DNA of 64,000 nucleotides from Pseudoxanthomonas composti (GTDB lineage: Bacteria > Pseudomonadota > Gammaproteobacteria > Xanthomonadales > Xanthomonadaceae), in contig NZ_SAWZ01000008.1 in the NCBI RefSeq assembly GCF_004122095.1, forward strand, positions 1-64,000. The letters are read 5' to 3'. The notes under the pieces are model-generated. The model did no database searches. It was not told the DNA's origin and saw only the letters and a list, made by a program, of their open reading frames with translations. Of this stretch, positions 1 to 64,000 are shown piece by piece (position 1 is the first letter of the stretch; every line of letters starts with the position of its first letter). Made by a program: the position numbers and the translations under genes.

Positions 1-1097
1 GGGCTGATGATCAGGCGCATGATGCGCCCGCCCACGGTGATCTGCGCGCGGTGGGTGGTGCGCAGCTCGGCCAGCATCCTGGCCTGGTGCTCGGGTCGCT
101 TGTGGAAGATGTCGATGCTCTTGCCCAGCAGGTCCTGCGCGCTGAACTGCGGCAGGTCGCGGCGCAGCTCGGCCTCGACCCTGCTCAGCATCTGCTGCAG
201 CGGGCGATTGACGAAGACGATGTTGCGCTCGGCATCGGCGATCATCACGTTGGTGGTGACATCGTCCAGCGCCGTGCGCACGCGCAGGTTGTCGTTGGCG
301 ATGCCGCGCTCGCGCTCCAGGCGCTGGCGCAGCTCCAGCTGCATCCGCGCCAGGGCGGCCATCAGGCTGCGCCCGTGCCTGGCCGCCACCGGGATGGGCT
401 GGTCCAGACGGCCCTCGGCGATGTGCCGGGCCGCGTCCATCGCCACCTGCGGTTCGCCACCGAGCAGCTGTGCGATCGAGCGCAGGATCCAGGCGGCGGC
501 GCCGGCCAGGCACAGGACCGCCAACAGCACCGCGCCGGCCTGCTGCCAGGTGGCACGTCGGCTCTGCGCCTGGGCTGCGGTGCGACTCTGCGCGCTCAAG
601 GCCAGAATGCGGTCGCTGATGGCCCCCATCTCGGTTTCCAGCCGACCGAACTGTGCGGTGAAGTCGGCATAGGCCGCGCTGCTGTCGGACTGGGTCGCCG
701 CCAGCGCCACCACTGCGTCGGCAGCGGCGATGTAGCGCTGCAGCTCGGGCGCCACCGCATCGAGCCGCGTACGCAGATCCTGGTCCAGCGGCAGCTTGCG
801 ATTTTCGTCCAGCGCGGCGCGGAACTGGCCCGCGTGTTCGGCCAGCGAGGCCTGCGCGGCCTCGACGCCGTCGGTGTCCTGGCGCGCGGCCGCCAGCAGC
901 GCGGTGGTCACGTCGCCGCGCAGGGCGTCGTGCATCATGTCGGCCTGCATGTGGTTGCGCAGCGCGTCGGAGGAGACGACCTGCCTGGAGACCGCATCGA
1001 GCAGCGCCTGCTGCGCGCCGTAGCCGACCCCGCCCAGCGCGAGCAGGGCGAGCACCGCGACCAGCAGCAGGATGGCAAGCATATGCATGAGCTTCAT
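1..1097 (-). CDS. Methyl-accepting chemotaxis protein, C-terminal part outside window
   Basis: Membrane chemoreceptor, 3' end cut by the window start. The visible 365 residues begin MKLMHMLAILLLV with a first membrane helix (about 6-28), a periplasmic helical region, a second membrane helix (about 185-208), a HAMP-like stretch and a PAS-like domain ([20 protein letters not shown] and onward) like that of the receptor at 4659-7037. The signalling hairpin would lie beyond base 1. The start at 1097 follows a GGAG about 9 nt upstream. It lies 14 nt downstream of the gene at 1112-1873 and is probably co-transcribed with it. Family assignment rests on the resemblance to the complete receptors next door. 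Confidence 0.88.
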   Translation of the reverse strand, partial: MKLMHMLAILLLVAVLALLALGGVGYGAQQALLDAVSRQVVSSDALRNHMQADMMHDALRGDVTTALLAAARQDTDGVEAAQASLAEHAGQFRAALDENRKLPLDQDLRTRLDAVAPELQRYIAAADAVVALAATQSDSSAAYADFTAQFGRLETEMGAISDRILALSAQSRTAAQAQSRRATWQQAGAVLLAVLCLAGAAAWILRSIAQLLGGEPQVAMDAARHIAEGRLDQPIPVAARHGRSLMAALARMQLELRQRLERERGIANDNLRVRTALDDVTTNVMIADAERNIVFVNRPLQQMLSRVEAELRRDLPQFSAQDLLGKSIDIFHKRPEHQARMLAELRTTHRAQITVGGRIMRLIIS

Positions 1098-1111
1098 TAG
1101 CGATGCTCCTC

Positions 1112-1873
1112 TCAGAAACGGATGGACAGACCGGCGCCCAGCGCGTGGTCCGGCGAACGGTCGTTGAGGCCGCGGCTGTACACCACGTCCAGCTGCACGT
1201 CCTGGCTGAGCAGCCAGGCCGCGCCGATGTCGAGCAGGGCGACGGTGCCGCCATCGTCGGCATGGGCGATCTGCGGCAGTGCCAGTTCCACGAATGAGCG
1301 GCTGCGATCGCTCCAGGCCTTGCCGACCACCACGCCGAAGATGCCGGCGCTGTAGCGGCGACCGTCATCGCCCTGGTCGTAGATCACGCCCGGCATCATC
1401 CCGAGGGACACACTGTCGCTGAGCTCCCACTCGGCCACCAGGCGCAGTGACGGACGCGCGCCGTCGCCACGCACCTCGCGCGCGCCGCTGGGCAGGTCCA
1501 CGTGCAGCAGCCAGGCCAGCGACGCACCACCGAGCTCGCTGGCCACGTGGTACTTCAGGCCAAGGGACATGTCCGACACGCCGGAAATGCCGCCGCCGCG
1601 CGGGGCGTCGATGCTCTGCCAGCCGTCGGTCTCCAGGCGCAGTTCCCAGGCCTGGCCGAGGCCATAGCGGAACAAGGTCGGCGTGGTATAGGCGTCGGCA
1701 TCGCCATCGCGCTCCCAGGCCACGCTGGTTTCCACCTGCAGGCGGCGCTCGCCAACGGTGAGGCTGGACTCGACGAAGTCCGGACGATCGGTGGCGATGG
1801 GCTCGTCCTGCGCATGGGCCAGGTCGGCGAAGGCAAGCAGCATCAGGCAACTGGCGAGGACGTCGGTCTTCAT
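1112..1873 (-). CDS. Exported beta-rich protein, MetA-type transporter family (probable)
   Basis: 253 residues. The N-terminus (MKTDVLASCLMLLAFADLAHAQ) is a clear Sec signal peptide with an AHA-Q cleavage site. The mature part starts with TDRPDFVESSLTVGERRLQVE, is rich in alternating strands, and ends in a C-terminal aromatic (GLSIRF), as outer-membrane beta-barrels do. TDRPDF openings are typical of the 'phenol degradation MetA / transporter' barrel-like family, whose real substrate is generally unknown. The start at 1873 is the only one giving a signal peptide; the longer upstream reading frame lacks one. A sigma-28-like site lies 77 nt upstream and a chemoreceptor gene follows directly, so a motility-linked surface role is possible but inferred. 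Confidence 0.7.
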   Translation of the reverse strand: MKTDVLASCLMLLAFADLAHAQDEPIATDRPDFVESSLTVGERRLQVETSVAWERDGDADAYTTPTLFRYGLGQAWELRLETDGWQSIDAPRGGGISGVSDMSLGLKYHVASELGGASLAWLLHVDLPSGAREVRGDGARPSLRLVAEWELSDSVSLGMMPGVIYDQGDDGRRYSAGIFGVVVGKAWSDRSRSFVELALPQIAHADDGGTVALLDIGAAWLLSQDVQLDVVYSRGLNDRSPDHALGAGLSIRF

Positions 1874-1949
1874 GGCAGCTTCCGGTGAGGATTCATTGGA
1901 CGCGGGCCGCGGGGTAGCTTGGAGCCGCGGCACGGCCCTTCCAGTAGCC

Positions 1950-1977
1950 GTATCGGCTGGTTGGGGGTGGTTCTTGA
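1950..1977 (-). promoter_or_regulatory. Candidate sigma-28 (FliA) promoter
   Basis: On the minus strand: -35 TCAAGAAC, 12-nt spacer, -10 GCCGATAC, against the FliA consensus TAAAGTTT-N11-GCCGATAA. It points to the exported-protein/chemoreceptor pair beginning at 1873. The same TCAAG/N12/GCCGAT form recurs upstream of 7499. The spacer is one base longer than the enterobacterial consensus. Confidence 0.5.
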
Positions 1978-2104
1978 CTGAGGTGCGGGCGGCCAGCAGG
2001 GCGGGCATCCAGCCCCGCGCACGGCTGCCGGGGCGTGCCTGGGAAAGGCGTCGATCACGGCGCAGCGGGGCACGCCCAGGCCTGTGGCGCTCAAGTGGCA
2101 GATG

Positions 2105-2135
2105 CGCCAACGCCCGCACGGGGCGGGCGTTGGCG
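2105..2135 (-). terminator. Hairpin downstream of chemoreceptor gene
   Basis: Perfect 13-bp inverted repeat (CGCCAACGCCCGC with its complement, 5-nt loop), 25 nt past the stop of the receptor gene at 2161. There is no T-tract, so it may act as an mRNA 3' stabiliser rather than a classical terminator. The same stem sequence recurs at 10645-10675 and, degraded, at 7657-7691, always behind a receptor gene. Confidence 0.6.
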
Positions 2136-2160
2136 ATGGCGCGCGCAGGCAGGCCGAGGC

Positions 2161-4431
2161 TCAGAACTCGGTCCACTCCGCTTCGTTTGCGCTGGCGCCA
2201 ACGCTGTCCGCTGCGGCACGCCGGGGGGCTGCAGGCCTGCGCGCAGGCGCGGGCGCGGCCGTACGCGCTGGTGGGGCGGCTACGGGCTTGGCGGCGGTCG
2301 GCTGCCGCACGGGCGCGCCCGCCACGGCCTTGTCGAGCTTGAACGCAGCGATGGCGCTGGCCAGATGGCTGGCCTGCTCCTCCATCGCCCGCGCTGCGGC
2401 CGAGGCTTCTTCCACCAGGGCGGCGTTCTGCTGGGTGGTCTCGTCCATCTGCACCACGGTCTGGTTGACCTGCTCGATGCCTGCGGCCTGTTCCTGCGAG
2501 GCCGCGGAGATCTCGCCCATGATGTCGGTGACCCGCTGCACCGAGCTCACCAGCTCTTCCATGGTCTTGCCGGCCTGGCCGGCCAAGGCCGAGCCGTCGG
2601 ATACCTTGGACACCGAGTCCTCGATCAGCCCCTTGATCTCCTTGGCGGCGTTGGCGCTGCGCTGGGCCAGCGAACGCACTTCCGAAGCCACCACTGCAAA
2701 GCCGCGGCCCTGTTCGCCGGCGCGCGCGGCTTCCACGGCGGCATTGAGCGCCAGGATGTTGGTCTGGAAGGCGATGCCGTCGATGACGCTGATGATGTCG
2801 GCGATCTTGCGCGAGGACGCTTCGATCTGGCTCATCGTGGCGACCACCTGGCCGACCACGCTGCCGCCGCTGGCGGCGACCTGGGCCGCGCCCACGGCCA
2901 ACTGGTTGGCCTGGCGGGCGTTGTCGGCGTTCTGCTTGACCGTGGAGGTCAGCTCCTCCATCGAAGCGGCGGTCTCTTCCAGGCTGGCGGCCTGCTGCTC
3001 GGTGCGACGCGACAGGTCGTCATTGCCCGAGACGATCTCCGAAGAGGCGACATTGATCGCGCCGGAAGCGTGCTGGATGCGGCCGACGATGTCGGTCAGC
3101 TGGGCCACGGTGGCATTGGCGTCATCGCGCATGGCGGCGAACACGCCGTGGAAGTCGCCTTGCATGCGATGTGTCAGATCGCCGTCGGCGATGGCGCGCA
3201 GCAGCGCCGAGACCGCCTCCAGGCTGTGGTCGGCGGTGGCCATCAGGCGGTTGAGGTCGGACACCATCACGCGGAAGTCGTGCTGGAAGGCGGCCTCGTC
3301 GCCACGCGCGGTGAAGTCGCCGTCGGCGGCCGAGGCGGCCAGGCGCTTGATCTCGGTGTTGATCGCCAGCAGGTTGCGCTTGACCGTATCCATGGTCTCG
3401 GTCAGCACGGCCTTCTCGCCCGGCAGGCGGTCCATGTCCTCGGACAAGTCGCCCACCGCGTAGCGGGCCATGACCTGGACCAGGCGCAGCTTCACCGCGA
3501 TGTGGCTGGCGACCAGCCCATTGGTGCCCTGGACCATGGTGCCGAACTCGCCCGGGAAGGCGTCGGCGGGAATGCGATAGCTGATGGCGCCGGCTTCGTG
3601 CTGGTGCGCCATCTCGTTCTGCGCCTCGATCACGGTACGCACGCGCCCCTGCATCTGGTCGATGCCCGCCAGCAGGCGGCCGATCTCGTCCTTGCCGTCG
3701 GTGTTGAGCCGGGTCGACAGGTCGCCGACCGAGACCCGGTTGACCGCGCCCAGTGCGCCGTTGAGCCTGCGCGAGATGGAGTTGGCGGTGTAGCTGCCGG
3801 CGCCGATCAGCACCGCCAGCATCACCAGGCCGCTGATGACCATGACGATGGTGAACTCGCGGGTGGCGGCGGCGATGTGATCCAGGTACTCGCCGGTTCC
3901 CACGACCCAGCCCCACTCGCTGTTGAGCCCGGCGTAGGACAGCTTGCGCACCGGATCGGTCTGGCCCGGCTTGGGCCAGGGATACTCGACGAAGCCGCCG
4001 CCGGCCTTGGCCGCGGCCGTCAGCTCCCGGAACAGGTACTGGCCATCGGTCGTCTTGATGTCCGCCAGGGGCTGGCCGTTGAGCTTGGGCGTGTACGGGT
4101 TCATGACCATGCGCGGCTCGGTGTCGTTGACCCACACATAGCCCGAACCGTTCGGGCCGTGCAGGGCCGCCAGCGCCACCAGCGCGCGCGACTTGGCCTC
4201 CTCCACGCTCAGCTCGCCCTTGGCGGCCCGGCTCTGGTACTGATCCACCAACGACAAGGCGATCTGGGCCCGCTGCTGCAGCGTGGCCTTCTCCGCCTTG
4301 AGCTGCTCCTGGTAGTTCTCGCGCGCGGCGAATGCGCACAACAAGACGATGCCCAGCGCCATCAGGGCGATCAGCGCCGCGAACTTGCGACGCATGGAGA
4401 GATTCTGCAAACGAACGGCCAGTTGACTCAT
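2161..4431 (-). CDS. Methyl-accepting chemotaxis protein with single Cache sensor
   Basis: 756 residues. TM1 at about 16-34; periplasmic single-Cache (sCache_2-like) domain about 36-188 ([17 protein letters not shown], then [12 protein letters not shown]); TM2 about 193-213; several successive HAMP-like units ([32 protein letters not shown]) up to about 470; then the cytoplasmic signalling hairpin with the conserved [13 protein letters not shown] and [11 protein letters not shown] tip. The last residues, AEWTEF, carry an xWxxF tail resembling the CheR/CheB-docking pentapeptide. The start at 4431 (MSQLAVRL) puts basic residues before TM1; the much longer in-frame extension upstream runs antisense-like through the next receptor and is not coding. 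The ligand cannot be told. Confidence 0.95.
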
Positions 4432-4539
4432 CTTGCCCTTCCTCAAAAAGACGTGCCGTGTTGGATGCGTCCTGCGCCTGCGCAGTGGGCTCCGCCCGTG
4501 CGTGGTCTCCCGGGAACGTCCTGGGCGCCTGTCCAGGCA

Positions 4540-4566
4540 ATAACGGCGCGCACGTTCCAGAGTTGA
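4540..4566 (-). promoter_or_regulatory. Candidate sigma-28 (FliA) promoter
   Basis: Minus strand: TCAACTCT, exactly 11 nt, then GCCGTTAT, about 109 nt upstream of the Cache receptor start at 4431. The -10 word is identical to that of the STAS-operon promoter at 15880-15906. The -35 matches TAAAGTTT at 5 of 8 positions. Confidence 0.5.
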
Positions 4567-4602
4567 GCGATAGCTCGCATTACTTATGTGACAGCCCGGC
4601 AA

Positions 4603-4632
4603 ACGAAAAAGCCCGGCACGGGGCCGGGCTTC
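4603..4632 (-). terminator. Rho-independent terminator
   Basis: On the minus strand AAGCCCGGC, a 5-nt loop and GCCGGGCTT are followed by a run of T (TTTTTCG). It sits 27 nt past the stop of the receptor gene at 4659-7037 and is the most classical terminator in the window. Confidence 0.85.
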
Positions 4633-4658
4633 CTGGTCATCCAGAGTGGGTGGGGCCG

Positions 4659-7037
4659 TCAGAACTCGGCCCACTCCGCCTCGTTCGGCGTGGTGACCGC
4701 TGCCGCCTGGCGCGCGCGCGGCGCGGCCGGGCGGGCACCGGGCTTGCTGGCCACGCGTGCCTTGGGCGTGGCCGCCGGCTTGACCGGAGCGGGCGCCGAG
4801 GCTGCCGCGGCGGCTTCCACCTTGAACACGGCGATGACCTGGGACAGCTGGCCGGCCTGTTCCTGCATGGCGCGCGCCGCGGCCGAGGCTTCTTCCACCA
4901 GGGCGGCGTTCTGCTGGGTGGTCTCGTCCATCTGCACCACGGTCTGGTTGACCTGGTCGATGCCCGAAGCCTGCTCCTGCGAGGCCGCCGAGATCTCGCC
5001 CATGATGTCGGTCACCCGCTGCACCGAGCCGACGATCTCCTCCATCGTCCGACCGGCCTGGTTGGCCAGGGCCGAGCCGGTGTTGACCTTGGACACCGAG
5101 TCCTCGATCAGCCCCTTGATCTCCTTGGCGGCGTTGGCCGAGCGCTGGGCCAGCGAGCGCACTTCCGAGGCCACCACCGCAAAGCCGCGGCCCTGCTCGC
5201 CAGCGCGCGCGGCTTCCACCGCGGCGTTGAGCGCCAGGATGTTGGTCTGGAAGGCGATGCCGTCGATGACGCTGATGATGTCGGCGATCTTCCTGGAGGC
5301 CTGTTCGATCGCGCCCATCGTGGTGACGACCTGCTCGACCACCACGCCGCCCTGGGAGGCCACGCCGGCCGCGCCGATGGCCAGCTGGTTGGCCTGGCGG
5401 GCGTGCTCGGCGTTCTGCTTGACCGTGGAGGTCAGCTCTTCCATCGAGGCGGCGGTCTCTTCCAGGTTGGCCGCCTGCTGCTCGGTACGGCGCGAGAGGT
5501 CGTCGTTGCCCGCGGCGATCTCGGCCGAGGCCGTGTTGATTGCGCCGGAAGCCTGCTGTATGCGCGAGACGATGTCGGTCAGCTGGGCCACCGTGGCGTT
5601 GGCATCGTCGCGCATGGCGGCGAACACGCCGTGGAAGTCTCCTTCCATGCGCTGGGTCAGGTCGCCGTCGGACAGGGCGGTCAGCACCTTGGACACTTCG
5701 CCCACGCTGGCGGCGTTGGCCTGCAGCAGGTCGTTGAGCTGCTCGGCCAGCTGCAGGTAGAAGCCCTGCTTGCCCTCGGTGCTCACGCGCTGGGACAGGT
5801 CGCCATGGGCGGCGCCGCGGACGATCTTGGCCACTTCCTCTTCCACCGCCGCCTCGACGGTGCGGTCGCGCCACTCGTACACGGTGCCCACGATCTGGCT
5901 GCCGTCGGCGTTGCGGATGGCCGAGACGTTCTGGGCGAAGACCGCGCCGCCGTAGTTCATCTCGCGAACGGCGGTGCCATCGCGCTCGATCTGGGCGGTG
6001 AAGGCGGTATCGAGCTTGCCGTCGTGCTCCAGCACGCCCGCGGACTGGCCCACCAGCGGTGCCTGCGCATCGATGTGCGGGATGCTGGCCACGATCTGCT
6101 CGGCGTAGGCGTCCAGCATGGAGCGCAGGGCGGGATTGGTGTAGACGATGGTGTGCTCGGCATCGGTGATGAACATGCCGGTGGTCGAGGCTTCTAGCGC
6201 CGTGCGCACGCGCAGGTTCTCGTTGGCGATGGCCGCATCGCGCTCGATGCGCTCCTTCAGGTCGCCCTGCATGCGCTTGAGCGCACGCATCAAATCGCCG
6301 ACCTCGTCCTGGCCCTTGACCTCGATCTGGCCGTTGAGGTCGCCGCCGGCCACGTCGTTGGCGACCTTGACCGCGCCGCGCATGTTGGACACCAGGCGAC
6401 GGGCGAACACGAAGGCCAGGATCAGGCCGCCGGTGATACCCAGGACCAGCGTGGCCAAGGTCAGGGTAAAGGAGGCGTTGTAGGCGGTGGCCGCTTCGTC
6501 CTTGGCCGCCTGGGCGACCTTGTCGTCCTCCGCAATCAGTGCCGCCAGCGAATCGGAGGCCTTGTAGTGCAGGTCGCGGGTCTCGCCCACGAACGTGTCG
6601 ATGGCGTCGTCCGGCAGTTCCAGCTCGACCATCTCCTCCACGCTCTTGTAGGAGGCCAGGGCCTTGGCCCAGTCGGCGGAGAAGGCCTTGAACAGCTTGT
6701 GCTGCTGTTCGGTCTCCAGCACCTTGTCGTGGTTGGCGATGTTCTCGGCGATCGCCGCTTCCAGCTTGGCCACGCGCTGCTTGGCGTTCTGCTTGACCGT
6801 GTCGCTGGCGCGGATGAGCTGCTGATAGCTGGAGTTGCGCATCTCGCCCATCATGGCGCGCAGCTCGCCGGCCTGGCGCACGCTGGCCATGCTGTTGCCG
6901 GCCAGCTGGTCGGCCGAGGCACGCAGCTTGTGCAGTCCGGAGAACGCCACGATGCCCTGGACGAGCATCAGGGCGAGGACGATGCCGAAGGTCAGCATAA
7001 GCTTCGGCATCAGTTTCTGGTTATGAATCCATTGCAT
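4659..7037 (-). CDS. Methyl-accepting chemotaxis protein with PAS domain
   Basis: 792 residues. TM1 at about 11-31, a four-helix-bundle-like periplasmic region (about 32-185), TM2 (about 187-209), HAMP ([16 protein letters not shown]), then a PAS-like domain ([30 protein letters not shown]), a second HAMP-like unit and the signalling hairpin. It ends AEWAEF, an xWxxF tail. The start at 7037 (MQWIHNQ) has GGAG 9-10 nt upstream; the ORF extending to 7067 has no better ribosome site. The gene at 7122-7499 lies 84 nt upstream and probably shares its promoter. An internal PAS suggests redox or small-ligand sensing, but no cofactor residue is identifiable. Confidence 0.95.
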
Positions 7038-7121
7038 GCGTGATGACTCCGTCCTTGGCACAGGCAATGTGCGCCGCGGAACAGTGGATCGCGGCGCACG
7101 GCCGCACGAGGGCGGCGTGGA

Positions 7122-7499
7122 TTACTTGATGGTGGCCAGCTTGAGGTTGCTCGGCGAGCTCAGCACGATTTCGGCGCGGGCGTTGTCGCGGGCGATCTTG
7201 CCGATCACGCACACGGCCTTGCCTTCCAGGCTCTCCGGGGCGACCGGGAACTTGCCGCGGTCGGCGCCGTCGATGCGGGCCGAGAAGGTGTGGCGCGGGA
7301 ACTTGCCGCCCATGTACAGGAAGGTCGGCTGGCCTTCGCTGCCTTCGGCGTAGCGGGCCTTCTCCACGGTGCCGCAGACCATGCCGTCCTTACCGACGAA
7401 GCGGGTGGCGTTCTCGGCCGGGATCATGTCCTCGGCCAGCAGCGGGGCGGTGGTCAGGGTGAGCAGGGCGGCCGCGACGGTGGTGAGCAGGGTCTTCAT
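7122..7499 (-). CDS. Small exported protein, OB-fold-like
   Basis: 125 residues. The first 22 (MKTLLTTVAAALLTLTTAPLLA) form a signal peptide. The mature part contains GMVCGTVEKARY, GQPTFLYMGGKFPRHTF, GKAVCVIGKIA and AEIVLSSPSNL, the strand pattern seen in small periplasmic OB-fold proteins that resemble nucleic-acid-binding or nuclease-associated modules. Two cysteines, in VCG and AVCVIG, could pair. It sits upstream of a receptor gene behind a sigma-28-like promoter, so a binding-protein role for the neighbouring receptor is conceivable. That is inference; no function is established by the sequence. Confidence 0.72.
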   Translation of the reverse strand: MKTLLTTVAAALLTLTTAPLLAEDMIPAENATRFVGKDGMVCGTVEKARYAEGSEGQPTFLYMGGKFPRHTFSARIDGADRGKFPVAPESLEGKAVCVIGKIARDNARAEIVLSSPSNLKLATIK

Positions 7500-7568
7500 G
7501 GTTTGGATTCCTTGGCAGAGAGGACTGGAACGCACACCACAGAGCGCAGTGCGGGTCAGACCCAATCG

Positions 7569-7596
7569 GAATCGGCTGCAAGGCTCCTGAACTTGA
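7569..7596 (-). promoter_or_regulatory. Candidate sigma-28 (FliA) promoter
   Basis: Minus strand: TCAAGTTC, 12 nt, GCCGATTC, 70 nt upstream of the OB-fold-like gene at 7499 and its downstream receptor. The -35 word matches TAAAGTTT at 6 of 8 positions and the -10 matches GCCGATAA at 6 of 8. Confidence 0.5.
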
Positions 7597-7656
7597 GTTC
7601 ATTTATGCGAAGCGAGTCGCGCTTTGGCGAATTCATTAGGGCAGGGACGGAAAGGA

Positions 7657-7691
7657 CCCGCCACCGCGCGCACGAGACGGGCGTTGGCGGG
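7657..7691 (-). terminator. Imperfect hairpin downstream of chemoreceptor gene
   Basis: Inverted repeat CCCGCCA...TGGCGGG with further interrupted pairing, about 21 nt past the stop of the receptor at 7713. It is a degenerate version of the stems at 2105-2135 and 10645-10675. No T-tract. Confidence 0.45.
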
Positions 7692-7712
7692 TGCTCCCGG
7701 GAGCGGCAAGGC

Positions 7713-9962
7713 TCAGAACTCGCCCCACTCGGCCTCGCCCGCCCCGGCCGTGGCCACCGCCGCGCTGCGCGGCGAGGTTGCCTTGTGGGCCGGCGCCTTG
7801 CGCGTGGCGGTGGCCGTGGCGACAGGCTTGCCGGTGCGCGGCTGCTGCGTCGGCACGACCGCCGAGGATTGCTCCAGCTTGAAGGCGGCAATGGCCTGGC
7901 CCAGGTGCTCGGCCTGCTCCTCCATCGCCCGCGCCGCGGCCGAGGCTTCTTCCACCAGGGCGGCGTTCTGCTGGGTGGTCTCGTCCATCTGCACCACGGT
8001 CTGGTTGACCTGCTCGATGCCTGCGGCCTGTTCCTGCGAGGCCGCGGAGATCTCGCCCATGATGTCGGTGACCCGCTGCACCGAGCTCACCAGCTCTTCC
8101 ATGGTCTTGCCGGCCTGGCCGGCCAAGGCCGAGCCGTCGGATACCTTGGACACCGAGTCCTCGATCAGGCCCTTGATTTCCTTGGCGGCGTTGGCCGAGC
8201 GCTGGGCCAGGGTGCGCACCTCGCTGGCGACCACCGCAAAGCCACGGCCTTGTTCGCCGGCGCGTGCGGCCTCCACCGCGGCATTGAGCGCCAGGATGTT
8301 GGTCTGGAAGGCGATGCCGTCGATGACGCTGATGATGTCGGCGATCTTGCGCGAGGAAGCCTCGATCTCGCCCATGGTCTCCACGACCTGGCCGACGACC
8401 GCGCCGCCACTGGCGGCCACTTGAGCCGCGCCGACAGCCAGCTGGTTGGCCTGGCGCGCGTGTTCGGCATTCTGCCTGACCGTGGAGGTCAGCTCTTCCA
8501 TCGAGGCGGCGGTCTCCTCCAGGTTGGCGGCCTGCTGCTCGGTGCGACGCGACAGGTCGTCGTTGCCCGAGACGATCTCTGAAGCCGCCAGGTTGATCGC
8601 GCCGGAGGCGTGCTGGATGCGCCCGACGATGTCGGTCAGCTGCGCCACGGTGGCATTGGCATCGTCGCGCATGGCGGCGAACACGCCGTGGAAGTCGCCT
8701 TCCATGCGCTGGGTCAGGTCGCCCGCGGCAATCGCACGCAGCAGCGAGGAGACGGCGCCCAGGCTGCTATCGGCGGTGGCCATCAGGCGGTTGAGGTCCG
8801 AGACCATCACCCGGAAGTCGTGCTGGAAGGCGGCCTCGTCGCCGCGTGCGGTGAAGTCGCCGTCGGCGGCCGAGGCGGCCAGGCGCTTGATCTCGGTGTT
8901 GATCGCCAGCAGGCTGGCCTTGGCCGCGTCCATCGATTCATGCAGGGTGGCGCGGCTGCCGGGCAGGCGGCGCGCATCACGACGCAGGTCGCCGCTGGCG
9001 TACTCCTGCAGCACGCCGATGGCATCGCCGATGGCGTCCAGATGCTCGAACATCATCGTGTTCACGCCCTGCGCCAGCTCGCCGTAGACGCCGGGAAAGT
9101 CCTCGGGCATGCGGTGGCTCATGTCCTTGTCCGCGTGCAGTTCGATCATCCGCGACGTTTCGCTGGAGAAGCGCCGCAGTTGGCGCTGCATCAGGCCCAT
9201 GGCCACCAGCAGGCGACCCGGCTCGTCGCGCGCATCGGTGGACACGTCGCTATCCAGGCGGCCATCGGCGATGGCCTCGGCAGCGCGGGTGGCGCGGTCC
9301 AGCGGCCCGGTCAGGCTGCGGGTGATGGTCCAGGCCAGCAGGGCGCTGACCACCAGCACGGCGATTCCGCCCCCGACCAGCATGCGGCTGCCGTTGGCCA
9401 TGGCCTGATTGGCCGTGGCATAAGCCTCCTGCATTTGCGCCTCGGAAATCTCGGCGTTCTCGCGAATCTTGGCCTGCCAGCGGGCGGTGGCCGGCCGTGC
9501 CTTCTCGTTCAACAGGATCTGGGCGTCGTCATTGCGGTTGTCGGCCGCCAGCGCGATCACTTCGTTGTTGAGCTTGGCGGCGCTCACGCGCAGGGAATCG
9601 ATGTCTGCGCGAAGCTTGCGGATCCGCTCGTCCGTGACAGGGAACTCCTCAAGCTGGTCCCGCATCTTGTCGTAGTGCTCGCGGCGCCGCTTGATCTCGG
9701 CGAGGGCCTCGCGGTTGAGCTCGTCGCTGGCGACCATGGCCAGGGTGCCGACGGCGACCAGGATGTTGGTGTTGTCGTCCAGCATGCTGTTGGCGATGCG
9801 CAGCTTCTCAGCGCTGACCTGGACGATGCGGTCCAGCTCGCCGCGTGCCTGCGAGATGGAAATCAGGCCGGCGGCGATCAGCAGACCGGCAAGCACGATC
9901 AAAAGGCCAAACGCCCCGCCGAGACGGCGGCCGACGTTGTAGCGTTGCAAGAATGAAGTCAT
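7713..9962 (-). CDS. Methyl-accepting chemotaxis protein, helical-bundle sensor
   Basis: 749 residues. TM1 about 13-34, a periplasmic helical-bundle domain (about 35-188, Tar/4HB-like with [14 protein letters not shown]), TM2 about 190-211, chained HAMP-like units ([35 protein letters not shown]) and the signalling hairpin. The tail AEWGEF carries xWxxF. The start at 9962 (MTSFLQRY) has AAAGGGG 6-10 nt upstream; the extension to 10052 lacks one. Its signalling region is nearly identical in DNA to that of the gene at 2161-4431 (see findings). It is separated from neighbours by its own promoter region, so probably monocistronic. Confidence 0.95.
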
Positions 9963-10248
9963 TTGAAATCCCCTTTGTCGAATGGAGGAGCCCCTCACGT
10001 GCTCCGGCATGTGGGAGAAACGACCCCTGACGTCCACCGCGTGGGATGCCACGCAGTGCGCAGCGAACCCGCCATGCAGGAAGGCGTGTTCGAGCTGACT
10101 CGACAGCAGATTGTTTCCCCTTTACGGCAACAGCCACTTCCGACGTTCGACGGGTGACCGTCGAAGCCCCCTTCCCAAACCACCGGCCACCACCTCCCCA
10201 GGTGTATCGGCCGCGCAAGACGCTGAATACGCGGTCTGTGCATTTGTA

Positions 10249-10275
10249 ATAACGACAACGCTTTTAGATTCTTTA
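10249..10275 (-). promoter_or_regulatory. Candidate sigma-28 (FliA) promoter
   Basis: Minus strand: TAAAGAAT, 11 nt, GTCGTTAT. The -35 has the full TAAAG core and the spacing equals the FliA consensus. It points at the receptor gene 9962-7713, about 290 nt downstream, implying a long leader unless another start site exists. Confidence 0.5.
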
Positions 10276-10644
10276 GGTCCGACGTGCCGGGAAGAAGCAG
10301 CTGCGGTCACCGCAGGGCCTGCCCGGCGAACGCGCGCCGCTCAGCAGGGCCGTGACGCATGCCTGGGACTGTCGTTGCGGCAAGGAGCAGGACCACTGGA
10401 GGATGGGCCACGCTTGATAGCCGCCGCTTTGCACATGCGTGAGGTGCGGTAGACGTCCCGGCGTAGTGGCGCCCGAGCGCGTGCGTGCGATCCGGCCGCG
10501 CGGCGTCGGAGGCGGGGAGGGCGGTGAGGCCCGGTCACATCGCCCAGGCCGGGCTGCGCCATGGGCGCAAGCGAAGCCCTGCGGACATGGCCAGCGTGGC
10601 GCTGTTCCAGGCGCGGCCCGCCGCTTGGGCCTGGTGCCCTGACG

Positions 10645-10675
10645 CGCCAACGCCCGCGCGAGGCGGGCGTTGGCG
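10645..10675 (-). terminator. Hairpin downstream of chemoreceptor gene
   Basis: Perfect 13-bp stem (CGCCAACGCCCGC and its complement), 25 nt past the stop at 10701. Stem sequence and distance to the stop match the hairpin at 2105-2135. No T-tract. Confidence 0.6.
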
Positions 10676-10700
10676 GTGGAACGTGGATGCGGGGCCGGGC

Positions 10701-12950
10701 TTAGAACTCGGCCCACTCCGCTTCGTGTGCCGTCGCGCTGGCGGTGGCCGTCGCGGCCCGACGCGGCGCGGCGGGCTTGCGTGCGGGCACGGGCTTGCGC
10801 ACGGGCACGGCGGCAGGCCGGGCCGCGGACGGCGTCGGCACGGGCGCGGCCGCCACCGCCTGGTCGAGCCTGAACGCGGCGATGGCGCTGGCCAGGTGGC
10901 TGGCCTGCTCCTCCATCGCCCGCGCCGCGGCCGAGGCTTCTTCCACCAGCGCGGCGTTCTGCTGGGTGGTCTCGTCCATCTGCACCACGGTCTGATTGAC
11001 CTGCTCGATGCCCGAAGCCTGTTCCTGCGAGGCCGCGGAGATCTCGCCCATGATGTCGGTGACCCGCTGTACCGAGGTGACCAGCTCTTCCATGGTCTTG
11101 CCGGCCTGGCCGGCCAAGGCCGAGCCGTCGGATACCTTGGACACCGAGTCCTCGATCAGGCCCTTGATCTCCTTGGCGGCATTGGCGCTGCGCTGGGCCA
11201 GGGTGCGCACCTCGCTGGCCACCACCGCGAAACCACGGCCCTGTTCGCCAGCGCGCGCGGCTTCCACGGCGGCATTGAGCGCCAGGATGTTGGTCTGGAA
11301 GGCGATGCCGTCGATGACGCTGATGATGTCGGCGATCTTGCGCGAGGAGGCCTCGATCTCGCCCATGGTCACCACGACCTGGCCGACCACGCTGCCGCCG
11401 CTGGCGGCGACCTGCGCGGCGCCCACGGCCAGCTGGTTGGCCTGTCGCGCGTGCTCGGCGTTCTGCTTGACCGTGGAGGTCAGCTCTTCCATCGAGGCGG
11501 CGGTCTCTTCCAGGTTGGCGGCTTGTTGCTCGGTACGGCGCGAGAGGTCGTCGTTGCCCGAGACGATCTCGGACGCGGCGACATTGATCGCGCCGGAGGC
11601 GTGCTGGATGCGGCCGACGATGTCGGTCAGCTGTGCCACCGTGGCATTGGCATCATCGCGCATGGCGGCAAACACACCATGGAAGTCGCCTTCCATGCGC
11701 TGAGTCAGGTCGCCGTCGGCGATGGCGCGCAGCAATGCCGAGACCGCCTCCAGGCTGTGGTCGGCCGTGGCCATCAGGCGGTTGAGGTCGGACACCATCA
11801 CGCCAAAGTCGTGCTGGAAGGCGGCCTCGTCGCCGCGGGCGGTGAAATCGCCGTCGGCGGCCGAGGCGGCCAGGCGCTTGATCTCGGTGTTGATCGCCAG
11901 CAGGCTGGCCTTGGCCGCGTCCATCGACTCATGCAGCACGGCGCGCGAGCCCGGCAGGCGGCGCGCATCGCGGCGCAGGTCGCCCACGGCGTACTCGTTG
12001 AGGATGGCGACCGCTTCGACGATGGCGTCCAGGTGCTCGAACATCATGGTGTTCACGCCCTTGGCCATCTCGCCATACACGCCGGGGAAATCCTCCGGCA
12101 TGCGGTGCGAGATGTCCTCGGCTTCGTGCTTTCTCACCATGACCTTGGTTTCGGTCGAATAGCGCTCCAGGGTCTGCACCATCTGCCGCAGGGAGACCAG
12201 CATCTGCCCGGCCTCGTCGCGGCTTTCGTAGTCGGTGCGGACCGACAGGTCGCCGTTGGACACGCCGCGGATGGCCGCCAGGGCCTGGCCGATGGGGCGG
12301 GTGACCGAACGGCTGATGGCGAAGGACAGACCCACCGCCAGCAAGGTCAGCACGAAGATGATGGCCACGGTGGTGGTGCGGGTCGCGGCCAGGCGCGCGT
12401 CGGACTCGAGGATTTCCGCGTCCATGTTGTCGCTGTTGAAATTGGCCAGCGCGATGACCTGGGCGAACAGGTCGCGCCGCAGCGGGCGCGACTCCTCATC
12501 GGAGATCTTCTGCGCACCGGCCACGTCGCCGCCTTGCACGGCCTGGCTCAGGCGCTGGTTGGCGTCCAGGTAGCCGGTCAGTACTTTCTTGACGCCAGCG
12601 AACATGCCGGCTTCCTTTTCGCCGGAGATGGTCTTCTCGTACGCGGTCAGGTCGTCCTGGATTTCGCCGCGCATCTTGTCCATGCGGGCGACGTAGTCGG
12701 CCACCGCCTCGGGATCTTCGTGGCGGGCGATCTGGGCCAGCTCGTAGGTGCGCAGTTCGCCCAGGTCCGAGCGCAGCTCGCCCAGGGCCTCGACCGCCGG
12801 CACCCAGAACGTGCTCAGGCGAGTGAGCTCATCCCTGGACTGGTTGACGCGGGCGATGGTGAAGATGCCAAGGCCGACGGTCATCGCCACGACCACGGTG
12901 AAAGCCAGGGCCAGCTTCCGGGAAATCTTGAGATGGGTGAACCAGTTCAT
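10701..12950 (-). CDS. Methyl-accepting chemotaxis protein, helical-bundle sensor
   Basis: 749 residues. TM1 about 11-31, helical periplasmic domain (about 32-188; INQ-type four-helix bundle, [17 protein letters not shown]), TM2 about 190-210, HAMP chain ([35 protein letters not shown]) and the signalling hairpin. C-terminus AEWAEF, again xWxxF after an Ala/Pro-rich linker of about 40 residues. The start at 12950 (MNWFTHLK) is the first ATG before TM1. It lies 175 nt downstream of cheA (13126-15111), with a GGCCG/CGGCC hairpin between them, and may be the last gene of the STAS-cheY-cheA operon, hence the likely input of that system. Confidence 0.95.
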
Positions 12951-13125
12951 GTGGATCCAATTCGCTAAGGCCGAAGGCGGCCGTTTGAAGCGGGAACCGG
13001 GTTACGGCGGATCCAGTACAGCGTGTGGGGTCTGGAGGTGGCCGGGGCCGGGGCGGACGGGCGGTGAAATGAAAGCCGGCGCCGCATCTGCGTGCGGCGT
13101 CACGAGGCCTGGGCGGTGAGTCCGA

Positions 13126-15111
13126 TCAGGCCGCGATCGGCATGCGCTGGCTGCGCACCAGGCTGCCGATGTCCACGATGAGGGCGACGCGGCCATCGCC
13201 GAGGATGGTGGCACCGGAGATGCCGGCCACACGGCGGTAGTTGCGTTCGATGTTCTTGACCACGACCTGCTGCTGTCCGAGCAGTTCGTCCACTTCCAGG
13301 GCGATCTTCTGGCCATCGCCTTCCACCACCACGATCAGCGGCTCGCCGCCTTCGCGCGGGGTATAGCCGTAATGGCTGGCCAGGGAGAGGATCGGCAGGT
13401 ACTCGCCGCGCACGCGCAGCACGCGCCCGTCCACGCCGACGGTGCCGATCTCGGCATCCTTGGGCTGGAGGGCTTCCAGCACATGGCTCAGCGGCAGGAT
13501 CAGCACTTCCTCGCCGATGGAGATGGTCATGCCGTCCAGGATCGCCAGGGTCAGCGGCAGGCGGATCAGCACGCGCGTGCCGTTGCCCGAGGCGCTTTCC
13601 AGCTGCACTTCGCCGCCCAGGGCCTGGATGTTGCGACGGACCACGTCCATGCCCACGCCGCGGCCTGACAGGTCGGTCACCGCCTCGGCGGTGGAGAAGC
13701 CCGGGGCGAAGATCAGGTCCCAGACCTGCGCATCGCTCGGGTTGTCCGGCACCTGGATCCCGCGCTCGGCGGCCTTGGCCAGGATGCGGTTGCGGTTGAG
13801 GCCGGCGCCGTCGTCGCTGACTTCGATGACGATGTGGCCGCCCTGGTGGGACGCGGCCAGGGTGATGGTGCCGGTCTCGTCCTTGCCCGCGGCGCGACGC
13901 GCTTCCGGCGATTCCAGGCCATGGTCGATGGAGTTGCGCACCAGGTGCACCAGCGGGTCGGCGATCTTCTCGATCAGGCCCTTGTCCAGCTCGGTGCCCT
14001 CGCCGATGGTGCGCAGACGGACCTGCTTGCCCAGGCGGGTGGACAGGTCGCGCACCAGGCGCGGGAAGCGGCGGAACACGGCATCCACCGGCAGCATGCG
14101 CACGCCGATCACCGCTTCCTGCAGGTCGCGGGTGTTGCGCTCCAGCTGTTCCAGGCCGGCCAGCAGGCGCTCGGCGTGAGTCGGGTCCAGGCCGCCGGAG
14201 ACCTGCTTGAGCATGGCCTGGGTGATGACCAGTTCGCCGACCAGATTGATCAGCGCATCGACCTTGTCCACGCTGACGCGGATGGACTCGGCCGCTTCGG
14301 CATGCGCGGCCGGGGTGCCGGTGCCGGGCACGGCGGCCAGCGCCGGCTTGTCGGCGGCGGCGGGCGCGGCGGCCTGGGCGGCGGGGGCGGCAGCTTCGGC
14401 CTTGACCAGGGCGCGCGGCTGGATGTCCAGTTCGCACTCGTCCTCGATCCAGGAGAACACGTCGGTCACCGCCGAACGCGGCACCTTGCCCAGCAGGCCC
14501 AGGTCCCAGGCGATGCAGGCCTGCAGCGGGTCCAGCTGCGCGAACGGCGGCAGTTTCTCCAGCTTGGCCTGCACCTCGATGGGGGCCAGGGCTTCCAGCT
14601 CGCGCAGGACGCGCAGCGGGTCGTTGCCGCTCATGAACAGCGACGGCGCCGGAGTGAAGGCGATCTGCCAGGCCTCCGGCACGTCTTCGGTTTTCTTGGC
14701 CGCGCCGGCGGCCGGCGCAGCGGCGCCGGAGAGCACGGCGTTCAAGCGCGCCTTGACCGCCTCGACCGCGGCCGGATCGGCCGGCTTGCCGGTCTCGCAT
14801 TCGCCCAGCAGGGCGCGCAAGGTATCCACCGAGCCGAGCATGGCGTCGATGGCGGTGGCTTCCAGCGGACGCTTGCCGGCACGGATCTCGTCCAGCAGCG
14901 TTTCCAGCAGATGGGTCATCGCCGCCACGGCGTCGAAGCCGAAGGTGGCCGCGCCGCCCTTGATCGAATGCGCCGCGCGGAACACCGAGTTGATCAGTTC
15001 CGGGTCATGGTTGCCGCCTTCCATCGACAGCAGGCCGCTCTCCATTGCATCGAGCCCTTCGCGGCTCTCTTCGAAGAAGGTGGCGTGGAAGCGTTGCAGG
15101 TCCATGCTCAT
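13126..15111 (-). CDS. cheA: Chemotaxis histidine kinase CheA (second system)
   Basis: 661 residues. HPt domain with phospho-accepting H48 in AAHSIKGGAATFGF; a central region (about 140-235) that could be P2 but is unlike the other CheA here; dimerisation helices (SIRVSVDKVDALINLVGEL); ATPase with HLVRNSIDHGLE (N box), DDGAGLNRNRI (G1), FAPGFSTAE (F box) and GRGVGMDVV (G2); C-terminal CheW-like regulatory domain (LTLAILDGMTISI to the end). All catalytic motifs are intact. The start at 15111 is chosen over M3 by convention. It follows a CheY-like gene (64 nt gap) and a STAS gene, and precedes a receptor. It lacks the DDEFE...LHG motif present in the CheA at 20724-22496. Confidence 0.95.
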   Translation of the reverse strand: MSMDLQRFHATFFEESREGLDAMESGLLSMEGGNHDPELINSVFRAAHSIKGGAATFGFDAVAAMTHLLETLLDEIRAGKRPLEATAIDAMLGSVDTLRALLGECETGKPADPAAVEAVKARLNAVLSGAAAPAAGAAKKTEDVPEAWQIAFTPAPSLFMSGNDPLRVLRELEALAPIEVQAKLEKLPPFAQLDPLQACIAWDLGLLGKVPRSAVTDVFSWIEDECELDIQPRALVKAEAAAPAAQAAAPAAADKPALAAVPGTGTPAAHAEAAESIRVSVDKVDALINLVGELVITQAMLKQVSGGLDPTHAERLLAGLEQLERNTRDLQEAVIGVRMLPVDAVFRRFPRLVRDLSTRLGKQVRLRTIGEGTELDKGLIEKIADPLVHLVRNSIDHGLESPEARRAAGKDETGTITLAASHQGGHIVIEVSDDGAGLNRNRILAKAAERGIQVPDNPSDAQVWDLIFAPGFSTAEAVTDLSGRGVGMDVVRRNIQALGGEVQLESASGNGTRVLIRLPLTLAILDGMTISIGEEVLILPLSHVLEALQPKDAEIGTVGVDGRVLRVRGEYLPILSLASHYGYTPREGGEPLIVVVEGDGQKIALEVDELLGQQQVVVKNIERNYRRVAGISGATILGDGRVALIVDIGSLVRSQRMPIAA

Positions 15112-15175
15112 GGCGTTGCGTATCCGAAGCGGGTGGTGGGCGGCTCAGGTCGGGCGAAGGGCCTGGGTGCGGCGG

Positions 15176-15541
15176 TCAGGAAATGACTTTCTGCACCGTG
15201 GCGATCAGCTGGTCCGGATTGAAGGGCTTGACCAGCCAGCCGGTGGCGCCGGCGGCCTTGCCTTCGGCCTTCTTGTCCGCGGCCGACTCGGTGGTCAGCA
15301 TCAGCATCGGGGTGAACTTGTAGTCCGGCAGGCCACGCAGCGCACGGATCAGCGAGATGCCGTCCATGTTGGGCATGTTGACGTCGGTGACCACCGCGTT
15401 GAAGCGCTGGCCCTGGGCGCGGCTGAGCGCGACCTGACCGTCTTCGGCTTCTTCGACGGCGAAGCCGGCGGAGGTGAGGGCGAAGGAGACCATCTGGCGC
15501 ATCGACGCCGAATCGTCCACTACCAGGATGCGTGCGCTCAT
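15176..15541 (-). CDS. CheY-like single-domain response regulator
   Basis: 121 residues, receiver domain only. Acid pocket D9-D10, phosphorylation site D53 (VVTDVNMPNMD), switch T about 83-84 (MLTTES), lysine in LVKPF. No output domain. Start ATG at 15541 overlaps the stop of the STAS gene by 4 bp (ATGA), so the two are translationally coupled. Its partner is most likely the CheA encoded immediately downstream. As there is a separate flagellar-type CheY at 23120-23512 next to CheZ, this one may be a phosphate sink or may signal to a different target; which one cannot be told from sequence. Confidence 0.92.
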   Translation of the reverse strand: MSARILVVDDSASMRQMVSFALTSAGFAVEEAEDGQVALSRAQGQRFNAVVTDVNMPNMDGISLIRALRGLPDYKFTPMLMLTTESAADKKAEGKAAGATGWLVKPFNPDQLIATVQKVIS

Positions 15542-15849
15542 GCGGCGTTCTCCGTTGCAGCTTGTTTGTCGTGGTCAGGGGAGGAAAGCCCCAGCGTCTG
15601 CGCAAGGCCCAGGGTGCGGGCGGCATTGCGCAGGGTGTCGCTGCAGGCCGAGAAATCGGTGGCGTATCCCGCCTCGCGGCGACTGCGCACAAAGGCGCAC
15701 AGCACCTGCATTGATGCGGTGTGCACGCGCGCGACCTCGCCGCCATCCAGGGACAGGGCCGTGGCCTGTTCCAGATGAGGGGACAAGATCTGCTTGAGTT
15801 CGGCGCTGGCCTCGATGCCGAGGTCTTCGCCCAGTGTCAGGATGCTCAT
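15538..15849 (-). CDS. STAS-domain protein (anti-sigma-antagonist-like)
   Basis: 103 residues. A single STAS fold: ILTLGEDLGIEASAELKQ at the start, a central strand/turn LDGGEVARVHTASMQVL and the following long helix. The position of the regulatory Ser/Thr of SpoIIAA-like proteins (usually D-S/T-x-G) reads H-T-A-S here (T44, S46), so phosphoregulation is possible but the usual Asp and Gly are absent. It heads the operon STAS, cheY-like, cheA, receptor, behind a sigma-28-like promoter. No anti-sigma kinase is seen nearby; a role as adaptor or switch in the second chemosensory pathway is inferred. Confidence 0.85.
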   Translation of the reverse strand: MSILTLGEDLGIEASAELKQILSPHLEQATALSLDGGEVARVHTASMQVLCAFVRSRREAGYATDFSACSDTLRNAARTLGLAQTLGLSSPDHDKQAATENAA

Positions 15850-15879
15850 CTCACGTCCGCAAACGAGGGGTCAAACCCA

Positions 15880-15906
15880 ATAACGGCGATGGTGGGACGA
15901 TCTTTA
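15880..15906 (-). promoter_or_regulatory. Candidate sigma-28 (FliA) promoter
   Basis: Minus strand: TAAAGATC, 11 nt, GCCGTTAT, ending 30 nt upstream of the STAS start. This is the best of the five candidates: intact TAAAG core, consensus spacing and suitable distance to the gene. Confidence 0.6.
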
Positions 15907-15957
15907 GGGGCAAATGACGATCGTGTTGGGCACGTGACACCGCGGCGATCACACCAG

Positions 15958-16395
15958 CGTAGGGTGGACAACGCGCAGCTTGTCCACCAAGGCGCCGGTG
16001 CCGGACGAGCATGGGCCCAGCGCCCGGTCGTTCGTTTCGCGGCGATGGTGGATGAGAAGAGCGTCATCCACCCTACGAGGTCTCACGGCAGACGTAGGGT
16101 GGACAACGCGCAGCTTGTCCACCAAGGGCGTCGGTGCCGGTCAAGCATGAGCCACGCACCGCGGTCGCTCGTTTCGCGGCGATGGTGGATGAGAAGAGCG
16201 TCATCCACCCCACGAGGTCTCACGGCGGGCGTAGGGTGGACAACGCGCAGCTTGTCCACCAAGGCGTCGGTGCCGGTCAAGCACGGGCCAGGCGCCCCGG
16301 TCGTTCGTTTCGCGGCGATGGTGGATGAGAAGAGCGTCATCCACCCTACGTCGGGCGGACAACGCGAAGCTTGTCCACCGCGCGCCGGTGTCGTC
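15958..16395. repeat. Tandem palindromic repeat block (REP/BIME-like)
   Basis: Three near-identical units begin at 15958, 16093 and 16230, with a diverged fourth at 16349. Each unit carries two different perfect palindromes: GTGGACAA/TTGTCCAC (8-bp stem, 8-nt loop) and GGTGGATGA/TCATCCACC (9-bp stem, 8-nt loop), preceded by CGTAGG or CCTACG tags. The block fills the space between parP and the STAS operon. No protein-coding gene is supported here. Confidence 0.88.
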
Positions 16396-16416
16396 CGTTC
16401 TGCCACGACCCGCTTG

Positions 16417-17742
16417 TCAGCTCGGCCGTTCCAGCAGCGCGCAGGCGTCGAGCAGGATCACCGGGCCGCTGGCGTTGCGCTGGCGGCTCACGCCCAGGAA
16501 CATCGGATCGCCCGAGCGGCCGATGCGGGCGTGCTCGGGCGGTTCGATCTGGCCTTCGCGCAGGGTGATGACGTCATCCACCGCCGAGACCATCAGTCCC
16601 AGCGTGTCGCCCTGTTGTTCCAGCACGACGATGCGGGTGGCCGGCTCGTGGGTGATCGAGGTCAGCCCCAGACGGATGCCCAGGTCGATCACCGGCACCA
16701 CCAGGCCACGCAGGTTCATCACGCCCAGCATGGCGCGGCCGGTGCCGCGCATGGGCAGCAGCGGCACGGGCACCATCACTTCCTGCACCTTGAGCAGCTC
16801 CACCGCGTAGTGCTGGCCGCTGCAGCGCAGGTGCAGCCAGCGGCTGCTCTGCTCGGTGGGCGCGTGCTGCTTGGGTTCGGGCGTGGTGGACAGCGAAGGA
16901 TGCCAGGGCTGCGGCGCGGTGGAAGGCGCACGCGCGGCCGGGCGCGCGGGCACCGCGGCCGGGGTCGGCACCGCGCGGGCCACCGGGGCCGGTGCGACCG
17001 GTGCGGGCGCTGCGACCTCGGCGACGGCCGGCAGGGCGACGGCGCCCGGCGCGGCGGCGCCATGCAAGGTATCCAGCAGGGATTCGAATTCGTCGTCGGT
17101 GATCATGTCCGCCGGCACCGGCGCGACCACGATGCCCGGCGCCGCGGCAGGTGCCGGCGCGGGGCTGGCCTGGGCCACGGCCGGCAGCACGCCTGCGCCC
17201 GGTGCGGCGGCACCGTGCAGGGTGTCCAGCAGCGACTCGAACTCGTCGTCGGTGATCATGTCCGCAGGCAGCGGCGTGGCCACGATGCTCGGCGCAGGCG
17301 CAGGCGCAGAACTGGCCTGGGCGACGGCCGGCAACGCGCCCGCGCCCGGCGCGGCGGCGCCGTGCAGGGTGTCCAGCAGGGATTCGAATTCGTCGTCGGT
17401 GATCATGTCCGCGGGCAGCGGCGTGGCCACGATGGCGACCGCCGCGGGCGACGGTGCCGGGGCCTGCGGCGTGGTCGCCACCGGCGCCTGCGCTGCAGCC
17501 GGGGCCGGCACCGGCTCCGCTTCCACGAAGCTTTCCGGCGCGGCCACGGCGGTGGCCAGGGCCGGGGAAATCACGGCGCGCGGCTTGGGCTTCCTGGGCC
17601 GGGCCGGCTTGGCCGCGCGCGCCGGGGCGTCGGCCGCTGGTGCCGCCACGGCCACGGGCGCGGCGACGGCGCGCGGTGCCTCGACGACCGGCGAGCCGCC
17701 CAGCAGCGCATCCATGTATTCGTCGATCACCACGGCGTTCAC
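16417..17742 (-). CDS. parP: ParP-like CheW-domain coupling protein with triple motif repeat
   Basis: 441 residues. N-terminus VVIDEYMDALLGG, then a long Ala/Pro-rich linker, then three 49-51-residue repeats each containing ADMITDDEFESLLDTLHG (motifs near 115-124, 164-173, 215-224), and a C-terminal CheW-like domain (about 300-441, RWLHLRCSGQHYAVELLKVQEV). ParP proteins use such a domain to insert into chemosensory arrays and bind the ATPase ParC for polar placement. Start is GTG at 17742, with GGAGGAAA 5 nt upstream, overlapping the parC stop by 4 bp; the longer ATG frame would run back through parC. The CheA at 20724-22496 carries one copy of the repeat motif. Confidence 0.88.
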   Translation of the reverse strand: MNAVVIDEYMDALLGGSPVVEAPRAVAAPVAVAAPAADAPARAAKPARPRKPKPRAVISPALATAVAAPESFVEAEPVPAPAAAQAPVATTPQAPAPSPAAVAIVATPLPADMITDDEFESLLDTLHGAAAPGAGALPAVAQASSAPAPAPSIVATPLPADMITDDEFESLLDTLHGAAAPGAGVLPAVAQASPAPAPAAAPGIVVAPVPADMITDDEFESLLDTLHGAAAPGAVALPAVAEVAAPAPVAPAPVARAVPTPAAVPARPAARAPSTAPQPWHPSLSTTPEPKQHAPTEQSSRWLHLRCSGQHYAVELLKVQEVMVPVPLLPMRGTGRAMLGVMNLRGLVVPVIDLGIRLGLTSITHEPATRIVVLEQQGDTLGLMVSAVDDVITLREGQIEPPEHARIGRSGDPMFLGVSRQRNASGPVILLDACALLERPS

Positions 17743-18563
17743 GCGGTTTCCTCCACGTCGGCCGCGGCGTCGATGGCGGCCTCGCCCGGCGCCGGTTCCA
17801 GCACCTGGCCTTCGGCAGCCAGGATCCAGTCCAGCGCGTGGCGGTAGGCGCTCATCGCCCGGCCGGGCAGCACGCCGGGGTGCGCAGCCACCAGCTGGTC
17901 GGCATTGCTCAGGCGGGTATCGACCGGGATCGGCTGGTTCCAGACCTTGCCCTGGTACTCCTCCTGCATCTGCTGGAAGGTCTCGTTGCTGGCGCGGGTG
18001 CGGCGGTCGAACATGGTCGGCAGCACCGACACCGGCAGCGGACGCTTGCGCGAGCGCTCGACCATCTCGGCGGTGCGGCACATGCCGGCCAGGCCGTACA
18101 GCGCCAGCGGCTCGGTCTGGGTGGGCACGATCACGCGGTCGCAGGCGGCAAGCGCATTGATCATCAGCAGGCCCAGGGTGGGCGGGCAGTCCAGCAGGAT
18201 GGCGTCATGGGTCTGGCCGTGGCGCTGCAGGGCCTGCGACAAAGCCAGGCCCAGGCCCGGCTGGTTGGCGCTGCGGCGCTCCAGAGTGGCCAACGCGGTC
18301 TGCGCGCAGACGTAGTCCAGGTTGGGGACTTCGCTGTGGCGGGCCACTTCGGCCAGCTCCAGCGGCGGGGTGGCGAACAGATCGGCCACGCCCTGCGGCT
18401 GCGGCTCGGACGGCACGCCGAAGGCGCGCGTGAGCGAGGCATGCGGGTCCAGGTCGATCAGCAGCACCTTCTGTCCGCGCTCGGCCAGCGTCCGGCCCAG
18501 CGACAGGGTGGTGGTGGTCTTGCCCACGCCGCCCTTCTGGTTGGCGATTGCCCAGATACGCAT
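17739..18563 (-). CDS. parC: ParA-family ATPase, chemotaxis-array positioning ParC
   Basis: 274 residues. Deviant Walker A KGGVGKT (residues 10-16), Walker A' LLIDLDPHASLT, Walker B-like ILLDCPPTLGLL; a MinD/ParA-type ATPase without an N-terminal DNA-binding domain. Lying between motD and parP in a che cluster, it fits ParC, which segregates and anchors chemosensory arrays at the pole. Start ATG at 18563 overlaps the motD stop (TGATG); its own stop overlaps the GTG of parP. Tight packing suggests one motC-motD-parC-parP transcript, probably continuing from cheA. Confidence 0.9.
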   Translation of the reverse strand: MRIWAIANQKGGVGKTTTTLSLGRTLAERGQKVLLIDLDPHASLTRAFGVPSEPQPQGVADLFATPPLELAEVARHSEVPNLDYVCAQTALATLERRSANQPGLGLALSQALQRHGQTHDAILLDCPPTLGLLMINALAACDRVIVPTQTEPLALYGLAGMCRTAEMVERSRKRPLPVSVLPTMFDRRTRASNETFQQMQEEYQGKVWNQPIPVDTRLSNADQLVAAHPGVLPGRAMSAYRHALDWILAAEGQVLEPAPGEAAIDAAADVEETA

Positions 18564-19477
18564 CAGTTGACTCCTCGCGAGACGTTGGACACCGCGCCTG
18601 CCGCCGCGGTGGCGGTCGGTGCGGGCCCGGTAATGGGGGCCGGCGCGCCATCGGGCGCGGCCAGGATGATCAGGACCACCCGCCGGTTGCGGTTGCGCCC
18701 TTCCTCAGTGTTGTTGTCGGCACGGGCGCGGAATTCTCCATAGCCCACCACCGCCAGACGATCCGGGGTGATGCCGTTGCTCATGAACAGATGCACCACG
18801 CTGGCCGCGCGGGTGGCCGACAGCTCCCAGTTGGAGGGGAACTGCACGGTGTGGATCGGCTGGTTGTCGGTATAGCCTTCCACCCGCACCGGGTTGGGTG
18901 TGTCGGCCAGCACCGTGGCCAGCTTGGACAGCACGTCCTGCGCGCCGCGATCCAGCGTGGCCGAGCCGGCCGGGAACAGGATGTCGCTGTTGATCTCCAC
19001 TTCCAGCCACAGATCGCCCTGGCGTACGTTGACCAGCTGCCTGGCCACCAGCGAGGACAGCGCATCGGTCAGGCGGCCGGCGATGCCGCCGAGCTGCTGC
19101 TGCGCCTGCTGCACCATCTGCGGATCGCTGACCTGCATCGGCGAGCCCATGCGCAGGCGCGAGGCCAGCAGGGTCGGGTCGGTGACCAGGGCCGGGGCCG
19201 AGGAGCCGTTGCGGATGCCAGTCTTGATCGGCGTGGGCCGGTCGAAGTTGGAGCCCTGCACCTGCGAGTTGCCGACCTGCACCGGGTTGATGGTGCGCGG
19301 GGCGCCGCCGAAGGCCGCCGTCAAGGAATCGGCGACCACGCGGTACTTGCCCTCGTTGACCGAGGAAATGGCATACATGACCACGAAGAAGGCCAGCAGC
19401 AGCGTCATCAGGTCGGCATAGGGAATGGCCCAGGCCTCGTGGTTGACGTGATCTTCGTGCTTGCGTCTGCGCGCCAT
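18563..19477 (-). CDS. motD: Flagellar stator protein MotD (MotB family)
   Basis: 304 residues with start at 19477 (MARRRKHEDH), which has GGAG 9 nt upstream; the ATG at 19492 has none. One membrane helix (about 16-38) carries the proton-binding aspartate D22 in PYADLMTLL. A plug/linker follows, then a periplasmic OmpA-like peptidoglycan-binding domain (LFPAGSATLD, VEGYTDNQPI, LSATRAASVVHLF, GYGEFRA, NRRV). With MotC it forms the peptidoglycan-anchored stator. Placed 16 nt after motC. The MotC/MotD pair is the second stator type of pseudomonads and the usual one beside cheA in this group. Confidence 0.94.
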   Translation of the reverse strand: MARRRKHEDHVNHEAWAIPYADLMTLLLAFFVVMYAISSVNEGKYRVVADSLTAAFGGAPRTINPVQVGNSQVQGSNFDRPTPIKTGIRNGSSAPALVTDPTLLASRLRMGSPMQVSDPQMVQQAQQQLGGIAGRLTDALSSLVARQLVNVRQGDLWLEVEINSDILFPAGSATLDRGAQDVLSKLATVLADTPNPVRVEGYTDNQPIHTVQFPSNWELSATRAASVVHLFMSNGITPDRLAVVGYGEFRARADNNTEEGRNRNRRVVLIILAAPDGAPAPITGPAPTATAAAGAVSNVSRGVN

Positions 19478-19493
19478 GCCGTAGGCTCCCATC

Positions 19494-20234
19494 TCAGTGC
19501 AGGAAGCCGGCCAGCTTGGCCTCGATGTTGCGCGGGTTCTCGCCCTGAGCGATCGCGATCAGCCCTTCGACGACCATCTCGCGCTCGCCGGTGCGCGAGG
19601 CGATGACCGCCTTGAGCTTGGCCGCCATCGGCAGGAAGAACAGGTTGGCCGAGGCGATGCCGTAGATGGTGGCGGTGAATGCCGCGGCGATGCCGTGGCC
19701 GAGCTTGGACGGATCGCCCAGGTTCTTCATCACCGCGATCAGGCCGAACACCGCGCCGATGATGCCCAGGGTCGGCGCGTAGATGCCCATGCCCTCGAAG
19801 ACCTTGGCCGCGGCCAGGTCGTGGTGCTCCTGGCCTTCCAGGTCGATCTCCAGCATGCGCCGGATCGACTCGGGCTCCACGCCGTCCACCAGCATCTGCA
19901 GGCCCTTCTTCAGGAACGGGTCGTGCTGTTCGTTGACGTGCACTTCCAGGCCCAGCAGACCCTGGCGTCGGGCGGTGTTGGACCACTCCACGATCCGCGA
20001 GGCCACCACCTGGCGGTCGCTCGGCGGCGGCTTGACCACCCAGATCAGGATATTGAGCGCGCGCTTGAACACCGACGGCGGGGTATGCACGAAGATCGCG
20101 GCGATGGTGCCGACGATGACGATGACGAAGGCGGCCGAGGACCACAGCGATCCGATGCCCGCGCCCTTGAGAATGCTGCCGCCGACCAGAGCGGCCAGCG
20201 CGAGCAGGATTCCGAGGAGGCTGAGGATGTCCAT
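19494..20234 (-). CDS. motC: Flagellar stator protein MotC (MotA family)
   Basis: 246 residues, four membrane helices (about 1-20, 30-48, 145-170, 178-200), with the cytoplasmic loop holding the charged segment that meets FliG and the conserved PTLGIIGAVFGLIAVMKNL in the third helix region. Lacks the extra N-terminal residues of the MotA-only type. Forms the proton channel with MotD, encoded just downstream. It is separated from cheA by a 490-nt repeat-filled spacer (20235-20723) in which I see no strong promoter. Confidence 0.94.
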   Translation of the reverse strand: MDILSLLGILLALAALVGGSILKGAGIGSLWSSAAFVIVIVGTIAAIFVHTPPSVFKRALNILIWVVKPPPSDRQVVASRIVEWSNTARRQGLLGLEVHVNEQHDPFLKKGLQMLVDGVEPESIRRMLEIDLEGQEHHDLAAAKVFEGMGIYAPTLGIIGAVFGLIAVMKNLGDPSKLGHGIAAAFTATIYGIASANLFFLPMAAKLKAVIASRTGEREMVVEGLIAIAQGENPRNIEAKLAGFLH

Positions 20235-20310
20235 GGGGTCGGTATCGGCCGGGTCACGGCGGACTTGAACGGGGCGGGCCCTGGGGGTGATGCAAGGCTT
20301 GGGCCAGAAG

Positions 20311-20722
20311 GCGAGGAACGAGTGGAGAGGAACGAGGAACGAGTGGGGCGGAGCGAATGGATTGGCTCGCCCGCGATCTCAGGGGTCGCTTTGCGCAGGA
20401 CGAACGAGGAACGAGGAACGAGGAAACGAGAAACGAGAAACGAGAAACGAGAAACGAGTGGCGCGGACCGCGGCGCTCCCACTCGTTCCTCGTTCCTCTT
20501 CACTCGTTCCTGGCCAGACTGTCACGCCAAAACGGAGAGCGACAAAGGAACCAGGAGCCAGTGACGCGACCGAGGGGCGCTCTCACTCGTCCTCGTTCCT
20601 CTCCACTCGTTTCTGGCCAGACGGTCACGCCAAAAGGGAGAGCGACGAAGGAACAAGGAGCCAGTGACGCGACCGAGGAGCGCTCTCACTTGTTCCTCGT
20701 TCCTCTCCACTCGTTCCTCGCC
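20311..20722. repeat. GAACGAG short-repeat array A (behind cheA)
   Basis: Dozens of 7-bp units (GAACGAG/AAACGAG) on the plus strand at 20311-20458, and their complement (CTCGTTC) at 20482-20722, making long inverted arms. The array starts 2 nt after the cheA stop and fills the cheA-motC gap. It contains a 103-bp tandem duplication (20512-20614 and 20615-20717). No gene is supported in 20235-20723. Confidence 0.88.
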
Positions 20723-20723
20723 T

Positions 20724-22496
20724 TCAGGCCATGCTCTCCCGCAGCCCGTCCACATCCAGGATCATCGCCAGGCGACCGTCGCCGATCAGGGTGGCGCCGG
20801 CGTAGCCGGGCAGGCCGCGCAGGGCGCGCGGCAGGGGCTTGATCACCACTTCCTCGCGGCCGCGCACCTGGTCCACGATCAGGCCGAAGCGCGAGTCGCC
20901 CATCTGCAGCAGCACGATGGTGAACAGCGTCTCCGGCGGCACCTGCAGGCCCAGCCAGCCGCGCAGGTCCAGCAACGGCAGGGTGTGCGAGCGGCGGTCC
21001 AGCACCGGGCGGCCGTCGAACCACTTCAGGGTCTTTTCCGGCGCGTGCATCACTTCCTGCACGCGCGCCAGCGGCAAGGCGTAGACCGCCTCGCCGGCCT
21101 GCACCAGCAGGGTCGGCAGGATCGCCAGGGTCAGCGGCACGCGGATCAAAAAGCGGCTGCCGCGTCCGAGTTCGGACTGGATCTGGATCTGGCCGCCCAG
21201 CTCACGAATGCGCGATTGCACCACGTCCATGCCCACGCCACGGCCGGAGATGTCGGTGACCTCGGCCTTGGTGGAAAAGCCGGGCAGGAAGATCAGGTTG
21301 AGGCATTCGTCCGCGCTCAGGCGGGCGGCGGCCTCGGCATCGATCAGGCCCTTCTCGCGCGCCTTGGCGCGCAGGCGCTCGGGGTCGATGCCGGCGCCGT
21401 CGTCCTGCACTTCGATGGCCACATAATCGCCTTCCTGGCGCGCGGCCAGGCGCAGCCGGCCCGAGCGCGGCTTGCCGGAAGCCTCGCGCAGGCCCGGTGC
21501 CTCGATGCCGTGGTCGATGCCGTTGCGCACCAGGTGCACCAGCGGATCGGCCAGGGCCTCGACCAGGTTGCGGTCCAGCTCGGTCTCGGCGCCCACCAGC
21601 TCCAGTTCGACTTCCTTCTGCAGCGAGCGCGCCACATCGCGCGCCACCTTGGGAAAGCGCGAGAACACCTTGCCCACCGGCTGCATGCGCGTGCGCATGA
21701 CCGCCGACTGCAGGCGCGCGGTGGCCACGTCCAGCACGCCCACGGCGCGCTCCAGTTCCTCGTCGCGGATGCGGGTGCGCAGGGTCTTCAGGCGGTTACG
21801 CGCCAGCACCAGCTCGCCGATCAGGTTGACGATGTCGTCCAGCCGGCGCGTGTCCACGCGCACGGTGGTTTCCACCTCGGCGGCCTTGGCAGCCGGGACC
21901 GGGGACCGGGGACCGGGGACCGGGGCAGAAGCGGGAGCCGCTGCCTTTGCCGTTGCTTTCCCGGGTCCCGGCTGCAAGGGCTTGCTGCCGGGCGCAGCGG
22001 CGCCGTGCAGGCTGTCCAGCAGGTTCTCGAACTCGTCGTCGCTGATGTCGCCACTGGCCGCAGCCGCCGGCGCTGCCGTTGCCTTCCCGGGTCCCCGGTC
22101 CCCGGTCCCCGGTCCCGGCGATTCCAGCGCGAACTGGGCAATCAGCTCCGGCGGCGCATGCGGCGGTTCGGTGCCGTTGGACAGCGCGTCGAGCATGCCC
22201 TGCAGCCAGTCCAGCGAGCGCTGGGCCGCGTCGAAGTGGGCCGAGGTCAGTTGGCCCTGACCGGCACGCACGGTGCCCAGGGTCTCCTCGGCGGCATGGC
22301 ACAGGTTGACCATCGCGGTCACGCCCAAAAAGCCGGCGCCGCCCTTGAGGGTGTGGAAGCCGCGGAACACCGCGTTCAGCTGGTCGCGGTCCTCCGGCGA
22401 CTGTTCCAGCGCCACCAGCTGCTCGCCCAGGCGGTCCAGGATTTCCTGGGCCTCGACGATGAAGTCCGCTGCAATATCGGAAGAGACCGCGCTCAT
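20724..22496 (-). CDS. cheA: Chemotaxis histidine kinase CheA (flagellar system)
   Basis: 590 residues. HPt domain with H48 (GFHTLKGGAGFLG); linker 110-208 containing the motif SDDEFENLLDSLHGAAAPG (about 152-170) between Pro/Gly-rich stretches encoded by 7-bp DNA repeats; dimerisation helices (RRLDDIVNLIGELVLARN); ATPase with HLVRNGIDHGIE, DDGAGIDPERL, FLPGFSTKAE, GRGVGMDVV; CheW-like domain at the end. Order cheY-cheZ-cheA with 6 nt to cheZ. The linker has no recognisable CheY-binding P2 domain; its motif matches the triple repeat of the ParP-like protein, as expected for a region that contacts ParP/ParC. Confidence 0.95.
   Translation of the reverse strand: MSAVSSDIAADFIVEAQEILDRLGEQLVALEQSPEDRDQLNAVFRGFHTLKGGAGFLGVTAMVNLCHAAEETLGTVRAGQGQLTSAHFDAAQRSLDWLQGMLDALSNGTEPPHAPPELIAQFALESPGPGTGDRGPGKATAAPAAAASGDISDDEFENLLDSLHGAAAPGSKPLQPGPGKATAKAAAPASAPVPGPRSPVPAAKAAEVETTVRVDTRRLDDIVNLIGELVLARNRLKTLRTRIRDEELERAVGVLDVATARLQSAVMRTRMQPVGKVFSRFPKVARDVARSLQKEVELELVGAETELDRNLVEALADPLVHLVRNGIDHGIEAPGLREASGKPRSGRLRLAARQEGDYVAIEVQDDGAGIDPERLRAKAREKGLIDAEAAARLSADECLNLIFLPGFSTKAEVTDISGRGVGMDVVQSRIRELGGQIQIQSELGRGSRFLIRVPLTLAILPTLLVQAGEAVYALPLARVQEVMHAPEKTLKWFDGRPVLDRRSHTLPLLDLRGWLGLQVPPETLFTIVLLQMGDSRFGLIVDQVRGREEVVIKPLPRALRGLPGYAGATLIGDGRLAMILDVDGLRESMA
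21893..22119. repeat. GGGACCG heptamer repeats inside cheA
   Basis: GGGACCG repeats run at 21893-21926 on the plus strand, a short complement lies at 21957-21973, and complementary repeats at 22084-22119: an inverted pair around about 160 bp within the cheA linker. They are translated as Pro/Gly-rich peptides (VPGPRSPVP and SPGPGTGDRGPG) on either side of the DDEFE motif. The same repeat unit recurs in non-coding DNA at 61823-62000. Confidence 0.85.
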
Positions 22497-22502
22497 GTCG
22501 GT

Positions 22503-23123
22503 TTACAGACCCAGGTCGGAAAGCAGGGCGTCGGCGTCGTTCTGCGAGACGCCATGCCGGTCGATACCCGCCAGCGCGGGGCCGGCCAGGTGGTTGTCGG
22601 GGGTGACGCCGCGCTGCTGCGGCGGCAGGCCGAGTGCGGCAAAGCCCTCGTGCACGCGGCGCACGATGCCGGCCACGCGGCGCACGGTCTGGCCGGTGAT
22701 GTCCTGATAGCTCTGCGCCAGCGCCATCTCCTGCAGGTTCAGGCGCAGGGTGGCCAGCAGCTCCAGCTGGTGCGGCGCGTCCAGCCCGGTGCGCAGCTGT
22801 TCGCTGATCGCGCGCGACTGCTCGATCAGGTCCAGGGTGCGGTGGGTGGCCTGCTCGGTGGTGGTGACCACATGGTCCAGGCGCGCGCAGGCATCGTCCA
22901 GTTCGTTGGCGCCGGGGTGGTCGGCCGGCGGCAGCTCGCCCAGGGCCTGGGCCAGTTCGCGCGCCAGGCGGCTCAGGCCCTTGACCAGCGGCTGGGTGCG
23001 CGCGGCCGCCAGGGCGTCCACGTGCGAACGCCAGGTCGTTTCATCGCCCGCTTCCAACGCGACCAGGGCCTGTTGCAGCCGGTCGATCAGCGCGGCGCGC
23101 TCGGGAGCGGACAGGGCGCTCAT
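22503..23123 (-). CDS. cheZ: CheY-P phosphatase CheZ
   Basis: 206 residues, mostly long helices. The catalytic segment [15 protein letters not shown] carries the Asp and Gln used to dephosphorylate CheY-P, and the C-terminus [12 protein letters not shown] is the typical CheY-binding amphipathic peptide. The start at 23123 overlaps the cheY stop by 4 bp. Confirms that CheY 23120-23512 is the motor-switch CheY. Confidence 0.95.
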
Positions 23124-23512
23124 GCGGTGGCCGCCAGCCGTTCGAAGATCTTGCCCAGCTTCTCTTCCAGGGTCTGCGCGGTGAACGGCTTGATGATGTA
23201 GCCGTTCACGCCGTTCTGCGCGGCCTCGATGATCTGCTCGCGCTTGGCTTCGGCCGTGACCATCAGCACCGGCAGGGTCTTGAGCTTGTCGTCGGCGCGG
23301 ATGGCACGCAGCAGGTCGATGCCGGTCATGCCCGGCATGTTCCAGTCGGTCACCACGAAGTCGAACGGCTGCGTGTTCAGCGCCGCCAGCGCGGTGTGGC
23401 CATCGTCGGCTTCGGCCGTGTTGGTGAAGCCCAGGTCGTTGAGCAGGTTCTTGACGATGCGGCGCATCGTCGAGAAATCGTCGACGATCAGGATGCGCAT
23501 GTTCTTGTTCAC
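23120..23512 (-). CDS. cheY: Chemotaxis response regulator CheY
   Basis: 130 residues. Receiver domain with D11-D12, phosphorylation site D56 ([13 protein letters not shown]), switch T in MVTAEAKRE, aromatic in NGYIIKPF and the lysine before PF. These are the hallmarks of motor-binding CheY of the enterobacterial/pseudomonad type. Start [10 protein letters not shown] at 23512, 66 nt after fliA; overlaps cheZ. When phosphorylated by CheA it binds FliM/FliN to change rotation. Confidence 0.96.
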
Positions 23513-23578
23513 TTCGGGCTCCAGCAGGTCTTCATCGGGTTCTTGGAACGGATCGCGAAAGGCGGCGGCCGCGGCGGC

Positions 23579-24328
23579 TTACTCGTCTTCCAGTCCGGCA
23601 TCGTGGGTGTCGAACATGTTGAGCTTGCCGCGCAGGCGGACCACGGCCTGGCCGTGGATCTGGCAGACGCGCGACTCGCTCACGCCCAGCACCGCGCCGA
23701 TCTCCTTCAGGTTCAATTCCTGTTCGTAGTACAGCGACAGCACCATCTGCTCGCGCTCGGGCAGCTCACCGATGGCCCCGCCCAGGGCGCGACCGAACTG
23801 GCCGCGCTCCAGCATCTGCTGCGGGTTCAGGCCGGCATCGGGCGCCACATCGACATCGCCGTGGTCCTCGATGCGCGACTCCAGGCTCAGCACCTGGCCG
23901 CGCGAGGCGTCTTCCATCAGGCGCATGTAGTCGGGCAGCGGCATCTCCAGGCGCGCGGCGACGTCCTGCGAGGACGCGGCACGGCCGGTTTCCTGTTCGA
24001 TCGCGCGGGTCGCGGCCGCGGCGTCACGGGCGCGGCGGTGCACCGAGCGCGGCACCCAGTCGCCACGACGGATCTCGTCGATCATCGAGCCGCGGATGCG
24101 GATCGAGGCGTAGGTCTCGAACGAGGCGCCCTGCTCGGCGTCGTAGCTGCGCGAGGCTTCCAGCAGGCCGATCATGCCGGCCTGGATCAGGTCGTCGACC
24201 TCCACGCTGGCCGGCAGCTTGGCCGCCAGGTGGTGGGCGATGCGGCGCACCAGGTCGGCGTGCTTGGTGACGTAGTCGGTGGCGACGGTGCGCTGCACCG
24301 CGCGGTATTCGGCAGTGGCCATGTTCAT
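23579..24328 (-). CDS. fliA: Flagellar sigma factor FliA (sigma-28)
   Basis: 249 residues. Region 2 (VDDLIQAGMIGLLEASRSYD, FETYASIRIRGSMIDEIRRGDWVPR), region 3 and region 4 with the helix-turn-helix (LKEIGAVLGVSESRVCQIH). Length and motifs are those of FliA. Start ATG at 24328 overlaps the fleN stop (ATGA); the longer frame upstream is a shadow of fleN. It directs late genes, for which candidate promoters lie before the receptor and STAS operons in this window. No flgM is present here. Confidence 0.96.
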   Translation of the reverse strand: MNMATAEYRAVQRTVATDYVTKHADLVRRIAHHLAAKLPASVEVDDLIQAGMIGLLEASRSYDAEQGASFETYASIRIRGSMIDEIRRGDWVPRSVHRRARDAAAATRAIEQETGRAASSQDVAARLEMPLPDYMRLMEDASRGQVLSLESRIEDHGDVDVAPDAGLNPQQMLERGQFGRALGGAIGELPEREQMVLSLYYEQELNLKEIGAVLGVSESRVCQIHGQAVVRLRGKLNMFDTHDAGLEDE

Positions 24329-25191
24329 GCCATCGCCCTCTGCTGGATCATGCGGTCGACGAAGAATTCCACGGTGCCGCGCGGTTCCACCGGGGCCTGC
24401 CAGCGCGAGGCGCGGCGGGCGATGTCGGTGATGGCGCGCGCCGAGGGACTGGCGGGGTAGGCACGAACGACGGCCTGCTGGCGCTGCACGGCCATGCGCA
24501 GCCATTCGCACTGCGGCACCGCGCCCAGGTAGTTCAGCGAGACATCGCCCAGGAAGCGCTCGCACACGCGCGAGATCTTGTCGTAGAGGCGGCGGCCTTC
24601 GTTGGCATCGCGCACCATGTTGGCCACGATCTGGATGCGGTCCACGCCGCGCTCGCGCGAGAGGACCTTGATCAGGGCGTAGGCATCGGTGATGGAGGCC
24701 GGCTCGTCGCAGACCACCACGATGGTGTCCTGCGAGGCCTGGCAGAAGGTCAGCACGCTGTCGGTGATGCCGGCGGCGGTGTCCACCACCAGGGTGTCCA
24801 GGTCGCGCTGCAGGTCGTTGAACACATTGACCAGGCCCACGTGCTCGGCCTGCTGCAGCTCGGCCATGTGGCGGCGGCCGGAGGCGGCCGGCACGATCAG
24901 CAGGCCGCCGGGGCCCTCGATCAGCAGCTCTTCCAGCTCGCAGCGGCCGGCCACCAGGTCGGCCAGGGTGTACTTGGGCGCCAGGCCCAGCAGTACGTCC
25001 ACGTTGGCCAGCCCCAGGTCGGCGTCCAGCAGCAGGGTGCGCTTGCCCAGGTCGGCCAGGGCCACGGACAGGTTGACCGACAGGTTGGTCTTGCCCACGC
25101 CCCCCTTGCCGCCGGTGACGGCGATGGAGCGGACGGAATTCATTGGCGGCGGGGGAACGCTGGTCACTGTCGTGTACTCATGCAACGGCAT
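24325..25191 (-). CDS. fleN: Flagellar number regulator FleN/FlhG (MinD-like ATPase)
   Basis: 288 residues from ATG 25191 (MPLHEYTT), which has GGAG 7 nt upstream and overlaps flhF by 14 bp; an ATG at 25143 lacks a ribosome site. Deviant Walker A KGGVGKT at 29-35, Walker A' LLLDADLGLANVDVLLG, Walker B LDTLVVDTAAGI. Order flhF-fleN-fliA is conserved in polar flagellates; FleN limits flagellar number by antagonising FleQ and stimulating FlhF GTPase. Confidence 0.95.
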   Translation of the reverse strand: MPLHEYTTVTSVPPPPMNSVRSIAVTGGKGGVGKTNLSVNLSVALADLGKRTLLLDADLGLANVDVLLGLAPKYTLADLVAGRCELEELLIEGPGGLLIVPAASGRRHMAELQQAEHVGLVNVFNDLQRDLDTLVVDTAAGITDSVLTFCQASQDTIVVVCDEPASITDAYALIKVLSRERGVDRIQIVANMVRDANEGRRLYDKISRVCERFLGDVSLNYLGAVPQCEWLRMAVQRQQAVVRAYPASPSARAITDIARRASRWQAPVEPRGTVEFFVDRMIQQRAMA

Positions 25192-26791
25192 GGTCGTGCT
25201 CCGGGATATTGGGCTTATCGGCAGCGCGGCGCAGATCTTCAAGGCGCAGCGCCAAACTGGCGGCATTTGCCCGATGCAGGTCTTGCGGGACCTGTTGTCC
25301 ATCGGTGACCCAGGTCAGCGGCAAACCGTGGTCGACCACCACCGACAGGGCGCTGCCCAGTCGGCCGGTTTCGTCCAGCTTGGTCAGCACCACCCCCTGC
25401 GGCGCTGCGGTCTGGAAACGGCGTACCACTTCGTCCAGGTCGGAGAAGTGCGAGTTCGCAGGAAGGACAAGCAAGGTCCGTACCTGTTTTGCGGCGCGCA
25501 GCCAGTTCAGCTGGCTGGCCAGGGCGCGGTCGCGCTGGCCCAGGCCGGCGGTATCCACCAGCACCAGCTTGTAGTCGGACAGGCGCTGCAGCAGGGTGAT
25601 CAGCGAGGCGTGGCTGTCGGCCTCGTGCACGGCCACGCCGAGCTGGCGGCCGTAGCTGTGCAGCTGCTCGCGGCCGCCGATGCGGGCCACGTCGGTGGTC
25701 ACCAGGGCGACGTTGCGGGCGCCGTGCTCGGCCGCGTAGCGGGCGGCCAGCTTGGCGATGGTGGTGGTCTTGCCGGCGCCGGTGGGGCCGACCAGGGCGA
25801 TCACGCCGCCTTCTTCCAGCGGGTCGATCGGGCACACCGGCAGGCGCCGCGAGATCAGGCCCAGCATCATGCCGCGGCCACGGGCCGGGTCGGTGTCGGC
25901 CGGGATCTGCAGCACCACGTCGCGGGTGATGCCGGCATCGAATCCGTAGTCTTCCATCAGCTCCATGGCCGTGCCGCGCACCGGCGAGCCGCGCAGGCGC
26001 TCATCGGTCAGGCGCGACATCTCGCGTTCGATCATCGAGCGCATCTGCGCCAGCTCATCGCGCATCTGCATCAGCTGGGCGTCGGACTGCGGGACCTCCG
26101 GCGTCGGCACCAGGCTCAGGTGGGGAGCGGCTGGCGCCGGCACGGCGGCGGCCTGCGGCAGCGGCGCCTGCGAACCGTCGTGGGGCATCGCCGCCTGCGC
26201 CGGCACGGCCGGGGCAGGGGTGGGCTCGGCGGCGGCCATCAGCGCGGCCGGGGTGAAGCTGGCCGCGTCATCGGGCAGCTGGGCGAAGGAGGGGGTGGCC
26301 GCGGCCGCGGCCGGCGCGCGCAGGCCGGACATGGCATCGCGCAGGGCATCGCCGGCGTGGCGCGGGCTGACCGCGGCCAGCAGCGCCTTGGCGAAATCGC
26401 CGCTGGTGGAGGCCTGCGGGCGCGCCTTGGCGGCGGCAGCGGCGACCAGGGCATCGGCATCGAAGCCGGCCGGCGCCTGCGGGCGCGGCGACTCGGCGCG
26501 GGCCTGGGCCAGGGCCTGCTGGCGGGCGGCGTGGGCGGCCTCGCGCTCGGCCATCAGACGCTGCTCCTGGGCCACCTTCTCGGCGGTGGCGGCGGCGAAC
26601 TCGGCTTCCCGACGCGCGGCCGCTTCCAGCTGCTGCTGGACCATGCCCTCGTCGTAGTTGCTGGCCGCCACGATCTCCACGCCCTCGTCGGTACGGCGGT
26701 TGGAGAGGATCACCGCATCGGCGCCGTGTTCTTCACGGACCATGCGCAGCGCGGTGCGCATGTCGGGAGCGGTAAAGCGTTTGATCTTCAT
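25178..26791 (-). CDS. flhF: Flagellar placement GTPase FlhF
   Basis: 537 residues. N-terminal B domain (MKIKRFTAPDMRTALRMVRE, GADAVILSNRR), a long Ala/Pro/Gln-rich linker (about 60-250), then the SRP-type NG GTPase with P loop GPTGAGKTTTIAKLAARY, ALVTTDVARIGGREQL, DTAGLGQRD and TKLDETGRLG. Recruits the first basal-body parts to the pole. Start at 26791; a good sigma-54 site lies 97 nt upstream, so flhF opens the flhF-fleN-fliA-che operon. Confidence 0.95.
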   Translation of the reverse strand: MKIKRFTAPDMRTALRMVREEHGADAVILSNRRTDEGVEIVAASNYDEGMVQQQLEAAARREAEFAAATAEKVAQEQRLMAEREAAHAARQQALAQARAESPRPQAPAGFDADALVAAAAAKARPQASTSGDFAKALLAAVSPRHAGDALRDAMSGLRAPAAAAATPSFAQLPDDAASFTPAALMAAAEPTPAPAVPAQAAMPHDGSQAPLPQAAAVPAPAAPHLSLVPTPEVPQSDAQLMQMRDELAQMRSMIEREMSRLTDERLRGSPVRGTAMELMEDYGFDAGITRDVVLQIPADTDPARGRGMMLGLISRRLPVCPIDPLEEGGVIALVGPTGAGKTTTIAKLAARYAAEHGARNVALVTTDVARIGGREQLHSYGRQLGVAVHEADSHASLITLLQRLSDYKLVLVDTAGLGQRDRALASQLNWLRAAKQVRTLLVLPANSHFSDLDEVVRRFQTAAPQGVVLTKLDETGRLGSALSVVVDHGLPLTWVTDGQQVPQDLHRANAASLALRLEDLRRAADKPNIPEHDHAVA

Positions 26792-26887
26792 GCAGGGCTC
26801 CTGCGGCCGGTGCCGCGGGGAAAGTTCGGTCTGGGAAGTCGGGTCGGGGCGGTCGCCTGTCGGCTTTCCGTCCCGCTTCCGTACCTA

Positions 26888-26903
26888 TGCATGTGGCGTG
26901 CCG
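26888..26903 (-). promoter_or_regulatory. Sigma-54 promoter upstream of flhF
   Basis: Minus strand CGGCACGCCACATGCA: GG at -24 and GC at -12 with the required spacing; one mismatch (A for T) in the TTGC element. About 97 nt before the flhF start. Same architecture as the sites before fliE, fliL and the modification cluster. Confidence 0.72.
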
Positions 26904-26930
26904 ATTTGGGCGCCGGATTTTTGGACAGTG

Positions 26931-27064
26931 AGAAACGAGGAACGAGAAACGAGGAACGAGTGATGAAAAAGCCAGAAACGAGTGCGGAGGAACGAGAAAC
27001 GAGTGGAGGAGCAACGGCGGCCGCTCTCACTCGTTCCTCGTTTCTCGTTTCTCGTTCCTCGCTC
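26931..27064. repeat. GAACGAG short-repeat array B (behind flhA)
   Basis: Forward units at 26931-27004 and reverse-complement units at 27030-27062, ending next to the flhA stop codon. The arms can pair over tens of bases. It lies between flhA and the flhF promoter. No gene is supported in 26792-27064. Confidence 0.87.
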
Positions 27065-29164
27065 TTAGCTAATCGTGCCAATGAGCTTCAGCCGCTTGTC
27101 CTCCGGCACCTCCGTATAGGACAGCACCGACAGCGAGGGCACGCTGTGGCGGATCAGGCGGGCCAGGGCGGCGCGCACGTTGCCCGGGACCAGCACCACG
27201 GCCGGCTCGGCCTTGGCTTCCTGGCGGCCGGCGCAGTCGGCCAGGGATTGCTGCAGGCGCTCGGCCAGGCCCGGCTCCAGTGCGGCGGCGCCGCCCTGGG
27301 CCGAGTCGTTGAGCACCCGCTCCAGCTGCGGTGCCAGCGTGTAGACCGGAAGTTCCGCGGCGTTGCCCGCGATTTCCTGGACGATGAACCGGCCCAGGGC
27401 ATTGCGGACCACCGCGGTCAGGTTGCCCGGGTCCTGGCTGTGCGGGGCGTGCTCGACCATGGCCTCGACGATGCGGCGCAGCTGGCGCACCGGGATGCGC
27501 TCGATCAGCAGGTTCTGCAGCACCCGCACCACCACCGACAGCGGCAGCGACTTGGGGGTCAGGTCTTCCACCAGCTTGGGCGCGCTCTTGGCCAGGGTGG
27601 CCAGCAGCTGCTGCACTTCCTCGTGGCCCAGCAGCTCCGGGGCGTGGCTGCGCACCAGGTGGGAGAGATGGGTGGCGATCACGGTGGACGGGTCGACCAC
27701 GGTGTAGCCCATGGACTCGGCCTGGGCGCGCTGGTGCGGCAGGATCCACACCGCATCCAGGCCGAAGGCCGGGTCCTTGCCGGGCACGCCGTCCAGCTGG
27801 CCCAGCGCGCCGCCCGGGTCCAGGGCCAGTTCGCGGTCCGGGTAGACCTCGGCGGTGGCCACCGGCACGCCGTGCACCAGCAGGCGGTAGGCCGTGGCCG
27901 ACAGCTCCAGGTTGTCGCGGATATGCACCGGGGGGATCAGGAAGCCGATGTCCTGGGTCAGCTTGCGGCGTACGCCCTTGATGCGCGCCATCAGCTCGCC
28001 GCCCTGGGCCTTGTCCACCAGCGGGATCAGGCGGTAGCCCACTTCCAGGCCCAGCGGATCGACCGGGCGCAGCTCGTCCCAGCCGAGCTCGGCATTGGGA
28101 TTGGCCGCCGGGGTCGGCGCGGAGGCCGGGTCGGGCGCGGAGGCCGCCGCGTCCTTGCTCGCCTGCTCCTTCTTGTACAGGCGCCAGGCCATGTAGCCCA
28201 GGCCCGCGCCCAGCGTCAGAAAAGCGACATTGGGCATGCCCGGCACTAGGCCGACCGTGCCCAGGATGCCGGCGGCGATGGCCACCGAGCGGTACTGGCC
28301 GAACACCTGGCCGCCCATGGCCTTGCCCATGTCCTGCTTGCGCGAGGCGCGGGTTACCAGCAGGGCCACGGCCGAGGACACCAGCAGCGCGGGCAGCTGC
28401 GCCACCAGGCCGTCGCCGATGGACAGCAGGGTGTAGGTCGCGGCTGCGTCGGCCACCGGCATGCCGTGCTGCAGCACGCCCACGGCCAGGCCGCCGATCA
28501 GGTTGATGAACAGGATCAGGATGCCGGCGATGGCATCGCCGCGAATGAACTTGTTGGCACCGTCCATCGCGCCGTAGAAGTCGGCTTCCTCGCGCACTTC
28601 CTCGCGGCGGGCCTTGGCTTCCTCGCGGGTCAGCAGGCCGGCGTTGAGATCGGCGTCGATGGCCATCTGCTTGCCGGGCATCGCGTCCAGGATGAAGCGC
28701 GCGGTCACCTCCGAGATGCGCCCGGCGCCCTTGGTGATGACCACGAAGTTGATGATGGTCAGGATCGCGAACACCACGATGCCCACCGCGTAGTTGCCGC
28801 CGATCACGAACTCGCCGAAGGCGGCGATGACCTTGCCGGCCGCGTCGTGGCCGCCCTGGCCGTGCATCAGGATCACGCGGGTGGAGGCCACGTTCAGCGC
28901 CAGGCGCAGCATGGTGGTCATCAGCAGCACGATCGGGAAGATCGAGAACTCCAGCGGCCGCTGCACGTAGACCACGGCCAGCAGCACCATCAGCGAGATG
29001 GCGATGTTGAAGGAGAACAGCGCATCCAGCACGAACGGCGGCAGCGGCACCACCACCATGCCCAGCATGCCCATGACCACCAGCGGGGCGCCCAGGCCAC
29101 TGCGCATCAGGTCGACGAACCGGCCCATGGTGCCGCCGTTGCCGCCCGGGGCCACGGCGCTCAC
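27065..29164 (-). CDS. flhA: Flagellar export gate protein FlhA
   Basis: 699 residues. Eight membrane helices in the first about 330 (PLPPFVLDALFSFNIAISLMV, then the FHIPEP-type segment RISEVTARFILDAMPGKQMAIDADLNAG), then the large cytoplasmic ring domain. Full length for FlhA. The GTG at 29164 overlaps the flhB stop by 4 bp; an ATG 36 nt downstream (MGRFVDLM, 29128) is an alternative start closer to usual FlhA N-termini. Core of the type III export gate with FlhB and FliPQR. Confidence 0.95.
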   Translation of the reverse strand: MSAVAPGGNGGTMGRFVDLMRSGLGAPLVVMGMLGMVVVPLPPFVLDALFSFNIAISLMVLLAVVYVQRPLEFSIFPIVLLMTTMLRLALNVASTRVILMHGQGGHDAAGKVIAAFGEFVIGGNYAVGIVVFAILTIINFVVITKGAGRISEVTARFILDAMPGKQMAIDADLNAGLLTREEAKARREEVREEADFYGAMDGANKFIRGDAIAGILILFINLIGGLAVGVLQHGMPVADAAATYTLLSIGDGLVAQLPALLVSSAVALLVTRASRKQDMGKAMGGQVFGQYRSVAIAAGILGTVGLVPGMPNVAFLTLGAGLGYMAWRLYKKEQASKDAAASAPDPASAPTPAANPNAELGWDELRPVDPLGLEVGYRLIPLVDKAQGGELMARIKGVRRKLTQDIGFLIPPVHIRDNLELSATAYRLLVHGVPVATAEVYPDRELALDPGGALGQLDGVPGKDPAFGLDAVWILPHQRAQAESMGYTVVDPSTVIATHLSHLVRSHAPELLGHEEVQQLLATLAKSAPKLVEDLTPKSLPLSVVVRVLQNLLIERIPVRQLRRIVEAMVEHAPHSQDPGNLTAVVRNALGRFIVQEIAGNAAELPVYTLAPQLERVLNDSAQGGAAALEPGLAERLQQSLADCAGRQEAKAEPAVVLVPGNVRAALARLIRHSVPSLSVLSYTEVPEDKRLKLIGTIS

Positions 29165-30315
29165 AGGCCGGCCCCGTCAGTCGCGCCGTTGGGGCGGCCG
29201 TCGGCGAATTCCTGCACCTCCACTGCCGGCTGGGCGGGGTAACGGCCGCCCGCGGTGCGCCAGTTGCGCAGCTGGTAGACGTAGGACAGCACCTGGGCCA
29301 CGGCGGCGTAGAGTCTCACGGGAATTTCCTTGCCTAGATCGCTTTCCCTATACAAGGCGCGTGCCAGCGGCGGGGCCGAGAGGATGGCGACCTTGTGCTG
29401 CTCGGCCACCTCGCGGATGCGGAAGGCGGTCTCGTCCACGCCCTTGGCCACCACGATGGGCGCGCCGGCCTTGCCGTTCTCGTACTTGAGTGCGACGGCG
29501 TAGTGGGTGGGGTTGACCACCACCACGTCGGCAGTGGGCACGGCCTCCATCATCCGGCGCTGGGACATCTGGTGCTGCATCTGGCGGATCTTGCCCTTCA
29601 CCTCCGGGCTGCCCTCGCTTTCCTTCATCTCGCGCTTGAGCTCCTCGCGGCTCATCATCAGCTTCCGCTTCCAGTTCCACTTCTGGTACGGCGCATCGAT
29701 GGCCGCCAGCAGCGCCAGCGCGCCGCAGGTGGCGAACAGCATCTTCAGGGCCAGGCCCACGCCCTGGCTCATGGCCATCTCCAGCGGCATGCCCACCAGC
29801 GAGCGCAGCAGCTTGGTGCCCGACCACAGGGTCAGGCCGGCGGCGGTGCCGACGAACAGCAGGCGCAGCACCGACTTGACCAGCTCGGCCACGCTCTCGC
29901 TGCCCCACATGCGCTTGAGCCCGGCGGCCGGGTTCATGCGGTCGAACTTGGGCGTCAGCGACTTGGTGTTGAACTGCACGCTGCCCATGGCCATCGGCGC
30001 GACCACGGCCGTCGCCAGGGCCACCAGCACGATCGGCCACATCGTCAGCAGCAGCTGCAGGATCTGATGGCCGAAGTAGGGCAGCAGCTCCTGCGGGGTC
30101 TCCAGCAGGCTGCGGGGCGGGGACAGCGCCTGCTTGAACCAGTCGCGCGCGCTGCGGCCGATGCCGCCGCCGGCGGACATCACCGCGATCACCCCGCCGG
30201 TGAACACCGCCGCGGTGGACAGCTCGCGCGATCGCGGCACGTTGCCCTGTTCACGGGCCTCGCGCAGGCGCTTTTCACTAGGCTGTTCTGTACGTTCCTG
30301 GTCGTCTTCGGACAT
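29161..30315 (-). CDS. flhB: Flagellar export switch protein FlhB
   Basis: 384 residues. N-terminus EDDQERTEQPSEKRLREAREQGNVPRS, four membrane helices to about 210, and the cytoplasmic domain with the self-cleavage site NPTH (VVVNPTHYAVALKYE). Controls the switch from rod/hook to filament export together with FliK. Start at 30315. It follows the EAL gene by 54 nt. Confidence 0.96.
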   Translation of the reverse strand: MSEDDQERTEQPSEKRLREAREQGNVPRSRELSTAAVFTGGVIAVMSAGGGIGRSARDWFKQALSPPRSLLETPQELLPYFGHQILQLLLTMWPIVLVALATAVVAPMAMGSVQFNTKSLTPKFDRMNPAAGLKRMWGSESVAELVKSVLRLLFVGTAAGLTLWSGTKLLRSLVGMPLEMAMSQGVGLALKMLFATCGALALLAAIDAPYQKWNWKRKLMMSREELKREMKESEGSPEVKGKIRQMQHQMSQRRMMEAVPTADVVVVNPTHYAVALKYENGKAGAPIVVAKGVDETAFRIREVAEQHKVAILSAPPLARALYRESDLGKEIPVRLYAAVAQVLSYVYQLRNWRTAGGRYPAQPAVEVQEFADGRPNGATDGAGL

Positions 30316-30369
30316 CGGACATCACGCACGGCGGGGGATGCCGCCATCGTGCAAGCGCCGTGCCAGCGA

Positions 30370-32616
30370 TCAGGGCGCCGGGCTGCCGTCCATCTGCGGC
30401 AGCGGTGCCGGGCGGGCGATGTGGTAGCCCTGGGCCCAGTCCACGCCCAGGCTGTGCAGCAGGCGCAGGATTTCGGCGTCCTCCACGTACTCGGCCACGG
30501 TCTGGGCCTGGTAGGCATTGGCGATGGTCACCATGGCGCGGACCAGCTCGCGGTCGCGCACGTTGCTGACGATGTTGCGCACGAAGGCACCGTCGATCTT
30601 GACCAGGTCGATCGGAAGCTGCTGCAGGCGGTCGAAACTCTGCATGCCGGTGCCGAAATCGTCCAGCGCGATCAGGCAGCCGCGCTGGTGCAGCGACTGC
30701 AGCAGGGGCATGGCGCGGACGATGCCACCCTCGATCGCCCGTTCGGTGATCTCAAAGCACAGCCGCCCCGGCGCCCCGGGGAACAGGTCCAGCTTGTGCA
30801 GCAGCCAGTTGCGGAAGTGCTCGGACACCAGGCTGCGGCCGGTCAGGTTGATCGCCAAGCGCTGGTAGCCGCCGTTGTCCGGATGGGCCTGCATCCAGCC
30901 CAGCACGCTCTCGATCACCGCCCGGTCCAGCTCGACCACGCCGCGACTGGCTTCCAGCTCTTCCATGTAGTCGGCCGGCATCAGCAGCCCGTCCGGGCCA
31001 CGCAGGCGGCATAGCACCTCGGCCATCTCGGCCTGGTCCTGGCCGATGCGGCGGATCGGCTGCACGTGCAGTTCCACCGCGTTCTGGCGCAGCAGCGACA
31101 GCGCCAGCGAGTGGGTCTGGAAGGCCAGGCGACCGGCATCGCCGCTTTCCAGGGTGTCGGCGAACACCGGCGAGGTCTCGGCGCGCTGGCGGGCCATGCG
31201 CTTGGCGCGAAAGGCCGCATGCAGCGCCGCGTCCAGCGCCGCATCGCCCCGGCCGGCTAGGGTGGCCACGCCCAGGTGCGGTTCCATGCGCAGGCGGGTG
31301 TCGGCATAGCGGAACTCGAAGCGCTCCAGCCCCTGCAGCACCTCGTTCCAGGACACCGGCTGTCTGGCGCGCGGCACCAGGATGAAGCGCCCTGGCCCCA
31401 TGATGTAGGCATCCAGCGAGGCCTGCAGCTGCGCATGCAGGGCGGTGGTCAGCGCCTCCTGTGCCGGCAGCCCGAAGGAGGCCATCAGCGTGTCCACATG
31501 CTCGATGCTGAGCAGCCCCAGTTCTTCCGGCACCGTTTCGCGCCGGGCCAGGTCGCGGCGCAGCGCGCTGATGTTGGGCACCCCGGTCAGGCCATCGACC
31601 AGCGCCGCATCGGCGGCCCGGCGCAGCGCCAGCCGGCCATTGCTGCCGATCAGCAGCACCAGCACGCAGACCTGCTGGATGGCGGCCAGCTCGGTGCCCA
31701 GCAGCGCCGTGCGCTGCGCGGCGAACGCGGGATGGGCCAGGTTGGACTGCCCGATGCACACCAGCAGGACCGTGGACACCAGCGCCAGCAGCGGCACGCA
31801 GCAGCGCCAGGACAGGCGCAAGGACAGCCACACCATCAGCGTAACCACCAAGTAGCGATGGTCCAGGATGCGGGTGGCCAGGTCCTGGTGCTCCTGCGGG
31901 ATATGCAGCAGCCACAGGAACAGCAGGGTGAACAGGCCGATGATTGCCCGTTCCACGTTGGGGATCCGCGCGGTGGTGGCCGCAGGCGAGCGCCAGCCGG
32001 TGACCAGCAGCACGATGGGCAGCGTCAGCAGCACCACGCCGTAGTAGCGCGACTGGAACAGGTAGGACGCGCGGTCCAGGACCTCCTGCGTGTCCGCGCC
32101 GGAGGCGCTCAGGCTCAGCGCGAAGGCCAGCGCCCAACCGGCCGGGTACAGCAGCAGCGCCACCAGCACGAAGGCCGGCAGGTCGCGCTGCCGGAAGTGG
32201 CGGTGAGAGCCCGCGCGCGGCCACCCCATCAGCCGAGCGCACAGCACCGTCCCTGCGTACATCACCATGTAGACCGGAAGCATGGTGGTCCCATGCCCCA
32301 GCATGGCCTGCATGCTGCCCGCGCTTTCCCACCCGGCACGCAGCACCCAGCCGAGGTAGCACAGCGGAAACAGCGTGCGCAGGTAGACCGGCGTGGGCGC
32401 CAGCATCGCCACGGCCAGGATCAGGCCCCATTGCAGGTGCGCCAGCGAGGTGACGGCATGGTGGGCCCGGCCGGGGCTGGCGCCCAGGACATCCACGAAG
32501 GGCAAGCCCAGGCAGGCCAGCGCCAGCGGCCATAGCCAGCGCCAACGCACCGCCGCGCCATCACGGGCGGGCAGGGCGTCGGGCGTGCTGAACGGATGGC
32601 CGCTGGCGCGTGACAT
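30370..32616 (-). CDS. Membrane protein with degenerate GGDEF and EAL domains
   Basis: 748 residues from ATG 32616 (MSRASGHPF; AAGGA 4 nt upstream, whereas the ATG at 32661 lacks a site). About eight membrane helices (to about 320), a GGDEF-like domain that begins DGLTGVPN but reads GPGRF where GGDEF should be, then an EAL-like domain (about 495-748). In the latter EAL is EVL, while FEITERA, DDFGTG and VKIDG are kept. Diguanylate cyclase activity is very unlikely; phosphodiesterase activity is doubtful. Its place between fliR and flhB suggests a c-di-GMP-linked or structural role in flagellar assembly. Confidence 0.85.
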   Translation of the reverse strand: MSRASGHPFSTPDALPARDGAAVRWRWLWPLALACLGLPFVDVLGASPGRAHHAVTSLAHLQWGLILAVAMLAPTPVYLRTLFPLCYLGWVLRAGWESAGSMQAMLGHGTTMLPVYMVMYAGTVLCARLMGWPRAGSHRHFRQRDLPAFVLVALLLYPAGWALAFALSLSASGADTQEVLDRASYLFQSRYYGVVLLTLPIVLLVTGWRSPAATTARIPNVERAIIGLFTLLFLWLLHIPQEHQDLATRILDHRYLVVTLMVWLSLRLSWRCCVPLLALVSTVLLVCIGQSNLAHPAFAAQRTALLGTELAAIQQVCVLVLLIGSNGRLALRRAADAALVDGLTGVPNISALRRDLARRETVPEELGLLSIEHVDTLMASFGLPAQEALTTALHAQLQASLDAYIMGPGRFILVPRARQPVSWNEVLQGLERFEFRYADTRLRMEPHLGVATLAGRGDAALDAALHAAFRAKRMARQRAETSPVFADTLESGDAGRLAFQTHSLALSLLRQNAVELHVQPIRRIGQDQAEMAEVLCRLRGPDGLLMPADYMEELEASRGVVELDRAVIESVLGWMQAHPDNGGYQRLAINLTGRSLVSEHFRNWLLHKLDLFPGAPGRLCFEITERAIEGGIVRAMPLLQSLHQRGCLIALDDFGTGMQSFDRLQQLPIDLVKIDGAFVRNIVSNVRDRELVRAMVTIANAYQAQTVAEYVEDAEILRLLHSLGVDWAQGYHIARPAPLPQMDGSPAP

Positions 32617-32703
32617 GGATTCCTTGGGCGCCGGGGCCGAGCCGGCAGCAGGGGGCGCCATGTGTATCGGCGCAAGGGTCGCTGGACTTGACCGGATTTC
32701 GGA

Positions 32704-33498
32704 TTACGGACTGCTCAGGCGCTCGATGGCCTCAAAGCTCGCCTCGAACTGGCGCAGGACCGGCGCGCTCAGATCGCCCATCAGCACCGCCAGCAGCGCC
32801 AGCCCCATCAGCAGCGCCACCGGCAGGCCCAGCTGCACCGGGTTCAGCTGCGGGGCCGCCTTGGCCAGGATGCCGAAGGCCAGGTTGGTGGCCAGCATCG
32901 CGATCATGAGCGGCAGCGCCAGCGACAGGCCGCCGCGCAGCACCGCCGGCAGGAAATCCGGGGCCACGGCCAGCATGGCGTTGACATCGGGCAGGGCCAC
33001 GCCGATCGGCAGGGCCTGGTAGCTGCGCACCAGCAGCGAAATCATCGCCAGGTGGCCATCGCTGGCGAAGAACATCAGGCCGAAGGCCAGGTAGAACCAC
33101 TGCCCGACCACGCCCGAGCTGACCCCGCGCAGCGGGTCGGCCATCTGCGCGAAGGACAGGCCCATGCCCTGGGAGACCCACTCGCCGGCCAGGGCGCCGG
33201 CCTCGAACACCAGCCGCAGCAGGAAGCCCATGGCCACCCCCAGCGCGATCTCGCGCAGGATCGACAGCACCGCCACCGCATCGAAGCCGCCCCAGGCCGG
33301 CAGCGGCGGCAGGATCGGCGCCAGCGCCACGGCCAGGGTGCCGGCCAGCAGCACGCGCACCCGCGCCGGCACCGCGCGGGTGCCGATCAAGGGCATGGCC
33401 ATCAGCATCGCCCCGGTGCGCAGCATGATCCACAGCACCGCGCCGATCATGGCGAAGGCGCGGTTGCCGTCGATCACCATCGCGGTGGCGGCATCCAT
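32704..33498 (-). CDS. fliR: Flagellar export gate protein FliR
   Basis: 264 residues, six membrane helices, with the conserved MPLIGTRAVPARVRVLLA and GEWVSQGMGLSFAQMADP segments of FliR. Forms the export channel with FliP and FliQ. Start at 33498, 31 nt after fliQ. Confidence 0.95.
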   Translation of the reverse strand: MDAATAMVIDGNRAFAMIGAVLWIMLRTGAMLMAMPLIGTRAVPARVRVLLAGTLAVALAPILPPLPAWGGFDAVAVLSILREIALGVAMGFLLRLVFEAGALAGEWVSQGMGLSFAQMADPLRGVSSGVVGQWFYLAFGLMFFASDGHLAMISLLVRSYQALPIGVALPDVNAMLAVAPDFLPAVLRGGLSLALPLMIAMLATNLAFGILAKAAPQLNPVQLGLPVALLMGLALLAVLMGDLSAPVLRQFEASFEAIERLSSP

Positions 33499-33529
33499 CA
33501 GCGCGACCCTGCGGCGGCGAAGGCGGCGC

Positions 33530-33799
33530 TCATCCGATCAGATGCGGGATCCGATGGAACAGGTCGATGGTGAACTCGGTCAGGTAACCCAGCAGGAAGC
33601 TGCCCAGCGCGAACAGCGCCGCGGTCAGCGTGACCGCCTTGGCGATGAAGCCGATGGTCGGCTCATTGAGCTGGGTGGCCGCCTGCACCACGCCGACCAC
33701 CACGCCGACCACCAGCACGCTCAGCAACAGCGGGCCGGCGATCCACATCGCAGCGATCAGACCGCCGCGCAGTTCGGTGAGGGCGAGTTCGGGAGTCAT
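33530..33799 (-). CDS. fliQ: Flagellar export gate protein FliQ
   Basis: 89 residues, two membrane helices (about 16-40 and 53-73), with VVGVVQAATQLNEPTIGFIAK, the FliQ signature. Start at 33799. It is cut off from fliP by a 151-nt repeat array, although these genes normally abut. Confidence 0.96.
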   Translation of the reverse strand: MTPELALTELRGGLIAAMWIAGPLLLSVLVVGVVVGVVQAATQLNEPTIGFIAKAVTLTAALFALGSFLLGYLTEFTIDLFHRIPHLIG

Positions 33800-33803
33800 G
33801 GGT

Positions 33804-33950
33804 CTAGGAACGAGTGGAGAGGAACGAGGAACGAGTGATTGAAGGCGAGGAACGAGCGATTGGGGGAGGAACGAGTGGAGAGGAACGAGGAACGAGAGAG
33901 AGCAGACGCTTGCGCTTTGTCACTCGTTCCTCGTTCCTCGTTTCTCGTTC
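33804..33950. repeat. GAACGAG short-repeat array C (between fliP and fliQ)
   Basis: Forward units at 33804-33895 and complement at 33922-33950. The TAG stop of fliP is part of the first unit on the minus strand (TAGGAACGAG). The array splits the fliP-fliQ pair. Confidence 0.88.
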
Positions 33951-34778
33951 CTAGATGCTGTTAAAGCTCGCCGCCAGCGTGCCCACCGTCAGCACCCAGC
34001 CATCGACCAGCACGAACAGCAGGATCTTGAACGGGGCCGAGATCAGCATCGGCGAGAGCATCATCATGCCCATGGACATCAGCACGCTGGCCACGACCAG
34101 GTCGATGATCACGAACGGGATGTAGATCAGAAAGCCGATCTCGAAGGCGGTCTTCAGCTCGCTGGTCACGAAGGAGGCGGCCAGGGTCGGGAAGGGGATC
34201 TCCGCCGGCGAGTTGTAGGCGCCGTGGCCGGACAGGCCGGCGAAGGTCATCAGGTCGGTGTCGCGGATCTGCGCCAGCATGAAGGCGCGCAGCGGCGACA
34301 TGCCCAGGTCCCAGGCGGTGCGGAAATCGATCTGGCCATTGAGATAGGGGCCAAAGCCGCTGTCCCAGGCCTTCTGCCACACCGGCATCATGATCATCGC
34401 GGTCAGGAACAGCGCCAGGCCGATCATCACCTGGTTGGAGGGCGACTGCCCCGTGCCCAGCGCCTGGCGCAGCAGCGCCAGCACGATGGTGATGCGGGTG
34501 AAGGCGGTCATCACCAGCAGCAGCGAGGGCAGCAGGGTGATGCCGGTCATCAGCAGCAGGGTCTGCAGCGGCACGCTGACCGGGTCGTTGCCGATGCGTC
34601 CCACCGACACGTTGGGCAGTGCCGGCAGGGCCGAGCCCTGGGTCGCCGGCTCGGCGATCGGCGCCGGGTTCTGCGCCGCGGGCGCGGCCTGCGCCAGCGC
34701 CGTCAACGGCAGCACCAACACGGCCAGCAGGGCCAGCAGCAGCGGCCAGGGCAGCAGCCGGGTGCGGGGAGCGCTCAT
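33951..34778 (-). CDS. fliP: Flagellar export gate protein FliP
   Basis: 275 residues. A cleavable signal peptide (about 1-31, ending LTALAQA), then four membrane helices, with MTAFTRITIVLALLRQALG and FMLAQIRDTDL typical of FliP. Start at 34778 overlaps fliO by 4 bp. Confidence 0.96.
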   Translation of the reverse strand: MSAPRTRLLPWPLLLALLAVLVLPLTALAQAAPAAQNPAPIAEPATQGSALPALPNVSVGRIGNDPVSVPLQTLLLMTGITLLPSLLLVMTAFTRITIVLALLRQALGTGQSPSNQVMIGLALFLTAMIMMPVWQKAWDSGFGPYLNGQIDFRTAWDLGMSPLRAFMLAQIRDTDLMTFAGLSGHGAYNSPAEIPFPTLAASFVTSELKTAFEIGFLIYIPFVIIDLVVASVLMSMGMMMLSPMLISAPFKILLFVLVDGWVLTVGTLAASFNSI

Positions 34779-35170
34779 TTCCTGGAATCCTTGCGCATGC
34801 GCTGCGCCAGCAGCTGGGCGAAATCGGGGAGCTTCTTCAGGTCGGCCAGCTGCGGCGAGGGCGGCACTTGCAAGGGCTCGGGCAGGGTCTGCAGCAGGGT
34901 CACCGAGCCGGCGCTCACCCCGAGCAGCAGCTGCTGCTGGCCGACCTGGACCACCACCGCGCGCTCGCGCGTACCCAGCGGCAGGGTGGCGATCAGCTTG
35001 AGCTGTTCGTTCTGGCGGAAGGCGCTGCCCGGCATGCGCTTGAGCAACCAGGCCAGGCCCAGGATCAGCCCCAGCACCAGCAGCAGCGCCATCACCCCGC
35101 CTAGCAGACCGCTGGCGGAGGAGGCGGCCGGCGCGCTGCGGGCGACGGCGCCGGCCGTCGCAAGCAGCAT
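34775..35170 (-). CDS. fliO: Flagellar protein FliO
   Basis: 131 residues: a short N-terminus, one membrane helix (about 24-44) and a cytoplasmic domain with LKLIATLPLGTRERAVVVQVG, the FliO signature. Assists FliP ring formation. Start overlaps the fliN stop (TGATG at 35170). Confidence 0.93.
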   Translation of the reverse strand: MLLATAGAVARSAPAASSASGLLGGVMALLLVLGLILGLAWLLKRMPGSAFRQNEQLKLIATLPLGTRERAVVVQVGQQQLLLGVSAGSVTLLQTLPEPLQVPPSPQLADLKKLPDFAQLLAQRMRKDSRK

Positions 35171-35505
35171 CAGCGCAGTCTCCGCACGCGTTCGGCCGGG
35201 CTGACCACGTCGGTCAGGCGTACGCCGAAGCGGTCGTTGATGACCACCACCTCGCCATGGGCGACCAGGGTGCCGTTGACGAACACGTCCAGCGGCTCGC
35301 CAGCGCCGCGCTCCAGCTCGATCACCGAGCCCTGGTTGAGCTGCAGCAGGTTGCGGATGGGCATGCGGGTGCGGCCGACTTCCAGGGTCAGCGCCACCGG
35401 CACGTCCAGGATCATGTCCAGGTTGAGGTCGTTGCCGGCCTGCGGGCCATCGGCGTGCAGGTCGTCGAAGGTCGCCGCGTCGGCGTTGGGGAAACTGGTG
35501 TTCAT
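35170..35505 (-). CDS. fliN: Flagellar switch protein FliN
   Basis: 111 residues from ATG 35505 (MNTSFPNAD), overlapping the fliM stop by 4 bp; the longer upstream frame is a shadow of fliM. C-terminal SpoA domain: DVPVALTLEVGRTRMPIRNLL, LDVFVNGTLVAHGEVVVINDRFGVRLTDVV in two halves. With FliM it forms the C ring and binds CheY-P. Confidence 0.96.
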   Translation of the reverse strand: MNTSFPNADAATFDDLHADGPQAGNDLNLDMILDVPVALTLEVGRTRMPIRNLLQLNQGSVIELERGAGEPLDVFVNGTLVAHGEVVVINDRFGVRLTDVVSPAERVRRLR

Positions 35506-36506
35506 GCGGTGGGATCCTTGGGCTGCGCTTTGGCGACGATGGTGCCGGGCGGATGGGTGGCGGTGATCTTGACGGCGTTGTAGCCGTTGGAAATGCCGAA
35601 CTCGCCGGTGAACAGTGGGATGTCCTCCACGCAGATCGGCACGTCCTTGGGCAGTTCGATGGGCAGCACGTCGCCCACCTTCAGATGGGTCAGCTGGCGC
35701 AGGTTGATGGTCTTGCGCGCCAGGACGGTGGACACGGTGACCTCGGACAGCTGCAGCTGCTCGCGCAGGGTGCTGTTCCAGCTTTCGTCGCGGTCCACGC
35801 GGTCGCTCTGGATGCCGGCATCGAGTAGCTCGCGGATCGGCTCCAGCATCGAATAGGGCAGGGTCACGTGGACCTCGCCGCCACCGCCGTCGAGCTCGAC
35901 GTGGAAGCGGCACACCACCACATACTCGCGCGGGGTGACGATGTTGGCGAAGTGCGGGTTGACCTCGGAATTGATGTACTCGAAATCCACCTCCAGCACC
36001 GGCGCCCAGGCTTCCTTCAGGTCGTTGAAGGTCTGCTTGAGCATCAGCTGGATGACGCGCATCTCGGTCGGGGTGAACTCGCGGCCTTCGATCTTGGCCG
36101 GGTAGCGCCCGTCGCCGCCGAAGAAGTTGTCCACCACCGTGTAGACCAGCTTGGGCTCGAACACGATCAGCCCGGTGCCGCGCAGCGGCTTGAGCTTGAT
36201 CAGGTTGAGGTTGGTCGGCACGTACAGCGAGTGCATGTAGTCGCCGAACTTGAGCAGGTCGATGCCGCGCACGGACAGGTCCGCCGAGCGGCGCAGCAGG
36301 TTGAACAGGCCGATGCGCCACAGGCGCACGAAGCGCTCGTTGACCATCTCCAGGGTCGGCATGCGCCCACGGATAATCCGGTCCTGGCTGGCGAAATCGT
36401 AGGACTGGGCCACGCTCGGATCGACCGGGGCGGCGGTTTCCACCGCGCCGGAATCGACGCCGTGCAAGAGCGCGTCGATTTCGTCCTGTGAGAGCAGGTC
36501 GCTCAT
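35502..36506 (-). CDS. fliM: Flagellar switch protein FliM
   Basis: 334 residues. N-terminal CheY-binding peptide LLSQDEIDALLHG, middle domain with GGDGRYP and ALSRLPA-like regions, and a C-terminal SpoA domain homologous to FliN. Full length. Start at 36506, 13 nt after fliL. Confidence 0.96.
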   Translation of the reverse strand: MSDLLSQDEIDALLHGVDSGAVETAAPVDPSVAQSYDFASQDRIIRGRMPTLEMVNERFVRLWRIGLFNLLRRSADLSVRGIDLLKFGDYMHSLYVPTNLNLIKLKPLRGTGLIVFEPKLVYTVVDNFFGGDGRYPAKIEGREFTPTEMRVIQLMLKQTFNDLKEAWAPVLEVDFEYINSEVNPHFANIVTPREYVVVCRFHVELDGGGGEVHVTLPYSMLEPIRELLDAGIQSDRVDRDESWNSTLREQLQLSEVTVSTVLARKTINLRQLTHLKVGDVLPIELPKDVPICVEDIPLFTGEFGISNGYNAVKITATHPPGTIVAKAQPKDPTA

Positions 36507-36519
36507 CGGATCGGCCTTC

Positions 36520-37038
36520 TTACTGGGTCACGAAGCTGGTGAAGAGCAGGCCTTCGGCGCACTTCTCGCCGGTCTCGGCGGTCATGAGCTTCTGCACCTC
36601 GGCCAGGGCCGCGGCCTGCAGCTTCTTGCGGCCGGGCACGTCGACGATGTCGGTGCCGCTCTGCTGGGCGAACAGCATCAGCAGGTCGGCGCGGATGGCC
36701 GGCGCATTGGCCTTGAGGTGTTCCAGCTGTACCGCGTCGCGGGTCATCAGCTGGACTTCGACCTGCAGGTACTGCGGGCCGCCATTGGCGCCGGACAGGT
36801 TGACCACGAAGGCCGGCTCCAGCGGCAGGTACAGCGCCGGCGCCGGCACGGCCGGCTTCTTCGGCTCGGCGGCGGCGTGCTCGGCCTCGGTGGCCTTCTT
36901 GGAGCTGAGATACCAGCCCGCGCCGGCGCCACCGGCGGCCAGGACCGCCACGATGGCGATGATCAGCGGCAGCTTGCCGCCTTTCTTCTCGCCCTTGTCG
37001 GCGGCGGCGGCCTTGGCTGGGGCTTTCTTGTCGGACAC
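36520..37038 (-). CDS. fliL: Basal-body stator-associated protein FliL
   Basis: 172 residues from GTG 37038 (reads SDKKAPAK after the start), with GGAG 8 nt upstream; a longer frame would begin upstream of the likely transcription start. One membrane helix (about 23-44), then a periplasmic SPFH-like domain (YLPLEPAFVVNL, YLQVEVQLMTRD). First gene of fliLMNOPQR, with a sigma-54 site 35 nt upstream. Confidence 0.93.
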   Translation of the reverse strand: MSDKKAPAKAAAADKGEKKGGKLPLIIAIVAVLAAGGAGAGWYLSSKKATEAEHAAAEPKKPAVPAPALYLPLEPAFVVNLSGANGGPQYLQVEVQLMTRDAVQLEHLKANAPAIRADLLMLFAQQSGTDIVDVPGRKKLQAAALAEVQKLMTAETGEKCAEGLLFTSFVTQ

Positions 37039-37072
37039 TGGGGGATCTCCGTAAGGGGTGCTCGTGGAGATA

Positions 37073-37088
37073 AGCAAGTCGCGTGCCG
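37073..37088 (-). promoter_or_regulatory. Sigma-54 promoter upstream of fliL
   Basis: Minus strand CGGCACGCGACTTGCT, matching TGGCACG-N4-TTGCW at all but the first base. It ends 35 nt before the GTG of fliL, which excludes any longer fliL start. Confidence 0.82.
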
Positions 37089-37118
37089 GAATGGCGTCGG
37101 GATTCTGGCGGCCTGGGG

Positions 37119-37517
37119 CGAGGAGTGAGTGTAGAGGAACGAGGAACGAGAAAGAGGAACGAGTTTGGAGGAACGAGGACTTAGAAAGAGGAACGAGTGT
37201 GGAGGAACGAGGAACGAGTGAGCGCGCAACGCGCGCTCTTCCGCCGGCGGGTCAATGCCTGCCGCAGCGGGCCCCCGCCCGTTCTCTCGTTCCTCGTTCT
37301 CTGGACTCGTTCCTCGCCCTCAAGCGTAAGCGTCCAGCAACCCACGCCCCTACAGAGCGCCCACCGAGACGATCATCGCGCCATCCTCGGACAGGTCCAC
37401 GGCGTGGAAGAACGAGGAACGAGTGAGCGCGCAACGCGCGCCAGCGGGTCGATGCCCAGCCACAGCGGGCACCCGCCGTCTTCCCGTTCCTCGTTTCCCT
37501 AAACTCGTTCCTCGCTA
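37119..37517. repeat. GAACGAG short-repeat array D (behind fliK)
   Basis: Forward units at 37119-37220 and 37409-37425, complementary units at 37281-37318 and 37484-37515. A block of about 200 bp containing the array and the fliK tail is present twice: GAGTGAGCGCGCAAC at 37216 and 37421. The array starts 2 nt after the fliK stop. Confidence 0.87.
37320..37402 (-). pseudogene. Decayed second copy of the fliK 3' end
   Basis: The minus strand here translates to VDLSEDGAMIVSVGAL, a stop (TAG), then GRGLLDAYA and a terminal stop, matching the last residues of FliK (VDLPEDGAMTTVSVRSL then RGRGLLDAYA). It is the downstream member of a tandem duplication of about 198-205 bp and has no start or upstream domain. 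Confidence 0.85.
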
Positions 37518-38834
37518 TCAGGCGTAAGCATCCAACAACCCACGCCCCCGCAGGCTCCGCACCGACACGGTCGTCATCGCGCCGTCCTCGGGCAGGTCCA
37601 CGCTGCCGCCCGGTGCGGCCATGCGTGCGGTGCCATCGCTGTCCTGGCGCGGCTGCTGGCGGTGGCCGACGTCGGCGTGGGCCAGCTGGAAGCCGTGCTG
37701 GCCCAGCAGCTCACGCAGGCGCGGCAGGCTCTGCTCCAGGGCCTGGCGGACCTCGCCCTGGGCGGCGCTGAAGTCGGCCGAGACGCGGTCCCCGTCCAGC
37801 TTCAGGCGGATGTCCACCGTGCCCATGTCGTCCGGCGACACGCGCAGGTGGGCGTGGCCGACCTTCTGGTCGGCCATCCACTTCAGGTGGGTGCCAATCT
37901 CATCGGCGAACGCCTCGCCCTGCAGGTTCGGCACCACGCTGGGCGGGGCGACCACGGCCACGTCGCGGGCCGCGGCCAGGGGCGCCGGCTGGGTGAGCGA
38001 GATCGCCGCGCGCACCTCGCCGATGCGGGTGTCCGCACCGGCGTCGGCGACCTCGGCGGCGGCCTTGGCATCGGGCGAGAGCGCGGCCACCATCGCGGCC
38101 ATGTCCGCCGGCAAGGCTTCGGGCTTGGCGGCCACGGGCAGGGCGTTCAGGGCGAACGCGCCGGCCGGCGTCGCGCCCGCGGCGGCATTGGCCGGCTGGC
38201 CAGCAGGGGACTGGGTCGCTGCGGCATCGGTCGGCAGCGCCAGGGCGGCCTGCGGATCGCCGGCCACCGTGGCGGGGTCGCCGCTGGCGGCCTGCGGGGC
38301 GCTGGCCTGCGCCATCAGCGCGGCCAGGGTCGTCGGCAGGGCCGAAGGCGTGCCCTGGCTGGCAGTGAGTGCATCGCCCTGCGGCAGAGCGCCTTCGGTC
38401 GGAACGCCTGGCGCGGTCGTCGGGGGCAGGGCCGGCATCAGCAGGGCGGCCAGGCCCGGCGGCGGCCAGGCGCCGTCCTGGGCGGGGCTGTCCTGCTCGT
38501 CCTTGCGCTCGCGATCGGCAGGCTTGTCGGCACTGGCGGTCTGGCTGGCCTGCTCGGCCTCGGCCGCGGCGCGATTGCCCTCGGTGGCCTTGGGTGCGCG
38601 CGCCTCGGGCTGCTGATCGGGCTGGCGCCCCTTGCGCTCGCCGACCCGCTCGCGCGGCGGCTGCTGGGCGGACTTCTGCGTCTGCGCGGTCCGCTGCTGC
38701 TGGCTGGAGGCGTTGTCCATCCACTTGGAGAACATGCGGTCCCCCGAGCCTGCGTCCGGCGCGGCGTTGTTGGCTTCGCTGGTGCTGCCCAGGGCGGCGT
38801 TGAAGCCGGTGGCGAGCGAGTTCAGGATGTTCAT
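37518..38834 (-). CDS. fliK: Flagellar hook-length control protein FliK
   Basis: 438 residues. A long Ala/Pro/Gln-rich, low-complexity N-terminal ruler (about 1-330) and a C-terminal switch domain (about 335-415, AHLRVSPDDMGTVDIRLKLDGDRVSADFSA, with the LRELLGQHGFQL segment). Measures hook length and acts on FlhB. Start at 38834, 4-bp overlap with fliJ. Confidence 0.93.
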   Translation of the reverse strand: MNILNSLATGFNAALGSTSEANNAAPDAGSGDRMFSKWMDNASSQQQRTAQTQKSAQQPPRERVGERKGRQPDQQPEARAPKATEGNRAAAEAEQASQTASADKPADRERKDEQDSPAQDGAWPPPGLAALLMPALPPTTAPGVPTEGALPQGDALTASQGTPSALPTTLAALMAQASAPQAASGDPATVAGDPQAALALPTDAAATQSPAGQPANAAAGATPAGAFALNALPVAAKPEALPADMAAMVAALSPDAKAAAEVADAGADTRIGEVRAAISLTQPAPLAAARDVAVVAPPSVVPNLQGEAFADEIGTHLKWMADQKVGHAHLRVSPDDMGTVDIRLKLDGDRVSADFSAAQGEVRQALEQSLPRLRELLGQHGFQLAHADVGHRQQPRQDSDGTARMAAPGGSVDLPEDGAMTTVSVRSLRGRGLLDAYA

Positions 38835-39280
38835 GCGTTTTCCCCTTCTTCCGCGGCGCGCTTGCGGGCGATGCGCGCGCCAAGATCGTCCATCTCACGC
38901 TGGCCGCGGCGGTCCTCCACTACGCGCTCCTGCGCGCGGTAGCTGGCGGCCAGCTGTTCCAGCACCTGCTTGTCGCGGCTGGCCAGCAGCAGGCGGCCGC
39001 GCTCCAGCTCAAGGTTGGCGCGGCTGGCGTCGACATTGCGCGCCTGCTGCGTCACCGCCGTTTCCAGCCGTTCCAGGAACGCACGGCGATTGGCCAGCTG
39101 CGCGGTGCTGACCGCGGCCATCTGCGTCTGCGCGTACTCGTCGGCGTACCGGCGCAGCTCATCCAGCCGCGACTCGTGCATGGACAGCGTCTTCTGCCGC
39201 TCGGCCAGCTCGCGGGCCACGTTGTCCTCGTGCTCCTGCGCGCGGCGCAGCAGGGGATCGATCCGGCGCGACTGCATCAT
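38831..39280 (-). CDS. fliJ: Flagellar export chaperone/stalk protein FliJ
   Basis: 149 residues, an all-helical coiled-coil (RRAQEHEDNVARELAERQK to the end) as in FliJ, the central stalk of the FliI ATPase ring. Overlaps both fliI and fliK by 4 bp. Confidence 0.93.
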   Translation of the reverse strand: MMQSRRIDPLLRRAQEHEDNVARELAERQKTLSMHESRLDELRRYADEYAQTQMAAVSTAQLANRRAFLERLETAVTQQARNVDASRANLELERGRLLLASRDKQVLEQLAASYRAQERVVEDRRGQREMDDLGARIARKRAAEEGENA

Positions 39281-40674
39281 TCAACGGTGTCCTTGGCGGT
39301 GGGGTGCAGCAACTCGTCCAGGGCGGACTTGCTGTGGTGCAGGTCGGCGGCCTGGGCGATGTCCTGGCCGAGGAAGGAGACGATCTCCGGCCAGCGCGCC
39401 ATCGCCTCGTCGACCATCGGGTTGCCGCCGCGCTGGTAGGCGCCGATGGCGATCAGGTCGCGGTGGCTGTTGTAGGCCGACACCAGCTGCTTGAGGCGGC
39501 GGATGCGGTCGCGCCAGGGCGCATCGGCGATGTCCTGCACCACGCGGCTGACCGAGGATTCGATGTCGATGGCCGGGTACAGGCCGCTGTCGGCCACCCG
39601 GCGCGAGAGCAGGATGTGGCCGTCCAGGATCGCGCGGGCCGCATCGGCGATGGGGTCCTGCGGGTCGTCGCCTTCGGTCAGCACGGTGTAGAAGGCGGTG
39701 ATCGAGCCACGCCCGGCCGCGCCGTTGCCGGCGCGTTCCACCAGCGCCGGCAGCTTGGCGAACACGCTGGGCGGATAGCCGCGGGTGGTCGGCGGCTCGC
39801 CCACGGACAGGCCGATCTCGCGCTGGGCCTGGGCGAAGCGGGTCAGCGAATCCATCAGCAGCAGCACGTTCAGGCCCTGGTCGCGGAACCACTCGGCGAT
39901 GGCGGTGGCGCGGTAGGCGCCATGCAGGCGCGCCAGCGGCGGGCGGTCGGCCGGGGCCGCCACCACCACCGCGCGGCGCAGGCCTTCCTCGCCCAGGGTG
40001 CTCTCGACGAAATCGCGCACTTCGCGGCCGCGTTCGCCGATCAGCCCCACGACGATGACGTCGGCCGAGGTGAAGCGGGTCATCATGCCCAGCAGGGTGG
40101 ACTTGCCCACGCCGGAGCCGGCGAACAGGCCCACGCGCTGGCCGCGGCCGATCGGCAGCATGGCGTTGATCGCGCGCACGCCCACGTCCAGCGACTGGGT
40201 GATGGGCTCGCGCGCCAGCGGGTTGATCGACACGCCGGCCATGCTGACGCTGCCTTCGCCGCGGATCGGGCCCTTGCCGTCCAGCGGCACGCCATCGCTG
40301 TCGATGACCCGGCCCAGCAGGCCTTCGCCGACCTGCACGCCGCCGCGGCGGCGCACCGGCACCACGCGCGCGTTGGGCAGCAGGCCGTGCAGTTCGGCGC
40401 TGGGCATCAGGTAGGTGCGCTCGCCAGCGAAGCCGACGATTTCCGCATCGATCCAGCCTCCGTCCACTTCCACCTTGCAGGTGGCGCCCATCGGCGCCTC
40501 GCAGCCTGTGGCTTCCAGGGTCAGGCCGACGGCGCGGCGCAGGATGCCTTCGTGGATGACGCCGCGGCCGGTGGCCGGGTCCGGCGCCAGCTTGGACAGG
40601 CGCGAGGCCAGGCGCAGGTTGCGCGCATCCAGCCAGTCGCCGGCCACCGCGGCACGGCCAAGGTTGGCGCTCAT
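39277..40674 (-). CDS. fliI: Flagellar export ATPase FliI
   Basis: 465 residues from ATG 40674 (MSANLGRA), overlapping the fliH stop; the longer frame is a fliH shadow. Walker A GLFAGSGVGKSTLL, Walker B VLLLMDSLTRFAQAQREI, and GEPPTTRGYPPSVF, all as in F1-beta-like FliI. Powers export complex docking. Confidence 0.96.
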   Translation of the reverse strand: MSANLGRAAVAGDWLDARNLRLASRLSKLAPDPATGRGVIHEGILRRAVGLTLEATGCEAPMGATCKVEVDGGWIDAEIVGFAGERTYLMPSAELHGLLPNARVVPVRRRGGVQVGEGLLGRVIDSDGVPLDGKGPIRGEGSVSMAGVSINPLAREPITQSLDVGVRAINAMLPIGRGQRVGLFAGSGVGKSTLLGMMTRFTSADVIVVGLIGERGREVRDFVESTLGEEGLRRAVVVAAPADRPPLARLHGAYRATAIAEWFRDQGLNVLLLMDSLTRFAQAQREIGLSVGEPPTTRGYPPSVFAKLPALVERAGNGAAGRGSITAFYTVLTEGDDPQDPIADAARAILDGHILLSRRVADSGLYPAIDIESSVSRVVQDIADAPWRDRIRRLKQLVSAYNSHRDLIAIGAYQRGGNPMVDEAMARWPEIVSFLGQDIAQAADLHHSKSALDELLHPTAKDTVE

Positions 40675-41282
40675 GCGGCACCCCCGGTCTTGCTGATCAC
40701 CGCTTCCAGGGCGCCACGCAGGCGCGCCTCCAGGGTGCCGTCGATGCGCACGGTCTCGGCGTGCACGCGCAGGTCGCCACGGGCCAGGGCCAGGTCCGGG
40801 ACCAGGCGGGTGCCCGGCTGGGCCTGCATGACCGGGGCCAGCGCGGCGATGTCGTCCGGGTGCAGGCGCACCTCGACCTCGCGCGTGGTCACCCCGACCG
40901 CCTGCACCGCCTCGTCCACCAGCTCGGCCAGCAGCGCCGGCTCGGCCTGGTAGGCGCGGCCGACCAGGCTGCCGGCGATGCGCACGGACAGCTCGCCCAG
41001 GGCGGCCAGCACTTCGCTTTCCAGGCGCGCCAGCGGACGGCTGAAGTTGTCCAGGATGCCTTCGATCTGCGCGGTCAGGCGCCGGATCTCGGCCTGGCCC
41101 TGGGCCTGGCCCTGGGCGTGCCCGGCCTCGAAACCTTCGCGGCGCGCCTCGTCCTGGATCGCCTGGATCTCCTCCAGGGTCGGCGGGCGCAGCATCGGGA
41201 TGTCCGGCTCGACATGCACCTCGACCGGGGCTTCCACCACCGGTGCCAGGGACGGGGCGCTCCAGCGCAGGACTTCGTTCAT
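40671..41282 (-). CDS. fliH: Flagellar export ATPase regulator FliH
   Basis: 203 residues. N-terminal region, then a Gly/Ala-containing heptad-like helix (EGFEAGHAQGQAQGQAE, GxxxG-type repeats) and a C-terminal domain (VEVRLHPDDIAALAPVMQ) that binds FliI. Overlaps fliG and fliI by 4 bp. Confidence 0.94.
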   Translation of the reverse strand: MNEVLRWSAPSLAPVVEAPVEVHVEPDIPMLRPPTLEEIQAIQDEARREGFEAGHAQGQAQGQAEIRRLTAQIEGILDNFSRPLARLESEVLAALGELSVRIAGSLVGRAYQAEPALLAELVDEAVQAVGVTTREVEVRLHPDDIAALAPVMQAQPGTRLVPDLALARGDLRVHAETVRIDGTLEARLRGALEAVISKTGGAA

Positions 41283-42289
41283 ACCAGCGCCTCGGCGCCG
41301 CCGCTGGCGAGCACGATGGTGCCCTCATCGGACATGCGGCGCACGATGGTGAGGATTTCCTTCTGCGCCCCTTCCACGTCGGACAGGCGCACCGGACCGC
41401 GGGCCTCCATGTCCTCCAGCAGGATCTCGGCCGCGCGCTGGGACATGTTGCGGGTGATCTTCTCCTTGACCTTGGCATCGGCACCGCGCAGGGCGATGCC
41501 CAGGCGCTCGCCGGTGACCTCGCGCAGCACCAGCTGGATGTCCTTGTCGGCCAGCTCGATGATGTCGTCGAACACGAACATCAGGTCGGCGATGCGGTTG
41601 CCCAGCTCCTGGTCCACCTGCGAGACCGCGCCCAGGATGACCTGGTCCTGGCCGGAGTCCATGAAGTTGAGGATGTTGGCCGCCACCTTGACGCCGCCGA
41701 TGTTGGAGGACTTGACGTTCTGGTTGCCGGCGAACTGGCGCTCCATGATCTCGTTGAGCTCGTTCAGCGCGTTGGGCGGAATGCCGTCCAGGGTGGCGAT
41801 GCGCAGCAGCACGTCGGCGCGCACGCGCTCGGGCAGCTGCTTGAGCGTGGCCGCGGCCTGATCCGCGTCCAGGTGCGCCATGACGATGGCGATGATCTGC
41901 GGGTGCTCGTTGCGCACCAGGTCGGCGATGGCGCGCGGGTCCATCCACTTCAGGGTGTCCAGGCCGGTGGTGTTGCGGCCCAGCAGGATGCGGTCGATCA
42001 GGCTGTTGGCCTTCTCCGCGCCCAGGGCCTGCACCAGCATGTTGCGGATGTACTCGTCCGCGCCCACGCCCAGCGAGGTCTGGCCGTCCAGCGCGCTGGT
42101 GAATTCGTCCATCACCCGGGTGACCTGGTCGCGCGAGACGTTGGTCAGGGTGGCCATGGCCAGGCCGAGCTTCTGCACTTCCTTGGCGCCCATGTGCTTG
42201 AGCACCTCGGCGGCATCGGCCTCGCCCAGGGAGAGGAGCAGGACGGCGGCGCGCTGGACGCCGCTCAGGGAGTTGGGATCAGCTTTCAT
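41279..42289 (-). CDS. fliG: Flagellar switch protein FliG
   Basis: 336 residues. N domain (VQRAAVLLLSLGEADAAEVL), middle armadillo domain with EHPQ (RNEHPQIIAIVMAHL) and C-terminal torque domain (FVFDDIIELADKDIQLVLREV) with the charged residues that meet the stator. Overlaps fliF by 11 bp. Confidence 0.96.
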   Translation of the reverse strand: MKADPNSLSGVQRAAVLLLSLGEADAAEVLKHMGAKEVQKLGLAMATLTNVSRDQVTRVMDEFTSALDGQTSLGVGADEYIRNMLVQALGAEKANSLIDRILLGRNTTGLDTLKWMDPRAIADLVRNEHPQIIAIVMAHLDADQAAATLKQLPERVRADVLLRIATLDGIPPNALNELNEIMERQFAGNQNVKSSNIGGVKVAANILNFMDSGQDQVILGAVSQVDQELGNRIADLMFVFDDIIELADKDIQLVLREVTGERLGIALRGADAKVKEKITRNMSQRAAEILLEDMEARGPVRLSDVEGAQKEILTIVRRMSDEGTIVLASGGAEALV

Positions 42290-43976
42290 CGTCCAGCCAT
42301 CCTTTCACGACCTGTGCCACTTGCCGGGAATCGCTGCGCACCGCGTCGCGGGCCAGGCGCAGCTTGTCCTCGTAGGCACTGGAGGGCAGGGCGATGGCCT
42401 GCGGCGAGGACAGGCGAGCGGTATCTTCGCCCAGCGCCGGCATGTCGTCGTCGACCAGGGTCACATCCGCAAGCTCGGGCGTCTGCGCGTCCTGTTTCTT
42501 GACCGACGAGCCAAAAATCTGACGCATGGCCGGGCGGGCGACGCCGAACAGCACTGCCAGCACCACGATGGCGCCCAGCACCAGGCGCAGGGCATCGCGC
42601 ACGCGCGGGTCTTCCCACCAAGCCGGCTTCTCAGCCGGCGGCATGTCCTCGCGCACGAACTGGGCGTTCATCACCGACACCATGTCCCCGCGCTTGTCGT
42701 CGTAGCCGACGGCCTGCTTGATCAGGTCTTCCACGCGCTGCAGTTCGGTGGCGTTGAGCGGCTGCAGGGTGGTCTTGCCATCCTTGCCCGGGCGCGGCAC
42801 GTGGTCCACCAGCACCGCCACGGACACGCGGCGGATGCGGCCCGGCGGCTGGCTGGTGTGCTGCAGGGTGCGGTCCAGCTCGTAGTTGCGGTTGGCGCTG
42901 TTGGAGGTCTCGCCGGCAGCCGGGGCGCCGTTGCGGTTGGCATCGGCCGGGTTCTGGCCGTTGGAGGCGGCGATGGCGCCCGGGGTTGGCGGGGTGTTGG
43001 CGGTGGCGCCCGGCGGCACCGGACCCTGGCCGGCCGCGGCGGTGGTGTTGGACGAGGAGGTGACCTGCTCGCTGCGCAGCTTGGGCGGCTCGCCGTTGAA
43101 CAGCTCGCGGGCCTCCTCGCTGGTGGAGAAGTCCATGTCCACGTTGACCTTGGCGTTGACGCGGTTGGCGCCGGTCAGCGGCTGCAGCAGCTGCTGGATG
43201 CGGTCGCTGAACTCGGTTTCCTGGCGGCGCACCTGCTCGAACTGGGTCGCGCTCAGCTCGGCCTGCGGGTCCTTGTCCGACTCGCTCAGCAGGTGGCCGT
43301 TCTGGTCGACCACGGTCACCCGCTCCGGGGACAGGTCGGGGATGCTGGAGGCGACCATGTGCACGATCGCGTTGACCTGGTCGCGCTCCAGGCCGCCACC
43401 GGAGCGCAGCTCCAGCATGACCGAGGCGCTGGCCGCCTCGCGCTGGCGGGTGAAGGCGCTGGGCTTGGGGATGGCCAGGTGCACGCGAGCGTCGCGGACC
43501 TGGCGCATGGTGGTGATGGTGCGCACCAGCTCGGTCTCCAGGGCGTGCTGGTAGCGGGCGGTCTCCATGAACTGGCTGACGCCGAAGCCCGGGTCGCGCT
43601 CCATCAGCTCGAAGCCCAGGCGGCCGCTGTCGGCAGCGCCGGCGCCGGCCAGCTTCAGGCGGGCGTCGTGGACATTGGCGCCCGGCACGGAAATGGCGCC
43701 GGTGGCCGCGTCCACCTCGAAGGGGATGCCGGCGGTGCGCAGCAGCTCGGTGGCCTCGGCCGTGGCCTTGTCGTCGGCACCGGTGTACAGCTGCACCATG
43801 TCCGGCTTCTGCGACCAGAAGAACACCATCAGGCCAATGGCCACCGCACCGGCCAGCAGCAGCATCATGCCCAGGCGGCGGCCCAGCTGCAGCTGGTTCA
43901 TGCGATCGATCGCCTCGGCCGTCTTGCCGACGGCTTTCTCGCGGATCATGGCGGTATCGGACAGGGAAATTGCCAT
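42279..43976 (-). CDS. fliF: Flagellar MS-ring protein FliF
   Basis: 565 residues. TM1 about 35-56, ring-building motif domains (YTGADDKATAEATELL; GVSQFMETARYQHALETELVRTI), a Pro/Asn-rich loop, TM2 about 458-478 and the FliG-binding C-terminus. Start at 43976, 17 nt after fliE. Confidence 0.96.
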   Translation of the reverse strand: MAISLSDTAMIREKAVGKTAEAIDRMNQLQLGRRLGMMLLLAGAVAIGLMVFFWSQKPDMVQLYTGADDKATAEATELLRTAGIPFEVDAATGAISVPGANVHDARLKLAGAGAADSGRLGFELMERDPGFGVSQFMETARYQHALETELVRTITTMRQVRDARVHLAIPKPSAFTRQREAASASVMLELRSGGGLERDQVNAIVHMVASSIPDLSPERVTVVDQNGHLLSESDKDPQAELSATQFEQVRRQETEFSDRIQQLLQPLTGANRVNAKVNVDMDFSTSEEARELFNGEPPKLRSEQVTSSSNTTAAAGQGPVPPGATANTPPTPGAIAASNGQNPADANRNGAPAAGETSNSANRNYELDRTLQHTSQPPGRIRRVSVAVLVDHVPRPGKDGKTTLQPLNATELQRVEDLIKQAVGYDDKRGDMVSVMNAQFVREDMPPAEKPAWWEDPRVRDALRLVLGAIVVLAVLFGVARPAMRQIFGSSVKKQDAQTPELADVTLVDDDMPALGEDTARLSSPQAIALPSSAYEDKLRLARDAVRSDSRQVAQVVKGWLDDES

Positions 43977-43993
43977 CTTCGGTCAGCCTTCCA

Positions 43994-44383
43994 TCACAGC
44001 GGCATGTTGAGGACTTCCTGGTACGCCTGTACCAGTCGGTTACGGACTTCGACGGTGGCGCGGAACGCCACCTGGGCCTGCTGGGAGGCCACCATCACCT
44101 TGGCCAGATCCGCGTTGGGATCGCCCAGTTCGAATGCTTTCTGCAGCTGGCCCGAGCGTTCCTGGGCGCTGCTCACCCCGTTGATGGCGCGCGAGAGGGT
44201 CTCGCTGAAGCTGGGCGCGCCGGTCGGGGCGACCTGGCCCAGCTGACCGAACTGACCGAACTGTCCGACGCCGCCGACCGCGTCGCTGCGCGGGCTGTCC
44301 GCGCGCACGGCCGCCGCGCTCTGGCCCAGCTGCGACTGGTAGGAGCGGATCTGCGACAACACGGAGGAGATGGAATCGGTCAT
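43994..44383 (-). CDS. fliE: Hook-basal body rod adaptor FliE
   Basis: 129 residues. The C-terminal half (FSETLSRAINGVSSAQERSG to PLVQAYQEVLNMPL-type end) is the FliE fold linking MS ring and rod; the N-terminal part is a longer linker. First gene of the fliEFGHIJK operon, with a sigma-54 site about 35 nt upstream of its start at 44383. Confidence 0.94.
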   Translation of the reverse strand: MTDSISSVLSQIRSYQSQLGQSAAAVRADSPRSDAVGGVGQFGQFGQLGQVAPTGAPSFSETLSRAINGVSSAQERSGQLQKAFELGDPNADLAKVMVASQQAQVAFRATVEVRNRLVQAYQEVLNMPL

Positions 44384-44418
44384 GGCCTGTGGCTTCGCCC
44401 GAGGGACTGCCAGAGCTC

Positions 44419-44434
44419 ATGCAAGTGGTGTGCC
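44419..44434 (-). promoter_or_regulatory. Sigma-54 promoter upstream of fliE
   Basis: Minus strand CGGCACACCACTTGCA: GG and GC 12 nt apart, TTGCA intact; A instead of G in the seventh position. 35 nt before the fliE start. Confidence 0.8.
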
Positions 44435-44510
44435 GGAATGGCCGGCGGGTTGCCGGCAGCGCCTTGCGCACCAGGCGCTGCAAGCGCTGGGCCGGGCCCA
44501 GCCAGGCCCC

Positions 44511-44602
44511 TGTGGGAGCGGCTCCGGGTGGCCTAGGGCCATCAGCCGCGAAGGGGCGTTACCGGCAAAGCCACTTCGCGACTGATGGCCCTAGCCACCC
44601 GC
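44511..44602. repeat. Large inverted repeat between glycosyltransferase gene and fliE
   Basis: GGGTGGCCTAGGGCCATCAG with CCGCGAAG (from about 44526) pairs with CTTCGCG and CTGATGGCCCTAGCCACCC (to about 44600) around an 18-20 nt loop. It is preceded by TGTGGGAGCGGCT, which with AGCCGCGAA resembles a REP palindrome opened by an insertion. Likely marks the 3' end of the modification operon (terminator or REP). No gene is supported in 44384-44656. Confidence 0.75.
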
Positions 44603-44656
44603 AGCCGCGCAGCGCCGGGGCAGGTCGACACCGCCGCGCCAGCGGCGCCGGATCCC

Positions 44657-47600
44657 TCAGTCCGGCAGCCAGGCCGCCCGCCACTGAGCCAATGCCGCGC
44701 CTTCCAGCAGCCAGCGCTCGTGCACCGTCGTGCGCAGTGCCGCGCCGGCGGCATGCATGGCCTGCCGATCCGCCAGATGGTCCCTGATGGCCCCGATCCA
44801 GTCGCGGAACCTGTTCTTGACCAGGGTGACGGGCAGGCCGGTGCCCTGGTAGCACCGCACGTCGCTGGCGATCACCGGGTAGCCGCAGGCGCCGTACTCG
44901 AGCAGGCGCAGATTGCTCTTGCAGTCGTTGAACAGGTTCTGTTCGACCGGCGCGATGGCCAGGTCCAGGTCCAGCGAGGCCAGCTTGGCCGGATAGTCAT
45001 CGATCGGCACCCCTGGATGGAGCTCGCGGATATGTCCGCGCATGGAAGCCGGGCACATGCCCAGGAACACCCAGTCCACCTCGCCCGCCAGTTCCTTGAC
45101 GACGTCGGCGACCAGTTCCAGGTCGCCGGTATGGCTGGCGGCGCCGGCCCAGCCGATGCGCGGGCGCCGCGGGCCAGCGGCCGGCAGGGCGCGCGCGGCC
45201 AGGTCCTTCCACCAATGCGTCGGCAGCCGGTTCTCGATGACGCGGATGTCGCGGTGCAGGCCAGCGAAGGCCTCGGCCAGGGCGGGCGTGGAGACGACGA
45301 ACCGGTCCACGTAGCCCAGGCCCCGCCGGATGGTGCGCAGGATGTCCTTGGGCATCTGCTCGCGGTGGATGCTCTTCAGCGGCAGATTGGGCAGGTAGTC
45401 GTCCAGCTCATAGACCTTGAACGCCCGCGAGAAGGCCTGCATGCGGCGCATGCTTTCCAGTCGCTGCTCGCCCACCTGTCGCTGCAGCACGATCACGTCC
45501 GGGTCGAAGCGCTCCACCTCGCAGGCGGATAGATGCGGCGCGAAGGTGGTCCCGTCCAGCAGCAGCGCCTGGCGCATGGCCGCCAGCGGCTGGATCACCC
45601 GGTAGTGGCCGCAACCGGACTGGTCGGCCGGTTGCGCCAGGACCACCGGCAACGGCCGCCAGCACTTGAGTGGCTGCCAGGCCAGGGCGGGCTCGGCCAG
45701 CTTGAAGGCGCCCTGTGCGTGCAGGGAAAACCCCACGTGGTAGGCCGGGTCGCCCGCCAACAGGGGCAGCCAGCGGCGGTACATCGCGTCTTCTTCTTCC
45801 GCCGTGGCCGCGGCCTTGCCAGGCGCGTCCACCAGGACCCGCGCCCGCGGGGTCAACACGTTCAGATATCCGGCCTGGCGCAGCTTCAGGCACAGGTCGA
45901 CATCCATCCAGCGGGCGATCGCGGGATCTTCGTCGAACCCGCCTGCCTCCAGGAACAAGGCCCGACGGATGAGCAGGCATTCGTGACTCAGCGCCGAGTA
46001 GTCCTGATCCGCGGCCAGGCGCTGCAGATATCCCTCGTCGTTCAGGCCGCTGCCTTCGAATGCGCGTCCTGCCGGTCCGCCGAGTCCGAGCAGCATCCCG
46101 GCCTGGCGGACACGGCCGTCGCCGCCGAGCAGCTTCGCACCCACCGTGGCGACTTCAGGGCGCTGGCCATGATTGAGCAACTGCTGCATCCAGGCCTTGT
46201 CGACGATCCCGGCGCCTGCGGACAGCCAGAGCAGGAATTCACCCCGTGCCTGTTGCGCCCCCTGGTTGCGGGCCGCCGCCTCGGCGATATCGCGCGGCAG
46301 CCGGAGCACACGGATCTGTTGGGACTGCATCTGCTCGATGCCGTCCAGCCAGTGCCCCAGCCCCGGCTCGCCGCTGCCACGATCCAGCAGCAGGACCTCG
46401 TAGTTGACGAAGCTGGTGTTGGCCAGCAGCGTCTCCAGGCAGCGCTGCACCGCCGCCAGGCGTCCATCGACCAGGATCAGCACGCTGACCGAGGTCGTCC
46501 AGGCGTGCCCGTAGGAGATTTCGTGCACTCCCGCAGCCACCCCGTCGACGACCTGCGCCTGGTCGTAGCCGCGGGTGAGCAGGTGTCGGCGCAGGGCCTT
46601 GTGCACATCCGCCGACGGCAGCAGGCGCGCATCGGCCGCCACGATCGGCTCGCCGACATGGTGGATGCCGGCCATTCCCTCTTGTTCGACCAGTCGCAGT
46701 TGCTGGTCCAGCTCGAAGGCGCCGCCGGCTTCCCGGGAAAAGCCGCCGCGCGCGAGCAGGTCCGCGCGACGGAACAACCAATGCCGGGAGTACAGCGAGG
46801 ATGCGGACAGCAGCAGGTCCAGGTTGAAGTCCGGGCGCAGCGACAGGACGACGGCGCCGCGCTCGAAGCGGGTGACTTCATCGGCGAACACCGCCTTGCA
46901 GCTGGCCGGCAGCCCGATGAGCTGCAGGGCCAGCACCAGCAGCCCGGCGCTGGTGAATTCGCTGCCGCCGTCCACCAGCATGACCCAGTCGGCGCCCGCG
47001 TCCTGGATGCAGCGGTTGATCGCGTCGATGCGCGCGGCGGGCGGGGCATCGGCCGCCGGCACCAGCGGGATCAGCTCCAGGTGCAGCGGCAGCTGCAGTG
47101 CCTTCAGCTGGGCCAACGTGTTCTCGACCAGGGCGCCGTCGCTATCGCGTGCAATGCAGACGATGGCGATGCGTGGCCCCCCGGCGTGCGCCAGCAGGTG
47201 CTGGCGCATCAGTTCCGCTTGCGCCGCGTCCGGTCGCCTGGCCGCCAGCCACAGGTCCGGCGGCACGCCGCCGAGGCCGGCCGCACTGGCCAGGGCCGCA
47301 ATGAGATTCAGCGGGCGGAAGACGCGGGCCTCGCGCTCGGCCATCGGTGCGACATCGACCAGCTGATTGTCGCCCTCGTGCCGAACCCAGCCGAGGTCGC
47401 CGATGGCCTGTCGGAAATCCGCATGGCCCTGGTCGCCGATGCCGGGCTGGTCGCGGCCGGCCTGGCTGAATTGATCGTTGGACACTCGGAACCGGGTCAA
47501 GGGCGCGGCGAGCATCGCAAGATTTCCGCGTCGCAGCAGCTTGGCGTAAAGCGCCAGGTCGCCGACCCAGTGGATGACGCGGCCGTTGAGCATCATCAGT

Positions 47601-48151
47601 TCGTCGGCGATCGGCAGCAGGTCCTCACGCCGGCACAGCACGCAGCTCGGCTCGCCGATGAAGTTGATGGTGTGCTCGGCCAGGAACGACACCAGCTGTG
47701 GCCCATCGATCAACATATCCCCGGCGAACGGCAGCGCGGTGGCCAGGATGTCCGGCAGCGGGTGGCCGTCCTCATCGATCCGCACGCGCCGGGAGGAGGC
47801 CATCGCCGCGGTGGGCTCGTCCTCCATCGCCGCCACCAGTCTCAGAACGCAATCCGGTTCCAGGACATCGTCGTCGTGAAGGAACTTGATGTACTTGCCC
47901 TGTGCCAGGCCGATGGCCTTGGCCGTGCTGCGGTGCTCGCCCAGCCGATCGGGATTGCGGTGATAGCGGATCGGCATCACGCTGCCGGTGCGCCTGCTTT
48001 CGATGATGGCCTGGATCCGTCCATCATCGCTGTCGTCGCAGATCAGGAGCTCAAGCGATGGATACGTTTGCGCCAGCACGCTGTCCAGCGCCTCACCGAA
48101 GTAGCGCGCCTTGTAGACCGGCATGACGATGGTCACCAGGGCCGCGCTCAT
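44657..48151 (-). CDS. Giant multidomain glycosyltransferase
   Basis: 1164 residues. At least two GT-A (family 2) domains are visible: residues 1-250 (VTIVMPVYKARYFGEALDSVL, DDD motif in KFLHDDDVLEPD) and about 570-800 (TSVSVLILVDGRLAAVQRCLE, FLLWLSAGAG, SHECLLIRRALFLEAGGFDED). Between them (about 340-560) is a third GT2-like segment with GGFSREAGG. From about 860 a GT4-like C-terminal domain (RPRIGWAGAASHTGDLELV, LLEYGACGYPVIASDV). Such fused enzymes sit in flagellin or O-antigen glycan clusters, so transfer of the sugar made by the neighbouring genes to flagellin is the best guess. Start at 48151 overlaps the upstream gene by 4 bp; last gene of its operon. Confidence 0.9.
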   Translation of the reverse strand: MSAALVTIVMPVYKARYFGEALDSVLAQTYPSLELLICDDSDDGRIQAIIESRRTGSVMPIRYHRNPDRLGEHRSTAKAIGLAQGKYIKFLHDDDVLEPDCVLRLVAAMEDEPTAAMASSRRVRIDEDGHPLPDILATALPFAGDMLIDGPQLVSFLAEHTINFIGEPSCVLCRREDLLPIADELMMLNGRVIHWVGDLALYAKLLRRGNLAMLAAPLTRFRVSNDQFSQAGRDQPGIGDQGHADFRQAIGDLGWVRHEGDNQLVDVAPMAEREARVFRPLNLIAALASAAGLGGVPPDLWLAARRPDAAQAELMRQHLLAHAGGPRIAIVCIARDSDGALVENTLAQLKALQLPLHLELIPLVPAADAPPAARIDAINRCIQDAGADWVMLVDGGSEFTSAGLLVLALQLIGLPASCKAVFADEVTRFERGAVVLSLRPDFNLDLLLSASSLYSRHWLFRRADLLARGGFSREAGGAFELDQQLRLVEQEGMAGIHHVGEPIVAADARLLPSADVHKALRRHLLTRGYDQAQVVDGVAAGVHEISYGHAWTTSVSVLILVDGRLAAVQRCLETLLANTSFVNYEVLLLDRGSGEPGLGHWLDGIEQMQSQQIRVLRLPRDIAEAAARNQGAQQARGEFLLWLSAGAGIVDKAWMQQLLNHGQRPEVATVGAKLLGGDGRVRQAGMLLGLGGPAGRAFEGSGLNDEGYLQRLAADQDYSALSHECLLIRRALFLEAGGFDEDPAIARWMDVDLCLKLRQAGYLNVLTPRARVLVDAPGKAAATAEEEDAMYRRWLPLLAGDPAYHVGFSLHAQGAFKLAEPALAWQPLKCWRPLPVVLAQPADQSGCGHYRVIQPLAAMRQALLLDGTTFAPHLSACEVERFDPDVIVLQRQVGEQRLESMRRMQAFSRAFKVYELDDYLPNLPLKSIHREQMPKDILRTIRRGLGYVDRFVVSTPALAEAFAGLHRDIRVIENRLPTHWWKDLAARALPAAGPRRPRIGWAGAASHTGDLELVADVVKELAGEVDWVFLGMCPASMRGHIRELHPGVPIDDYPAKLASLDLDLAIAPVEQNLFNDCKSNLRLLEYGACGYPVIASDVRCYQGTGLPVTLVKNRFRDWIGAIRDHLADRQAMHAAGAALRTTVHERWLLEGAALAQWRAAWLPD

Positions 48152-49542
48152 TTGACGCCCCCGGTGAGTCGGTCGAAGTACTGCAGATACTCCCTGCGTG
48201 TCAGCCCCGGGTAGCGCCGTCGCAGCGACTGGAATTGATCGACCAGGCGCTGTGCCGCGCGCCCGCCATGCTCACGTCGAACCACCACCTCGCGGTCCAG
48301 ATGTTCCACCAGCTCGGTGTAGGCCTCATGCAGCTCGGCCGCAACAGAGCGGTCCGTGATTTTTTCCAGCTGAGGAAACTCGAAACAGGGTGCATCATCC
48401 GGCGCGGTGGCCGGAGTGAGTCCGGCCATGTCCAGGAAGTCGACGAATGTCTCGTAGAGCGCCGAATAGGCATTGTTCATCTCGGACAGGTCCAGCTCCT
48501 CGTAAACCCTGCCGATGTCGCTTCGGCTGTGAAGGGACGGGTCGTACGGGATGCGCAGGTACTCGCAGGTTTCCCTGGCTCTGGCATCGGGGTTGGTCAC
48601 CAGCGCCGGGACGCCGCAGTTGATCGAGAAGATGCCGGAGTGGAGGCGGGTCCCGATCGTCAGGCAGTGGTCGCTGCTTTTGAAGAATGCTTCCCAGCGG
48701 TTGTAGTCGGAGAAGAACTCCAGGCGTCCGGCCATGGCCCTGGCCAGGAGCTGGAAGGAGGTCGGGATCTCATCGAGATTGAACGGCTGCGCAGTCACGT
48801 TCGAGGTTGGCGGCAACGCCTTGCCGAGGTAGAGCAGATCGATGAAATACAGCTCGTCCTGGAGCAGGTGCGAGGTGCGTGGCAATCCCGCATTGAAGAA
48901 CGTGGCGGTGGTGATGACCTTGTCCGGGTCCCAGCACTTCTTATGGACCGACCGGGAGGGGCCGTTCTCGAAATAGCTTGGACAGCCGATCACCTTGACG
49001 TTCTTGATACCCAGGCGGTTGAGGATTTCAGCGGAGAACTCGCCGCGCACGCCGACGAACCTGGACTTTTCCGAGATCAGGGACAGATAGCGCTTCTGTG
49101 CGGGGCTCAGGCGTTCGGCCAGACCGAGGTCGTAGCCGTTGAACGCGTTCGCGCAGAGGCTCATCGGGACGATCGGGATCTCGATTTTCTCCAGGAACCC
49201 GGACACCCGATCGGTGGGAAGCGCACGGAAGTCCTCGCGGATGTCGTCCTTCATCATGAAGACGAAGTGCGAGTACGTCGCGTTGATTTCCTCGGCTAGC
49301 GCATCGGTGAGCTCATGTTCGAGCGCGTTGGCGATGTGTCCGACCTTTAGCGGCCGTCCGAACATCGCTTTCAGGAAGGCGTAGGAAATGTAGCCGTTTC
49401 CGATGTTCTGTCCCCGGATGCCGCCCTGGGAGGGGCCCATGCTTTTCAGGAACTCCTGCACTCCCGGGGACTCGGGAAGGGCCGAATTGAAAAGGAACAT
49501 CCTGCTTGCGTCGGTCATCGCTCGATCATTCTCCTGATTCAT
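48148..49542 (-). CDS. Polysaccharide pyruvyl transferase family protein
   Basis: 464 residues. The segment SDHCLTIGTRLHSGIFSINCGVPALV is the C-terminal signature of the polysaccharide pyruvyl transferase fold (GT-B-like), and the N-terminal half has Rossmann-like strands (VKVIGCPSYF). In known members the product is a pyruvyl ketal on a sugar; whether that reaction occurs here is not shown. Start at 49542 (MNQEND); an internal ATG at 49518 (MTDASRMF) is also possible, with AGGAG in front. A C-terminal helical tail (about 400-464) extends past the usual domain. Confidence 0.82.
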   Translation of the reverse strand: MNQENDRAMTDASRMFLFNSALPESPGVQEFLKSMGPSQGGIRGQNIGNGYISYAFLKAMFGRPLKVGHIANALEHELTDALAEEINATYSHFVFMMKDDIREDFRALPTDRVSGFLEKIEIPIVPMSLCANAFNGYDLGLAERLSPAQKRYLSLISEKSRFVGVRGEFSAEILNRLGIKNVKVIGCPSYFENGPSRSVHKKCWDPDKVITTATFFNAGLPRTSHLLQDELYFIDLLYLGKALPPTSNVTAQPFNLDEIPTSFQLLARAMAGRLEFFSDYNRWEAFFKSSDHCLTIGTRLHSGIFSINCGVPALVTNPDARARETCEYLRIPYDPSLHSRSDIGRVYEELDLSEMNNAYSALYETFVDFLDMAGLTPATAPDDAPCFEFPQLEKITDRSVAAELHEAYTELVEHLDREVVVRREHGGRAAQRLVDQFQSLRRRYPGLTRREYLQYFDRLTGGVK

Positions 49543-49554
49543 CGCTCGCCTTGC

Positions 49555-51066
49555 TCATCGCGCCCAAGGCGGCGGCTCGGTTCCGGCGACAGGTGACGCG
49601 TACAGGACCAGGTCGTAGTAATAGGCAGGAGAATGCTGCCGCAGCCGGAAGTGGTAGCCCTCCACCACCTTGTCCAGTTGCGCCATCACATCCAGCAGAT
49701 CGTGCGCATAGTGGTAAACGCAGATGGCCATGCGCGGGCGCTGGGCGTGGATGAGCCTAGATGCGCCCTCCAGCGCCTTGGCCTCGAACCCCTCGATGTC
49801 CAGCTTGAGCAGCGTCAGCTTGTCCAGCTCGTCGTCCAGGCGCGTGGTGGGCACCGAGATGCCGCCATCGGGCGATACATGACTGGAGACCGTGCCGGTT
49901 TCCTTGAAGCGCAGTGTCGCATGCTCGTTGGAGAGGGCCTTGTTGATGGCCTTGAAGTTGCGCAGCGGCAGCGCAGCTGCGCCGGCGATGTCCTGCAGCT
50001 TCTGGAAATTGATGCCATCGGGCTCGAAGGCGGTGATGCTTTCGTAGTGGTGACCGGAGGCGTCCAGGAACTTGCGAACGATGGGTCCCTGGAAGGCGCC
50101 GCCATCGCAAAAGTGCTCGCGCTGGCCGAGCTGGAAGGTGCTGCTGTCGGCGAAGGCGGAGAAATACTCGTTGGCAGGCGTGGCCCAGGCCGACAGCAGG
50201 TGGCTGGGGTCGTAGGTCAGGCGGAACAACAGGTTGCTGTAGAGCGTGAACACGCTGTAGTCGTCTTCCAGCCGATCAGCGAGTCGCAGGAACTCGTCCA
50301 GGCGCAGGAGCGTGCGTTGACGATACGTGCGTGCCGGCTCATAGACCGAAGCCAGTCCGCAATGGGCGGTCGCCAGAGCCGCGTCGATTCTATGGACGCC
50401 CGCCTGTTCGCAGAGTTTGCGCGAGATGCCCGCCTCGGCCGGGCTGTACGAGAAATCCACCGCCAGTGCCCCCGGGTAGCGGCTGGCCTGTTCGATGAAC
50501 TGACGCGTGCTCCAGCGCGGTGCTCCATGGATGGCGCTGCCGCTGTACCCATCGTCGATAGCGGCGACCACATTCCCGGCATGGTTGACCAGGCTTGGTC
50601 CATGCATGGGCCCCACGCCTGAGCGGGGATGGAGCAGGAACACGGGATGTTGCTCGAGCCCCGGGACCAGCGGATCCTCGGCAGGCGCAATGCTCAGTTG
50701 CTCCACGCCCGCGGCGGCGCACAGGCCGTCGGCAAAGGCCCGGCCGCGTGGACTACAGGAAAAATCGATCCCGACCGCATCGGGGTAATGCGCGGCCCTG
50801 GCCATGAACTCCTGGCTGCTCCAGCGCGGGGCGCCGTGGATGCTTTCCAGATGGGTATTCTGGTCGTCGACCGCCGCCACGACCCGGCGCAGGCTGGCGG
50901 CGACACCGGGGCCATGGGCCATGCCGATGTAGGACTGGGGAGCGATCAGAAACGCAGGGCGATCGACGACCGCGGCCACGCGTGCCAATGCATCGTCCGC
51001 CGCGGGGCGGTCCTGCTCGGCGATGCGCAGGACGCGTTGCCTGAGCTGTTCGATTCTCGATCGCAT
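49555..51066 (-). CDS. FkbM-type methyltransferase with duplicated N-terminal module
   Basis: 503 residues. From about 317 an FkbM SAM-methyltransferase: FCDGGAFQGPIVRKFL, AFEPDGINFQKL and LLKLDIEGFEAKALEGA. The N-terminal half holds two copies, about 103 residues apart (about 37-125 and 141-228), of an unrecognised module with VVAA(V/I)DD, S-x-IHGAPRWS, YPxA and DFSxSP. Such methyltransferases add O-methyl groups to sugars in glycan clusters. Gap to the next gene is 12 nt, and 3 nt to the upstream one. Confidence 0.85.
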   Translation of the reverse strand: MRSRIEQLRQRVLRIAEQDRPAADDALARVAAVVDRPAFLIAPQSYIGMAHGPGVAASLRRVVAAVDDQNTHLESIHGAPRWSSQEFMARAAHYPDAVGIDFSCSPRGRAFADGLCAAAGVEQLSIAPAEDPLVPGLEQHPVFLLHPRSGVGPMHGPSLVNHAGNVVAAIDDGYSGSAIHGAPRWSTRQFIEQASRYPGALAVDFSYSPAEAGISRKLCEQAGVHRIDAALATAHCGLASVYEPARTYRQRTLLRLDEFLRLADRLEDDYSVFTLYSNLLFRLTYDPSHLLSAWATPANEYFSAFADSSTFQLGQREHFCDGGAFQGPIVRKFLDASGHHYESITAFEPDGINFQKLQDIAGAAALPLRNFKAINKALSNEHATLRFKETGTVSSHVSPDGGISVPTTRLDDELDKLTLLKLDIEGFEAKALEGASRLIHAQRPRMAICVYHYAHDLLDVMAQLDKVVEGYHFRLRQHSPAYYYDLVLYASPVAGTEPPPWAR

Positions 51067-51069
51067 GAA

Positions 51070-51693
51070 TCACTGTCCGTAGGTATGAATGGGTTGGTCG
51101 TAACGGGTGTCGTAGTACGTTCTGGCGGGCACGTCTGCGGCGTAGACGCGTGGCCACCCCAGCTCGCAGCTACGGCCCACCTTGACGCCGTCACGCACGA
51201 TGGCGCCCGTGCGCACAATGCCGTTGCCGCCGATTTCAACCGCCGTGCCGACCTGCACGCCGTTTTCGAGCCAGCACGAAGACTTGATGCGGCAGTTCGG
51301 ACCCAGGTGCGCGCCGGCGTGGACGACGGTGTTGTAGTCGATCCTGCAAGCGTGGCCCACGATGGCATTGGCCCCGACGAACGCGTTCAGGCCGATGACC
51401 GTGTCTGCCCCGATGGCGGCGCTGGGATGGATGAAGGGCTCCAGCTTGAATCCGCGCTCGACTGCCGCCTGCATGAGCTCCATGCGCTTGAGATTGCCGA
51501 AGCGTTCGTCGAAGGCGGCGAACATGGCGCCTTCGGCGGGGTCCAGCCCCGCCAGCACGCTCAAATCGAATGCGTGGTCCGGACCCTGTGGCACTTCGAT
51601 CCTGACCACCTTCTCGTCCGGCCGCGCCTGTTTCCAGGAGTGGAAGGCCAGATCCAGGTAAGGGCTTCCGCCAATGACCCACCTAGACTTCAT
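51070..51693 (-). CDS. Left-handed beta-helix acyltransferase-like protein
   Basis: 207 residues. An N-terminal alpha/beta part (WVIGGSPYLDLAFHSWK) then hexapeptide repeats from about 86 (IHPSAAIGADTVIGLNAFVGANAIVGHACRI, continuing IKSSCWLENGVQVGT, GNGIVRTGAIVRDGVKVG), the fold of NeuD/PglD-like and VioB-like N-acyltransferases. A histidine in the VHAGAHLGP region could be catalytic. Substrate unproved; an aminosugar or a CoA/ACP-linked acyl donor are options given the cluster. Overlaps the Rieske gene by 11 bp. Confidence 0.75.
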   Translation of the reverse strand: MKSRWVIGGSPYLDLAFHSWKQARPDEKVVRIEVPQGPDHAFDLSVLAGLDPAEGAMFAAFDERFGNLKRMELMQAAVERGFKLEPFIHPSAAIGADTVIGLNAFVGANAIVGHACRIDYNTVVHAGAHLGPNCRIKSSCWLENGVQVGTAVEIGGNGIVRTGAIVRDGVKVGRSCELGWPRVYAADVPARTYYDTRYDQPIHTYGQ

Positions 51694-52828
51694 GCTCGGT
51701 CTCCATCAACGCGACGTACCAGCGTTCGACCAGGCGGTTCATGGATTCGTAGGCGCCCTGGGTGGGCAGCGGCGCGTCCGCGTGCAGGCCGGCCTGCACC
51801 ATTTCCATGACCGCCACGTCCTCACCTACCACCGTCTTGCTGCCGTGCATCTGCGCCAGCAGGACCTGACTGGAAAATCCATAGGCCTGCTTCTTGCGCG
51901 CGCTGACCCAGTAGATCTCCAGGTCGGTCCTATCCGGCGCGACCGGAACGTGGTGCTCCAGGGTGAAGGAGTAGCCGCCGTTGGCGCTGGCGATATGCAG
52001 ATTGGGGAAGGCCAGCCAGTTGTAGTAAGCATCCTGCGTACCCCAGCGCTCGACCTTGTCCTGCCAGCCGAAGCGCTTGGGATCCGGAATCGGGGCCTCG
52101 GCACCGCCGAAGCTGAAGCGACGCATCTCGCTCCGAAAAGCGTGAGGCGATGCGTCCGGCAGCGCGTCCATCGACTCGTCCGCCTGCGCCTGGTCGACCT
52201 GCGGAATGAAGTCCACGCTCTTGGCCAGGGTCTTGGGATGGACGAAGCGCGGGTGGTTGGCGTCGCGCAGGTTCTCGTAGGCGAGCTTCCAGTTGTATCG
52301 GCCGTGCCAAGTGGTCGTCATGACTTCGGTGTCGTAGGCCTGTGAACTGCTCTCCAGCAGCGTCATGAACGCTGCGGGAAACTGCTCTTCGATCGGCAAC
52401 GGATCCGGATCGAGGTTGATGAACAGCACGTTGCCGATGGCGCGCAAGGAAAATTCGCGCAGCACCAGGTTTCCGCGTTCGCAACCCTGCAGGCGATACA
52501 GCGCGTCGCAATCGGGAATGTTCTTGACCCGCCCATCTTCGTCGTAGCTCCAGGCGTGGTAGCCGCATACCAAGGGACGACGGCCGACGGGAGCTGTCTG
52601 GATCAACGCGCTGCGGTGTAGGCAGACATTCTCAAAGGCACGAATGCGGCCATGGAAATTCTGGATGACCACGGGAACGCCGGCGATCCTGCGCGTGATG
52701 AAGCTGTTGTGCTCGGGCAACAGGACCTTGAGCCCGGCGAACAGCCAGAGCTTGCGGAACAGCTTGCGCTGCTCGCGGTCGAAGATGTCCTGGGACAGGT
52801 AGTACTTCGGGTGCATCCGGGAGCGCAT
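51683..52828 (-). CDS. Rieske-type aromatic-ring-hydroxylating-like oxygenase
   Basis: 381 residues from ATG 52828 (MRSRMHPKYY); the longer frame overlaps the previous gene. Rieske [2Fe-2S] site C69-x-H71 ... C88-xx-H91 (NVCLHRSAL, VCGYHAW). Mononuclear iron site with D189, H192 and H197 (LRDANHPRFVH). The catalytic alpha-subunit fold follows. A reductase partner is not encoded nearby. In a sugar/acyl cluster it probably hydroxylates or desaturates the acyl or sugar moiety; the substrate is unknown. Confidence 0.88.
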   Translation of the reverse strand: MRSRMHPKYYLSQDIFDREQRKLFRKLWLFAGLKVLLPEHNSFITRRIAGVPVVIQNFHGRIRAFENVCLHRSALIQTAPVGRRPLVCGYHAWSYDEDGRVKNIPDCDALYRLQGCERGNLVLREFSLRAIGNVLFINLDPDPLPIEEQFPAAFMTLLESSSQAYDTEVMTTTWHGRYNWKLAYENLRDANHPRFVHPKTLAKSVDFIPQVDQAQADESMDALPDASPHAFRSEMRRFSFGGAEAPIPDPKRFGWQDKVERWGTQDAYYNWLAFPNLHIASANGGYSFTLEHHVPVAPDRTDLEIYWVSARKKQAYGFSSQVLLAQMHGSKTVVGEDVAVMEMVQAGLHADAPLPTQGAYESMNRLVERWYVALMETEHEV

Positions 52829-52835
52829 GGACGGA

Positions 52836-53489
52836 TCAGCCTTCCTGCAGGTTCTTGTGGAACACGACCCTGGCCGGATTGCCGAACACGGTGGCACCAG
52901 CAGGAACGTCCTTCAGGACCACGGCGCCGGCACCAACGATGGCGTGCTCACCCACGCGCACGCCCGGCAGAAGCGTGGCACGCGGGTGCACGACCGCGAA
53001 ATCGCCGATCTGCACCGCGCCACCCATGAATACTTGAGCTCCCACATGCGCGAAATTGCCGATGCGGACATCGTGCCCGATCACTGTCCAGGTGAGCAGG
53101 TTGGCGAAGTCGCCGATCGACACGTCCGGGCCAACGTGGACGCGATTGCCGAGAAAGCAGCCCCGACCCAGGCGCACGCGGCGACTGAGGTGGGCCTCGG
53201 TGCAGATCGGTATGAACTTGGCGCCTTTGGCTAGCAAAGGTTGCACGTGCTTGTAGCGTTGCTGCGGATCGCCCTGGGCGCAGACGAAGGCCTCATTGCC
53301 CTGCGGCACATAGGTCATGGGATTGCCCACGATGGGCACACCGGCGTCGAACCCGTCCAGGATGTGGGTGCGACTGTCCAGGAATCCGGCGACTTCCCAT
53401 TCCTTGCCGTGCGCGACATCACCGCGCATCTGTTCAAGCACCTCGCGCCCCCAGCCGCCGGCGCCGACGATAAGTACCGGATAGGTCAC
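52836..53489 (-). CDS. NeuD/PglD-family sugar acyltransferase
   Basis: 217 residues from GTG 53489. An N-terminal nucleotide-sugar-binding-like Rossmann motif ([16 protein letters not shown]), then left-handed beta-helix hexapeptides ([54 protein letters not shown]). This is the NeuD/PglD architecture, acylating amino-dideoxy sugars or sialic-acid-like sugars. A good candidate to attach the ACP-made acyl group to the 4-amine of a viosamine-like sugar. Overlaps the upstream SDR by 4 bp. Confidence 0.85.
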
Positions 53490-54220
53490 AGGACCGCCCC
53501 GCCATCCATGACCAGGCTGGTGCCGGTCATCCAGCGGCTGGCATCGGACAGCAGATAGACTGCCGCGTTGGCCACGTCATCGGGCGTGCCCAATCCCAGC
53601 GGATGCCGCTTCCTTTGCGCTTCCAGATGGGCTGCATCCCAGATCGGGGTAGCCACGGCCGAAGGGGAAATCCCGTTGACCCGGATCTTGCGCTTCGCCT
53701 GTTCCATGGACAGGCAGCGGATGATGCCGAGCAGGGCGGCCTTCATCGCCGAGTAGGGCCCCACGCCAGGCGTACCGATGTGCGCGGCAGTGGACAGCAT
53801 GAAGACGATGGAACCCTGTGAGGCGATGGCGTTGGCCTGCAGCAGCCGCTGGGTCAGCATGACCGGCGCCAGGAAATTGACCGAGTACACGTCGGCCATG
53901 AGCTTCTCGGTCAACTGTCGGATCGGGCTCAACCGTTGCCGGCCGGCGCAATGTACCAGGCCGTCCACGCTGGTGACCGACTTTGCCAGCTGCTCGCGGC
54001 CCTCGGCCTGGGTCAGGTCTGCCTGCACCTGCAGGTGTCCCTGGCCCTGAAGCAGGTCGTAGGTCTCCTGCAGGCGCTGCGCATCGCGTCCGGTCACCAC
54101 CAGACGCGCGCCGCGTCGGGCGCATGCGATGGCGATCTGCCTGCCGATCCCGGACGAGGCACCGGTCACCAGGATGGTCTTGCCGGCCAGGGAGAAGGCC
54201 TGCTGCGCCGGATTGCTCAT
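53486..54220 (-). CDS. Short-chain dehydrogenase/reductase, FabG-like (2)
   Basis: 244 residues from ATG 54220 (MSNPAQQAF). Classical SDR: cofactor motif [12 protein letters not shown] replaced by CAGR ([10 protein letters not shown]), catalytic S in LSTAAHIG region and active site Y-x-x-x-K as YSAMK ([11 protein letters not shown]). Related to, but clearly diverged from, the SDR directly upstream. Probably reduces a 3-oxoacyl or keto sugar intermediate. Longer frame upstream is a shadow of the other SDR. Confidence 0.86.
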
Positions 54221-54981
54221 GCGTAGATGTCCATGGGTGCGGAGAACCCCCCATCGAGGATGGCGTAGTTGCGGGTGACCCAGCGGCTGGCATCGGACAG
54301 GTAGAACACCGCTGCATAGGCCACGTCTTCCGGCTCGCCCATGCCCAGCGGCGTCAGTTCGAACAGGTGATCCATGTTGCCGCCGCTGCCTTGCAGGCCA
54401 TCCAGTAGCGGGGTGCGGACATAGCCCGGCGCCAGGCAGTTGGCGCGGATGCCTTGCTTGGCCACCTCCATGCCCAGTGAGCGCACCATGCCCAGCAGTG
54501 CGCTCTTGCTGGCGGCGTAGGCGCCGCTGGCCAGGGGCCCGATGTGCGAGGCGATGGAGGCGACGAACAGCAGCGAGCCGCCCTGCGCGACCTGCTTTTT
54601 CGCCAGCAGGGCCCTGGTCAGCAGCATCGGGGCGTAGGTGTTCGCCGCGAAGGTTTCGTCCAGGTGCGCGCGGCCGATCATGCGGAAAGGCGCCAGCTTG
54701 GACATGCCGGCCGCATGCGCCAGGCCGTCGATGACGCCGCAGGCACCGACCAGGCGATCGATGCCTTCCTGCGTGGCCAGGTCCGCCGCGAGCTGCGCGT
54801 GGCCCTGGCCCTCCAATTCCTCGTAGGTCGCCTGCAGGCGCGTCGCATCGCGTCCGGTCATGATGATTCGCGCGCCCATCTGCGAGCAGCTGATGGCGAT
54901 CTGCCGACCGATGCCCGAGGAGGCCCCGGTGACCAGAATGCGCTTGCCTTCCAGCGAAAAGGGATCCCGTTCGGCGTTCAT
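54217..54981 (-). CDS. Short-chain dehydrogenase/reductase, FabG-like (1)
   Basis: 254 residues. SDR with [14 protein letters not shown] (in place of NNAG), S in [10 protein letters not shown] and YAASK ([11 protein letters not shown]). About as similar to the following SDR as paralogs are (shared [21 protein letters not shown], SDASRW ending). Overlaps KAS III by 4 bp. A 3-oxoacyl-ACP reductase partner to the KAS III/ACP pair is the simplest reading. Confidence 0.86.
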
Positions 54982-56015
54982 GCTTCGAGCAGTGCGGGGA
55001 AGACGGCGTTTTCGATGTCCACAATGGCCGTGCCCCAGGACAGGCCGATGCCGAAACCGGACAGCAGCAAGCGGTGCCCGCCCTGCGCCAGGGTCTCGTG
55101 CAGGCGCGCGGTCATGGTGACCGGCAACGACGCGCCGCTGGTGTTACCGAAGTCGTGCAGGGTGGTGGGCACCTTCTCCGCAGGAAGTCCCAGCTTCTTG
55201 CGGATGGTTTCGTTGATCATCTTGTTCGCCTGGTGGAACACGAAGAAATCGACGCTTTCTTTGGCAATGCCCGAATATTCCAGCAGTCTTTCCACGGCGG
55301 GCGGCACGCGCTGGGTCGAGAAGCTCAGGACCGCGGGACCGTCAAGGATCAGTTCCCCGGGCCAGTGCAGGACGCCGTTCTCGTCGCGGGTCGGGGTGAT
55401 GTGCTGCTGGCCGTAGGGTTCGCGATGTCCGCCCACGGGCAACATGATGGCCCGATAGCCGCTGCCGTCGCTGTTCAGATCGAAATGCATGGGCGGGGCA
55501 TGCTCGTCGAACTCCAGCGCCGTGGCCGTGCCCGCATCCGAGAACAACGGATCCAGCAGCGTGGCGGAACGATCGCCAACCAGCACCAGGGCCTTCTTGA
55601 TGGTGCCCGCAGCGATCATGCTGCCGACCAGATGCAGGCCGAAGGGATAGCTGGAGCAGCCCAGGTTCACGTCGAAGGCGATCGCGGTCTGCGGAAGCTT
55701 GAGCCGCTCCTGCATGATGATCGCCGTGGCCGGGATGGGGTAGTCAGGAGACTGCGTGAGCACGATCAGCGCATCGATGTCCTGCTTGTCCCATTGCAGC
55801 TCCTCCAGCAGCTTCTCGGCGGCGACCAGCGCCAGGTCGGAGAACGTTTGCCAGCTCGGACAGATGCGGCGGAACTCGATGCCGATGTTGCGCACCAGGC
55901 GCTCGCGCTCCGAGCGCATCTTGGGCGGGCAGTCGATCAGGTTGGAGATGATCCGCCTGGGCACACAGCTCGTCATGCCGGCAAAGCGGACGTGGTGCAG
56001 GGTGGAGAGTCCCAT
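54978..56015 (-). CDS. 3-oxoacyl-ACP synthase III (FabH-like)
   Basis: 345 residues from ATG 56015 (MGLSTLHH). Thiolase fold with catalytic C120 ([11 protein letters not shown]), His in [11 protein letters not shown] and Asn in FGNTSGAS, the C-H-N triad of KAS III. Condenses an acyl-CoA with malonyl-ACP. Sits 5 nt after the ACP gene. In Pseudomonas syringae viosamine islands an equivalent gene helps make a 3-hydroxyacyl group for the flagellin sugar; this parallel is the basis for the assignment. Confidence 0.9.
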
Positions 56016-56020
56016 CGACG

Positions 56021-56242
56021 TCAGTCCAGCAGCTTGTGGAGGTCGTTGATGGTGGCGCAGTGCTTCAGGTCCTCGCCGGTGATGGTCTTGCCGTACTCCA
56101 CGTCGAACATGACGATGACCCCCAGCGCGGCCAGCGAGTCCCATTCGGGAAGATCCCGCAGGACGGTATCCATGGTGACTTCCACCGGAGTCTGGAAATC
56201 GGTGGCGGACAGGAAGTTCTCGATGAAGGCTTCTTGGCTCAT
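56021..56242 (-). CDS. Dedicated acyl carrier protein
   Basis: 73 residues. Phosphopantetheine site S36 in EWDSLAALG, followed by the helix VIVMFDVEYGKTITGEDL of an ACP. More divergent than housekeeping ACPs (D-S-L-A-A in place of D-S-L-D). Carries the acyl chain for the KAS III downstream. Confidence 0.92.
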   Translation of the reverse strand: MSQEAFIENFLSATDFQTPVEVTMDTVLRDLPEWDSLAALGVIVMFDVEYGKTITGEDLKHCATINDLHKLLD

Positions 56243-56279
56243 GTGGTTCTGTTCCGGAACGATAGTGTGGAGAGGGCAG

Positions 56280-57386
56280 TCAGGCGCGGACCGAGGCGAT
56301 CAGCTGGACGATGGCGTCCATCTGGTCCTGGTCCAGCCCCGGGAAAATCGGCAGGCAGATGATCTTCTGCGCGATCTCGCAGGCGACCGGCAGGTTGCTC
56401 GGCGCCGCGGACGGCAGGCCTCGGTACATCGGCAGGTCGCTGATCAGCGGATAGAAGTAACGGCGCGCGTGGACATCGTGCTCGCGCAGGCGCTGGTACA
56501 GCGCATCGCGCGTCAGCGGGTAATCGGCGTCGACCAGGATCGGAAAATAGGCGTTGTTGGACACGCGCTGCGGTCCCGGCGGCACGCAGCGCACACCGGC
56601 GACGCCGGCCAGCCGCTGGCGATAATCTTGGGCGATGCGCGCGCGCTCGGCCAGCGCCTGCTCGATATGGTTGAGCTGCAGCAAGCCGAAGGCCGCGTTG
56701 ACCTCGCTCATCTTGGCGTTGATGCCGGGGGCGATCACCGTGGTTTCGTCGACGATGCCGAAGTTCTTCAGATAGCCGATCCGCTGATAGGTGGCTTCGT
56801 CGGGACAGATGATGGCGCCGCCTTCGAACGTGTTGAACACCTTGGTGGCGTGGAAACTCAGCACGCTCAGATCGCCGTGGCGCAGGATCGAACCGCCCTG
56901 GTCCTGGACGCCGAAGGCGTGGGCGGCATCGTAGATCACGCGCAGGTTGTAGATGTCGGCGATGCGCTGGATCTCGGCGGTGTTGCAGGCATTGCCGTAA
57001 CAGTGCACCGGCATGATGGCCGTGGTCTGCGGGGTAATGGCCGCCTCGATCCGGGAGGGGTCGATGTTCAGCGTCGCCGGGTCGATGTCCACGAACACCG
57101 GCCGAATACCGTTCCAGAGCAGGGAGTGCGCCGTCGCCACGAACGAGTACGGCGTGGTGATGACCTCGCCGGTGATGCGCAGGCATTGCAGCGCATTGAG
57201 CAGGCCCAACGTGCCGTTGGACACCAGGGCCAGATGTTCCACGCCCAGGTGCTGGCGCAAGCCGGCTTCCAGGCGCTGATGCATCAGGCCACCGTTGGTG
57301 ACCATGCCGCTGGCCCAGACCTCCTGGAGATACGGGGTGAACTCCTCCAGCGGAGGGAGCAGCGGTCGCGTCACCGGCGTCGGCAT
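56280..57386 (-). CDS. DegT-family aminotransferase, VioA-like
   Basis: 368 residues from ATG 57386 (MPTPVTRP), with GGGGA 5 nt upstream; the ATG at 57434 lies at or before the expected start of transcription, so is excluded. PLP lysine K182 (SFHATKVFNTFEGG), and DAAHAFG for the ring-binding Asp. Family members make dTDP-4-amino-4,6-dideoxyglucose (viosamine) from the 4-keto sugar, or similar sugars. First gene of the modification cluster. Confidence 0.88.
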   Translation of the reverse strand: MPTPVTRPLLPPLEEFTPYLQEVWASGMVTNGGLMHQRLEAGLRQHLGVEHLALVSNGTLGLLNALQCLRITGEVITTPYSFVATAHSLLWNGIRPVFVDIDPATLNIDPSRIEAAITPQTTAIMPVHCYGNACNTAEIQRIADIYNLRVIYDAAHAFGVQDQGGSILRHGDLSVLSFHATKVFNTFEGGAIICPDEATYQRIGYLKNFGIVDETTVIAPGINAKMSEVNAAFGLLQLNHIEQALAERARIAQDYRQRLAGVAGVRCVPPGPQRVSNNAYFPILVDADYPLTRDALYQRLREHDVHARRYFYPLISDLPMYRGLPSAAPSNLPVACEIAQKIICLPIFPGLDQDQMDAIVQLIASVRA

Positions 57387-57443
57387 CGGGTCCCCAGAAG
57401 TCGTCAGGCATGGCGCGTGCGGTGGCACGTCCACGGATTGTGA

Positions 57444-57459
57444 GGCAAGTCGCGTGCCA
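57444..57459 (-). promoter_or_regulatory. Sigma-54 promoter of the modification cluster
   Basis: Minus strand TGGCACGCGACTTGCC: perfect TGGCACG and TTGC with 4-nt spacing. 58 nt before the aminotransferase start. It is the best match in the window and links the sugar cluster to the FleQ/RpoN regulon. Confidence 0.85.
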
Positions 57460-57551
57460 GGGGGGTGCCTATGACCCTGGCGACCTGCGGCGCTGGCTGT
57501 GCTGCCGGCCTTGGTGCTGCAAGAGCGCCACCGCGCGGGCCGTCTCTGGAA

Positions 57552-59033
57552 TCAAGCGGCGATATCGCCCGAGTCGCGGTCGATGCCGTACTTGCGCAGC
57601 TTCTCCACCAGGGTGGTGCGGCGCAGGCCGAGCAGCGAGGCGGCGTGGGCGACCACCCCGCCACTGCGTTCCAGGGCTTCCTTGATCAGCGTCAGCTCGA
57701 TCTGGGCCATGTGGTCGCGCAGGTCCAGGCCGTCCTCGGGCAGCTCGGTGGCGGCCACCGCCTCGGCACTGGCTGGCGGTGTCTCGCGCGGGGCCTCGGG
57801 CTCCGGTCGGGCGGAGGCGGCCACCTCCGCAGCGGCCGAGCGCGCCGGTTCGGCCGGGGCGGGCTCGATCACGATGTTGCCGCGATAGCGGGCCGGCAGA
57901 TCAGCCGCACGCACCAGCCCGCCCGGATGCAGCACGGCCAGGCGCTCGACCAGGTTGGTCAGCTCACGGACGTTGCCCGGCCAGGCATAGGTGGACAGCG
58001 CCTGCAGGGCGTCTTCGGCGAAGCGGACCTCGCCGCGGCCGGTCCGGCCCAGCTGGGTGGCAATCGTGCGCACCAGCTCGGGCAGGTCCTCGCGGCGCTC
58101 GCGCAGGGCGGGCATCTCGATCGGGAACACATTGAGCCGGTAGAACAGGTCCTCGCGGAAGTGGCCCTCGCCGATCCGCGCCTCCAGGTTGCGGTGGGTC
58201 GCGGCGATCACCCGCACGTTGCAGCGGATGGTCTGGTTGCCGCCCACGCGCTCGAAGCTGCGTTCCTGCAGCACGCGCAGCAGCTTGACCTGCATCGGCA
58301 GGGACATGTCGCCGATCTCGTCCAGCAGCAGGGTGCCGCCCTCGGCCATCTCAAAGCGCCCCTTGCGCGCCGACAGTGCGCCGGTGAAGCTGCCCTTTTC
58401 GTGGCCGAACAGCTCGCTCTCCAGCAGCTCGGGCGGGATCGCGCCGCAGTTGATGGCCACGAACGGGCCGTCGCGGCGGGTGGACTGGTTGTGGATGGCG
58501 CGCGAGACCACTTCCTTGCCGGTGCCCGACTCGCCCAGCACCAGCACCGTGGTATCGAACGGGGCGACCTGGTCGATCAACCGCCGCAGCTCCTGCACCG
58601 CCGCGCTGCTGCCGGTGGGGCCGGTGTCCTGGCCCACGACGGTGGCCTTGTGCTCGGCATCCAGGCGCTTGAGGCTGGCCCGGCGCAGGAAGGCCTCCAT
58701 CTGGCTGTGCTTGATCGGCGATTCCAGGGCCGAGATGTTGGCCACGTGCAGCCCGTACTGCTGGGCAAAGCCGGTGGCGTCGCCCTCGAGCAGGGCGATC
58801 GGCGGCGGCAGCGAGGCCCCGCCCAGCCATTCGAAGAACTGCTGGGTGGCGGCCGCATCCTCGACACGACCGATCACCACCGCCAGCCAGTCGCCAGGGC
58901 GATGCCGGGTGGTGGAGACCTCGTCGGCCGCCGCCGCCCACGACGGGCTGGCGTCCATGAACTCGAGCAGCCCGTTGACGCGCTCGGCGCGCACGGTATC
59001 GCTGTCGATCACCAGGATGCGCGATTCACTCAT
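57552..59033 (-). CDS. fleQ: Flagellar master regulator FleQ (sigma-54 activator)
   Basis: 493 residues. N-terminal FleQ-type receiver-like domain without the usual phospho-Asp pattern, then an AAA+ domain: Walker A GESGTGKE, loop GSFTGA (GAFTGA variant), Walker [12 protein letters not shown], and [15 protein letters not shown]-terminal Fis-type helix-turn-helix ([22 protein letters not shown]). Expected to activate the sigma-54 promoters found here; c-di-GMP binding is known for the family. Overlaps the upstream receiver gene by 4 bp. Confidence 0.95.
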
Positions 59034-59440
59034 GAGGCCTCTCCTTGCGTGGCGCCCTCCGTCCGCAGACCCCCATGCTGCAGGCCTTCGAGGATCGGCA
59101 GGACTTCCTGGATATAGGACAACTTGCTGACGAAATTGTCCGCGCCGGCGCGCAGGGCGTGCTCGCGGTGCTCGGCGTCGTCGAAATGGCTGGCGATGAC
59201 GATGTACGGCGGCTCGTCCTGGGCCTTGATCAGGCGGGTGGCCTGCAGGCCGCCCATTTCGGGCATGGCCAGGTCCATCAGGACCACTTCCGGGCGCAGC
59301 TCTTCGGAGCGGGCGATGGCCTCCAGGCCGTTGCCCGCGGTCCCGACCACGTGGATCCAGTCCAGCTTGCGGAAATGACGGAGGACGGCGTTGATGAAGC
59401 CGTCGTGGTCATCCACCAGCAAAACGGAGAGCTTGCTCAT
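59030..59440 (-). CDS. Stand-alone receiver protein between rpoN and fleQ
   Basis: 136 residues. Acidic pocket DDHD, phospho-site D56 ([13 protein letters not shown]), the switch Ser/Thr replaced (VIASHFDD has S), and lysine in NFVSKL. No output domain, so it acts by contact. Placed between rpoN and fleQ with 12-nt and 4-bp junctions, suggesting control of FleQ or RpoN. Receptor kinase unknown. Confidence 0.88.
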
Positions 59441-59452
59441 TACCTTGTGTCC

Positions 59453-60892
59453 TTAACCTGCACGGGCGAGTTGGGCGGCGTGGTCGCGACGACGGACCGG
59501 GGCCGGGGCAATATCCAGCTGCTCACGATACTTGGCAACGGTGCGCCGCGCGATGTGTACGCCCTGTCGCGCCAGCAGCGCGGCGATGGCCTCGTCGGCC
59601 AGCGGCTTGCCCAGGGGCTCGGACTCGATCAGGCGGCGCACCATGGCCTTGACCGCCGCGCCGGACACGTTGGCCCCTTCCAGGCGCACGGCGAAGAAGC
59701 GCTTGAGCTCGAAGGTGCCGCGCGGGGTCTGCAGGTACTTGCCGTTGGTGATGCGGGAAATGGTGGATTCGTGCATGCCGATGGTGTCGGCCACTTCCTT
59801 CAGGGTCAGCGGGGCCATGGCCTCGTCGCCCCGCTCCAGGAACGCGGCCTGGCGCTCGATGATCACCCGCGCGGTGCGGATCAGGGTGTCGTAGCGCATG
59901 GACAGGCCGCGGGTGAGCCAGCGGGCCTCGGCCAGCATCTCGCGCAGCTTGGCGCTGCCGGCATCGTCGCCGGCGCTGGACAGGGCGCGCTCGTAGGCAC
60001 TGTTGATGCCGATGCGCGGGGCGGTGGCCGGGTTCAGGGCCACGCGCCACTGGCCGTCGGCGAACCAGGTGATCACGTCGGGCAGCACGTAGGGCGCCGG
60101 CTCCGGCGCGTCGGCTTCGCCCGGGCGCGGCTGCAGCGACAGGATCACCCGCACCGCCTGGCGGATGTCGTCCACCTCCGCCTCCAGCTTGCGGGCGATG
60201 GCCGGGTAATCGTGCCGGGAGACCTCGTCCAGGCAGGTGTCGAGGATGCGCTGGGCCAGCAGGCGGCCGGGCACGCGGCCGGGCAGGGCGGCCAGCTGCG
60301 CGCTCAGGCACTCGTGCAGGCTGGCCGCGGCCATGCCGACCGGGTCGCCATGCAGGATCTGCTGGCGGATGCGCTCGGCACGCGTGGCCGGCACGTCCAG
60401 GTGGGCGCAGGCGCGCAGGGTCAGCGCCTCCAGCGCGTCGTCCAGGTAGCCGGCATCGTCGCAGTGCTCCAGCCAGAACGTGGCGATCTCCAGGTCCTTG
60501 CCCTGCAGCTCCAGCTCGATGCGCTGCAGTACCCGCAGCTGCGGGTCGGAGGAGGCGCCGGCGACGATGCGCGACGAGGCGTCGTCATCGCCTTCGTGCC
60601 ATGGCGCGGCAGGCACGTCCCACATCGAGCCTTCCGGCAATTCGTCGAAGGCGGCCACTTCCAGCGGCGCCACTTCCGGGGCGGCGACATCGACCAGGTC
60701 GGTCTCGCCGGCATCCTGGTCGTGCTCGGCCAAGGCTTCTTCGGCCAGCTCCAGCATGGGGTTGAGTTCCAACGCCGCGCGCAGCTCCTGTTCCAGCTGC
60801 AGCGAATCCAGCTGCAGCAGGCGGATGGACTGGAGCAGCTGCGGGGTCAGGCGGAGCTGCTGGCCGAGCTGGAGCGAGTTGGAAGCCTTCAT
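59453..60892 (-). CDS. rpoN: RNA polymerase sigma-54 factor RpoN
   Basis: 479 residues from ATG 60892 (MKASNSLQLGQQLRLTPQLL; GAGGG 7 nt upstream). Region I (Gln-rich activator-interacting), acidic region II (ETDLVDVAAPEVAPLEVAAF), core-binding region and the RpoN box ARRTVAKYRE near the end with the helix-turn-helix. Xanthomonads often carry two rpoN genes; the one beside fleQ serves motility. Confidence 0.96.
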   Translation of the reverse strand: MKASNSLQLGQQLRLTPQLLQSIRLLQLDSLQLEQELRAALELNPMLELAEEALAEHDQDAGETDLVDVAAPEVAPLEVAAFDELPEGSMWDVPAAPWHEGDDDASSRIVAGASSDPQLRVLQRIELELQGKDLEIATFWLEHCDDAGYLDDALEALTLRACAHLDVPATRAERIRQQILHGDPVGMAAASLHECLSAQLAALPGRVPGRLLAQRILDTCLDEVSRHDYPAIARKLEAEVDDIRQAVRVILSLQPRPGEADAPEPAPYVLPDVITWFADGQWRVALNPATAPRIGINSAYERALSSAGDDAGSAKLREMLAEARWLTRGLSMRYDTLIRTARVIIERQAAFLERGDEAMAPLTLKEVADTIGMHESTISRITNGKYLQTPRGTFELKRFFAVRLEGANVSGAAVKAMVRRLIESEPLGKPLADEAIAALLARQGVHIARRTVAKYREQLDIAPAPVRRRDHAAQLARAG

Positions 60893-61113
60893 CTGGTATC
60901 CCTCTTGCATGTGGGCCGGTGTGCGCATCCTGCGCGTGACGCGACGGTTCCAACATCGGGACGTACCGAAGCGCTGTGGTGGAATTCCGGACCATATGTA
61001 AGGAATTTCCCGACACGGCAACGGATTTCCGTCACGAAGCCGACGAAGGGCGCCCGCGCCTGCGACCGACATCCCACTTCTGCCGGCCGTGCGCCGGCCG
61101 CCGCAGCGGCTGG

Positions 61114-61746
61114 TTAGCCCAGCTCCTGCGCGTGGCGCACCGCGAGCAGGATCAGTTCGCTGGCACGCCGGCAGCCCAGGGCTTCCATCATGCGCGCCCG
61201 GTGCGTCTCCACCGTCTTCACGCTGATGCCCAGGTCGGCGGCGATTTCCTTGTTGCTGAGTCCCCGGCCGATCTGGCGCAGGATCTCGCGCTGGCGCGGC
61301 GGCAGGCCGGCGATGCCGGTCGGCTTGTCGCGCCCGATCAGCGGATGGATCATCCGCGAGGACAGCTTGGGGCTCAGGAACACCTGGCCGGCGGCCGCGG
61401 TGCGCAGGGCCAGTTCCAGTTCCATCGGCGCGGCATCCTTGAGCACGAAGCCGGCCGCGCCGCGGTCCAGGGCATCGCGCACGTGCTGAGTGTCATCGTG
61501 CATGGACATCATCACCACCCGCGTGTCCGGGGCGATTTGCAGGATGCCGGTCAGGGCCTCCAGGCCGCTGCGGCCGGGCAGGGACAGATCCAGCAGCACC
61601 AGCTCGGGGCGATGCAGCGTGGTCAGGTCGATGGCCTGATCGGCGGTGCTGGCTTCGGCGACCACATCGACATCGGCAAACCCCTGCAGCAGGCGGCTCA
61701 GGCCAGCCCGCACCAGGGTGTGGTCGTCGACGATCAGGGTGCGCAC
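61114..61746 (-). CDS. NarL/LuxR-family response regulator
   Basis: 210 residues from GTG 61746 (reads RTLIVDDH after the start). Receiver with D7-D8 and phospho-site D53 (LLDLSLPGRSG), lysine in FVLKDAA, linker, and a LuxR/GerE helix-turn-helix (LSNKEIAADLGISVKTVETHRARMM). UvrY/GacA-like in size. The start avoids a long extension into GGGACCG repeats. A sensor kinase is not in the window. Downstream, 61083-61113 has a GC-rich stem (GCCGGC). Confidence 0.88.
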   Translation of the reverse strand: MRTLIVDDHTLVRAGLSRLLQGFADVDVVAEASTADQAIDLTTLHRPELVLLDLSLPGRSGLEALTGILQIAPDTRVVMMSMHDDTQHVRDALDRGAAGFVLKDAAPMELELALRTAAAGQVFLSPKLSSRMIHPLIGRDKPTGIAGLPPRQREILRQIGRGLSNKEIAADLGISVKTVETHRARMMEALGCRRASELILLAVRHAQELG

Positions 61747-61822
61747 GTCGCTGGGGTTTCCGCGAAACGGTGGCGGAACCTTAACGGACCGGGGGTGAAT
61801 TGGGAAACGTGGGGCTCTGGAG

Positions 61823-62000
61823 CCGGGACCGGGGACCGGGGACCGGGGACCCGGGAAAGCCAAAGCACGAAGCGCAGCCAGAGGAGATCCAGCGCAGAGC
61901 TAGCGCAGAGCCAACTCAGTGGCAGGGCGGTGCCGGCCTCGGCTTTCGATCTTGCTCCGGCCTTTCCCGGGTCCCCGGTCCCCGGTCCCGGGTCCCGGCC
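61823..62000. repeat. GGGACCG heptamer repeats behind the PilZ gene
   Basis: Forward repeats at 61823-61860 and reverse-complement repeats at 61961-62000 enclose about 100 bp with a short direct repeat (AGCGCAGAGC). The complement arm lies 3 nt from the PilZ stop codon. Same unit and same flanking word (CCCGGGAAAGC) as inside cheA. No gene is supported in 61747-62003. Confidence 0.86.
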
Positions 62001-62003
62001 TTT

Positions 62004-62573
62004 TCAGCGTCTACGCGATTCGGCGATCTGCCGCCGGTGCAGGCGGAACAGGTGGCGGTCCAGGGCTTCTTCCAGGCCGGCCGTCAGCGAGGGGAAGGCC
62101 AGCCACAGCGCGTGCTGCCGCGGTGCCAGTTCTGCCTCGCCCAGCACGGTGGCCGGCAACTCCAGGCGGTCGGGCAACCAGTCCGAGACCTGCAGGGCGG
62201 CCATGCCGGCCGTGCCTGGTGCAATGCCGGAAGCGGCAGGCAACTCCAGGCGCAGGCCACGCGCGGACCAGCGCAGCGCGCGGGGCGGCGGCATCCGCAT
62301 CGACTGACGGGCCAGGCGGCCCAGCAGCGCCAGGATCAGGTCGAGCTTGGCGTCCACCCGCTGCATGGCGGCGGAGGATTCCTTCTTGTCGTCCAACGCG
62401 TCCTCGCCGCGCAGGTCCTCGACCTGGGCCAGGGACAGCAGCAGCGACTCGGCCTGCGCCGCGGCGGCGGGCTCGGTGCCGGGCTCGAAGGCGACGGGCA
62501 GGACCAGATCGCAGCTGAGCGTCTGGTCGAACAGCTGGGTGTCGAAGGTGGCGGCGTCGGCCGCCTGGCTCAC
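62004..62573 (-). CDS. Atypical PilZ-domain protein
   Basis: 189 residues from GTG 62573 (reads SQAADAATF after the start), overlapping the FliT-like gene by 4 bp; the longer frame is a shadow. An N-terminal strand region, a long amphipathic helix with heptad character (about 75-115, AMQRVDAKLDLILALLGRLARQ in part), then RWSARGLRLEL, which resembles the SxxG part of the PilZ signature but lacks the leading D and the RxxxR motif. It matches the atypical tetramer-forming PilZ type known in Xanthomonas, probably acting in c-di-GMP control of motility. Confidence 0.72.
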   Translation of the reverse strand: MSQAADAATFDTQLFDQTLSCDLVLPVAFEPGTEPAAAAQAESLLLSLAQVEDLRGEDALDDKKESSAAMQRVDAKLDLILALLGRLARQSMRMPPPRALRWSARGLRLELPAASGIAPGTAGMAALQVSDWLPDRLELPATVLGEAELAPRQHALWLAFPSLTAGLEEALDRHLFRLHRRQIAESRRR

Positions 62574-62866
62574 GCCGTGGTCCCGTAGGCGCGCGCGGCG
62601 GCGGTGGACTGGCGCAGCTGGCGCAGGCGCGCGGCGGCCTCGTCGCGGCACTGACGCATGCGCTCAAGGATGGTGTTCTGCTGGGTCAGCAGGCCGCGCA
62701 GGGGATCCAGCGCGGTGCCGCCCTTGTCCTGCGAGTCCATGAAGGTGCGCAGGTCGCGGTCGTAGTCGGACATCAGCTGCAGGGCGTCCTCATGGCGCCC
62801 TTCCTCCACTGCGCCGCTGAGGGCATCGAGTTCGCTGTACAGCATCTGCAGTGAAGGGCCGATCAT
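62570..62866 (-). CDS. FliT-like small helical protein
   Basis: 98 residues from ATG 62866 (MIGPSLQML), overlapping fliS by 4 bp. All-helical. By size and place after fliD-fliS it is likely the FliT-like export chaperone for FliD, but sequence identity to FliT is not evident to me, hence the cautious name. Confidence 0.7.
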   Translation of the reverse strand: MIGPSLQMLYSELDALSGAVEEGRHEDALQLMSDYDRDLRTFMDSQDKGGTALDPLRGLLTQQNTILERMRQCRDEAAARLRQLRQSTAAARAYGTTA

Positions 62867-63276
62867 TGCACCGCTCCGGCGTTGCGCTGGTCCTGCGGGA
62901 TGGCGTTCCACGCCGAATCGATCTCGCCCAGCAGCTGCAGGGCCTCGCCCAGCTTGCCGGCGTCGTTGTGCAGGTTGGCCTCGGTCAGCAGCCGCACCAG
63001 GTAGTCGTAGAGTGCCGAGAGGTTGGCGGCGATCTCGCCGCCGGCCTCATGGTCCAGCGAACCGTTGAGGTGCCCAATGATCGAGCAGGCCTCGCCGATC
63101 GCCTTGCCCTTGAGCGCCATGTTGTTGTTGGCCAGGCTGGCCTCGGCACGGCGAATGCGCTCGCTGGCGCCGGCGAGCAACAGGGCGATCAGCTTGTGCG
63201 GATCGGCATCGAGCACGCTGCTGTTGACACTGGTGCGGCGGTACTCATCGGCGTAGCTGCGGCTGTTTGCGAACAT
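62863..63276 (-). CDS. fliS: Flagellin export chaperone FliS
   Basis: 137 residues from ATG 63276 (MFANSRSYADEYRRTSVNSSVLDADPHKLI in part), with GGAG 7 nt upstream. The Y-rich N-terminus and ALLLAGASERIRRAE match FliS, which binds flagellin C-termini. 93 nt after fliD. Confidence 0.95.
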   Translation of the reverse strand: MFANSRSYADEYRRTSVNSSVLDADPHKLIALLLAGASERIRRAEASLANNNMALKGKAIGEACSIIGHLNGSLDHEAGGEIAANLSALYDYLVRLLTEANLHNDAGKLGEALQLLGEIDSAWNAIPQDQRNAGAVQ

Positions 63277-63369
63277 GGGAAGTCTCCGGGATGTGCCGCC
63301 GGAGCCCTCGGGCCGCGACACGGTCAAGCGATGGATTGTGCTGTTGTATCGGCCTGCGACCCGGCCCCT

Positions 63370-64000
63370 TTAGGACGAACTGGTCGAGAACTGTTGGGTC
63401 AGGTACGAACTTGTGGTCTGCATCTGCGTTGCGAGCTGCTCCATCGCGGTGAACTGCGCGGTGTAGCGCGCCTTGACCTTCTCCATGCGCGCATCCAGGT
63501 CCGACAGCTGGTCGTTCAGGCTGTCGAGCTGGGAGTTGAGGGACTTGGTGCGCGAGGTCAGGCTGCCGTTGCCGCTGTCGAGCACGCCCTTGAGCATGCT
63601 GGTCAGGCCGGTGCCGATCGTGCCGCTCTTGCCGAAGAGCCCGGCCATCTTTTCCGGGGTGCTGCTCATGGCGGTGTCGAGCTTGCCGCTGTCCAGGCTG
63701 AGCGTGCCGTCCTTGGCGATGGTGACGCCAAGGGCCTTGAGATCGTTGACCTGGCCGCTCACCAGGCCGCGCATCTGCGACTGCATGGAGCGCACCATGG
63801 AATCGCCAGTCAGGGACGAGGCGGTCTGAGTGGCCGAGTTGTAGGCGCTAGAGGAGGCCAGGGTATTGACGGCCGCGTTGTAGGCGCTGACGAACGATTG
63901 CAGGTTGGTCTTGAGGGTGGCGTTGTCGCGCGCGACGGAAACGGCGAAGGTTTCGCCGGGCTTGGCCTTGGTCAGGCTCAGATTGATGCCGGGGATGGCG
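63370..64000 (-). CDS. fliD: Flagellar cap protein FliD, N-terminal part outside window
   Basis: Last about 210 residues of FliD; the reading frame is open to base 64000. Visible: GETFAVSVARDNATLKTNLQSFVSAYNAAVNTLASS-like region in pieces, TGDSMVRSMQSQMRGLV, then a coiled-coil end (LDARMEKVKARYTAQFTAMEQLATQMQTTSSYL). Caps the filament and promotes flagellin polymerisation. Confidence 0.93.
   Translation of the reverse strand, partial: AIPGINLSLTKAKPGETFAVSVARDNATLKTNLQSFVSAYNAAVNTLASSSAYNSATQTASSLTGDSMVRSMQSQMRGLVSGQVNDLKALGVTIAKDGTLSLDSGKLDTAMSSTPEKMAGLFGKSGTIGTGLTSMLKGVLDSGNGSLTSRTKSLNSQLDSLNDQLSDLDARMEKVKARYTAQFTAMEQLATQMQTTSSYLTQQFSTSSS

Follow-up and report, generated by a model that had tools for sequence, protein, structure and literature searches.

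Architecture of the CheA and ParP Proteins

The locus of Pseudoxanthomonas composti considered here raises the question of what is bound by a short peptide motif that is repeated three times in the linker of ParP and recurs once in the linker of the neighboring kinase, CheA. The window, the whole 64,000-nucleotide stretch of DNA that was analyzed, carries on its reverse strand a CheY-CheZ-CheA-ParC-ParP cluster composed of cheY (23120-23512; Pfam), cheZ (22503-23123), whose C-terminal 14 residues (22506-22547) align to the final residues of the E. coli CheZ (1kmi), cheA (20724-22496), parC (17739-18563), which encodes a ParA-like ATPase by Pfam, and, directly downstream of parC, parP (16417-17742). 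Also encoded on this strand are fliM (35502-36506) and a second cheA, belonging to another class (13126-15111).

ParP begins at a GTG codon overlapping the ParC stop and is 441 aa long; the 554-aa open reading frame listed at this position extends upstream into parC. The protein matches Pfam CheW (2.8e-27), and its place adjoining parC, its N-terminal helix (VIDEYMDALLGG, 17695-17730) and its C-terminal CheW-like (AIF) domain, located by model and sequence at 16420-16854, are the features of a ParP. In the AlphaFold2 model, these two elements are joined by a disordered Pro/Ala linker that contains three motif helices, and W[LMFY]xG is absent from the sequence of the AIF domain. The CheA of the cluster (590 aa) consists of P1, a linker and P3-P5, as judged by Pfam and the model.

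The three ParP copies, all on the reverse strand (copy 1, ITDDEFESLLDTLHGAAAPG, 17344-17403; copy 2, 17197-17256; copy 3, 17044-17103), span 60 nt each with start-to-start spacings of 147 and 153, and lie together in a tandem array at 17016-17434 (period 147, 2.8 copies, 85% matches). The single CheA copy, ISDDEFENLLDSLHGAAAPG (21987-22046), is found between P1 and P3 and is 87% identical to the reference ParP copy over 60 nt. An earlier sequence-only reading of this DNA had reported three ParP copies with a DNA period of 147-153 bp, a fourth, similar one in the CheA next door and none in the second CheA, all of which is borne out, the last by both regular expression and profile. Run over the window's genome, a hidden Markov model (HMM) built from 35 copies of other genomes recovers three places in ParP and one in CheA, each at E about 1e-9, with no fifth place at E<=1, and since a model from other genomes finds just these four, their likeness is not due to chance. 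The consensus is [IL][TSD][DE][DE]EFEALLDxLHG, in which EFE..LD..G is near-invariant across the 35 aligned copies. The ParP copies are modeled as helices 116-127, 165-176, and 216-227 (helix blocks pLDDT 70-83) surrounded by low-confidence linker, and the CheA copy as a weaker helix, 153-164 (blocks pLDDT 66 and 47), also within low-confidence linker, so that both models place an amphipathic helix in a flexible region.

Distribution of the Motif

The motif is present, in one to eight copies, in 106 of the 116 complete P1-P3 linkers of this CheA class (from 123 class CheAs), and in 0/31 CheAs of the other class. It is carried by every one of the 40 CheAs from named genomes with scores above 500 bits, including those of Vibrio, Photobacterium, Shewanella, and Pseudomonas; there are three copies in the CheA of Vibrio sp. 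HA2012 and four in each of the eight Pseudomonas/Stutzerimonas CheAs, one of whose linkers (L269) was inspected and is Ala/Pro-rich outside the motif copies. The final copy sits 28-134 residues ahead of P3 (median 50), and the copies are the main conserved content of the linker in 30 aligned CheAs. Judged by where it occurs, the linker motif is first and foremost a feature of CheA. These counts, with the three ParP copies, agree with the earlier description of a conserved short motif that is multivalent in ParP, and the proposed survey of relatives found it conserved at variable copy number, with 1-8 in CheA and 2-4 in five of the seven family ParPs whose CheA is without it.

The motif is also retained in the CheA of eight genomes (91-100% complete, six families) in which neither ParC nor ParP was detected. 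One check covered 16 genomes, most of them selected for a CheA with no ParC apparent nearby, and the check with a ParP profile covered 13 genomes. Two of these, G034 and G072, belong to the profile alignment, A3 (28 of 37 ParPs), and match by construction; the profile was therefore tried on 11 genomes with a ParP outside A3, giving ParP-like matches in 10 (3.5e-75 to 6.9e-11). G156, which has ParC, holds only a CheW-sized match to it (3.7e-5).

Within the window's own family, the motif is proportionally commoner in ParP where CheA does not carry it. The family sample comprised 60 loci from 73 genomes with ParC, the remainder including the window's own genome and G165 (= L032); 59 family ParPs were read (L181 gave none, and L135, L137, and L148 are cut or misread), and 50 of 61 rows of the CheA/ParP comparison have a complete CheA linker. 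F6, Gammaproteobacteria, and Xanthomonadaceae/Lysobacterales are presumed labels for the genomes compared, drawn in part from named matches. Where the family CheA has no motif, ParP has two to four copies in 5/7 cases, and where CheA has the motif and ParP is complete, ParP carries it in 5/41 (Fisher p 0.002-0.0025 for motif in ParP versus absence from CheA, a significance inflated by kinship). A kinship-aware test, with four changes of each trait and four independent pairs, has no power (sign test p 1). The motif-less CheAs with a motif-bearing ParP fall on two branches, with L168 and L162 representing intermediate states. At L157 and L174, CheA is without the motif and ParP is without a copy as well, having other repeats only. 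The CheAs of L155 and L163 also have no motif. Other tandem repeats occur in the ParP linkers of relatives.

The P2 Domain and the CheY-Binding Segment of FliM

In E. coli CheA, CheY is docked by P2, a folded domain. Pfam P2 and CheY-binding are not among the 25 most frequent of the 65 families in 67 CheAs of this class, and the model of the window CheA runs from P1 through a lone helix to P3, with no P2 fold seen and no folded domain matching the P2 or CheY-binding profiles. Aligned to E. coli P2 with hhalign, this class reaches a probability of 0.4% vs 14% for the other class, to which the motif-less second CheA belongs; the conserved P2-like block of that class may be akin to P2, a relationship which the alignment weakly supports. 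According to a survey preprinted in 2023, P2 is absent from more than half of CheAs and is dispensable in nature (PMC10542144), and the CheY positions that face P2 are reported to be altered where this CheY type has moved to another CheA class (PMC7184735).

The CheY-binding segment of FliM is described by the motif EIDALL (PMC9126983) and is present in the FliM of the window as the N-terminal LSQDEIDALLHG (36459-36494). When the CheA-linker profile was run over FliM proteins, its best match anywhere in the protein was the N-terminal CheY-binding SQDEIDALLHG in 29/29, at a per-position background tail of 7.6e-5 at the median. It ranked first of 162 profiles for this site, the 161 control windows all being poorer; the closest control, the start of P3 in the other class, placed 27/29 of its FliM best matches at the CheY-binding site. 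The linker motif accordingly has the FliM-site sequence pattern of a short CheY-docking motif. Neither this likeness nor the absence of P2 had been seen in the sequence-only reading.

Several further comparisons were set aside. A reverse search with a FliM profile found its best match in the linker in 91/116, but CheAs of the other class score equally well elsewhere in the protein; the CheZ tail was matched in 42/109, yet 4/161 controls do as well or better; and the only natural protein found that might combine a receiver domain with the motif was a 129-aa CheY with an unconvincing 11.3-bit match at its C-terminus. The motif HMM reaches neither FliM nor CheZ, and a PDB search with the linker profile returned no match at E<=10.

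A Proposed CheY-Docking Helix

Because the motif resembles the CheY-binding segment of FliM, it may be a portable CheY docking site. The anatomy and conservation of the motif, the undetected P2, the likeness to FliM, the persistence without ParC and ParP, and the presence of the motif in ParPs whose CheA is without it are observed. From these we consider the motif most likely, with slightly better than even confidence, to be a CheY-docking helix that stands in for P2 and can move between array proteins. One to several short amphipathic linker helices would replace P2 by imitating the N-terminal segment of FliM, docking the response regulator CheY, here probably that of the same cluster, on the array. 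In the lineage of the window and on other branches of the family, copies would have arisen within ParP, in its disordered linker. Published work assigns ParP and CheA to one core unit, so that three predicted CheY sites would be added beside the kinase; on two branches, CheA is without a copy of its own and ParP bears them all. We infer the direction of this shift, from CheA to ParP, as well as CheY binding itself and its effect, which may be faster phosphotransfer and a polar store of CheY. In P. aeruginosa, CheY-eYFP is reported to overlap with CheA-CFP at the pole (PMC12410967).

By-eye inspection of other linkers picked out candidate patterns, PDWxxLHxAVTG in 9 beta linkers, DYxxxSxxxVEAEIxRLL in 3 from Campylobacterota, and RPGEVSLxELExxF in 3 alpha linkers. 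A broader and more tentative proposal, to which we give somewhat less than even weight, is that P2-less CheAs have swapped P2 for lineage-specific linker helices (DEFEALLDxLHG in gamma, others in beta, Campylobacterota and alpha), and that on some family branches docking left the kinase for ParP, the anchor becoming a recruiter of CheY. If true, a P2 substitute would explain how CheY is retained in Vibrio- and Pseudomonas-type arrays, CheY docking would make this little-understood linker a binding site open to experiment, and the family could be a case of a docking function shifting between subunits of a signaling complex through stages that are still extant. In the literature searched, EFEALLD, DEFEALL, EEFEALLD, and DEFEALLDQLHG do not occur, and among the matches listed in those searches no title or abstract opening describes the motif.

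Alternative Partners of the Motif

The main rival to CheY docking is that the motif is the CheA "LID" bound by the AIF domain of ParP, in which case the ParP copies would permit self-binding and a multivalent lattice. The LID was reportedly defined by Ringgaard in 2014 and in a 2018 review. Published descriptions put it between "P2" and P3 and have it bound to the AIF domain, an interaction that needs W305 (PMC5706961; PMC7534058). Since the motif copies are the main conserved content of the CheA linker, the LID must overlap them, and docking to the CheW-like domain of ParP is thus the foremost alternative; consistent with it, the CheA of Vibrio sp. HA2012 carries three copies, and the motif lies where a LID should, ahead of P3 in a CheA of a ParC/ParP cluster. 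However, the motif also occurs in eight genomes where neither ParC nor ParP was detected, and W[LMFY]xG, the motif of W305 in the ParP of V. cholerae, is present in 28/28 A3 ParPs vs 1/59 family ParPs (L190; 3 of the 59 are incomplete), while the family CheAs conserve the motif. FliM moreover has the same pattern, and the AIF domain is not known to bind it. We regard LID docking as unlikely, if the strongest of the alternatives.

Less probable still is docking of another shared array partner, namely CheB, CheV, CheZ, P1, or a polar factor of the FlhF/FimV kind. The occurrence of the motif in either CheA or ParP alone suggests a partner that is brought to the array, and P2 of E. coli serves CheB besides CheY, but the likeness to the FliM segment favors CheY over these. 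It is very improbable that the motif serves self-association as a SHOCT-like helix, or that it is a neutral spacer multiplied by slippage: Pfam SHOCT matches 53/67 class CheAs (best 3e-9, counted regardless of match length), and the ParP tandem array and the other repeats of its relatives would suit slippage, but the near-invariant positions are not those of a neutral sequence, the SHOCT match in ParP covers 11 residues (E 0.017), and at E<=0.1 SHOCT is missing from the matches of the window CheA.

The reading first proposed for this DNA, that DE[FY]xxLL is one motif tethering ParP to ParC, draws on the resemblance of the N-terminal DEYMDALL of ParP, but is hardly credible given that eight genomes without detectable ParC or ParP keep the CheA motif and that 36 of 38 other-family ParPs, chosen beside ParC, have no linker match. 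The two exceptions are threshold matches that fall on strand one of the CheW-like domain; the 38 remained from 43 candidates picked by position after removal of four misassigned and one in-family protein, loci without an open reading frame closely after ParC having given no candidate. IDEYMDALL does open ParP, as was noted, but it is not a shorter relative of the linker motif: it belongs to a separate N-terminal helix, conserved as ALxxYLDxLL in other-family ParPs, and a single DE[FY]xxLL family joining the two was rejected since their distributions differ. In V. cholerae, the N-terminus of ParP is reported to bind ParC (PMC5706961); in the ParP of the window, this region holds the separate DEYMDALL helix.

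Comparison With Known Systems

The SHOCT domain (PF09851) is a C-terminal domain of 28 positions, of which ParP matches positions 15-25 only, at 15.3 bits vs a cut-off of 27. The LID of Vibrio shares with the motif its place in the same linker of a CheA from a ParC/ParP cluster; in published work it is described for species with ParC and ParP only, whereas the motif is also found where neither was detected. P2 occupies the same location between P1 and P3 and would have the same role as that proposed for the motif, but is a folded domain rather than a lone 12-residue helix. The CheY-binding C-terminal tail of E. coli CheZ (1kmi), which reads SQDQVDDLLDSLG near its end, comes close to DDEFENLLDSLHG of CheA, but is terminal, is without the F and the HG, and resembles the motif no better than some controls do. 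The FliM segment, like the linker motif, is a short acidic amphipathic helix with the same register, [LI][ST]x[DE]E[IF][DE]xLL; it belongs to the motor and occurs once, close to a free N-terminus, while the linker motif is internal, often repeated, has F for I followed by DxLHG, and resides in the proteins of the array.

A motif shared by ParP and CheA

The minus strand of the window carries a flagellar chemotaxis cluster composed of cheY, cheZ, cheA, two further genes that, judged by eye, look like a motor pair, parC, and parP. The parP gene runs from a GTG start at 17742 to 16417 on the minus strand, and its linker is a tandem array with a 147-bp period holding three motif copies of 60 nt each, spaced 147 and 153 bp apart. 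A fourth copy, with 87% identity to the reference copy, lies inside cheA, and the claim of the sequence-only reading that a motif found three times in ParP recurs once in the neighboring CheA is thus borne out. AlphaFold2 models built with alignments of relatives as input place a helix at ParP residues 3-13, followed by a linker and the CheW-like domain, with lone helices at 116-127, 165-176, and 216-227 within the low-confidence linker. The CheA model comprises P1, a lone helix at 153-164 of modest confidence, and P3-P5, with the P2 fold absent; in both models, one motif corresponds to one lone helix. The N-terminal helix of ParP (17695-17730), with its conserved ALxxYLDxLL, itself resembles the EIDALL motif of FliM and might bind CheY as well as ParC.

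Inside the cheA coding sequence, arrays of a 7-bp unit (GGGACCG) in inverted orientation flank the motif (21895-21925 and 22085-22116), where slippage of the unit would shift the reading frame. A 20-base pattern of this type has 43 matches in the genome, some overlapping, with plus and minus matches often ∼80-200 bp apart; the element with GGGACCG arrays at 61825-61990 is the sole copy outside cheA whose sequence was read, and the cheA linker may have been invaded by a dispersed repeat. Between cheA and the next genes, 20300-20722 holds AACGAGA-type short repeats and 103-bp repeats.

Distribution of the motif

Of 185 genomes of the class searched with the window CheA, 126 matched (E ≤ 1e-40), and stretches were read around the best-scoring CheA group and around CheAs of the class of the second window cheA (13126-15111; other-class CheAs). 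For the family set, 149 genomes were searched; 73 have ParC, and the surroundings of ParC were read in 60 of these. A motif profile built from CheA linkers found the motif in 106/116 complete CheA linkers, 64/67 in the class set, where three copies were the commonest number, and 42/49 in the family set, and in 0/31 other-class CheAs, by regular expression as by profile; the survey of relatives that the sequence-only reading had proposed finds the motif conserved in CheA linkers. Seven of the ten motif-less linkers belong to the family and three (L088, L090, L101) to differently arranged clusters without CheZ. In a named-genome collection, all 40 CheAs scoring >500 bits have 1-4 copies, Vibrio, Photobacterium, Shewanella, Alteromonas, Pseudomonas, and Stenotrophomonas among them, and the motif occurs in 3 of 40 lower-scoring CheAs (L266, L323, and L280, the last a weak betaproteobacterial variant). 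Across 12 whole genomes, every profile match at E < 0.01 falls in CheA of this class or in ParP, the ParP matches being confined to the window's genome and G193, whose two matches are both in ParP. The 1068-aa CheA of L081 has eight copies by profile and six by regular expression, so motif number can expand freely.

A possible replacement of the P2 domain

In other-class CheAs, the stretch from P1 to P3 includes a conserved block (WxIxFxP...GNDPxRxxREL...), whose kinship with P2, judged from sequence, is weakly supported. Pfam reports a CheY-binding match in 2/31; a PDB search matched E. coli P1-P2 chains, the best stretch including the end of P1, and reached P2-only chains no better than at E about 0.25; hhalign against P2 gave a probability of 14% (E 0.002, 29 columns). 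Linkers of the motif-bearing class had no PDB match and an hhalign probability of 0.4% against P2; SHOCT is the one other frequent Pfam signal in these CheAs (53/67). By eye, CheA linkers of other lineages have short motifs of their own: PDWxxLHxAVTG in Betaproteobacteria (L280, L281, L288, L291, L296, L297, L299, L302, L314), DYxxxSxxxVEAEIxRLL in Campylobacterota (L294, L298, L306), and RPGEVSLxELExxF in Alphaproteobacteria (L311, L321, L324).

Putative docking of CheY

The N-terminal segment of FliM, which bears the EIDALL motif, binds phosphorylated CheY (PMC9126983). In 29 FliMs from 30 genomes, one genome having no FliM match, this segment was the best place of the motif profile in 29/29. 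Of 161 control profiles, built from further conserved stretches in both CheA alignments, one placed 27/29 best matches there and the next 13; the median site score was 11.3 bits for the motif, and 0/161 controls reached 11 bits. The CheZ tail, which binds CheY too, was the best match in 42/109, which adds little because four control profiles equal or exceed it. A motif that lies at the P2 location in CheAs with no P2 detected, is like FliM, and persists without ParP fits docking of CheY, a putative function that we favor somewhat, if slightly less than before a kinship-aware test. CheY-eYFP overlaps CheA-CFP at the P. aeruginosa pole (PMC12410967), and P2-facing CheY residues changed when another CheA class took over this CheY type (Ortega et al., PMC7184735); both fit CheY docking, and neither proves binding.

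Persistence without detectable ParC or ParP

Eight genomes (G010, G001, G022, G170, G172, G026, G025, G154), 91-100% complete, keep a motif-bearing CheA, with divergent copies in G025 and, in G172, a cheA split into two ORFs, the first holding two copies. They represent six families, G022 and G170 belonging to one genus and G172 and G026 to one family. None of the eight has a ParC orthologue, the best matches (2e-29 to 1e-35) being at general ParA level, compared with 1.5e-56 or better in ParC-positive genomes, and the ParP profile gave only CheW-sized ORFs (153-211 aa; 6.6e-6 to 5.9e-8). As the two strongest matches of the ParP search were members of the profile, sensitivity was measured apart: in 10/11 genomes whose ParP lies outside the profile, ParP was found, at 6.9e-11 or better. 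A highly divergent ParP could be missed, since ParC-positive G156 gave only a CheW-sized match. G156 (L035) and G148 (L098) have a ParC-like gene near CheA and no ParP found by profile; in both, ParP is either absent or highly divergent.

The motif therefore does not seem to exist for the sake of ParP or ParC. That it is the LID, the published ParP-binding segment of CheA, is rather improbable, though LID and CheY docking could both be true. W305 of V. cholerae ParP is needed for CheA binding (PMC5706961) and fits W[LMFY]xG, a pattern present in 28/28 aligned ParPs from other families vs 1/59 family ParPs (three incomplete). Docking of ParC, one of the partners that the sequence-only reading supposed, is very unlikely in view of the same eight genomes. 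A ParC-like gene (>150 bits) lies near this CheA in the Pseudomonas and Stutzerimonas clusters (L269, L270, L272-L277); P. aeruginosa, stated in PMC12410967 to have no related genes, is itself outside this sample.

A possible shift from CheA to ParP

Within the family, 5/7 CheAs without the motif are accompanied by 2-4 copies in ParP, vs 5/43 CheAs with it (Fisher p 0.002) or 5/41 minus two rows with a cut ParP (p 0.0025), kinship being ignored in both tests. On the CheA-core tree, the CheA-motif and ParP-copy traits change four times each; across four independent pairs, ParP goes in the same direction in 0.4 on average and never in the opposite one, and a sign test on four pairs has no power. 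The branches with ParP copies are the window, L151/L152, L168/L162/L166/L180, and L155/L160/L163; CheA lacks the motif in L166/L180 and throughout the last branch. L168, with one copy in each protein, and L162, with one in CheA and three in ParP, look like stages of such a shift. The other two motif-less CheAs, L157 and L174, have different tandem helices in ParP (IDPGLLAELDSDPLF; DSDDLEAAFEAALNLP) that may or may not be functionally equivalent. Such a pattern is expected if the motif serves to bring something to the array, no matter which subunit bears it, though the events are few.

Family ParP linkers (L138, L141-L143, L145-L147, L157-L159, L174, L188, L189, L144, L149) hold further tandem helix repeats, including LLAEMDADPAF (2-5 copies), DELEAAFE, and WDDLPDEVIYET, and they seem to switch rapidly from one repeat type to another. 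The window CheA groups with another genus (L133, L134, L139, L140; 100/91) and not with same-genus L151 and L152, which hints at cluster transfer or a broad genus.

Comparison with known CheY-docking helices

Literature searches, judged mostly from titles and the starts of abstracts, found no description of a CheY-docking helix in CheA or ParP. Such a helix would be new in these two proteins, whereas in FliM and CheZ CheY-docking helices are already known.
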